Below are positions 1 to 34,552 of a DNA stretch of 34,552 nt, one piece after another. Made by a program: the position numbers and the translations under genes. How positions within the stretch are numbered: the first letter of the stretch is position 1; every line of letters starts with the position of its first letter. The notes below the pieces were generated by a model. It was not told the DNA's origin, ran no database searches, and saw only the letters and a list, made by a program, of their open reading frames with translations. This DNA is from Actinomycetota bacterium (GTDB taxonomy: Bacteria > Actinomycetota > Acidimicrobiia > Acidimicrobiales > MedAcidi-G1): the NCBI GenBank assembly GCA_014381745.1, contig JACNLA010000025.1:1-34552 (forward strand), written 5' to 3'.

Positions 1-2
1 CC

Positions 3-1889
3 GACGCGCCGGACACCCCCGACACGCCAGACACACCAGACGCCCCCGAGCCCGCCGGGCGGCGTACCTGGCCCCAGCGCATCCTCATCGGCGCAAGCGT
101 GTTCTTCGCACTCGGCCTCATCTACGCATCCGGCCGCCTCGACTCCTTCGAGGAGGCCATCGGGTCCATCGTGCGCATCGACGTTCCCACCGGCGTGCTG
201 GCAGACCCACACGCCCCGGTCGCCGCAGACAACGGCACAGGCGTCCGCGAGCGCCCCGCCGTGAAGCCCGGCGAGACCCCGGCCGGCCCGGCACGCAACT
301 TCCTCATCATCGGCACCGACAGCGCCGTCGGGCTCGACGACGACGATCCCGCAGCCCACCGCGACCGCACCGCCAGCGCCGCCCTCGCCGACGTCATCAT
401 GCTGCTGCGCCTCGACCCGGGCCTGAGGCGGGCATCTCTGGTGTCGGTTCCACGCGACCTCTACGTACCCATCTGGCGCGGCGGCGTGCCCGTCCGAGAG
501 GAGAAGATCGCCTCGTCGCTGCTCGTGGGCGGCATGGAACAGGGCGCACCCACCCTCGTCGAGACCATCACCAACAACTTCGGCGTTCCCATCCACAACT
601 TCGTGGTCATGGACTTCCATGGCTTCGAACAGGTAGTCGACGAGTTGGGTGGAGTGCCCGCATGGTTCCCGTACCCGGTGCGAGACGTCGGCTCGGGCCT
701 CAACGAGCCCTACGGCGGCTGCACGCTGCTCGATGGCCAGGAATCCCTCGCCTTCGTGCGCAGTCGCAAGATCGAGGGCTACTTCGACGGCCGCTGGCGC
801 CGCGTCGGCGTCTGGAACGACCTTGAGCGCAACCAGCGCCAGCAGAGCTTCATGCTCATGGCAATGGAGCGCGCCATCGACAAGGGCGCCCGCTCGGTGC
901 TCGTGCGAAACGACCTCATCGAGGCCGGGGCCGCAACCGTGGTGCTCGACGACCGCCTCACCCTGCGCACCCTGTTGGACCTGGGCCGGGCCTTCTCGTC
1001 GTTCAAGCCCGACGACCTCGACCGCTACGTGCTACCCGTGCTCGACGACAGCGTCGGCAACTCGTCTGTGTTGCGCCTCGGTGACAACGCCGCACGCGTC
1101 TTCGACGTGTTCCGCGGTACCGCACTCCAACCCGAGGACGTGGTTGTCTCGGTGGTCGACGGCCGCGGCGTCGACGACGAGCCCGTGCCACCCACCGTGC
1201 ACCTGGGCACACAGGGCTTCTCGGTCAACATGCGCACCGGCCCCATCGCCGCCCGCACCACCATCAGGGCCGCCATCGCCGACTACGACGCAGCCGTCCT
1301 GCTGGGCCGCTACATCCGGTCCGTGCCCGTCTTTGACTTCAGAGACGACCTGGGCCTCGAACCCGGCACCGTTGAACTCCGCATGGGAACCGACTTCTCC
1401 GAGTTCCTGACCCAGCCACACACCTTCGAGGCCACCGACGCCGTGGCACGCGACTACCTGCCCGGCGTGCTCATCGAACAGGCCGCCAAGCCAGCTCCAC
1501 GCCGCGCCCTCCAGGACGAAGAGGCCACGACGACAACGACGACAACGACGACCCTCCCGCCCGAGGAGTCCACGACGACGACGACCCTCCCGCCCGAGGA
1601 GTCCACGACGACAACGACCCTCCCGCCCGAGGAGTCCACGACGACAACGACCCTCCCGCCCGAGGAGACCACAACCACCACCCTTGCCCCGGAGGAGTCC
1701 ACGACGACAACACTGGCTCCAGACGAGGTTCCAACGACGACCCTTCCCGCCGAGATCCTGCCCACAGAGACCACCACCACGCTCCTCGACGGTGAGACCC
1801 TCGACGAGCTGGTCCCCGAACCAGACCCCGACGCCTACAACCTCTCGCCGATACTGGATGCCCGCCCACCAGCCGGGGTCAAGTGCTGA
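3..1889 (+). CDS. LytR-CpsA-Psr (LCP) family cell-wall glycopolymer ligase, 5' end outside window
   Basis: LCP proteins transfer lipid-linked glycopolymers onto peptidoglycan (or arabinogalactan) on the outer face of the membrane. The frame is open from base 3 and continuous with an Asp/Pro/Thr-rich cytoplasmic segment (DAPDTPDTP type) and a membrane helix (about nt 81-130). The GTG at 99 lies inside that helix, so it is not the start and the true start is upstream of the window. The LCP core follows: NFLIIGTDS near nt 297, SVPRDLYVP near nt 444 and a conserved-type FVRSRK near nt 755, holding the Asp/Arg residues expected to bind the polyprenyl pyrophosphate. The C-terminus is a Thr-rich tandem-repeat stalk and a short tail ending in Cys. 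The stop overlaps the next GTG by 7 bp, so it is coupled to a run of glycosyltransferases. The family call is firm; the acceptor and polymer are unknown. Confidence 0.9.
   Translation, partial: DAPDTPDTPDTPDAPEPAGRRTWPQRILIGASVFFALGLIYASGRLDSFEEAIGSIVRIDVPTGVLADPHAPVAADNGTGVRERPAVKPGETPAGPARNFLIIGTDSAVGLDDDDPAAHRDRTASAALADVIMLLRLDPGLRRASLVSVPRDLYVPIWRGGVPVREEKIASSLLVGGMEQGAPTLVETITNNFGVPIHNFVVMDFHGFEQVVDELGGVPAWFPYPVRDVGSGLNEPYGGCTLLDGQESLAFVRSRKIEGYFDGRWRRVGVWNDLERNQRQQSFMLMAMERAIDKGARSVLVRNDLIEAGAATVVLDDRLTLRTLLDLGRAFSSFKPDDLDRYVLPVLDDSVGNSSVLRLGDNAARVFDVFRGTALQPEDVVVSVVDGRGVDDEPVPPTVHLGTQGFSVNMRTGPIAARTTIRAAIADYDAAVLLGRYIRSVPVFDFRDDLGLEPGTVELRMGTDFSEFLTQPHTFEATDAVARDYLPGVLIEQAAKPAPRRALQDEEATTTTTTTTTLPPEESTTTTTLPPEESTTTTTLPPEESTTTTTLPPEETTTTTLAPEESTTTTLAPDEVPTTTLPAEILPTETTTTLLDGETLDELVPEPDPDAYNLSPILDARPPAGVKC
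1527..1752 (+). repeat. In-frame 33-bp tandem repeat coding for a Thr-rich stalk
   Basis: About six to seven copies of a 33-bp unit code for TTTTTLPPEES-like 11-residue repeats near the C-terminus of the LCP protein. The first copies are almost identical. Later ones drift (LAPEE, LAPDE, LPAEI). Similar Thr-rich linkers occur in exported actinobacterial proteins and probably form an extended, possibly O-glycosylated stalk. Copy number is likely to vary between strains. Confidence 0.85.
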
Positions 1890-2995
1890 ACCCCATCCAC
1901 GCCGCCTTCCTCCTGGAGCAGTGCTGGCACACCGTTCCCGGTGGAACCGCCGTGGCCGCCGCGGGCCTCGCCGCAGCGCTCGCCGACCTTCCCGGCATCG
2001 AGGTAACCGGCATAGCCGCCCGCCACAAGGAGGCTCCCGTCGGCCCGACACCGCCGGTGCCCGTCGTCCACTCCCGGCTGCCCCGCCCCGCCCTCTACGA
2101 GTCCTGGCACCGCACCGGCAGGCCCCGGGTCGAAAACATGGGCGAAGGCCAGGGAGCCGACGGCGGCTTCTCCCTCGTGCACGCCTCCGGTGGGGCGGTG
2201 CCCGCCACGCGCCTGCCGCTTGTCGCCACCATCCACGACCTGGCGTGGCGCCACGAACCCGGCCACTCCACCAAGAGGGGCAGGCGCCTCTTTGAGGCAT
2301 GGCTGGCCGATGCACGCAGCGCCGACCACGTCACCTGCCCGTCCGAGGCCACCCGCGCAGACCTCCTGGCCGCCGGCTTTCCAGCCGACAAGGTGAGCGT
2401 CATCCCCCTCGGAGCCGACCCGGTTGTTGTCGACCCGGCCGCACCGGCCGCCCTGCGCGGCCACTACGGCCTCGACGGGCCCTTCGTGTTGTGGGTGGGA
2501 ACCACCGAACCACGCAAGAACCTCGTCAGACTGGTCTCTGCCATGGAACAGATCCCAGACATCCCCCTCGTGCTTGTCGGCCCTCCCGGCTGGAAAGAGG
2601 ACGCCGGCCGCGTCACCGCACCGCTGGGGGAGCGGGCCCGAATCGTCGGCCGCGTCGACGAGGCCACCAAGCACGCCTGGTACGCCGCCGCCGACGTGTT
2701 CGCCATGCCCAGCCTGCTTGAGGGCTTCGGCCTGCCGGTGCTCGAAGCCATGGGCCACGCCACCCCGGTAGTGACCTCGGCGGGCACAGCCACCCAAGAG
2801 GTCGTGGGCGCGGCCGGCATCACCGTCGACCCAACCGACGTCGACGCCATTACCGGCGCCATCTCGGGCCTGCTGGCCGACCCCGCCGAGGCCGCCCGCA
2901 CGGGCGAGGCCGGCCGGGAGCGTGCAGCCACCATGACCTGGGCGGCCGCCGCCACGACCACGGCCAACGTCTACCGGCAGGTGCTGGCATCGTGA
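1883..2995 (+). CDS. GT4-family glycosyltransferase (first of three)
   Basis: A 370-residue GT-B fold retaining glycosyltransferase, probably adding a hexose such as mannose from a nucleotide-sugar donor to a cell-surface glycan precursor in the cytoplasm. The C-terminal Rossmann half carries LWVGTTEPRKN near residue 205, the usual start of the donor-binding domain, and the E-x7-E motif EGFGLPVLE near residue 280. An N-terminal GG motif (TVPGGTA) fits the acceptor domain. The GTG start at 1883 overlaps the LCP stop, and the 3' end shares GTGA with the next gene, so these genes are translationally coupled. Donor and acceptor cannot be read from sequence. Confidence 0.88.
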   Translation: MLNPIHAAFLLEQCWHTVPGGTAVAAAGLAAALADLPGIEVTGIAARHKEAPVGPTPPVPVVHSRLPRPALYESWHRTGRPRVENMGEGQGADGGFSLVHASGGAVPATRLPLVATIHDLAWRHEPGHSTKRGRRLFEAWLADARSADHVTCPSEATRADLLAAGFPADKVSVIPLGADPVVVDPAAPAALRGHYGLDGPFVLWVGTTEPRKNLVRLVSAMEQIPDIPLVLVGPPGWKEDAGRVTAPLGERARIVGRVDEATKHAWYAAADVFAMPSLLEGFGLPVLEAMGHATPVVTSAGTATQEVVGAAGITVDPTDVDAITGAISGLLADPAEAARTGEAGRERAATMTWAAAATTTANVYRQVLAS

Positions 2996-4131
2996 GCAGC
3001 CCGGCCCGTATCGCCGTCAACCTGTTGCACCTTGTGCCCGGCGGCGTCGGCGGCTCTGAGGAGTACGTGGTTCGCACCCTGTCGGCGTTTCGCCGCCACG
3101 GGCCCAGCGACCTCGAACCGGTGCTCTTCGTGCTGAAGGGAATGACCGAGGCCCACCCCGAGTTGTGTGAATCCTTTGAGACCGTGGTCTGTCCCATCGA
3201 CGGCACCAACCGGCCGCTTCGCATAGCAGCCGAGTCCACCTGGCTGGCCAACCGCACCCAGGGCTTTGACGCCGTCCACCACCTGGGCGGCAGGCGACCC
3301 GCAGCCACCGCCCGCCCCGCCGTCGTGACCGTGCACGACCTGCAACCCCTCGACCACCCCGACTGGTTCAGCCCCACCAAGCGGGCCTTCCTGGGTTGGT
3401 CCCTGCCGCGCACCCTGCGCAGTGCCGACGTGGTCGTTGTTCTCTCAGAGAGGGTCAGCCGCCAGGTAGTCGACCGCTTCGGCGTCGACCCCGACAGGGT
3501 CGTGGTCGTGCCATGCGGTACCGACCACAGGGCCGACTCGCCCGCCGAACCCAGCCGGGCACCCGTCGTCATCTACCCGGCCGTCACACATCACCACAAG
3601 AACCACGCCATGCTCATCGAGGCCTTCGCCCGCGTCGCCGGCCGCCACCCCGAGGCCAGCCTCGTCTTCACCGGAGCACCCGGGTCCGCCGACGCCGAGG
3701 TGCGTGCCGCAGCCGAGGCCAGCGGCATCGGCCCCCGCATCACCTTCACAGGCCGCATCCCCGCCGCCGACCTGGCCACGCTCATGGCCGGCGCCACCGT
3801 CATGGCCTACCCGTCGCGCTACGAGGGTTTTGGAATCCCGGTGCTCGAGGCCATGGCCGCCGGAGTGCCGGCAGTCGTCGCGGCCGGCACAGCAGCCGCC
3901 GACCTCGCAACAAGTGCCGCCGTGGTCCTCGAACCAGACGACGTGGCCGGATGGGCCGAAGAGCTCGACCTGCTCATGGCCGACTCCGGCTACCGCAGCC
4001 AGGTCGCCCGCTCCGGCCTGGTGAGGGCATCCAACTACCCGTGGGAGGTCTCGGCCCGGCAACTGGAGAGGGCATGGCGCCTTGCCCTCGAGGTCCCCGT
4101 TCCCGGCCCCGACGACCCAGCCACCACCTGA
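2992..4131 (+). CDS. GT4-family glycosyltransferase (second of three)
   Basis: A 379-residue GT-B glycosyltransferase. It has an N-terminal acceptor domain with GGVGGSEEY near residue 16, a linker, and a C-terminal domain with YPAVTHHHKNH near residue 198 and the E-x7-E motif EGFGIPVLE near residue 277. It is distinct from its upstream neighbour but of the same family, so the two probably add successive sugars. The GTG start lies in a GTGA overlap with the previous stop. The next gene starts 16 bp after this stop. Known GT4 donors include GDP-mannose, UDP-glucose and UDP-galactose. Enzymes for GDP-mannose and UDP-galactose are encoded nearby, but the actual donor is unknown. Confidence 0.88.
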   Translation: MSSPARIAVNLLHLVPGGVGGSEEYVVRTLSAFRRHGPSDLEPVLFVLKGMTEAHPELCESFETVVCPIDGTNRPLRIAAESTWLANRTQGFDAVHHLGGRRPAATARPAVVTVHDLQPLDHPDWFSPTKRAFLGWSLPRTLRSADVVVVLSERVSRQVVDRFGVDPDRVVVVPCGTDHRADSPAEPSRAPVVIYPAVTHHHKNHAMLIEAFARVAGRHPEASLVFTGAPGSADAEVRAAAEASGIGPRITFTGRIPAADLATLMAGATVMAYPSRYEGFGIPVLEAMAAGVPAVVAAGTAAADLATSAAVVLEPDDVAGWAEELDLLMADSGYRSQVARSGLVRASNYPWEVSARQLERAWRLALEVPVPGPDDPATT

Positions 4132-4147
4132 GCGCCCTGGGCCAGCC

Positions 4148-5380
4148 ATGCGCCTGCTCGTAGTCACCCCCCACTTCCAGCCCGACACCGCCCCCACCGG
4201 CGACGTCGTCGCCATGGTGGTCGAGGCGCTGGGCCAGATGGGCCACGAGACCCACGTGGTCACATCGCTGCCCTGGTACGGCGACCACGCCGTGGCCGAC
4301 GGCTGGCAGGGAAGCCCCTGGCGAACCGGCCGCCATGACCACGGCACCATCACCCGCCTGCACCCGTTCCCGACCGACAAGAAGAGCCTCGTCGCCCGCT
4401 CGCTGGGCTTTATCGGCTTCAGCGCCCTCGCCGCCGGCGCCGCCGTGGGCGCCAAGGGTCCCTTTGAGGCCGTGCTGGCCCTCTCGCCGCCGCTCACCCT
4501 GGGCGTGGCCGGCTGGCTGGCCGCCGAGCGGCACCGCTGCCCGCTCATCCTCGACATCCAGGACGTCTTCCCCGACGTGGCCATCCAGGTTGGGGCCATC
4601 ACCTCGCCGCCACTCATCGACCTGTTCCGACATCTGGAGCGCTTCTGTTACCGGCGAGCCGCCGCTGTGCGGGTCCTCTCAGACGACCTGGCCGACAACG
4701 TGGGCGCCAAGGTCTCACGCATGAGGCGGCCACCCCGGGTCGAGGTCATCCCCAACCCGGTCGACACCGGCGCCCTCACGCCCGCCAACCGCGACACCGC
4801 CTACCGCCGCGAGCTGGGCCTGGGCGACGCCACCGTGTTCATGTACGCCGGCAACCTGGGTCACTCCCAGTCCCTGGACCTCGTCATCGAGGCCGCCCGT
4901 CGCCACGCCCACCGCAGCGACATCGCCTACCTCGTCAACGGCGGCGGCGTCATGGCAGACCACATGGCAAGGGCCGCAGCCGACCTACCCAACCTGACCG
5001 TCGTCGGCTACCAGCCCCCGACACGCGTACCCGAAGTGCTCGCCACCGCCGACGCCCACCTGGTTTTGCTCAAGGCGGGCCTGGGAGCCTCAAGCGTTCC
5101 ATCCAAGGCCTTCTCGGCCCTCGCCGCAGGCCGACCGCTCATAGCCGCCATCGACCCCGGAACCGAGGTGGCCAACGTGGTCAACGAGGCCGGAGCCGGC
5201 ATGGCCGTACCACCAGACGACACGGACGCCTTCGTGGCAGCCGTTGAACGCCTCGCCGACGACCCAGGCGGACGCCTGGCGATGGGCGAGTCCGGCCGAG
5301 CCTGGATCACAAAGCGACGCTCCCCGGCGGCCGTCGCAGAGGCCTTCGCTGCCCTGGTGGAGGACCTGCGCTCCGGGTAG
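4148..5380 (+). CDS. GT4-family glycosyltransferase, WbuB/WcaI-like (third of three)
   Basis: A 410-residue GT-B enzyme resembling the WbuB/WcaI group of O-antigen and colanic-acid glycosyltransferases. The ATG at 4148 is chosen because MRLLVVTPHFQPD is the classical N-terminus; an upstream in-frame start at 4082 would add a Pro-rich leader overlapping the previous gene. The N-domain contains LILDIQDVFPDVAI near residue 140. The C-domain contains EVIPNPVDTG and MYAGNLGHSQSLDLVIEA. The usual second-Glu region reads VPSKAFSALAAGRP, as in this subgroup, instead of EGFG-E. It is last in the LCP-GT series and is followed by a terminator-like hairpin. Confidence 0.86.
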   Translation: MRLLVVTPHFQPDTAPTGDVVAMVVEALGQMGHETHVVTSLPWYGDHAVADGWQGSPWRTGRHDHGTITRLHPFPTDKKSLVARSLGFIGFSALAAGAAVGAKGPFEAVLALSPPLTLGVAGWLAAERHRCPLILDIQDVFPDVAIQVGAITSPPLIDLFRHLERFCYRRAAAVRVLSDDLADNVGAKVSRMRRPPRVEVIPNPVDTGALTPANRDTAYRRELGLGDATVFMYAGNLGHSQSLDLVIEAARRHAHRSDIAYLVNGGGVMADHMARAAADLPNLTVVGYQPPTRVPEVLATADAHLVLLKAGLGASSVPSKAFSALAAGRPLIAAIDPGTEVANVVNEAGAGMAVPPDDTDAFVAAVERLADDPGGRLAMGESGRAWITKRRSPAAVAEAFAALVEDLRSG

Positions 5381-5391
5381 TCGACCTGTCC

Positions 5392-5414
5392 GGTGGGCCC
5401 CCAATCGGGCCACC
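5392..5414 (+). terminator. Hairpin after the glycosyltransferase operon
   Basis: GGTGGGCCC (5392-5400) and GGGCCACC (5407-5414) pair as an 8-bp stem with one bulged G and a 6-nt loop, starting 12 bp after the GT stop. There is no T-tract, which is common for high-GC actinobacteria. It fits the end of the LCP-GT transcription unit. Confidence 0.45.
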
Positions 5415-5444
5415 TCCGCCCGCATAATCGCTCCCAGCCACCGG

Positions 5445-5450
5445 TAGCGT
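5445..5450 (+). promoter_or_regulatory. Putative -10 element for a near-leaderless transcript
   Basis: TAGCGT lies 9 nt before the ATG at 5460, with no Shine-Dalgarno sequence between them. The same hexamer class and spacing recur at several other starts in this window. Confidence 0.4.
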
Positions 5451-5459
5451 GTTGGCCCT

Positions 5460-6224
5460 ATGGCACGAGGAGATTCACGCAGCAAGGTCGCGCGCGCAGC
5501 CAAGGCCGGTTCGTCCGGCGGCAGCGGCGAACCCCGCAAGTACGGCTTCCCGGCGGCGATCACCATCGTCGTCGTGCTCGGCGTCCTGCTCGTGGGCTGG
5601 GCACGCGAGAACCGCGAGGCCACCTCGGCACCCCGAGTCGGCGACCACTGGCACTCCGCCTATGACCTCTACGTCTGCAACGCCCCCAGTGCCGGAACCT
5701 GGCGCTCCAAGATCCTCAACGAGAACGACCCCAACGGCATCCACACCCACGGCGACGGCCTCATCCACGTCCACCCCTTCAACTCCCTGGCATCGGGCGA
5801 CGACGCCACCATGGGCGAGTTCTTCTCCTCCTTCGGCGCCATCGACGACACCTCCATCACCCTCGACACCGGCGAGGTCATTACCGAGGGCTTCGACTGT
5901 GGCGGCCAGCCGGCGGTGCTCAAGGTGGCCCGCTACGACGCCCAGGACCGCGACCGCGAGCCCGAGGTCTTCACCGAGAACCTCGCAGGAATTCGCTTCA
6001 TGAAGAACCTTGAGGCGTTCACCATCGGCTTCGTGCCGGCTGACGAGGTGCCACCACCACCACGGCCCGAACGCTTCACCTTCCTGGAGTCGGTCGACCC
6101 GAGGGCCATCGAGTCCGAGGTGCCGTTCGTTGATGCACCCGCTGAGGCCGATCATGACGACGGCGACGACCATGCCGAAGGCGACGACCACGACGAAGCG
6201 CCGACCACCTCGGCGGCCGGGTAG
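5460..6224 (+). CDS. Single-pass membrane protein with His-rich core and His/Asp-rich tail, function unknown
   Basis: Not recognised as a named family. In 254 residues: a basic cytoplasmic N-terminus of about 27 residues; one membrane helix (about residues 30-47); and an exported domain with clustered histidines, including HWHSAYDLYVC near residue 62 and GIHTHGDGLIHVHP near residue 93. Two Cys (in YVCN and FDCGG) could form a disulfide. The tail (DHDDGDDHAEGDDHDE) is strongly His/Asp-rich, as in metal-binding or metal-buffering segments. It appears to have its own promoter and stands between the GT operon and a sugar nucleotidyltransferase. A metal-dependent role outside the membrane is inference only. 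Confidence 0.75.
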   Translation: MARGDSRSKVARAAKAGSSGGSGEPRKYGFPAAITIVVVLGVLLVGWARENREATSAPRVGDHWHSAYDLYVCNAPSAGTWRSKILNENDPNGIHTHGDGLIHVHPFNSLASGDDATMGEFFSSFGAIDDTSITLDTGEVITEGFDCGGQPAVLKVARYDAQDRDREPEVFTENLAGIRFMKNLEAFTIGFVPADEVPPPPRPERFTFLESVDPRAIESEVPFVDAPAEADHDDGDDHAEGDDHDEAPTTSAAG

Positions 6225-6249
6225 CGCCCTTCCCTAGAGGGGTTACGCC

Positions 6250-7194
6250 ATGAGGGCAGTGGTGCTGGTCGGTGGACACGGCACCCGCCTCCGCCCGCTC
6301 ACCAACGACGTTCCCAAGGCCATGCTCTCCATTGGGGGCGTGCCCATGATCGAACGCATGGTCGGTCACCTGGCAAGCCACGGCGTAACCGAGGTGGTGC
6401 TCTCCATGGGCTTCATGCCCGACGCTTTCAGCGCCGCCTACCCCGACGGCACCTGCGCCGGCACGCCCGTCCACTACGCCGTCGAGCCCGAACCACTCGA
6501 CACGGCCGGCGCCATTGCCTTCGCAGCCGCCCACGCAGGCATCGACGACACCTTCCTCGTGCAGAACGGCGACATCCTCACCGACCTTGACCTGGGCGCC
6601 CTAGTGGCGGCCCATCGTGAGGCCGGAGCCGAGGGCACCATCGCCCTAACCGCCGTCGACGACCCGTCCCGCTACGGCGTCGTCCCCACCGACGACACCG
6701 GTCGGGTCATGGGGTTCGTGGAGAAACCAGCCCCCGGTGAGGCACCCACCAACCTCGTAAACGCCGGCACCTACGTGCTGGAACCATCGGTGCTCAGCCG
6801 CATCCCGGCCGGTGTCCGGGTCTCGGTCGAGCGCCAGGTGTTTCCCGAGATGGCCGCCGAGGGAACCCTCTACGCCCTGGCGTCAGACGCCACCTGGATC
6901 GACACCGGCACCCCTCAGACGTACCTGCGAGCCAACCTTGAGACCCTGGGGGACCCCTCCGGTTCGGTAGTCGACGAGAGCGCCCAGGTCGCCGCCAGCG
7001 CCGTCGTGGAACGCTCCGTCGTGCTGGCGGGTGCCTCCATAGGAGAGAATGCGGTCGTGACAGACTCGATCATCGGCCCCGGGGCCAGCGTGGGTGCATC
7101 AGCGCATGTGCTCAGCCACTCGGTGCTCGGAACCGATGCCGTAGTGGCCGACGGCGAACGCCTCGTCGGCCAGTGCCGCCCCGAGGTGGCCTGA
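6250..7194 (+). CDS. GDP-mannose pyrophosphorylase-like sugar-1-phosphate nucleotidyltransferase
   Basis: Probably makes GDP-mannose from mannose-1-phosphate and GTP, the donor for mannosylation and for the Gmd/Rmd pathway encoded downstream. The N-terminal catalytic domain starts with the signature GGHGTRLRPLT (residues 8-18) and a PKAM lysine. QNGDILTDLDLG near residue 100 carries the metal-binding Asp, and FVEKP near residue 157 is typical. The C-terminal ~80 residues form a left-handed beta-helix of hexapeptide repeats (SAVVERSVVLAGASIGENAVV type), as in mycobacterial GDP-mannose pyrophosphorylase. GAGGGG at 6237-6242 is a good ribosome binding site 7 nt before the ATG. Another NDP-sugar pyrophosphorylase specificity (glucose-1-phosphate) cannot be excluded. 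Confidence 0.82.
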   Translation: MRAVVLVGGHGTRLRPLTNDVPKAMLSIGGVPMIERMVGHLASHGVTEVVLSMGFMPDAFSAAYPDGTCAGTPVHYAVEPEPLDTAGAIAFAAAHAGIDDTFLVQNGDILTDLDLGALVAAHREAGAEGTIALTAVDDPSRYGVVPTDDTGRVMGFVEKPAPGEAPTNLVNAGTYVLEPSVLSRIPAGVRVSVERQVFPEMAAEGTLYALASDATWIDTGTPQTYLRANLETLGDPSGSVVDESAQVAASAVVERSVVLAGASIGENAVVTDSIIGPGASVGASAHVLSHSVLGTDAVVADGERLVGQCRPEVA

Positions 7195-7195
7195 C

Positions 7196-8212
7196 ATGTC
7201 GGTGCTCGTAACAGGAGGAGCAGGCTTCATCGGCACCCACACCGCCGTGGTGCTCCACGAGTCGGGTCGTGACGTGGTTCTCCTGGATGACCTCTCCAAC
7301 TCGTCGAACGAAGCGGTCAATGCAGTCAGGTCCCTGACGAGCCCCGATCTGCCGTTTGTGGAAGCCGATGCCGCCGATCAGGCCGCGGTTGGCAGGGCAA
7401 TCGTCGAGTACGACGTCGACGAGGTGATTCACTTCGCCGCATATAAGTCGGTTTCAGAATCGGTGGAGAAGCCTCTGGCCTATTACTCAAACAATGTTGG
7501 TTCCACCATCGGAGTGGTCCAGGCGATGATCGATCACGGTGTGTCACGCCTCGTGTTCTCGTCTTCATGCACCGTCTACGGCGAGCCCGATGAGGTGCCC
7601 GTCACCGAGACCTCGCCAACCCGGGCGGTAAACCCGTACGGGGCCACCAAGCTGGTGTGTGAACAGTTGCTTGCCGACATCGCTGCGGTGTCGGCACTTG
7701 ACGTCATGCTGTTGCGCTATTTCAACCCGGTCGGTGCCCACCCCAGTGGCGACATCGGCGAGGATCCGAGCGGCGTGCCCACCAACCTGGTTCCGTTCCT
7801 CATGCAGGTCGCCGTAGGTCGACTGGACCGACTGAACGTCTTTGGCGACGACTACAACACACCCGACGGTTCAGCGATACGCGACTACATCCACGTTATG
7901 GACCTGGCCGACGGCCATGTCGCCGCTCTGGATGCCCTCACAGCAAACACCGGGTGCGTTGCGGTAAACCTCGGAACCGGAAAGGGGTACTCGGTGCTTG
8001 AGGTCGTCGCCGCAGCAACCGAGGTCATCGGAGCACCGATTCCGACCGAGGTGGTAGGGCGGCGCGCCGGCGATGTAGAGCAGATCTGGGCCGATCCGAC
8101 GTATGCAGCTGAGATCCTGGGCTGGCGTGCAACGAGGAGCCTCAACGAGATGCTGGCCGACCACTGGCGCTGGCAGCAACAGCACCCGACCGGCCACAAG
8201 GATTCCAACTGA
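7196..8212 (+). CDS. galE: UDP-glucose 4-epimerase
   Basis: Interconverts UDP-glucose and UDP-galactose in the cytoplasm, supplying galactose for surface glycans. It is a 338-residue extended short-chain dehydrogenase with the NAD-binding GGAGFIG at residues 7-13, the catalytic Ser in FSSSCTVYG (about 122-129), and Y148/K152 in NPYGATK. The substrate-domain landmarks YFNPVGAHPSG and RDYIHVMDLADGHV are present. The ATG is 1 nt after the previous stop. Base composition differs from most of the window: I count 26 G/C in the 60 bases 7441-7500, against 43 of 60 in 16561-16620. This suggests horizontal replacement or arrival together with the following mobile pair. Confidence 0.92.
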   Translation: MSVLVTGGAGFIGTHTAVVLHESGRDVVLLDDLSNSSNEAVNAVRSLTSPDLPFVEADAADQAAVGRAIVEYDVDEVIHFAAYKSVSESVEKPLAYYSNNVGSTIGVVQAMIDHGVSRLVFSSSCTVYGEPDEVPVTETSPTRAVNPYGATKLVCEQLLADIAAVSALDVMLLRYFNPVGAHPSGDIGEDPSGVPTNLVPFLMQVAVGRLDRLNVFGDDYNTPDGSAIRDYIHVMDLADGHVAALDALTANTGCVAVNLGTGKGYSVLEVVAAATEVIGAPIPTEVVGRRAGDVEQIWADPTYAAEILGWRATRSLNEMLADHWRWQQQHPTGHKDSN

Positions 8213-8260
8213 CAAGGTAGACCTTGTAAATAATGGAGCAAGTCACAAGATATACCTTGT
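8212..8260 (+). promoter_or_regulatory. Twin palindromic operators and promoter of the mobile mystery A/B pair
   Basis: Two copies of a 16-bp palindrome stand 33 bp apart (start to start, about three helical turns). ACAAGGTAGACCTTGT at 8212-8227 is perfect. ACAAGATATACCTTGT at 8245-8260 has one mismatch in its 7-bp arms. The first overlaps the galE stop codon. The second abuts TAGACT (8260-8265), a -10-like hexamer 8 nt before the ATG at 8274. This layout fits autorepression by the HTH protein encoded just downstream; the binding partner is inferred. Confidence 0.7.
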
Positions 8261-8273
8261 AGACTTTCTGCTC

Positions 8274-8741
8274 ATGAAGACAACCACGGCAATGCGGCGT
8301 GCGCACGCCAGACACCGACTGGACTCCCGCTTCGAACAGTCAGGGCTGCAGAGCGGTGAGTCACGGCCTCACCGGGGATGGATTCGAGCCATTCGAGATG
8401 CCCTCGGAATGTCCGGAACAGATCTGGCCGTTCGCATGGGTGTCAGCCAGCAGGCCGTCGCCGATCTTGAGAGCAGCGAACAGCGAGACACCATCAGAAT
8501 CGAAACTCTCCGACGTGTCGCCGATGCCCTCGACTGCAACCTCGTCTATGCCCTCGTTCCCAGAACCAGCCTCGACGAGGCAGTCCGGCGACAGGCCAAA
8601 CGGAGGGCTGCTCGACTTGTTGGTGAGGCAGCCCACCACAACCGCCTCGAGGACCAGGCGATTTCGCCCGAGGACACAGACCAGATGATCAACGATCTGG
8701 CCGACCGCTTCCTTGACCGCCGTGGGCTCTGGTCCGAATAG
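8274..8741 (+). CDS. Mobile mystery protein A-type XRE/HTH regulator, likely antitoxin
   Basis: A 155-residue DNA-binding protein resembling 'mobile mystery protein A', a family found next to the Fic-domain 'mobile mystery protein B' on laterally moving DNA. The helix-turn-helix lies at about residues 36-92 (GWIRAIRDALGMSGTDLAVRM, then VSQQAVADLE). The C-terminus is basic then acidic and ends in DLADRFLDRRGLWSE. The ATG at 8274 is preferred: the upstream frame is an overlap with galE, and a palindromic operator plus a -10-like TAGACT immediately precede this ATG. The stop is 5 bp before the Fic gene. A role as antitoxin and autorepressor is inferred from the gene pair and operators. Confidence 0.82.
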   Translation: MKTTTAMRRAHARHRLDSRFEQSGLQSGESRPHRGWIRAIRDALGMSGTDLAVRMGVSQQAVADLESSEQRDTIRIETLRRVADALDCNLVYALVPRTSLDEAVRRQAKRRAARLVGEAAHHNRLEDQAISPEDTDQMINDLADRFLDRRGLWSE

Positions 8742-8746
8742 CGCCA

Positions 8747-9334
8747 GTGGCAGATCCGCTAGATCCTGTTGTGCCGGGCGAGACAGAATTGGCCGACGAG
8801 GACCGGTTTGGGCTTATCCATGTACATATAGCGACACGAGCTGATCTCAACGTTCTCGAACAGGAGAACATCGCAGTGGCGCTTGATGGGCCACCTCCAA
8901 CTCTTGAGGTATTGCTCGACGACAAGTACCTCCGCGACCTTCATCGTGCGATGTTCGGCGATGTCTGGGAGTGGGCGGGCCGCTATCGGACCCGAGAGAC
9001 CAACATCGGTGTCGATCCTGCGACGATCTCGACAGCGGTGCGCACGCTCGTGGCCGATGCCTGCACCTGGGTCGACCACCAGACCTACGAACTTGATGAA
9101 CTGGCAGTCCGGTTCCACTACCGCCTGGTCTCCATCCACCCGTTTCCGAACGGCAACGGACGCCATAGCCGGGTTGCAGCCAACTACCTCGTAGCAGCGC
9201 TCGGCGGGAAGTGGTTTAGTTGGGGAGCCGGGATGGGGAGCAACACCTCTGACCTGAGGGCCGCCTATCTGACTGGGATCCGAAATGCCGGCAGGGGCCA
9301 GATCGGCGAGTTGCTGCGGTTCGCCCGCTCCTGA
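8747..9334 (+). CDS. Mobile mystery protein B-type Fic-domain protein, likely AMP-transferase toxin
   Basis: Fic proteins usually transfer AMP (or another phospho-group) from a nucleotide to a hydroxyl on a target protein. This 195-residue protein keeps the complete catalytic motif HPFPNGNGRHSR at residues 131-142, with the catalytic His and the GNGR anion hole. The N-terminal stretch IATRADLNVLEQENIAVAL (residues 28-46) matches what I know of mobile mystery protein B. The GTG at 8747 follows the regulator stop by 5 bp, giving a two-gene operon. The expected arrangement is regulator/antitoxin then toxin. I see no clear [S/T]xxxE[G/N] self-inhibition motif, so inhibition may come from the partner. 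The target is unknown. Confidence 0.86.
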   Translation: MADPLDPVVPGETELADEDRFGLIHVHIATRADLNVLEQENIAVALDGPPPTLEVLLDDKYLRDLHRAMFGDVWEWAGRYRTRETNIGVDPATISTAVRTLVADACTWVDHQTYELDELAVRFHYRLVSIHPFPNGNGRHSRVAANYLVAALGGKWFSWGAGMGSNTSDLRAAYLTGIRNAGRGQIGELLRFARS

Positions 9335-9378
9335 CCGACCGGTCCGGCGTTGGTTCGACAGGCGCTGACCCGGCCACC

Positions 9379-9384
9379 TAGCCT
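9379..9384 (+). promoter_or_regulatory. Putative -10 element upstream of the lipoprotein gene
   Basis: TAGCCT ends 7 nt before an in-frame GTG (9392) and 10 nt before the ATG (9395). No ribosome binding site is evident, so a leaderless transcript starting at the GTG is possible. Confidence 0.3.
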
Positions 9385-9394
9385 CGCTGCCGTG

Positions 9395-11062
9395 ATGCGC
9401 CCAAGGCTCGGGACGGTGCTGGTCCCGCTGTTGGCAGTTCTCGCGGCCTGCGGGTCCACCCAGGTTGCAGAACCGGTCACCACGACAGCCGCACCGGCCA
9501 CGACCACGGCGCCACCAGCGACCCCCGCCGCACCGGCCACCACGTCGGCCCCCGCAACCACTGCAGCGCCGGCCACAACCGTTGCTCCAACGACCACCGC
9601 GGCGGCACCGGCCGAAACCACCACCGCCGCACCCCCGCCGACCACGGCTGCACCAGCGACCACGACCGTCGCACCGGCTGTAACGACCACCGCTGCGCCT
9701 ACCACGACCACTGCAGTCCCCTACGACAACGGCCCCTACCTTGCAGCCATCGACGACTACGTGGCCACCAACTCCGACTGGAATGCGGCCCCGGCAATCG
9801 GGACCTGCATGGTCGCCAACGCCGACCGCCTGCCCGAACCGGCCAGGGACCTGGTTGCCCGCTACGGCCTCATGAACTCTCTCGGGTCGATGGGTTCGCT
9901 TGGAGCGTCGGCCTCCACCTTCTTCTCGATCTGGAACGGCTGCATAACCGAGGGCGAACAGGCGACGCCGGTTACCTCCACAGGTGGCTCGTCGCCTTCC
10001 AACTCCTGTGCGGGGTCGCTGACCACCCTTCCCGTGGACCGCTCCAAGATCATGGGCGTCGTGCCGCTGGGCCACCTGGCACCGCCCAGCCACACCCAGT
10101 CCACCGACCACGTCTACTTCCTGCTTCCGGGATACGAGACTCAGAATGTGGCGAGCGTGGACGTGGTCGCACCAGCCGATGGCAACGTCGTGACGTTGGC
10201 CAGCTACACGAGCGACTACACCGGGTCCACGTTCACCGACTGGCAGGTGACCATCAGCACCTGCGCCGACGGAACCATCCGGTTCGGCCACGTGTCCACC
10301 ATCTCCGATGATCTCTTGGCGCTCACCACGGGCCCGGCGGAGTCCTGCAACACCTACGGGTACACCGGCTACATGCACACCTCGTGTGTCTGGATGGGCC
10401 AGTCGGTCGACCTTGCGGTATCAGCCGGTGACTTCATCGGAACCGCAGCGGGCCTCAACACCCCCAACACCCAACTCGACTTCTGGGCCTACGACTGGGG
10501 AGGCGAACTGGCTCCAGCCATCGACCAGGCCGCCCAACCCGAGGGCATCCTGCGGACCGTCTGCCCGCTGGACTGGTTCAGAGACGACCTGCGCAGCGAG
10601 CTCTACGGGATGCGAATGGAGAACAACGGCATAGTGGCCGACGAGGCCACAGGCTGCGGCAAGGTGTTCCAGGACGTAGCCGGTACCGCCAAGGGCTTCT
10701 GGTACGCCACGGTCCCCGTCGACGGCAAGTGGCTGGACCACCTGGCGCTCGTCGACACCAACACCCGCAGCGACCACCAGGCCATCTCAATCGCCGCCCT
10801 AGTGGCGAATCCCGGGTACTGGATCTTCCAGAAGGCCTCGTCAGGCACAACCAACCTGGACTTCGCCCAGGTCACGTCAGGCTCGGGCATCCACTGCTAC
10901 GACGCCTTCACCGCCGACTCCAGCGGCCCGACCGGGAGCCAAGACCACTTCCTCATCGAGGTGGTCGACGACGACATCCTCCTCATCGAGCACGGCTCGG
11001 GCAACTGCGGCGGGGGAGGGTCCTTCTCGAGCCCCCACACCTACTCCCGCTACCAAATGTAG
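9395..11062 (+). CDS. Lipoprotein with Thr/Ala/Pro stalk and degenerate M23-like domain
   Basis: About 555 residues. A type II signal peptide ends in the lipobox LAVLAAC with Cys19 as the lipidation site, so the start is ATG 9395 or the adjacent in-frame GTG 9392; the upstream GTG at 9350 only adds a non-signal leader. Residues ~25-108 are a Thr/Ala/Pro-rich stalk. The body includes a segment resembling M23/LytM-like beta folds: HTQSTDHVYF, then VVAPADGNVV, then IRFGHVS, then TQLDFWAYDW. The first His and Asp positions look present, but the usual HxH zinc motif is replaced by LDFW, so peptidase activity is doubtful. Many Cys suggest disulfides. It probably binds wall material on the cell surface. 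It lies downstream of the mobile pair and converges on cofE. Confidence 0.72.
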   Translation: MRPRLGTVLVPLLAVLAACGSTQVAEPVTTTAAPATTTAPPATPAAPATTSAPATTAAPATTVAPTTTAAAPAETTTAAPPPTTAAPATTTVAPAVTTTAAPTTTTAVPYDNGPYLAAIDDYVATNSDWNAAPAIGTCMVANADRLPEPARDLVARYGLMNSLGSMGSLGASASTFFSIWNGCITEGEQATPVTSTGGSSPSNSCAGSLTTLPVDRSKIMGVVPLGHLAPPSHTQSTDHVYFLLPGYETQNVASVDVVAPADGNVVTLASYTSDYTGSTFTDWQVTISTCADGTIRFGHVSTISDDLLALTTGPAESCNTYGYTGYMHTSCVWMGQSVDLAVSAGDFIGTAAGLNTPNTQLDFWAYDWGGELAPAIDQAAQPEGILRTVCPLDWFRDDLRSELYGMRMENNGIVADEATGCGKVFQDVAGTAKGFWYATVPVDGKWLDHLALVDTNTRSDHQAISIAALVANPGYWIFQKASSGTTNLDFAQVTSGSGIHCYDAFTADSSGPTGSQDHFLIEVVDDDILLIEHGSGNCGGGGSFSSPHTYSRYQM

Positions 11063-11066
11063 CGGG
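11046..11066. terminator. Bidirectional terminator between lipoprotein gene and cofE
   Basis: CCCGCTAC (11046-11053) and GTAGCGGG (11059-11066) form a perfect 8-bp stem with loop CAAAT. It spans the lipoprotein stop codon (11060-11062), and cofE ends 11 bp away on the other strand. Its symmetry and position between convergent genes suit termination in both directions. Confidence 0.6.
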
Positions 11067-11073
11067 CGGGCGT

Positions 11074-11769
11074 CTACCGGAAGAGGTCCTCGGCGGGGGT
11101 TCTGACCACGTCGGCCACCACGCTGCCTTCGCCGAACCACGACGGGTCCACACCCCGAACAACAGCAACCGGCACGGCGGCCGCCTTGCCCATGACCAGC
11201 TCGGCGGCTGCGGCGATCTCGTCAACGATGGCCACCTCGGTGACCTGCAGTTCACGGCCCAGGGCGTCGTTGGTTCCACGCAGGTCCACGATCGGTCGCA
11301 GGCCCGCGCAGCCGATCGCCACGTCGGCCACCCCACGCCTCCAGGGCCGCCCGAACGTGTCGCTCACAATGACGGCCACGTCCACGCCCAAACGGTGGAG
11401 CAGCGCATCGCGGATGCGGCGGGCCGAGCGGTCCGAATCCACCGGCAGCAGCGCCGCCCTGCCTTCGGGCACGTTGGAGAGGTCCACGCCTGCGTTGGCG
11501 CACACGAAGCCGTGGCTGGTCTCGGCGATAACCAGGTCGCCGCGGCGGCGCAGCACCCGTACCGACTCGGCCTCGACGATCGGCTTGTGGCCCACCTCTG
11601 GGTCCACGTCCACCATGCGGTCCTCGGCCTTTGAGACCACCTTCTGGGTCACGACCAGCACGTCGCCGTCGGCCAGGTCGGCCGCCTCGGCGATCATTCC
11701 GGCCAGGTCGTCGCCTGCGGCGATCTCAGGCAGGCCGGTCACAGGGATCACCCTGATCTCGCCGCTCAC
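11074..11769 (-). CDS. cofE: Coenzyme F420-0:L-glutamate ligase, stand-alone
   Basis: Adds gamma-linked glutamates to F420-0 using GTP, completing the redox cofactor F420. It has 231 residues with family landmarks VVTQKVVSKAEDR, ETSHGFVCANAGVDLSN and SDTFGRPWRRGVADVAIG. The GTG start at 11769 shares GTGA with the cofD stop, so the two are translationally coupled; the longer frame to 11847 lies inside cofD. Actinobacterial homologues (FbiB) usually carry an extra C-terminal FMN-binding nitroreductase-like domain that reduces dehydro-F420-0. That domain is absent here and the protein ends at ...AEDLFR, so the layout resembles archaeal CofE. A separate reductase would be needed if the pathway starts from phosphoenolpyruvate. 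Confidence 0.9.
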   Translation of the reverse strand: MSGEIRVIPVTGLPEIAAGDDLAGMIAEAADLADGDVLVVTQKVVSKAEDRMVDVDPEVGHKPIVEAESVRVLRRRGDLVIAETSHGFVCANAGVDLSNVPEGRAALLPVDSDRSARRIRDALLHRLGVDVAVIVSDTFGRPWRRGVADVAIGCAGLRPIVDLRGTNDALGRELQVTEVAIVDEIAAAAELVMGKAAAVPVAVVRGVDPSWFGEGSVVADVVRTPAEDLFR

Positions 11770-12704
11770 GAGGTCGCCCCCAGAACCACCTTGGCCAGAT
11801 CGGCCGCCACCTCGGGCGACGACATGACCGTGTCGGTCACCACACACGCCATGCCCTCGGCCTCGACAGCCCCGGCCAGATCGGCGTCGGCCGAGTCGAT
11901 CACCAGACAGGCGGCGATGTCGCGGTAGATGCGCGCCACACCCACCACCGAGGCCTCATGGCCCAGCTCACGCATCAGGCGGTCGGCGGGCCCCTTCAGG
12001 GCGGCCCCGGCGATGATCGGCGAAATGGCAACCGTGTGGTCACGCCTGGCCCGGATGGCGTCGGCAATGCCGGGCACAGCCAGCAGCGGCCCTATGGACA
12101 CGATCGGGTTCGATGGCGCTACCACGACCACGTCGGCCCCGGCGATGGCGTCAAGCACGCCCGGCCCCGGAAGCGAGGCCTCAGCGCCGTCAAATCTCAC
12201 CGACGAAACCGGCACGTCGTGGCGCAGTCGCACGAAGTACTCCTGAAAGCCCACCTCGTCGCCGCCCCCGGAACCGTCGGCGAGGGTCATCATCGTGGCC
12301 ACCCTGTCCTCGGTCATCGGCAGCAGCGTCGGCTCCAGCCCCCAACCGGCGGTGATGCCGGCGGTCACCTCGGCAAGGCCCACACCGGCGGCCAGGTGGC
12401 CGGTCCGGTAGAGGTGGGTACCCAGATCCAGGTCGCCAAGGTTGAACCAGGTCTCGCCGCCGTAGCGGCCGAGTGAACCCATGGCCTGCCAGGTCTCGCC
12501 AGCGAGACCCCAACCGGTGTCGGGGTTGTCGGCCCCGGCCAACGTGTAGGTGACCGTGTCCAGATCCGGGCAGATGTGCAGCCCGTGCATGACCACGTCG
12601 TCGCCGGTGTTCACGACAGCGGTCACCTCAGACGGAGGCACCACCCGCACCAGGCCAGCCAGCAGCCGGGCGGCACCGACCCCGCCGGCCAGCACGGCTA
12701 TCAA
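11766..12704 (-). CDS. cofD: Phospholactate/phosphoenolpyruvate transferase of F420 synthesis (CofD/FbiA)
   Basis: Transfers the phospholactyl (or phosphoenolpyruvyl) group from its guanylyl carrier to the deazaflavin Fo, giving F420-0 or its dehydro form. It has 312 residues. The N-terminal IAVLAGGVGAARLLAGL, then VVNTGDDVVMHGLHICPDLDT and GWGLAGETW are CofD signatures; SNPIVSIGPLLAVPGI and SPIIAGAALKGPADRLM lie in the substrate region. The start is taken as TTG 12704 because GAGGAG sits 6 nt upstream and the homologous region begins there; a longer frame to 12752 overlaps gmd. It overlaps cofE by 4 bp and follows the gmd stop by 10 bp. Together they form rmd-gmd-cofD-cofE. Confidence 0.9.
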   Translation of the reverse strand: MIAVLAGGVGAARLLAGLVRVVPPSEVTAVVNTGDDVVMHGLHICPDLDTVTYTLAGADNPDTGWGLAGETWQAMGSLGRYGGETWFNLGDLDLGTHLYRTGHLAAGVGLAEVTAGITAGWGLEPTLLPMTEDRVATMMTLADGSGGGDEVGFQEYFVRLRHDVPVSSVRFDGAEASLPGPGVLDAIAGADVVVVAPSNPIVSIGPLLAVPGIADAIRARRDHTVAISPIIAGAALKGPADRLMRELGHEASVVGVARIYRDIAACLVIDSADADLAGAVEAEGMACVVTDTVMSSPEVAADLAKVVLGATS

Positions 12705-12714
12705 CGCAGGCTCC

Positions 12715-13695
12715 TCACCCCGGAGGCCGGGGCGAACCCTCAAGGAGGGCAACGTCGGCGTCGACCATCATCTCCACCAGCTCGGCGAACCCGGTCTGGG
12801 GCTTCCAGCCCAGGCGCTCAGCGGCCTTTGACGAGTCGCCCACCAACAGGTCAACCTCTGCGGGTCGCAGGAAGGCCTCATCGACCACCACGTGGTCCTC
12901 CCAGTTCAGGTTGAGGCGCCCAAAGGCCAGCTCGCAGAACTCGCGCACCGAGTGGGTCTCGCCGGTGCACACCACAAAGTCATCGGGTTCATCAAGCTGC
13001 AGCATCAGCCACATGGCCTCGACGTAGTCGCCGGCAAAACCCCAGTCGCGCTTGGCGTCCAGGTTGCCGAGCCGCAGCTCGTCGGCCAGCCCCAGGGAGA
13101 TGGCGGCGGCACCGTGGCTGATCTTGCGGGTCACGAACTCGAGGCCCCGCCGGGGGCTCTCGTGGTTGAACAAGATCCCAGACGAGGCGTGCAGGTCGTA
13201 GCTCTCGCGGTAGTTGATGGTGATCCAGTGGCCGTAGACCTTGGCCACCCCGTACGGGCTGCGCGGGTGGAACGGCGTGTCCTCGGTCTGCGGCACCTGA
13301 CGGGCGTGGCCGAACATCTCACTGGAGCTGGCCTGGTAGTAGCGGATGGACGGATCCACCAGCCGCACTGCGTCGAGCAGGCGGGTCACGCCGAGGGCCG
13401 TGGTCTCACCGGTCAGCACCGGCTGGCCGAACGAGGTGTGCACGAACGACTGGGCGGCCAGGTTGTAGACCTCGTCGGGCCTGTGGGTACGCAGCACCTC
13501 TATCAGCGAGGCCTGGTCCAACAGGTCGCCGGGAACCAACTCCACGCTGTCGGCCAGATGGGCCACCCGCTCGGTGTTGACCGTGGAGCTGCGGCGCACC
13601 ATGCCGACCACGTCGTAGCCCTTGTCCAACAACAGCTCAGCCAGGTACGAGCCGTCCTGGCCGGTGATGCCCGTGATGAGTGCCCGCTTCGACAT
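12715..13695 (-). CDS. gmd: GDP-mannose 4,6-dehydratase
   Basis: Converts GDP-D-mannose to GDP-4-keto-6-deoxy-D-mannose, the branch point to GDP-rhamnose, GDP-fucose and other deoxy sugars. It has 326 residues from MSKRALITG. The NAD(P) motif is [10 protein letters not shown] (residues 9-18), the catalytic region SSSEMFG is at 123-129 and Y148/K152 lie in [20 protein letters not shown] is typical of Gmd. The ATG at 13695 is preceded by a weak GGGGA; in-frame ATGs at 13704 and 13716 are possible alternatives. It follows rmd by about 17 bp and lies just before cofD on the same strand. The nearby ManA, ManB and pyrophosphorylase supply its substrate. Confidence 0.93.
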
Positions 13696-13712
13696 GGTCC
13701 CCATTGTGCCGG

Positions 13713-14645
13713 TCAATCCCCGTCGAGAGGCACCCGGTCCGGTTGCGGCACCCTCGTGCGCCAGTCGTCCATCACGTCGGCAAGGGTGTCAGACAGGTCC
13801 GCAGCGGGCTCCCAGCCCGTATCGGTACGCAGGGCGGTGGGGTCACCGCACAACTCTGGAACCTCAACAGGCCTGAACAGGTCAGAATCGGGAACGAGGC
13901 GCATCGGCCTCGTCGCCAGCGCTACCAGGTGCTCAGCCACCTCCGAGATCGGCACGGCCATACCCGAACACACGTTGTAGGCAGCCCCGGCCCGACCGTC
14001 CAGCGCCAACATCCGGTAGGCCCTGACCACATCGCGCACGTCGGTGAAGTCACGCAGCGGCGTCAGGTCGCCCACCGGCACCTCGTCATCACCCGAGAGC
14101 TCGTTTGCCACGATCCGTGATGCGATTGCCGGGCACACGAACCGGTCGCTCTGGCCCGGCCCCAGATGGTTGAAGGACCTCGCCCGAACGACGTCCTGGC
14201 CGAAACCCCTGTGTGCCTGCTCGGCGACAACGTCGGCGGCCGCCTTCGAGGCCGCATAGGGCGAAACAGGCCGCAGCGGTGCCGACTCGTTGACCGGCAG
14301 GTCGCCCGGGTCAACCACGCCGTAGACATCGGCGCTGGTTACGGTCACCACCCGCTCCACGCCGGCCTCCCGGGCCGCCGCCAACACGTTGAACGTACCC
14401 TCCACGTTCACCCGCAGGGTCTCCACCGGATCGGTCCAGGACCTGCCCACGTCGGCCTGGCCAGCCAGGTGGAACACCACCTCGGGGGCTGCGTCGGCCA
14501 CAAGGGCGGTCAGGGCGGCAGCGTCCAACACGTCGGGCCCACCATGGGACCGGTCGGTCTCGACCACCTTGTCGCCGCTGGCGCAGAGGTGCGCCACCAG
14601 ATAGCGCCCAACGAACCCAGCCGAACCCGTCACCAGCACCCTCAC
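13713..14645 (-). CDS. rmd: GDP-4-keto-6-deoxy-D-mannose reductase-like epimerase/dehydratase
   Basis: Probably reduces the Gmd product to GDP-D-rhamnose. It is a 310-residue short-chain dehydrogenase with GSAGFVG at residues 7-13, a Ser in TVTSADVYG (101-109), Y130/K134 in SPYAASK, and [11 protein letters not shown], a stretch characteristic of the RMD group. The start is GTG 14645. It is first in the rmd-gmd-cofD-cofE series and divergent from the GT2/membrane gene at 14780. A related product such as GDP-6-deoxy-talose is possible because reductase stereochemistry is hard to read from sequence. Confidence 0.82.
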
Positions 14646-14779
14646 CGGATGTTCCCGCCCCTATCGGAGCCGTAGCCCAGCGGCCCGACGTCATGTCCCT
14701 GCACGGGCGCACCATAGACCCTCCCATCGGTGGCGATGCTGCCTGCCGGGCGGGTCTACAGGGCTAGGGTCCGTTCACC
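14646..14779. promoter_or_regulatory. Divergent promoter region between rmd and the GT2 gene
   Basis: 134 bp without a gene. TAGGGT (14765-14770) stands 9 nt before the GTG at 14780 on the plus strand, a candidate -10 for a near-leaderless transcript. No equally clear element is seen for rmd on the minus strand. Confidence 0.4.
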
Positions 14780-17700
14780 GTGGACGCCGCCGAGACACAG
14801 GGCCAAAAGGGCGCGCCCGCCCCGCCCCAACAACCACCGGCCACCCCTGGACCGGCCGCCAGCCCGACGCCGCTCGTCGGCCTGGTCCTCGTGGCCCACG
14901 ACCCGGGGGAGTGGTTCGAAGACGTGCTGGCCGGCCTGGCTTCACAGGACCACCGCCTCTTGGACGTGGTGGTTGTCGACGCCGGCCGCAAGGCCGGCCT
15001 GTCGGACCGGGTGCTCGAGGTCCTGCCCGACGCCCAGACGGTTTATGCACCCGACTCGCCCGGCTTCGGGGCCGCAGCAAACCGTGCCGTGGTCGGTACC
15101 GGTGCCGAGGCCGACAGCGGCACCGGCCCCAACCGCATCCCGGCCTTCTACCTGTTCATGCACGACGACGTCGTGCTCGACGGCACGGCAGTGCGACGCA
15201 TGGTCGAGCGTGCCCTAGCGGCCAACGCCGGGGTGGTCGGCCCCAAGGTCCTCGTCGGAACCGACGGCCGCATCCTCGCCGACATGGGCTCCAGCGTGGA
15301 CCGTTACGGCTCACCCGTTCCGCGCCTACACCCCGGCGAGATCGACCAGGGCCAGTACGACGCCAGCCCCGACGTGTTCGCCGTTGCCGAGGCCGCCATG
15401 CTCGTGCGTACCGACCTGTTCGCCGCCGTCGGCGGGTTCGACCCTGAGATCCGCTTCCTCGACGGCCACGTCGACCTCTGCTGGAGGGCACGCCTGGCGG
15501 GCGCATCGGTCACCACTGCACCCACAGCGGTCGGACGCACCGTCGGCCCCGACTCATCGACCAGGCGCGGCACCAACCCGTCGATCCTGCGCCCCAGGCA
15601 CCGCCTGCGCATGTCGCTCACCAACCAGGCTTCGGGCCGATCGGCTGCCGTCGTCGCCGAGCTGGCCGTCGCCACGCTGCTCGGGGTCGTCTACGGCCTT
15701 TTGACCGGACGCTTCCGCCACACCTGGGGCCTGCTCAGCGCATGGCCGTGGAACCTGGCCCGCCGCTCCGGCATGACCAGAAGGCGCCGCATGATCAGGG
15801 AGAACCGCCGTGTTGACCCGGCCCTCGTGGTGGCCGGCCCCGACCTACCCCACCACGCCGTGAGACGTGCCGTCACCGGCCGCGCCCCCTACGGAACCGG
15901 CGACGAGGCACCTAGCAACATTGCCTTCCATCACCTCTGGGGCGCCCTGCTTGGTCCCGGCGGCATAGCCCTCATGGCCAGCGCAGCGGTGCTCGGCTTC
16001 GGGTCGCGCCACCTGCTCACCCGGGGCCTCCCCGCCGTGGGCAGGTTCCAGGCCCTGCCCGGAGACCCAATGGACCTGGTTCGTTCCTGGTGGCACGGCT
16101 GGCGGCCCACCGGTTTCGGCGTGGCGACCCCGGCTCCCGACGTCCTGGCGCTGCTGGGCCTCGTGGCCAACTACGTGCCCGGCGGCGACAGCCTGCTCTG
16201 GACATCCGTCGTGCTCTCGGCCCTTCCCATTGGGGCCCTCGGCATCTGGCGCCTCGTACGGCCCGTAGGAGGTGGCAGATCCCGGGCGGCGGCCGTGCTC
16301 GTCTACCTGGCGGTGCCGCTTCCCTACGACGCACTCCGCGAGGGTCGCCTTGCCCCGCTTGCGGTCTACGCCACCCTGCCCTGGATCGCCCATCGCCTCG
16401 CCGAGGCCCAGGGCGTCGCCCCATACGGCCACCGCGGCGGCGATCCCGGCCCCGGCACCCGTATCCGCAACATGGGCTCAGACATCCTGCTCACCGGTTT
16501 CGTCGTGGCCGCAGCTATCGCCGTCAACCCGGCGGTGGTTGTGGTGCTGCCCGTGCTGGTCGGGGGCCTCGTAATCGGCAGCCTCCTGGCCGGCAGCATC
16601 GCCGGCCTTGTGAGGCTGGTGGCGGTGGCCGCAGGGGCAGCGGTGGTGGCCGCCGTCGTCCAACTTCCACTGCTGTTCAACCTATTCGACAACAACCCGC
16701 TCGACTCCCTGGCGGTTCCCACCACGTGGCCCGGCGGCAGCCTCGGCACAACGGCCATGTTCACCCTCGACACCGGCTCGCCCATGGCCGGCCCGTCCTG
16801 GGTAGGCACCTTCGGCATTGACCGAATCGGCTGGGCTGTGCTGGTCGTACCCGTTCTGGCCCTCCTGACCACCTCCGGTTGGCGCCTGGCAATAACCATT
16901 CGGGCCTGGTTCGTTGTCGCAGGCGGCTTCGCTTCGGTCTGGTTGACCGATCAGGGCTGGTGGCAGGGCCCGACCCTTCCCGCCGAACTGCTGCTGGTGC
17001 CCGTGGCCCTGGGCCTGGCATGGGCAGCAGCTGCCGCCGTCGCCGACATGGGAACAACCGTCTCCATGCCGCGACGCGGCCCCGACTGGCGCAACGCCCT
17101 TCCCGCCGTGGCCGGCCTGGCCCTCGCCCTCACCGTGCTGCCCGTGGTCGTCGGCTCGCTGGGCGGCAACCTCGGAATGCCGCAGTCGGACCTGCCATCG
17201 GCACTTCCGTTCATCGCCGAGCCACGCTCCGGCATCGGCGAGACCACAAGCGGAGGCGATGACCGGGTGCTCTGGGTGGGGGAGCCCACGATCCTCCCCG
17301 CAGTCGGCGTACCGCTGTCTGACGGGGTCGCAATGGCCGTGACCGACGGCCGACCCGACCTGTTGGACCAGTGGCCCTACAACCTCGACGACGCACCCGG
17401 CGTGGCCGAGGTGAGGGACGCCCTTGCCGAGGCCCTGGCCGGCAAGACCAGCCGCCTCGGTGCAGCCATCGGTGCCTGGGGTGTCGGCCACGTCGTGCTC
17501 GTCGAGCGCTCGGCACCCGCCCCACACGAGGCCGTCGAGGCACCCCTTCCGCCCACCTACGCCGCCGCCCTCACCCGGCAACTCGACATGGCCCGCGTCG
17601 AGGGCCTCAACAGTGCCGTCACCATCTTTGAAAACATCGCCACAAAGCCGGTCCACGCCGTGGTGCGAGACCGAACCGGAAGGGCGGTGCCCGCCGCCGT

Positions 17701-18007
17701 CACGCCACTTTCCTACGACCGCCGCCAGGTCACCGCATCCGTCGACGGTGCCTACCGCTGGATCATTGGCCCCGAGGGCTCGTGGTCGTTCAGCGTCGAC
17801 GGCACAACCAGGCCGCTCGTAGCTGCCGGTGAGGCCGGCGGGGTACCCGGGCGGCCCTCGGTGAGGGTGGCGTCGGGAACAATAGGTGAGCTCGTTCATG
17901 ACGGTGCCTCGTCCCGCTCCCGCCGCCTCCTCCAGGTGGCCGCATTCTGCAGCGTGCTCCTCATGGCCAGCTGGCTGCGCACCGACCCTGAGTCGGAGTG
18001 GCCATGA
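14780..18007 (+). CDS. Very large GT2 glycosyltransferase fused to a polytopic membrane and exported domain
   Basis: 1075 residues. Residues ~30-300 form a GT2 glycosyltransferase: VGLVLVAHDPGEWFED, a metal-binding-like MHDDV near residue 129, and a FLDGHVDLCWRARLAG acceptor motif like that of rhamnosyl/galactofuranosyl transferases. Residues ~295-780 hold about a dozen hydrophobic helices. A mostly exported domain follows (~790-1050), and a last helix (FCSVLLMASWL) ends the protein. The form suggests a cytoplasmic sugar transferase joined to a membrane unit for export or further transfer of the glycan. The start is GTG 14780 after a TAGGGT element. The stop overlaps the next start (ATGA), coupling it to a DUF5719-like protein. 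Substrate unknown. Confidence 0.8.
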   Translation: MDAAETQGQKGAPAPPQQPPATPGPAASPTPLVGLVLVAHDPGEWFEDVLAGLASQDHRLLDVVVVDAGRKAGLSDRVLEVLPDAQTVYAPDSPGFGAAANRAVVGTGAEADSGTGPNRIPAFYLFMHDDVVLDGTAVRRMVERALAANAGVVGPKVLVGTDGRILADMGSSVDRYGSPVPRLHPGEIDQGQYDASPDVFAVAEAAMLVRTDLFAAVGGFDPEIRFLDGHVDLCWRARLAGASVTTAPTAVGRTVGPDSSTRRGTNPSILRPRHRLRMSLTNQASGRSAAVVAELAVATLLGVVYGLLTGRFRHTWGLLSAWPWNLARRSGMTRRRRMIRENRRVDPALVVAGPDLPHHAVRRAVTGRAPYGTGDEAPSNIAFHHLWGALLGPGGIALMASAAVLGFGSRHLLTRGLPAVGRFQALPGDPMDLVRSWWHGWRPTGFGVATPAPDVLALLGLVANYVPGGDSLLWTSVVLSALPIGALGIWRLVRPVGGGRSRAAAVLVYLAVPLPYDALREGRLAPLAVYATLPWIAHRLAEAQGVAPYGHRGGDPGPGTRIRNMGSDILLTGFVVAAAIAVNPAVVVVLPVLVGGLVIGSLLAGSIAGLVRLVAVAAGAAVVAAVVQLPLLFNLFDNNPLDSLAVPTTWPGGSLGTTAMFTLDTGSPMAGPSWVGTFGIDRIGWAVLVVPVLALLTTSGWRLAITIRAWFVVAGGFASVWLTDQGWWQGPTLPAELLLVPVALGLAWAAAAAVADMGTTVSMPRRGPDWRNALPAVAGLALALTVLPVVVGSLGGNLGMPQSDLPSALPFIAEPRSGIGETTSGGDDRVLWVGEPTILPAVGVPLSDGVAMAVTDGRPDLLDQWPYNLDDAPGVAEVRDALAEALAGKTSRLGAAIGAWGVGHVVLVERSAPAPHEAVEAPLPPTYAAALTRQLDMARVEGLNSAVTIFENIATKPVHAVVRDRTGRAVPAAVTPLSYDRRQVTASVDGAYRWIIGPEGSWSFSVDGTTRPLVAAGEAGGVPGRPSVRVASGTIGELVHDGASSRSRRLLQVAAFCSVLLMASWLRTDPESEWP

Positions 18008-19494
18008 GCGCCATGAACGTCATCCGGTATCCGGCTCTCGTCGTGCTGGTGGCCATGGCCGTGGGTGCCACCCTGTTCGCCTCAGACCCCACCGAGGCGG
18101 AGTTGGCCACCCTGCGCCCACCCGTCCACGCAGCGCTGTCCACCACCCCCGACTCCGGCGACCTCTGGTTCTGCATGGGACCCACCGTCGACATGGACGG
18201 AATCGCCGAGCGAATCGTGACCCTCACGAGCATCTCCGACGAGCCGACAATCGGCAGGGTCACCGTCAACGGCGACAAGGGAGCCGAGGTTGAAAGGGCC
18301 TTCCAGCTTGAACCGGGGAGGAGCCTCGAGATCCGTCCCGGGCCGTTCGTTCCCGGCGCGTTCTACGCCGGCGTGACCGTCGAGGTGCCCGGTGGCAGGG
18401 TGCTCGTCGAACAGCGCATCACCGGCGGAGGCAGCGACAGCGGGGCCGCTCCCGGAATCGGTACCGGGGTCGACAAGGCACCCTGCGGCACCATCACCTC
18501 ATCAACCTGGCAGGTGCCCTGGGCGACCACGGCCGAACCCGGAAACCGTGCGGTGCTGCTCGTCTACAACCCCTTCAGGGCACCGGCCGTGGCCGACCTG
18601 CGCTTCATCGGCGACCTGGGTCGCCGCGAGACCCTTGACACCCGCGGCGTGGTCGTCGCGGGCCGCTCGCTTTCCGTGTTCGACCTGAACGAGCTGATCC
18701 CCGATTCGACGGTCGTGTCGGCCAGCGTCGACGCCCGCGTCGGCCAGCTTGTCGTGGCACGCCTGCAGGTCTCCGCCCTGCCTGCATCTGACACCGGGGC
18801 TGCCGGCGGCAGCACAGGTCTGGTCCTTACATCGGGCCTGCCAGAGACATCCCAGCGCCTGTTCCTACCGGGGGTTTCAAGGGAGTCGGGGGTCACCTCA
18901 GCGGTGATCGTGATGAACCCCGGAGACGAGATGACCGAGCTCGAGGTGTTGGTGCGCCCCGAGGTAGTCGACAACTTCGTGGAGCCATGGCGGGTGACGC
19001 TGCGGGGCCGTCAACGCCAGGTGATCGATTTGGATTCCGGCCGCATCGCCGAGGCCGGGCGTTTCGGTGTTGAGGTGCGGTCCCTCGACGAAACACCCCT
19101 AGCGGCTTCGCTCGTGAGCCGACCCGAGGGCGGAACCACCGGGGCCGGTCTGTCGGTGCTGCCGGCCGTCGGTGCGGCCGCCACCGACTGGATGGTTCAC
19201 CTCACAGGCCCCGCCGACCAGGCCGCCCTCGTCGTCTCAAATCCGGGCGAGACCACCATTGCCACCGTGCGGCTCTCGCTGCTCGGTGCCGCATGGCCCT
19301 CCGACACACCCGACGTCTACGAGATAGACCCCGCAGGCCACGTAGAGGTGGAGCTGGGAGCAGCCATCGCCGCCGAGGCGACGGTGCTCGTGGACTCGAC
19401 CGTTCCGGTCCTGGCCGTGATGCGCCGTGCCGACCCCATGGGGCGGTCCTCGTCATTTGGCATGGCGGTGGCCGGTACTCAGGCAAGGCCCTGA
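18004..19494 (+). CDS. DUF5719-like exported, membrane-anchored protein
   Basis: 496 residues with an N-terminal signal-anchor helix (about residues 7-26, YPALVVLVAMAVGATLFA) and a long, presumably extracytoplasmic region of beta-rich repeats built around phrases such as NPGDEMTELEVLV, VYNPFRAPAVADL and SNPGETTIATVRL, which suggest several Ig-like or beta-sandwich modules. From memory, DUF5719 proteins sit beside large GT2 membrane proteins in actinobacterial cell-envelope loci, as here. The ATG at 18004 overlaps the previous stop. It may be a partner or scaffold of that enzyme. No catalytic motif is visible. The family assignment rests on context and overall form. Confidence 0.62.
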   Translation: MSAMNVIRYPALVVLVAMAVGATLFASDPTEAELATLRPPVHAALSTTPDSGDLWFCMGPTVDMDGIAERIVTLTSISDEPTIGRVTVNGDKGAEVERAFQLEPGRSLEIRPGPFVPGAFYAGVTVEVPGGRVLVEQRITGGGSDSGAAPGIGTGVDKAPCGTITSSTWQVPWATTAEPGNRAVLLVYNPFRAPAVADLRFIGDLGRRETLDTRGVVVAGRSLSVFDLNELIPDSTVVSASVDARVGQLVVARLQVSALPASDTGAAGGSTGLVLTSGLPETSQRLFLPGVSRESGVTSAVIVMNPGDEMTELEVLVRPEVVDNFVEPWRVTLRGRQRQVIDLDSGRIAEAGRFGVEVRSLDETPLAASLVSRPEGGTTGAGLSVLPAVGAAATDWMVHLTGPADQAALVVSNPGETTIATVRLSLLGAAWPSDTPDVYEIDPAGHVEVELGAAIAAEATVLVDSTVPVLAVMRRADPMGRSSSFGMAVAGTQARP

Positions 19495-19506
19495 CCCTGA
19501 ACCAGC

Positions 19507-19531
19507 ACCCGTCGCCGACCCGGCGATGGGT
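19507..19531. terminator. Bidirectional terminator between DUF5719-like gene and thioredoxin-like gene
   Basis: ACCCGTCGCC (19507-19516) and GGCGATGGGT (19522-19531) make a 10-bp stem with one non-Watson-Crick pair and a GACCC loop. It fills the 36-bp gap between two convergent genes and touches the stop codon of the minus-strand gene. Confidence 0.6.
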
Positions 19532-19974
19532 CAGTGGTCGCCGCAGCCCTCGGGCGTCGAGCCCGGCTCACGCACCTCGGCAAGCGAACCCCACAGGTGG
19601 GTGGCGCTGACCGGCCCCAGGTGGTGGGCCCTCGTCACGCCGTCGGCGTCGACAATTACCACCAGCGGCACGGCGTCGATCTCGTAGCGGTCGTGCACGA
19701 CCGCATCTGCACCCACCTCAACCTCAACCACGGCCACCTCAGAACTGTCGAGCGGCAAAGCGCGCTCAAGCACGGCCGAACAGGACTGGCAGGTGGCCGA
19801 CGTGAACACCGCAACCAGCCACGGCGCCTCTGGCCGTGCAAAGTCGGCCCGGTCCAGCTGGTCGGGCACGTTCCAGCCGGTTCGGATCGGTGCATCGGGG
19901 CCACGACGCGCCACGAGCGCCGCAACGGCAGATGCGGCAGCCGCAACGACGATGAGGAGCAGCAGGCGGTCCAT
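19531..19974 (-). CDS. Membrane-anchored thioredoxin-fold protein
   Basis: 147 residues: an N-terminal membrane helix (residues 3-21) followed by a thioredoxin-like domain with the redox motif CQSC (C62-C65) in VFTSATCQSC, and AVPLVVIVDADG near residue 108 supplying the cis-proline region. It probably acts as a thiol-disulfide oxidoreductase on the outer face of the membrane. It starts 33 bp after the ftsH stop on the same strand, so it may be co-transcribed with ftsH. Substrates are unknown. Confidence 0.8.
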   Translation of the reverse strand: MDRLLLLIVVAAAASAVAALVARRGPDAPIRTGWNVPDQLDRADFARPEAPWLVAVFTSATCQSCSAVLERALPLDSSEVAVVEVEVGADAVVHDRYEIDAVPLVVIVDADGVTRAHHLGPVSATHLWGSLAEVREPGSTPEGCGDH

Positions 19975-20007
19975 GGGGTGCCCGGCGGGGGAGAGGGTCG
20001 GGGTCGG

Positions 20008-21948
20008 TCAGTCGACCGGGGTGGGAGACGGTGCTTCGACGGCCTCGGCGTTGGACGCCTCGGAATCGTCGTCCGAACCGGTGTCGGCGGTGAGCCCCAG
20101 GAGGCGGTTGACCTCTTCGCCTGAGATGGTCTCGCGCTCCAGGAGGGCTCTGGCGATCAGGTCCAGGGCGTTGCGGTTATCGGTGAGCAGGACCCTGCAG
20201 CGACCCTCGCTCTCGGTGAGGATGCGCTGGACCTCCTCGTCGATCATGGTGGCGGTCTCGTCGGAGTAGTCACGGGTTGACATGAGGTCCTCGCCGAGGA
20301 ACACCTGGTTGTGGCTGCCCCAGGCCATGGGACCCACCCGTTCGCTCATGCCCCACTCGCGCACCATCTTCTTGGCCATCTCCGTAGCGCTGACCAGGTC
20401 GCTGCTGGCACCCGTGGAGATAACGCCGAAGACCAGTTCCTCGGCGATGCGGCCGCCCATGTTGACCACCAGCTTGTCCTCGATGAAGTCCTGGCGGTAG
20501 ATGTGGCGCTCTTCTTCGGGAAGCTGCATGGTGACACCCAGGGCCATACCGCTGGGAATGATGGTGACCTTGTGCAACGGGTCGGCGTTGGGCAGTAGGG
20601 CCGCACAGAGGGCGTGGCCGGCCTCGTGGTAGGCGATTGCCTCCTTCTCGCTGGCCGTGAGGGCCATGGACTCGCGCTTTTGGCCCATGAGGGTGCGGTC
20701 GCGGGCGGCCTCCAGGTGGTCTGCGTGGATGGCGTCGGCGCCTTCGCGCACGGCCACCAGGGCGGCCTCGTTGATCAGGTTGGCCAGATCGGCACCACTC
20801 ATGCCCGGTGTGCCGCGGGCCACGAGATCCAAGTCGACGTCGTCGCCCATGCGCTTGCCCTTGATGTGGACCTCGAGGATCTGTTTGCGGTCGTCGAGTT
20901 CGGGCAGCGGAACCACCACCTGGCGATCAAAGCGCCCGGGCCGCAGCAGGGCCGGGTCCAAGATGTCGGGCCGGTTGGTTGCGGCCAGCATCACGATGCC
21001 CTCGGAGCTCTCAAAGCCGTCCATCTCAGACAGCATCTGGTTCAGGGTCTGCTCTCGCTCGTCGTGCCCGCCGCCCATGCCGGCACCCCGCTTGCGCCCA
21101 ATGGAGTCGATCTCGTCGATGAAGATGATGGCCCGTTCCATCTTGCGGGCCGACTCGAACAGGTCGCGGACCCGGCTGGCGCCGACTCCGACGAACATCT
21201 CCATGAAGTCAGAGCCCGTGACCGACAGGAAGGGCACGCCGGCCTCGCCCGCAACGGCCCTGGCGATGAGGGTCTTGCCGGTACCGGGGGGGCCGACCAG
21301 CAGCACGCCCTTGGGTACACGTGCGCCGATCTCAGAGAACTTCTCGGTGTCCTTCAGGAAGTCGACGACCTCGCGGATCTCCTGCTTGACACCCGCGTAG
21401 CCGGCCACGTCGTCAAACGTGGTGCCCGGACGCTCGCTGGAGTAGGTCTTGGCCTTGGAGCGCCCCACAGACATCATTGACGTCATCTGGCCCTGGGCAC
21501 GCCGGTTGATCCACCAGAAGAACAAGATAATCAGACCCACCGGCAGCAGCAGCGGCAACCAGGTCTGCACGAAGTTGGGCTGAGGGGTGTCGAACTCCAC
21601 GGCGGCACTGCTGTCGGCCAGCATGCCCCGGTCGGCGTCAGACAACTTGAGCGGGCCCGTGGTGTCAAAATCGACGCCGTCGACGGTGGTGAAGTGGATG
21701 CGGCCGGTCTGGTTGTCGACCTTGACCTCGGCCACCTCGTCGGCCGCCACCCGGGTCAGGAACTGGTCGTAGGAGACGACCTCGATCTCTTCGGCCGGCA
21801 GGAAGCTGGGGAAGAACAGGGCAGCGCCTATGAGGCCCATCATCAGCCAGATGCCCCAACGCGGCCATCCCTGGTCGCGCCCGGTGGCCGCCCCCTCGGG
21901 GCGACCCTTTCCCTGGCGCTGCTTGGTGGGCTTGCGGCTATCGGCCAT
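20008..21948 (-). CDS. ftsH: ATP-dependent zinc metalloprotease FtsH
   Basis: Membrane-bound AAA+ protease that degrades damaged or short-lived membrane and cytosolic proteins. It has 646 residues: helix 1 at about 32-50, an exported loop, helix 2 at about 130-147, Walker A GPPGTGKT (219-226), Walker B IIFIDEID (274-281), arginine-finger region RPGRFDR (336-342), and the zinc site HEAGH (441-445). The tail is acidic. The ATG at 21948 is chosen because MADSRKP begins a typical cytoplasmic N-terminus; the frame upstream is open for 200 codons but reads as the shadow of the divergent protease gene. TACGAT 5 nt before the ATG could be its -10 element. Confidence 0.96.
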
Positions 21949-22050
21949 GGGTCCATCGTAGAGGTACGGTCCGACAGTCGTGTTTCGGTTATATCCAGCC
22001 CCGGAGGCGCCGAAACCGGGGGCAGCGGTGCCGTGGGTAGGGTTCGGCCG
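21949..22050. promoter_or_regulatory. Divergent promoter region, ftsH / CPBP protease
   Basis: 102 bp between divergent starts. Plus strand: TAGGGT (22038-22043), 7 nt before the ATG at 22051. Minus strand: TACGAT (21959-21954), 5 nt before the ATG at 21948. Neither start has a clear Shine-Dalgarno sequence, so both may be leaderless. Confidence 0.45.
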
Positions 22051-22761
22051 ATGATCGGCGCAGATCCCCATCCCACGGCCGAAAAGCGCCCCTGGGGCCT
22101 TCCCCATGTGGTGGTGGGCCTCTTCCTCAGCCTGTTCGCAACGGCCCTGTTCAGCGTGGCCGTGTTCGCGGTCGGCGGCTACGACTCCCAGACCGAGCTT
22201 CCGCTCTCGCTGATAGCGCTGCTCCAGGTGCCGCTCTGGACCGGCCTCCTGGGCGTTCCCTTCTGGCTGGTCACAAGGAGCGGCGTCTCCTGGGCGACAG
22301 ATCTGGGCTTCACATTCCAGCGGAGCGATGTCCTGTCGGGCCTGGCAGTCGGCGTAGGGGCCCAGGCGGTCCTGGTGCCGCTGCTCTACACCCCGATTCT
22401 GTTCTTCACCGACGACCTCGATGTATCCGAACCGGCCCGCGAGCTGGTCGACAAGGCCGACGGCCTCGGCATAGCCCTGTTGTTCCTCGTTGTAGTCGTA
22501 GGTGCAGCCGTCATCGAGGAGATCTTCTTCCGAGGCCTCATGCTGCGTGCATTCGAGGACCACTGGCACCCGCGGGTGGCGCTCGTCGCCTCATCGGTCG
22601 TGTTCGGCCTGATCCACTTCCAGCCACTTCAGTTCCCGGCACTCGTCATGTTCGGCCTCATCTCCGGACACCTCGCCCAACGCCACGGCCGCCTCGGGCG
22701 GGCCGTCTGGGCGCACGTCGGGTTCAACGCCTGGACCGTTGGCATCCTGTTGGTCCTGTGA
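22051..22761 (+). CDS. CPBP-family (CAAX/Abi) intramembrane metalloprotease
   Basis: 236 residues, with about six to eight hydrophobic helices and the glutamate/histidine motifs of the CPBP family: EEIFFRG near residue 156, HFQP near residue 188 and HVGFN near residue 224, which place the metal-binding residues inside the membrane. Bacterial members process or degrade membrane peptides; substrates are usually unknown. The ATG at 22051 is favoured by the TAGGGT element 7 nt upstream and the end of homology; earlier frame is antisense to ftsH. It shares GTGA with the next gene, so it is coupled to the polytopic protein. Confidence 0.9.
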   Translation: MIGADPHPTAEKRPWGLPHVVVGLFLSLFATALFSVAVFAVGGYDSQTELPLSLIALLQVPLWTGLLGVPFWLVTRSGVSWATDLGFTFQRSDVLSGLAVGVGAQAVLVPLLYTPILFFTDDLDVSEPARELVDKADGLGIALLFLVVVVGAAVIEEIFFRGLMLRAFEDHWHPRVALVASSVVFGLIHFQPLQFPALVMFGLISGHLAQRHGRLGRAVWAHVGFNAWTVGILLVL

Positions 22762-25385
22762 GCTACGACAAAAGGGCACGCGACGCAGCGGTCCGACTTC
22801 TGGCCGCCGTCAGGCGGGTGCCGTCCGCCACCTGGGTGACCCTGTTCGTGACCGGGCTCTCCACCGTGTTCGTGCTCTGGGTGGTCAACCCCGCCGGTGT
22901 TCTCTTCAGCGACACGACCCCCACCGGGGGAGACCTCGGCGCCCACGTCTGGGGCCCGGCGTTCATCCGCGACGAGCTGCTGCCCCGGTTCCGTCTCACC
23001 GGCTGGACCCCCGACTGGTACGCCGGCTTCCCGGCGTTCCACTTCTACATGGTCGTACCGATGATGGCCGTCGTTGCCGTCAACATTGGCCTCGTCATGC
23101 CGCTGGCCATCCCCGTGGCCCTTGCAGCCGCAGCCGGGGGCGTGTACCTGGAGCGGAGGCGACCAACCGGCTGGATCCCGGGCCTCTGGGCCACAGGCAT
23201 TCTGATCGTGATCGTCATGCCCGTGTCCTACGGCCTCGCATTCAAGTGGGTCACCGTGGCCGGACTGGTCGCCATGCCGGTCGCCGCCTGGCTGATGGGT
23301 CGCCTCGCCGGCCTGCCCTTTCCCGGCCCTGCCCTCATGGGCGCAGCCACCCTGCCGTTCATCTTCGACCGGGCCTTCAACATCATGGGCGGCAACCTCA
23401 TGTCCACCATGGCCGGCGAGTTCGCCTTCGCCCTGGCCGTGGCCGCACTGCTCGTCTACCTCGGCCTGCTGGTGCGCGGCATCGAAACAGGCCGCGGCCG
23501 AGGCTGGGCAGCGCTCGTGCTGGCAGTGGTCGGGCTCTGCCACCTGCTCGTGGCGTTCTATGCCCTGCTGGCCTCGTTCATCGCCGTGCTCACCCGCCCC
23601 AGCCGGGCCGCCTTCACATGGCTGCTCACAACGGGCATCGTCGCCGGCCTCACCTCGGCCTTCTGGGTGCTGCCGTTCTGGTGGCAGCGCGACCACCTCA
23701 ACGACATGGCCTGGGACAAGCTCGGCGACAGCCGCTCCTACCTCTGGAACCGCGGCAACCTGGCAGCCGACTTCCTCACCAACGACCCGCCGCTCCAGGT
23801 GGTGATCGTCACCGCCGGCGTCGGCCTGCTGCTCTCCATGGTCTTCCGGCGCCGACTCGGCCTGATCCTGGCCGGCATGGTCCTCGTCCTTGCGGCGGCG
23901 TTCACCTGGCTGCCCGAGGGGCGCCTCTACAACGGCCGCCTTCTTCCCGGCTACTACCTCAGCCTCTACCTGCTGGCCGGCCTCGGCGTCACCGAGGTGC
24001 TGCGCCTTGCCGGTCGCCTGTTCGACGGCCTCAGGGCCCGCAACGGAAGAGGTGGCACGTGGCTCACCAGCGGGGGAGCCGTGGCGGTGGTCCTCTACCT
24101 GATCGTGTACCTGGGAATGCCGCTGCGGGCCATGCCGTTCGGTTCGATGGACGTCAACACCTACCGCTGGATGGGGCTCGAGACCACCGAACTGAACCTG
24201 GGGCGCTCCTGGGTGAACTGGAACTTCGACGGTTACGAGGCCCGCACCGGCGACGACAGCGGCGGCGGCTGGGATGAATACCGCGACATGGTGACCACCA
24301 TGTCCGACGTGGCCGACGCCAACGGTTGCGGTCGACTGCTCTGGGAATACAGCAGCGAGCTGACCCGCTACGGAACCCCCATGGCGCTGATGCTGCTGCC
24401 CCACTGGACCGACGGCTGCATCGGATCCATGGAGGGCCTCTACTTCGAGGCCTCCACCACCACCCCGTACCACTTCCTCATGCAGTCCGAGCTGTCCGTG
24501 GGCCCGTCCCGTGCACAGCGCAGCCTGCCCTACCGCTCCTTTGACATAGACGCCGGCGTCGACCACCTAAAGCAGTTCGGCGTGCGCTACTACTCGCCAT
24601 CGTCGCAGCGGGCAATCAACGAGGCCCGCACCCACCCCGACCTGACCGAGGTGGCGACAACCGGGCCATGGACGGTTTTCCTCGTTGACGACTCCGACCT
24701 GGTTGCGCCCCTCGCCCACGAACCCGTCGTCTTCAACGACGTCGACCACTCCAACTGGCTGGACCCGTCCGTCGACGTCTTCCAGGAGGGAACCAGCGCC
24801 GTCCAGTGGACCGTCGGTGGCCTCACCGCATGGCAGCACCTGGCAGCCGGCGAAGAGCCCGATGAACGTGTCCTGGAGCCCGTTCAGGTGACCGACATAG
24901 TCGCTGACGTCGACTCAATCTCGTTCCACGTTGACCGCATCGGCGTCCCCGTCATCGTGCGCACATCGTTCTTCCCCAACTGGGAGGCCGACGGCGCCGC
25001 CGGGCCGTGGCGGGCCACCCCCAACCTGATGATCGTCGTGCCCACCGAACCCGACGTCACCCTCACCTACGGCCGCACCACCGTCGACCTGGCCTCAATG
25101 TTGTTGAGCCTGCTCGGCCTGGCAGGAATGTTCCTGCTCAGCCGTGCGGCCCGACCCGACGACGAGACCATCGCCGGGCCCGACCTCCTCTCCCTCGGAA
25201 CCGACGTGGACGCCGGCCTCGACGCATGGGTGGTCGGCTGCGCCGAGAGACGCCTGGCCGCACGTGAGGCCCACTCCAAGCTCGATGACGAACCGGTCGA
25301 CGACGACCTGCCCACAGGTTGGAGCCTCGAAATCGACGAACCTGAAACAGCCTCCGACGGGCCGGAGCCCGAGGCCGGGCCATGA
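22758..25385 (+). CDS. Large polytopic membrane protein, PTPS-related/GT-C-like
   Basis: 875 residues. Many membrane helices (about residues 25-460) are followed by a long exported domain (~465-785), another helix near 790-805 (MLLSLLGLAGMFLL) and an acidic cytoplasmic tail. After the first helix it carries GDLGAHVWGPAFIRDELLP and then GWTPDWYAGFPAFHFY, a pattern I associate with '6-pyruvoyl-tetrahydropterin synthase-related' membrane proteins that resemble polyprenyl-phosphate-dependent GT-C glycosyltransferases. The acidic GDLGAHVW loop would be the catalytic site by analogy. It is coupled at both ends by 4-bp overlaps, to the CPBP protease and to the GtrA-GT2 protein, which could make the lipid-linked sugar it uses. 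Confidence 0.72.
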   Translation: MSYDKRARDAAVRLLAAVRRVPSATWVTLFVTGLSTVFVLWVVNPAGVLFSDTTPTGGDLGAHVWGPAFIRDELLPRFRLTGWTPDWYAGFPAFHFYMVVPMMAVVAVNIGLVMPLAIPVALAAAAGGVYLERRRPTGWIPGLWATGILIVIVMPVSYGLAFKWVTVAGLVAMPVAAWLMGRLAGLPFPGPALMGAATLPFIFDRAFNIMGGNLMSTMAGEFAFALAVAALLVYLGLLVRGIETGRGRGWAALVLAVVGLCHLLVAFYALLASFIAVLTRPSRAAFTWLLTTGIVAGLTSAFWVLPFWWQRDHLNDMAWDKLGDSRSYLWNRGNLAADFLTNDPPLQVVIVTAGVGLLLSMVFRRRLGLILAGMVLVLAAAFTWLPEGRLYNGRLLPGYYLSLYLLAGLGVTEVLRLAGRLFDGLRARNGRGGTWLTSGGAVAVVLYLIVYLGMPLRAMPFGSMDVNTYRWMGLETTELNLGRSWVNWNFDGYEARTGDDSGGGWDEYRDMVTTMSDVADANGCGRLLWEYSSELTRYGTPMALMLLPHWTDGCIGSMEGLYFEASTTTPYHFLMQSELSVGPSRAQRSLPYRSFDIDAGVDHLKQFGVRYYSPSSQRAINEARTHPDLTEVATTGPWTVFLVDDSDLVAPLAHEPVVFNDVDHSNWLDPSVDVFQEGTSAVQWTVGGLTAWQHLAAGEEPDERVLEPVQVTDIVADVDSISFHVDRIGVPVIVRTSFFPNWEADGAAGPWRATPNLMIVVPTEPDVTLTYGRTTVDLASMLLSLLGLAGMFLLSRAARPDDETIAGPDLLSLGTDVDAGLDAWVVGCAERRLAAREAHSKLDDEPVDDDLPTGWSLEIDEPETASDGPEPEAGP

Positions 25386-26560
25386 GGACCCGACTGAGGC
25401 GCTTCGCAGCCGTGGGAATCACGGCCACCGCCATAGACATCGGCGTGGCCGTCGTGCTGCTCCGGCGGGGTTGGGCCGTGCCGGCAGCCGACCTGGTGGC
25501 CCTGGCCGCCGCAGCCACGTTCGCTCGACCGCTGCACAGGGCCATCACGCTGCGCGACGACCCGTTCACACGCTGGATGCGCTCACCGGCAATGTTCGCC
25601 GCGGTGGTAACCACCGCCGGCCTCGTCGACCTGCTCGTCCTGTCATGGGTGCGGATCGACGGCACCCTCACCGACGACCTCCTGGCCAAGGCCACCGCCG
25701 TGGCGGCAGCCGCCATCGTGAGGGCCGTCGCCTACCGTTCGCTGCTGTTCAGGGTGGTGCGACGCGAACAGGAACACCCCGTGGCACGTCCCCTGCCCGA
25801 CGGAACCCACCGCCTCACCGTGGTCCTGCCCGCCTACCGCGAGGCCGACCGCATCGGAGACACCGTGGCCAGGGTGCGCAGCGAGCTGGGCGCCCGCCTG
25901 GGCGACGCACCCGATGCCCTCCAGATCGTGGTGGTCGACGACGGCTCCGACGACGACACCTCCGGTGCCGCAGCCGCTGCCGGAGCCGACGTGGTCGTGC
26001 GCCTCAAGGAGAACAGCGGCAAGGGCGCAGCCGTGAGGGCCGGAGTGGCCACCGCAACAGGACGCGCCATCGCCTTCACCGACGCCGACCTTGCCTACTC
26101 ACCGGCACAGATCGCCGACCTCCTCACCCTCGTCGAGGACGGCTACGACATGGTCGTCGGCAGCCGCCGCCACACCGACACACGCACCCTCGTGGCCGCC
26201 GGACGCCTCCGCGAGGCCGGCGGACGCCTCGTCAACCTTGCAACCCACGCCCTCCTGTTGGGCCAGTACCACGACACCCAGTGCGGCCTCAAGGCCTTCC
26301 GGGCCGACGCCGCCCGGGCCCTCTTTGACGCATCCCGCCTGGACGGGTTCGCCTTCGACGTGGAGCTGTTCCACCTGGCCGAACGCTGGCGCCTCTCCCT
26401 GGCCGAGGTTCCCGTCGAGGTCGAGCACTCGGACCGCAGCACCGTCAGCGCCCTCAGCGACGGCCTGCGCATGGTCACCGACCTGATCCGGGTGCGCCAG
26501 GCCGCCCGGCGCGGCGACTACCCGAACCCGACCCAGCCGGGAGCCGACACCGATGGGTGA
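25382..26560 (+). CDS. GtrA-like membrane domain fused to a GT2 polyprenyl-phosphate sugar transferase
   Basis: 392 residues. Residues 1-128 form a GtrA-like bundle of about four helices (starting with VGITATAIDIGVAVVLL). Residues ~140-370 form a GT2 domain of the dolichyl-phosphate mannose/glucose synthase type: RLTVVLPAYREADRI, VVVDDGSDDDTSG, FTDADLAYSP with the DAD metal motif, and GLKAFRADAARAL. It probably makes polyprenyl-phosphate hexose and helps flip it for use by an outer-face transferase, possibly the preceding protein. The start overlaps the previous stop (ATGA), and the end overlaps manB by 8 bp. The order membrane-then-GT2 is the reverse of the fusions I know best. Confidence 0.8.
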   Translation: MRTRLRRFAAVGITATAIDIGVAVVLLRRGWAVPAADLVALAAAATFARPLHRAITLRDDPFTRWMRSPAMFAAVVTTAGLVDLLVLSWVRIDGTLTDDLLAKATAVAAAAIVRAVAYRSLLFRVVRREQEHPVARPLPDGTHRLTVVLPAYREADRIGDTVARVRSELGARLGDAPDALQIVVVDDGSDDDTSGAAAAAGADVVVRLKENSGKGAAVRAGVATATGRAIAFTDADLAYSPAQIADLLTLVEDGYDMVVGSRRHTDTRTLVAAGRLREAGGRLVNLATHALLLGQYHDTQCGLKAFRADAARALFDASRLDGFAFDVELFHLAERWRLSLAEVPVEVEHSDRSTVSALSDGLRMVTDLIRVRQAARRGDYPNPTQPGADTDG

Positions 26561-27905
26561 TCCGGCGGCGGTATTCCTCGCCTATGACATCAGGGGCCTC
26601 GTCCCCGAACACCTCGACGCAGACCTCTCCCGTCGCATCGGCGCCGCCTTCGCCCGCCTGGTTCGCCGTCGCGAGCCCGACACCGTACGAATCGTGCTTG
26701 GCCGCGACATGAGGGAAACCGGCGTCGAACTGGCCGCTGCCTTCGCAGACGGCGTCAGCTCGCAGGGCCTCGACGTGGTCGACCTGGGGCTCGCATCCAC
26801 CGACATGCTCTACTTCGCCTCCGGTCACATGGACGCACCCGGAGCCGTGTTCACGGCCAGCCACAACCCGGCCGGATACAACGGCATCAAGCTCTGCCTC
26901 TCGGCAGCCAAACCCGTTGGTCGCGACACCGGCCTGGCTGAGATGCAGGCCGACCTGGAGGACCCAGACGCCGGTGGGCGAGCACTGGGAACCACCTCCA
27001 CCCTCGACCTGTTGGACGCCTTTGCCAACCACGTGCGCTCCTTTGTCGACATCTCAGCCCTGGCGCCCCTCAAGGTCGTCGTCGACACCGCAAACGGCAT
27101 GGGTGGCCTCGTCGTACCCGCCGTGTTCGACAGCCTGCCCTTCGACATCGAGATCATGTACGCCGACCTGGACGGAACCTTCCCCAACCACCCCGCAGAC
27201 CCCCTGCAGGCGGCCAACCTGGTCGACCTCCAGGAGCGGGTGCTCGCCACCGGCGCCGACATCGGCCTGGCCTTTGACGGCGACGCCGACCGGGTTTTCC
27301 TCGTCGACGAGGCGGCCCGCCCAGTCTCCGGCTCACTCACCACGGCACTCGTGGCGGCAACCGTCCTTGGCCACCAACCCGGCGCCACCGTCATCCACAA
27401 CCTGATCTGTTCGAAGGCTGTACCAGAGGTCATCGCCGAACACGGCGGCAGGGCCGTGCGAAGCCGCGTCGGCCACTCCTACATCAAAGAACTCATGGCA
27501 ACCGAGGGGGCGGCCTTCGCCGGCGAGCACTCCGGGCACTACTACTTCGCAGACAACTACCGGGCCGACTCAGGCCTCATAGCGGCCCTCATGGTGCTCG
27601 AAGCCCTGTCAGCCTCAGGAGGAACACTCAGCGCCCTGCTGGCGCCATACGACCGGTACGCCGCCTCCGGCGAGATCAACTTCAGGGTCGACGACACGGT
27701 GGCCGTCATTTCGCGTATCACCTCACACTTCGAAGGCGGGGGCCGCCTCGACCACACGGACGGCCTCACCGTCGACATGGGCGCATGGTGGTTCAACCTG
27801 CGCCCCTCCAACACCGAACCCCTGCTGCGCCTCAACCTCGAGGCCCCAACCGCCAAAGACTGCGCCGACCGGCTTGCCGAGGTGTCGGCGCTCATCAGCC
27901 AATAG
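26553..27905 (+). CDS. manB: Phosphomannomutase/phosphoglucomutase
   Basis: Interconverts mannose-6-phosphate and mannose-1-phosphate (possibly the glucose forms too), feeding GDP-mannose synthesis. It has 450 residues of the alpha-D-phosphohexomutase family: YDIRG at residues 11-15, the phosphoserine loop TASHNP with Ser103, the metal loop DGDADR starting at D242, GEHSGHYYF in the sugar-binding region, and the phosphate-binding SNTEP near the C-terminus. The ATG overlaps the GtrA-GT2 gene by 8 bp. The adjoining manA completes the route from fructose-6-phosphate. Confidence 0.94.
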   Translation: MGDPAAVFLAYDIRGLVPEHLDADLSRRIGAAFARLVRRREPDTVRIVLGRDMRETGVELAAAFADGVSSQGLDVVDLGLASTDMLYFASGHMDAPGAVFTASHNPAGYNGIKLCLSAAKPVGRDTGLAEMQADLEDPDAGGRALGTTSTLDLLDAFANHVRSFVDISALAPLKVVVDTANGMGGLVVPAVFDSLPFDIEIMYADLDGTFPNHPADPLQAANLVDLQERVLATGADIGLAFDGDADRVFLVDEAARPVSGSLTTALVAATVLGHQPGATVIHNLICSKAVPEVIAEHGGRAVRSRVGHSYIKELMATEGAAFAGEHSGHYYFADNYRADSGLIAALMVLEALSASGGTLSALLAPYDRYAASGEINFRVDDTVAVISRITSHFEGGGRLDHTDGLTVDMGAWWFNLRPSNTEPLLRLNLEAPTAKDCADRLAEVSALISQ

Positions 27906-27908
27906 CCT
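27903..27908 (+). promoter_or_regulatory. Possible internal -10 element before the Trm112-like gene
   Basis: TAGCCT overlaps the manB stop codon (27903-27905) and ends 7 nt before the ATG at 27916. The overlap with TAG makes a chance match more likely than at other sites. Confidence 0.25.
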
Positions 27909-27915
27909 CAGGTGC

Positions 27916-28152
27916 ATGGCACTAGACCCGATGCTCCTCGAAATCCTGGCCTGCCCCGACGACAAGGGCCCGCTCCTCTACTTCTCGGCCGAGGACTCCC
28001 TCTACAACCCCCGTCTGCGACGCCGCTACGCCATCACCGACGACATCCCCGTGATGCTCATCGACGAGGCCGAGACCGTCGACGACGCCGAACACGACCG
28101 CCTTACAGCTCTCGCCGCCGCCGAGGGCATAGAGCCCACCTTCACGGCCTGA
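27916..28152 (+). CDS. Trm112-like small protein with reduced cysteine set
   Basis: 78 residues. The N-terminus MLLEILACPDDKGPLLYF and the later YAITDDIPVMLIDEA match Trm112/YcaR-family proteins, which in other organisms are zinc-binding partners or activators of methyltransferases. Here only one Cys remains: the usual CxxC reads CPDD, and no second Cys pair is present, so zinc binding is doubtful. The gene lies between manB and manA. From memory, a Trm112-like gene is found at the same place in other actinobacteria. The ATG at 27916 is chosen at the start of homology, and the upstream frame overlaps manB. Confidence 0.8.
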   Translation: MALDPMLLEILACPDDKGPLLYFSAEDSLYNPRLRRRYAITDDIPVMLIDEAETVDDAEHDRLTALAAAEGIEPTFTA

Positions 28153-28175
28153 CCGGCTCCGACCCGAAACCACCC

Positions 28176-29210
28176 GTGGACCGCCTGGCCGGCCGCCTCA
28201 GGCACTACGACTGGGGCTCGCCCACAGCCCTCGCCGACCTGCGCGGCCTCGAGCCCACAGGTCAACCCGAAGCCGAACTCTGGTTCGAGTCCGACGACCT
28301 CCCTTACCTCGTGAAGGTCCTGGCCGTCCAACAGACCCTCTCGCTGCAGGCACACCCCGGAGCCGAGCAGGCCCGACGGGGCTTTGCCGCCGAGCAGGCA
28401 GCAGGCCTGCCCATTGACCACCCCGACCGTTCCTTCGTTGACGACCGCGCCAAGCCCGAGCTGGTATGTGCAGTCACGCCCTTTGAGGCCCTATGCGGGT
28501 TCCGTCCCGTCGACGAGGCGATCACGGCCTCGGCAGCACTCGGCATCCCCGACGACCTCGTCGCCGTGCTGGCAGCTGATGGCCAACAGGCATGGCCGGC
28601 GCTGGTGGCCGGCGCTCTCAGCGGCCGTTGGAACAGCGCAATCGACACCCTCCTGGCGACATGTGCTGCCGGCGTCGGCCAGCCGTTCGCCGACATCGCC
28701 AACCTGGTGCTGCGCCTCGCCGACCAGCACCCCGCCGACCCGGCACTCCTCCTGGTGCCGATGCTGCACCACCACCGACTCCAACCCGGCCAGGCCCTCT
28801 ACGTGGGCCCCGGGGTCCTCCACAGCTACATCGCCGGCATGGCCGTCGAGGTCATGGCCCCCGGCGACAACGTCCTACGCGGAGGCCTCACCACCAAGCA
28901 CGTCGACACCGCCTCTCTCGTCGAGGCCCTCGACCCGGCGGCCGGAGAACACCCCGTCCAGACCCCCGCCGGCCCACTGCACCGCTACGACGTCCCCGTC
29001 GACGACTTCGCAACCTGGCGACTGGACGACACCGCAGTCGACATCGACGAGCGCATCGGACCCGATCTGGTGCTCTCCATGGCCGGCACCACCACCGTTG
29101 GCGGCCTCACCCTCGGCCCCGGCCAGGCCGCCCTCATCCCCGAGGCCGACGGCCCCTACACGGTTCAGACCGACAGCCTCGCCTGGCTGGTAACCGTCGG
29201 AGCCACCTGA
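28176..29210 (+). CDS. manA: Mannose-6-phosphate isomerase, class I
   Basis: Converts fructose-6-phosphate to mannose-6-phosphate, the entry step to GDP-mannose. About 344 residues from GTG 28176 (VDRLAGRLRHYDWGS). It has family landmarks LSLQAHPGAEQA (usual form QVHP; the metal-binding Gln and His are kept), KPELVCAVTPFEALCGFR, and GVLHSYIAGMAVEVMAPGDN followed by VLRGGLTTKHVD. The frame stays open upstream through the Trm112-like gene but without homology, so the GTG is preferred; no strong ribosome binding site is seen, and the exact start is uncertain. It is downstream of manB and upstream of ahcY. Confidence 0.9.
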   Translation: MDRLAGRLRHYDWGSPTALADLRGLEPTGQPEAELWFESDDLPYLVKVLAVQQTLSLQAHPGAEQARRGFAAEQAAGLPIDHPDRSFVDDRAKPELVCAVTPFEALCGFRPVDEAITASAALGIPDDLVAVLAADGQQAWPALVAGALSGRWNSAIDTLLATCAAGVGQPFADIANLVLRLADQHPADPALLLVPMLHHHRLQPGQALYVGPGVLHSYIAGMAVEVMAPGDNVLRGGLTTKHVDTASLVEALDPAAGEHPVQTPAGPLHRYDVPVDDFATWRLDDTAVDIDERIGPDLVLSMAGTTTVGGLTLGPGQAALIPEADGPYTVQTDSLAWLVTVGAT

Positions 29211-29344
29211 GCCCCCGAACCACCTGAGCAGGCGACCCACCTCGGTAGGCTCCCAGCCGGAGGCTGCCTGAACCGGTGTCAGACGACCCCAGCCCCGTCC
29301 AGACAACCCAACCAGTCCAGACACGCAACAAATCAGGAGTCGTC
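29211..29344 (+). promoter_or_regulatory. ahcY leader with -10-like element, small hairpin and ribosome binding site
   Basis: 134 bp. TAGGCT at 29246-29251 is a candidate -10. CAGCC/GGCTG (29254-29258 and 29262-29266) forms a 5-bp hairpin with loop GGA. AGGAG at 29335-29339 is 5 nt before the ATG at 29345. I could not fit the leader to the SAH riboswitch pattern. Confidence 0.4.
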
Positions 29345-30787
<1,443 letters not shown>

Positions 30788-30795
30788 AAGCCACC

Positions 30796-31401
30796 ATGGG
30801 CGAACCAGCACGAGTGGTCGGAATCGCCGGTGGAAGCTGTGCCGGAAAGACCACCCTGGCCCGCGCTCTCGCAGACCGACTCGGCGACGCATGCAACTAC
30901 CTGGCCTTCGACGAGTACTACCGCGACCACGGCCACCTCACCGTCGAGGATCGGGCACTCGTCAACTACGACCACCTGGACTCCCTCGACGACGGCCTCT
31001 TCCTACGCCACCTCGATGACCTGACGGCCGGCCGCCCAGTGGACGTTCCCGTCTACGACTTCGCAACGCACTGTCGAACCGACCAGACCCGCACGCTCCA
31101 GCCACGCCCCATGGTCGTCGCCGACGGCATCCTGCTCTTCGCCATACCCGGCATCACCGACCGCCTCGACCTGAGCGTGTTCGTCGATGCCCCCGAGGAA
31201 CTGCGCCTCGCCCGACGCATCTACCGCGACGTACGCGAAAGGGGCCGCACCGCCGAGAGCGTCCAGGCCCAGTTCGAAGCCACGGTGGCTCCCAGCCACA
31301 GGCTCTTCGTGCAGCCCTTCCGCGAAGGCTCCGACCTTGTCGTAACCGGCGAGGGCGACCCCCGCCCCGTCGTAGACGAGATCCTCGCCCGCCTGACCTG
31401 A
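30796..31401 (+). CDS. udk: Uridine kinase
   Basis: Phosphorylates uridine and cytidine in pyrimidine salvage. It is a 201-residue P-loop kinase: GGSCAGKTT at residues 11-19, the DEYYRDHGHLT and NYDHLDSLDD substrate regions, VYDFATHCR, VADGILLFA and the lid RDVRERGRT. All of these align well with bacterial Udk. The ATG is 8 nt after the ahcY stop; the longer frame upstream is a shadow of ahcY. It is the last gene of the manB-manA-ahcY series and is followed by a hairpin. Confidence 0.92.
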   Translation: MGEPARVVGIAGGSCAGKTTLARALADRLGDACNYLAFDEYYRDHGHLTVEDRALVNYDHLDSLDDGLFLRHLDDLTAGRPVDVPVYDFATHCRTDQTRTLQPRPMVVADGILLFAIPGITDRLDLSVFVDAPEELRLARRIYRDVRERGRTAESVQAQFEATVAPSHRLFVQPFREGSDLVVTGEGDPRPVVDEILARLT

Positions 31402-31448
31402 CCGCTGGGCGGGCCCGGGCGGAGCATCTGGTTATGCCCGCCGGTCAG
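31398..31448 (+). terminator. Long bulged hairpin after udk
   Basis: CTGACC (31398-31403) pairs with GGTCAG (31443-31448), and GGCGGG (31408-31413) pairs with CCCGCC (31437-31442), leaving a 4-nt bulge and a 23-nt loop. It begins at the udk stop. There is no T-tract, and a factor-independent terminator is only one possibility. Confidence 0.4.
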
Positions 31449-31667
31449 GCCGCCGAGGTGCGTCCGCTCCTCCTACTGGCGCAAAGTCGTACGCGTCCCC
31501 ACCTCGGCACCCTGCCCTCCCAACCCGGCACTCCGCCCTGTCGGCCTGGTGTCCAGGTCAGATGGGCGACTCCCACCCGGGGGCGGGTTGCCGCGTCTGG
31601 CTGGCTGGTCGTCTCCTTCGCTCCGGTTGAGCCTGGGAGTCCAGCGGCACTTGAATTGCTGGGTGTC
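31449..31667. other. Stretch without a convincing gene
   Basis: The only open frame here (plus strand, 31434-32039) lacks family features and runs antisense through the HTH gene, so I do not call it. With the hairpin before it, this gives about 266 bp between udk and the minus-strand HTH gene with nothing further visible. Confidence 0.6.
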
Positions 31668-31979
31668 TCAGGGGGCCAACCTGTACCTGGAGTCCTCGAA
31701 CACGGCCGTCACCTCGAGGTGCCCTCCGAGGCCCTCAACCACGTTTCGGAGCGTCGACAGCATCGGGTCGCCGCCGTTTTCAATTCCAGACAACGTCGGC
31801 TGGGTCACAGACAACCGGCTTGCCAGGGTTGCCTGCGTAGTTTCCAGAGTCCGTCGGAGCTCACCGAGGGTGTAGGCCAACTCCTCGGAATCCATCTCAG
31901 CCTTGTACCGCTCAACCCGCGCCCGACGCTCCGAATCGCGGTTGATCGGTTCTGCCAGCTCCCTGAACCTTCGTGCCAT
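31668..31979 (-). CDS. XRE-family HTH antitoxin (HigA-like), now without a working toxin
   Basis: 103 residues. The N-terminus MARRFRELAEPINRDSERRARVERYKAE (written here in part: MARRFRELAEPI then RVERYKAEMD) is typical of HTH antitoxins that follow HigB/Gp49-type toxins. The helix-turn-helix is at about residues 40-90, with LASRLSVTQPTLSGIENG. Upstream on the same strand, the reading frame that should hold the toxin is reduced to its first ~16 codons and last few codons. The antitoxin ATG is 2 nt after a TGA in the toxin tail frame (TGACAATG), the usual spacing of such pairs. It probably still represses its own promoter. It differs in GC content from the flanking genes. Confidence 0.85.
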   Translation of the reverse strand: MARRFRELAEPINRDSERRARVERYKAEMDSEELAYTLGELRRTLETTQATLASRLSVTQPTLSGIENGGDPMLSTLRNVVEGLGGHLEVTAVFEDSRYRLAP

Positions 31980-31981
31980 TG

Positions 31982-32052
31982 TCAGTTCCCTTCTCGGTCG
32001 CTTCGTTCCACCCTGATCCGAACTCGGCGGTGTAGTTGACCTCCCAGTTCAA
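31982..32052 (-). pseudogene. Internally deleted HigB/Gp49-like toxin remnant
   Basis: Reading the minus strand from TTG 32052 gives LNWEVNYTAEFGSGWN, which matches the N-terminal pattern of phage-derived Gp49/HigB-type RNase toxins (WEVxYTxEFxxWW). After about 16 codons the match stops and the frame runs through the start of the antitoxin gene. In another frame, the sequence just before the antitoxin reads ERSDREGN then TGA (31984-31982), a plausible toxin C-terminus. The simplest reading is an internal deletion of most of the toxin gene that kept both ends. The homology is short and judged by eye. Confidence 0.55.
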
Positions 32053-32058
32053 TTGCTG

Positions 32059-32093
32059 AGCATAGGGTTCGGCCAGTATTGGGTCAACCCTAT
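32059..32093 (-). promoter_or_regulatory. Promoter and operator of the decayed toxin-antitoxin locus
   Basis: On the minus strand, TTGACC (32087-32082) and TATGCT (32064-32059) are separated by exactly 17 bp, a good -35/-10 pair. Transcription would begin about at the TTG at 32052. The inverted repeat ATAGGGTT/AACCCTAT (plus strand 32062-32069 and 32086-32093, 16 bp apart) covers both boxes, as expected for autorepression by the HTH antitoxin. Confidence 0.6.
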
Positions 32094-32177
32094 AATCGGG
32101 AAGGAGTTGAGACTGCCTGTCACATCTGGCCTACAGAATGGCTCCATGGAAGTCAGCCTAGGTAATAACAGACTATT

Positions 32178-32196
32178 TCAGATCATAACAATCTGA
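32178..32196 (+). promoter_or_regulatory. Small inverted repeat just before the ComF-like gene
   Basis: TCAGAT (32178-32183) and ATCTGA (32191-32196) form a 6-bp inverted repeat with a 7-nt spacer in locally AT-rich DNA (CATAACA between the arms), touching the ATG at 32196. It may be part of the promoter or an operator; function unknown. Confidence 0.35.
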
Positions 32197-32879
32197 TGCC
32201 ACCTCGTGAGGAGATGGGTCCGACTTACCTGCGTGGTCTGGTTCAGGTGTCCGCCTCCTGCCACCGGTGTCCTCTGGACCTTTCCGGGCCCTGCTCCACC
32301 TGCGTTCGCACGCTCGGGCCCGAACCGCTCCTGAAGGTCCCCACTGGCATCGACCGGGTTCGGGCCCTCACCACCTACCGGGGCCCCGGGGGACGCATCG
32401 TGCGCTCCATCAAGTACGCCAACGGCCGCACGCCCGTCGCCGACCTTGGCCGAGCCATGGCAGTGCTCGTCCCCAACCCACCCGACATCGTCACATGGGT
32501 ACCCACCACCGTTGAACGCCGTGGACGCCGCGGCTTCGACCAGGCCCAGGAACTCGCCAGATCAGTCGCCACAGCACTCGGCCGGCCCTGCCGGCGCCTC
32601 CTGGCCCGCGCCCCGGGACAGGCCCAGACCAGGCTGGCCGTACGCCCGCGCCGACAGGGTCCACACCTTCGGGCCCGAACCGCAGCTTCCGGCTCCAGCG
32701 TGCTGCTGGTCGACGACGTCACCACCACCGGCGCCAGCCTCAACGCCGCCGCCGTTGCGCTACGGGCAGCCGGAGCCACCAGCATCGAGGCCGTGGTGGT
32801 CGCCGCCACCCAACCGGGGAATGAGCGGGCCCGATTGTCGGACAGGTCGATAGGGTCGGCCCGTGGAAGAACACGCTGA
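32196..32879 (+). CDS. ComF-family phosphoribosyltransferase-like protein
   Basis: 227 residues. The N-terminus has four Cys in CHRCPLDLSGPCSTC, a zinc-finger-like start common to ComF/GntX proteins. The phosphoribosyltransferase fold follows: IKYANGRTPVADLGRAM, PTTVERRGRRGFDQAQELA, and the PRPP-binding loop VLLVDDVTTTGAS near residue 170. In transformable bacteria ComF takes part in DNA uptake; elsewhere the role is unclear, and no other competence gene is in the window. ATG 32196 is used; ATG 32214 is possible but has GAGGAG directly touching it. The 3' end overlaps the next gene by 17 bp. Confidence 0.84.
   Translation: MPPREEMGPTYLRGLVQVSASCHRCPLDLSGPCSTCVRTLGPEPLLKVPTGIDRVRALTTYRGPGGRIVRSIKYANGRTPVADLGRAMAVLVPNPPDIVTWVPTTVERRGRRGFDQAQELARSVATALGRPCRRLLARAPGQAQTRLAVRPRRQGPHLRARTAASGSSVLLVDDVTTTGASLNAAAVALRAAGATSIEAVVVAATQPGNERARLSDRSIGSARGRTR
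32851..32856 (+). promoter_or_regulatory. Putative -10 element inside the comF-like gene
   Basis: TAGGGT ends 6 nt before the GTG at 32863, with no ribosome binding site. It fits the leaderless pattern seen elsewhere, and here lies within the 3' end of the upstream gene. Confidence 0.4.
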
Positions 32880-33387
32880 CCAGCACACCGACTCGCTGCC
32901 CGCCGACCTCGACGTCACGGGCATGGTCGGCCCCTACATCTTCCCCGACAACTCCAGGCGCCGCCTGCCCGGCTTCATCTACCTGGGCCTCGCCGCAGCC
33001 ACCATCGTTGTCACCCTCGCCGCGGGCGACTCCACAATGGTCAACGGCGGCCTCATCGTGGGGGCCATCGGCCTCGCCCTGGTCGGCGCATACCACCTCC
33101 AGGGCGGATGGCACCTCGAGGTCGACGAAGCCGACGCCCTCGTGGCCGCCATCAGGGCAACCGGCTTCCCCGTCGGCCACGCCTCGGCACAGATGGCATG
33201 GCGCGGGCTCCGCAGCCGACCCACCTGGCGAATCCTCGTCTACTCCAACGAGTCTCCACCCGAGAGCCGCGGCCTGGTCTTCATCGACGGCATCGACGCA
33301 TCGGTCGTCGCCTGCCACACCGAGGCCCGACCCGACGATGACACCGGCGACTGGGAGTCCGATCCCACGCCCGGGTCTGCGGGCTAG
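32863..33387 (+). CDS. Small two-helix membrane protein, unknown function
   Basis: 174 residues, not recognised. A short acidic N-terminus, two hydrophobic helices (about residues 37-53 and 60-77) joined by a short loop, then a soluble C-terminal domain of about 95 residues (AWRGLRSRPTWRILVYSNES, FIDGIDASVVACH) that looks compact but matches nothing I know, and an Asp/Pro-rich tail. The start is GTG 32863, supported by TAGGGT 6 nt upstream. It lies between comF-like and another small membrane gene and may share a unit with the latter (11 bp apart), though the latter has its own -10-like site. Confidence 0.7.
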   Translation: MEEHADQHTDSLPADLDVTGMVGPYIFPDNSRRRLPGFIYLGLAAATIVVTLAAGDSTMVNGGLIVGAIGLALVGAYHLQGGWHLEVDEADALVAAIRATGFPVGHASAQMAWRGLRSRPTWRILVYSNESPPESRGLVFIDGIDASVVACHTEARPDDDTGDWESDPTPGSAG

Positions 33388-33390
33388 ATT
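33385..33390 (+). promoter_or_regulatory. Putative -10 element before the 109-residue membrane protein gene
   Basis: TAGATT overlaps the previous stop codon (33385-33387) and ends 8 nt before the ATG at 33399. No ribosome binding site is seen. The overlap with TAG weakens the case. Confidence 0.3.
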
Positions 33391-33398
33391 CACCGGTC

Positions 33399-33728
33399 AT
33401 GAACCAGGGCAGGGGAATCTTCATCTTCGCCGGGGCGGCGCTGCTGCTCTGCCTCGGCCTGTTGCTTACACCGGTCTCCTCACAGTACGCCGACCCCTGC
33501 GGGAGCGTCCTGTGGCCGGCCAAGGTCTGGTTCCAGTCCGAGGGCGAGCTAGTCCACGCAACCACCCCTCCGTGCAACGATGCCCGAATGGACCGCCTTC
33601 CTATGGCAGCCATCGTCGGAATCATCGGGCTCGGATTGGGCGTGACCGGCCTGGCCATGCGGCGCAGCGCAAGCGGGCAGGAACAGGCCCCAGAGCCTGC
33701 CCGCAGGTCAACCCGGCCACCCAGGTAG
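33399..33728 (+). CDS. Small two-helix membrane protein with Cys pair in the exported loop
   Basis: 109 residues, not recognised. Helix 1 (about residues 7-25, IFIFAGAALLLCLGLLL), a loop of about 40 residues with two Cys (in DPCGS and PPCND) that could form a disulfide outside the cell, helix 2 (about 69-87, AAIVGIIGLGLGVTGLA), then a basic Pro/Arg tail. Codon use agrees with the genome. It stands before the phosphatidyltransferase gene but is separated from it by a 116-bp leader. Confidence 0.65.
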   Translation: MNQGRGIFIFAGAALLLCLGLLLTPVSSQYADPCGSVLWPAKVWFQSEGELVHATTPPCNDARMDRLPMAAIVGIIGLGLGVTGLAMRRSASGQEQAPEPARRSTRPPR

Positions 33729-33757
33729 CCCCACACACCCTCAACTGCCCGCGCTGC

Positions 33758-33844
33758 TAGCGTTGGGGCGACCGCGCACACAGGTGAAACCCCATCGGGC
33801 ACACCAGGTTGGGCGCCACAATCTTTCCCAGAGGGAGACACCAC
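33758..33844 (+). promoter_or_regulatory. Promoter-like site and leader of the phosphatidyltransferase gene
   Basis: TAGCGT at 33758-33763 is a candidate -10. Unlike the other such sites it is followed by an 81-nt leader with a good ribosome binding site (GAGGGAG, about 8 nt before ATG 33845). GGTG and CACC stretches could fold the leader, but I do not recognise a known RNA element. Confidence 0.35.
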
Positions 33845-34543
33845 ATGCTTGACGGCAACTGGCGGGCCGTCGTCGACCGGGGGCTCACCCCGATCGGCCG
33901 CAGCCTCAGACGCACGGGCATCAGCGCCGACGTCATCACCGTCATCGGCATCGTCATGGCCACCGGTGCGGCCGTGTCAATCGGTCTCGGCTACCTGCGC
34001 CTCGGATTCCTGATGCTTGTCCTGACAGGCATCCCCGACGCCCTCGACGGCGCCGTGGCCAAGGCCTCGGGCACAGCCTCAAGCCGGGGTGCCTTCTTTG
34101 ACTCCGTGGCCGACCGTCTCACCGACGCATTGCTGTTTGGTGGCGTGGCATGGCACCTGGCCAGCACCTCCGAGAGCCACATCATGATGCTGCCCGTGGC
34201 GATCATGGGAACGGCCATGCTCATCTCCTACCAGCGGGCCAAGGCCGAACTGTTGGGCTATGTCGCCAAGGGCGGCCTCATGGAACGGGCTGAGCGCTTC
34301 ATCGTGTTGGCCTTCGGCCTTTTGTTCGGCGAGATCCTGGTGCCGGTGTTGTGGCTGATGCTGGCCCTCAGCCTGTTCACCGCAGGCCAACGCTTCGCAA
34401 AGGTCTGGCGCCAGGCAAGCGTCGAGCGTGACACCCCCTACCAGAGGCGTGCAGCACGCCGCCGCCAGCTCCGTCTGGAGCGTCGCACCGAGCGGCAGCA
34501 GCGCATGGCCACCCGTCGCCGGGCAGCCGCCCGTCGCTCCTAG
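33845..34543 (+). CDS. CDP-alcohol phosphatidyltransferase (PgsA/PIS-like)
   Basis: 232-residue integral membrane enzyme that joins a phosphatidyl group from CDP-diacylglycerol to an alcohol such as inositol-phosphate or glycerol-phosphate. The signature DGxxA-(R)-x8-GxxxDxxxD is present as DALDGAVAK through GAFFDSVADR, with Lys where the consensus has Arg. About five to six helices follow. The last ~35 residues are extremely Arg-rich (RRAARRRQLRLERRTERQ and onward) and probably contact membrane or nucleic acid. ATG 33845 is chosen for its ribosome binding site. In actinobacteria such an enzyme often makes phosphatidylinositol phosphate, the anchor of mannosides, which would suit the mannose genes here, but PgsA activity is equally possible. 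Confidence 0.85.
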   Translation: MLDGNWRAVVDRGLTPIGRSLRRTGISADVITVIGIVMATGAAVSIGLGYLRLGFLMLVLTGIPDALDGAVAKASGTASSRGAFFDSVADRLTDALLFGGVAWHLASTSESHIMMLPVAIMGTAMLISYQRAKAELLGYVAKGGLMERAERFIVLAFGLLFGEILVPVLWLMLALSLFTAGQRFAKVWRQASVERDTPYQRRAARRRQLRLERRTERQQRMATRRRAAARRS

Positions 34544-34552
34544 CACTTGGGC

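Follow-up and report, generated by a model that had tools for sequence, protein, structure and literature searches.

A small locus lies on the minus strand between udk and comF in the stretch of DNA that we analyzed (hereafter the window, 34,552 nucleotides, positions 1 to 34,552 of contig JACNLA010000025.1, assembly GCA_014381745.1), which comes from an Actinomycetota bacterium of the MedAcidi-G1 lineage. Its main gene is an intact ORF of 103 amino acids (31668..31979, minus strand) that encodes an HTH protein of the XRE type. The HTH_3 domain was matched with 32.2 bits (cut-off 23), consistent with the intact HTH antitoxin proposed by the first-pass annotation, and NCBIfam antitoxin models gave matches below their cut-offs only. 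When the profile of this antitoxin family was compared with solved structures, the best match was HigA2 of Mycobacterium tuberculosis (positions 7-99, E 5.9e-23), followed by HigA3 (E 2.6e-17). The gene therefore has the character of the HigA-type HTH (XRE) antitoxins of HigBA-kind type II toxin-antitoxin (TA) systems. A presumed ribosome-binding site, GAGAAGGGA (31987..31995, minus strand), is located 7 nt before the ATG. In its own genome (2,187,117 bases, 44 contigs), the antitoxin had one match at E <= 0.001, and a separate scan of a collection of genome contigs with the antitoxin gave one distant match only.

Upstream of this gene, the -35/-10 pair with 17-bp spacing reported previously was recovered. 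The -35 hexamer TTGACC (32082..32087) and the -10 hexamer TATGCT (32059..32064), both on the minus strand, form a sigma-70-type promoter, the sole promoter-like match (TTGACC-17-TATGCT, 32087-32059) in the region 31600-32250, the mean for shuffled sequences being 0.1. This promoter is placed inside a perfect 8-bp inverted repeat, ATAGGGTT-N16-AACCCTAT (32062..32093), which is a predicted operator; at the sequence level, an inverted repeat overlapping the promoter is what a HigBA-kind system would be expected to have. On the minus strand, TATGCT is followed by 6 nt, a TTG codon (32052), AAC, and the codons of WEVNYTAEFGSGW. Because the TTG comes only 6 nt after the -10 hexamer, the start is predicted to be leaderless, as had been suggested before. 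A similar arrangement was observed in related loci: of the 84 in which a toxin start codon could be located, 65 have a TANNNT motif whose last base lies 4-10 nt ahead of that codon (the count is 0-26 at eleven shifted control positions), and these include eight of the 12 loci in this test that have only an N-terminal toxin stub. Much of the family is thus predicted to have a leaderless toxin start, which the window appears to have retained.

A -10 hexamer directly before the start codon and Trp recurs in much of the toxin family, which suggests that some higB2-type genes may carry an annotated start too far upstream. In the available part of PMC11205783, the HigA2 operator ATATCAC-N6-GTGATAT is placed inside the annotated higB2 gene; a misplaced start could explain this location.

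The same source, in the part available, lists eight HigA2 binding sites in the M. tuberculosis genome, and the antitoxin in the window might similarly have been co-opted as a regulator of other genes, a role that the first-pass annotation had also raised. We consider this improbable. A search of the genome of the window for ATAGGG-N20-CCCTAT gave a single exact copy, no copy with one mismatch, and 14 copies with two mismatches (18 for a control pattern). With a single exact operator and no excess of near copies, and hence no further operator sites for such a regulator in this genome, a wider regulon is unsupported.

Between the promoter and the antitoxin gene, only a remnant of a toxin gene was found. 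To describe it, a toxin profile was built from 34 intact toxins (L009 and L100, in which a break falls in the last profile columns, are among them) and aligned, with tolerance for frameshifts, to the sequence preceding each antitoxin gene. In the window, columns 1-18 of the profile matched directly before the antitoxin with a score of 32.2 (31993..32046, minus strand), the strong part being WEVNYTAEF (32046-32020). None of 150 dinucleotide shuffles of this stretch reached that score (mean 15.4, maximum 22.0), in line with the earlier reading of WEVNYTAEF as a toxin N-terminus. The residues past WEVNYTAEF may belong either to the toxin or to the junction, so we put the remnant at about 9-18 codons, and a complete toxin upstream of the antitoxin, as in a HigBA-kind system, is not present. 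The mechanical ORF that starts at the TTG and begins with the stub (31912..32052, minus strand) has no stop before the antitoxin gene, which it overlaps in another frame to 31912. Neither Pfam nor NCBIfam gave a match in this ORF. The similarity of the stub is to the N-terminus of Gp49-type toxins (PF05973). In the two toxins tested, the PF05973 model starts to match only at residue 12-13, so that the stub alone falls short of it.

It might be argued that the similarity arose by chance and that a toxin was never present, as the strong match is limited to nine residues and the domain databases are blank on the stub ORF. This is extremely improbable given the shuffling result, and the place, strand, and start of the stub all fit; moreover, a similar anatomy occurs in 12 other loci. 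Neither of the two outcomes that would have spoken against a decayed toxin, an insignificant N-terminal alignment or relatives that never had a toxin, was obtained. On the other hand, the toxin-like tail that had been described (REGN followed by TGA, 31982..31996, minus strand) is not demonstrable as a toxin remnant. It consists of a few residues, and we do not count it because its frame differs from that of the stub and it coincides with GAGAAGGGA; by eye, ATEKGTD in the frame of the stub is about as good a likeness of a toxin tail. The locus thus combines an intact antitoxin with a broken toxin of which a recognizable remnant is left, the features of an orphan antitoxin.

The nearest relative (L002), found in another genus of the same family, has an antitoxin with 65% identity. 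Its half-sites ATAGGG-N20-CCCTAT have the same spacing as in the window (by eye), and its -10 hexamer TATGCT likewise lies 6 nt before the start codon. The longest inverted repeat detected there by script is a different one, CCCTATGAG-N12-CTCATAGGG, with one half-site in common, implying that the operator in L002 may be more complex. The L002 toxin is full-length with one in-frame TAG, a single stop that could be a sequencing error. Alignment of the window with L002 did not resolve the position of the 3' breakpoint of the toxin deletion. Codon-position identities between the two antitoxins are 0.70/0.78/0.42, and dN/dS is 0.16 with a high dS (1.82), a ratio which can date partly from before the toxin was lost. 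The window antitoxin stops right after the conserved part and does not have the C-terminal tail seen in L002. A further locus (L012) in the genus of L002 has only the second half of the antitoxin and no toxin; its upstream gene, the same as in L002, we take to be amidohydrolase-like.

These three loci were all that we found among 48 genomes of the family, and none has an intact toxin. They look like stages of decay: a stop codon (L002), a gutted toxin (the window), and half an antitoxin (L012). In the same 48 genomes, only two Gp49 genes exceeded the cut-off, the stop-broken gene of L002 and a divergent gene in the genome of the window. The latter, above the Pfam cut-off, is followed by an HTH-like gene (by eye), and the two form an apparently intact pair (L191; 1465-1824 and 1132-1452 of contig C19, minus strand). 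As this Gp49 gene is divergent and has its own HTH-like neighbor, a role of the window antitoxin against it is not evident. Another contig of this genome (C18) has two small neighboring ORFs (L193; 1201-1455 and 1465-1728, plus strand) with a Gp49 match of 21.1 bits, below the cut-off; they are presumably a Phd/RelE-type pair.

We also examined the site of the locus within the genus. The segment 31671..32226, which carries the locus, has no counterpart in the alignable udk-comF spacers of same-genus genomes. Spacer homology extends up to 31669 (best in G006) and resumes from 32227 (G003 and G005), and the antitoxin stop codon (31668-31670) sits at the left junction with the spacer common to the genus. 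In G003, G005, and G006, both flanks are present and the locus is absent, indicating that about 555 bp were either inserted here or lost there; either the locus thus arrived recently in this species or the other three have lost it. The G004 spacer is short and too diverged for placing the edges, the G001 contig ends before comF, and neither udk nor comF was found in G002. None of the six other same-genus genomes has the antitoxin at E <= 1e-6, and weaker HTH matches occur in G002 and G003.

To place the window among its relatives, related antitoxin loci were gathered from relatives, the class, and the order, using the upper parts of the match lists (at most 12 candidates per genome were scored in the class and order searches). 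At a threshold of 65 bits for the antitoxin, this gave 117 unique loci, of which 105 remained after omission of 12 that scored under 75 bits. The upstream neighbors of two related antitoxins were identified as Gp49 (PF05973; 73.0 and 65.4 bits). Among the matches listed, an intact Gp49-type toxin lies directly upstream of the antitoxin in 59 of the 105 loci, which argues for the HigB/HigA-type locus with a gutted toxin that had been proposed. The expectation that relatives would have the full toxin was borne out in this form, but not at the same chromosomal site, where no relative with a full toxin was found and the same-genus spacers lack the locus. The other loci, among the matches listed, comprise 19 with a full-length toxin containing a stop or frameshift (an upper bound, since assemblies contain errors), 13 with an N-terminal toxin stub, nine with only a C-terminal toxin part, and five with no toxin found. 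A broken, truncated, or missing toxin is therefore seen in at most 46 of the 105.

The 13 stub loci (the window, L135 at the place of L011, L093, L150, L178, L106, L091, L172, L168, L087, L169, L146, and L071) include nine N-terminal stubs, two N-terminal pieces joined to C-terminal ones, and two cases near a contig edge. L093 and L150 carry one common deletion, so that the number of independent events is smaller than 13. Stubs are 8-18 codons long in nine loci and 33-49 codons in four. The closest parallel to the window is L135, with 16 codons and an out-of-frame break followed by the antitoxin. When shuffling was applied to eight of the 13, seven scored above all 150 shuffles and L091 was reached by three of 150; the other five (L150, L087, L169, L146, and L071) have scores of 31.8 to 125. 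Retention of the promoter is not clearly favored, with the N-terminal side kept in 13 loci and the C-terminal side in nine. A separate idea, that the stub peptide serves as a translated leader, was rejected as a general rule: the stub frame ends before, overlaps, or fuses with the antitoxin, patternless among the 13, and the peptide is thus unlikely to be the kept item.

Genus g215 (L164, L168-L174, and L180) offers a varied picture, with the toxin intact, stop-broken, frameshifted, or reduced to an N-terminal stub or a C-terminal part depending on the locus; the antitoxins at those loci are still above 75 bits.

The genome of the window is an assembly of 44 contigs, and an assembly or sequencing artefact might have excised the toxin. 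Such an error is very improbable here: the locus lies inside a 110,566-base contig, and large toxin deletions also occur in other assemblies, two of them (L178 and L244) in the one-contig genome G575.

We then considered the toxins and their partners. A toxin profile was searched against 397 genomes of the order, with at most 11 candidates scored per genome, and gave 63 full-length, stop-free toxins among the matches listed; compared with solved structures, the profile had no match at 0.001. Within 400 nt downstream, 58 of the 63 (among the matches listed) have an HTH antitoxin at E <= 1e-15, and two have a weaker one (about 54 bits). Downstream of the remaining three (L235, L236, and L237) is another small ORF, which by eye is similar among them (motif RRRRDLGL-x-P-x-SELHDEF...LLAEAEEYL), perhaps another antitoxin type. 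No toxin among the matches listed was without a downstream candidate partner, implying that in this set toxins die first. Set against the upper bound of 46 in 105 antitoxin loci, these 63 partnered toxins (among the matches listed) provide a first count of toxins dying before antitoxins. This order is to be anticipated should earlier loss of the antitoxin kill the cell. A universal rule of this kind is disfavored by E. coli, in which orphan toxins are also abundant, according to the accessible part of PMC10790755.

A natural series was observed in genus g41. An intact toxin is present in G693, G697, and G449, and G391 and G627 have an 18-codon stub and its junction in common. G575 (L244) has lost the toxin together with the start codon, and a promoter remnant with part of the operator is joined directly to the region before the antitoxin start (by eye). 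The downstream flank aligns in all six genomes and the upstream flank in five; in G449 the upstream alignment is partial and at another offset. G588 also has an intact toxin; its match is limited to the TA genes, indicating that it is located elsewhere. All six loci retain 133 antitoxin codons. Antitoxin dN/dS is 0.15-0.21 among the toxin-less species and 0.16-0.46 among the toxin-bearing ones. We do not take the value of 0.15 for L093/L150 as clean purifying selection after toxin loss: the G391 antitoxin has a dS of 0.11-0.13 to toxin-bearing species and 0.32 to G627, so that recombination is probable and the ratio is not purely post-loss. The 18 stub codons differ between G391 and G627 by three nonsynonymous changes and one synonymous change, too few for a test.

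Nucleotides 101-200 of the antitoxin (L239, L240, and L243) are 100% identical among G391, G693, and G627, with a whole-gene dS of 0.13-0.32. This stretch is possibly a recombination tract or a further DNA constraint.

Taken together, the locus is very probably the remnant of a type II TA operon from which the toxin was deleted, leaving a leaderless promoter, an operator, and an antitoxin that is likely a self-repressing orphan. The starting operon would have had a Gp49-type toxin gene followed by a HigA2-like HTH antitoxin gene, between udk and comF. A deletion would then have taken the toxin beyond about 9-18 codons and spared the promoter, the surrounding operator, and the antitoxin with its ribosome-binding site. 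The likely present product would be an orphan antitoxin repressing its own promoter, and its loss may be slowed by protection from the toxins that incoming relatives carry. As the toxin must go before the antitoxin can, decay should pass through a stage in which the antitoxin still works and the toxin does not.

Within this explanation, the antitoxin could well be a neutral relic, without function since the toxin died and on its way out, a possibility that we regard as real though short of probable. L012 displays what would be the next stage, and both the absence of the antitoxin from the other same-genus genomes and its missing C-terminal tail agree with decay. The intact ORF, HTH core, promoter, and operator point the other way, as does the low dN/dS of the toxin-less g41 antitoxins, clouded by recombination with toxin-bearing versions. 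It is also possible, if rather doubtful, that the orphan has been kept for anti-addiction or immunity, neutralizing related toxins carried by incoming elements. Intact pairs of this kind are common in the order (toxin matches at E <= 1e-20 in 60 of 397 genomes, among the matches listed), and a single place in g41 harbors versions with an intact toxin, a stub, or no toxin. Nevertheless, the 48 family genomes offer as targets only the broken Gp49 gene of L002 and the divergent one with its own HTH neighbor.

More broadly, the anatomy of promoter, operator, stub, and antitoxin might be a recurrent and selectively kept end state, an autorepressed immunity gene in lineages where toxin-bearing versions still circulate. 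We regard this generalization as unlikely; if it is true, lineages repeatedly reduce HigBA2-like pairs to a lone antitoxin gene that represses itself and provides immunity. Under the preferred reading, a remnant operon with a deleted toxin, the window and its relatives trace the decay of a HigA2-like system through resolved stages, and g41 would permit a direct test of orphan antitoxins as relics versus kept immunity.

Several known systems resemble the locus. The ccd(O157) toxin and antitoxin of E. coli belong to families other than those of the window. That locus is also a decaying chromosomal TA locus (Mine et al. 2009, as given in the accessible part of review PMC7167474), and the same part of the review names deletion and nonsense mutation as routes by which chromosomal TA loci decay. 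In Acinetobacter higBA2, the HigA-type antitoxin autorepresses with the toxin as co-repressor, as stated in the available part of PMC5906591. The closest counterparts are HigBA2 and HigBA3 of M. tuberculosis (antitoxin structures 7ewc and 6lty), whose antitoxins are matched by the family profile of the window antitoxin. Like HigBA2, as far as the available part of PMC11205783 describes it, the locus would have had its toxin gene upstream of the antitoxin gene and has an operator-like inverted repeat (ATAGGG-N20-CCCTAT, compared with ATATCAC-N6-GTGATAT for HigA2). Unlike HigBA2, nearly all of the toxin is deleted and the genome has a single operator site. The likeness concerns the antitoxin, gene order, and operator.

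Because orphan antitoxins and TA decay have already been reported, the kind of locus is known. What is new is the recurrence of the promoter-operator-stub-antitoxin anatomy and the presence, at one place in g41, of versions with an intact toxin, a stub, or no toxin; our literature search, partial in its sources and thus a weak statement, listed no title that deals with N-terminal toxin stubs as a recurring form. Klebsiella (PMC7192599) and E. coli (PMC10790755) harbor orphan antitoxins in abundance, for which anti-addiction and co-option have been proposed, according to the accessible parts of both papers. These are likewise antitoxins without a functional toxin. As described in those parts, these surveys go by ORF and context, whereas the window analysis resolves the promoter, the operator, and what is left of the toxin.
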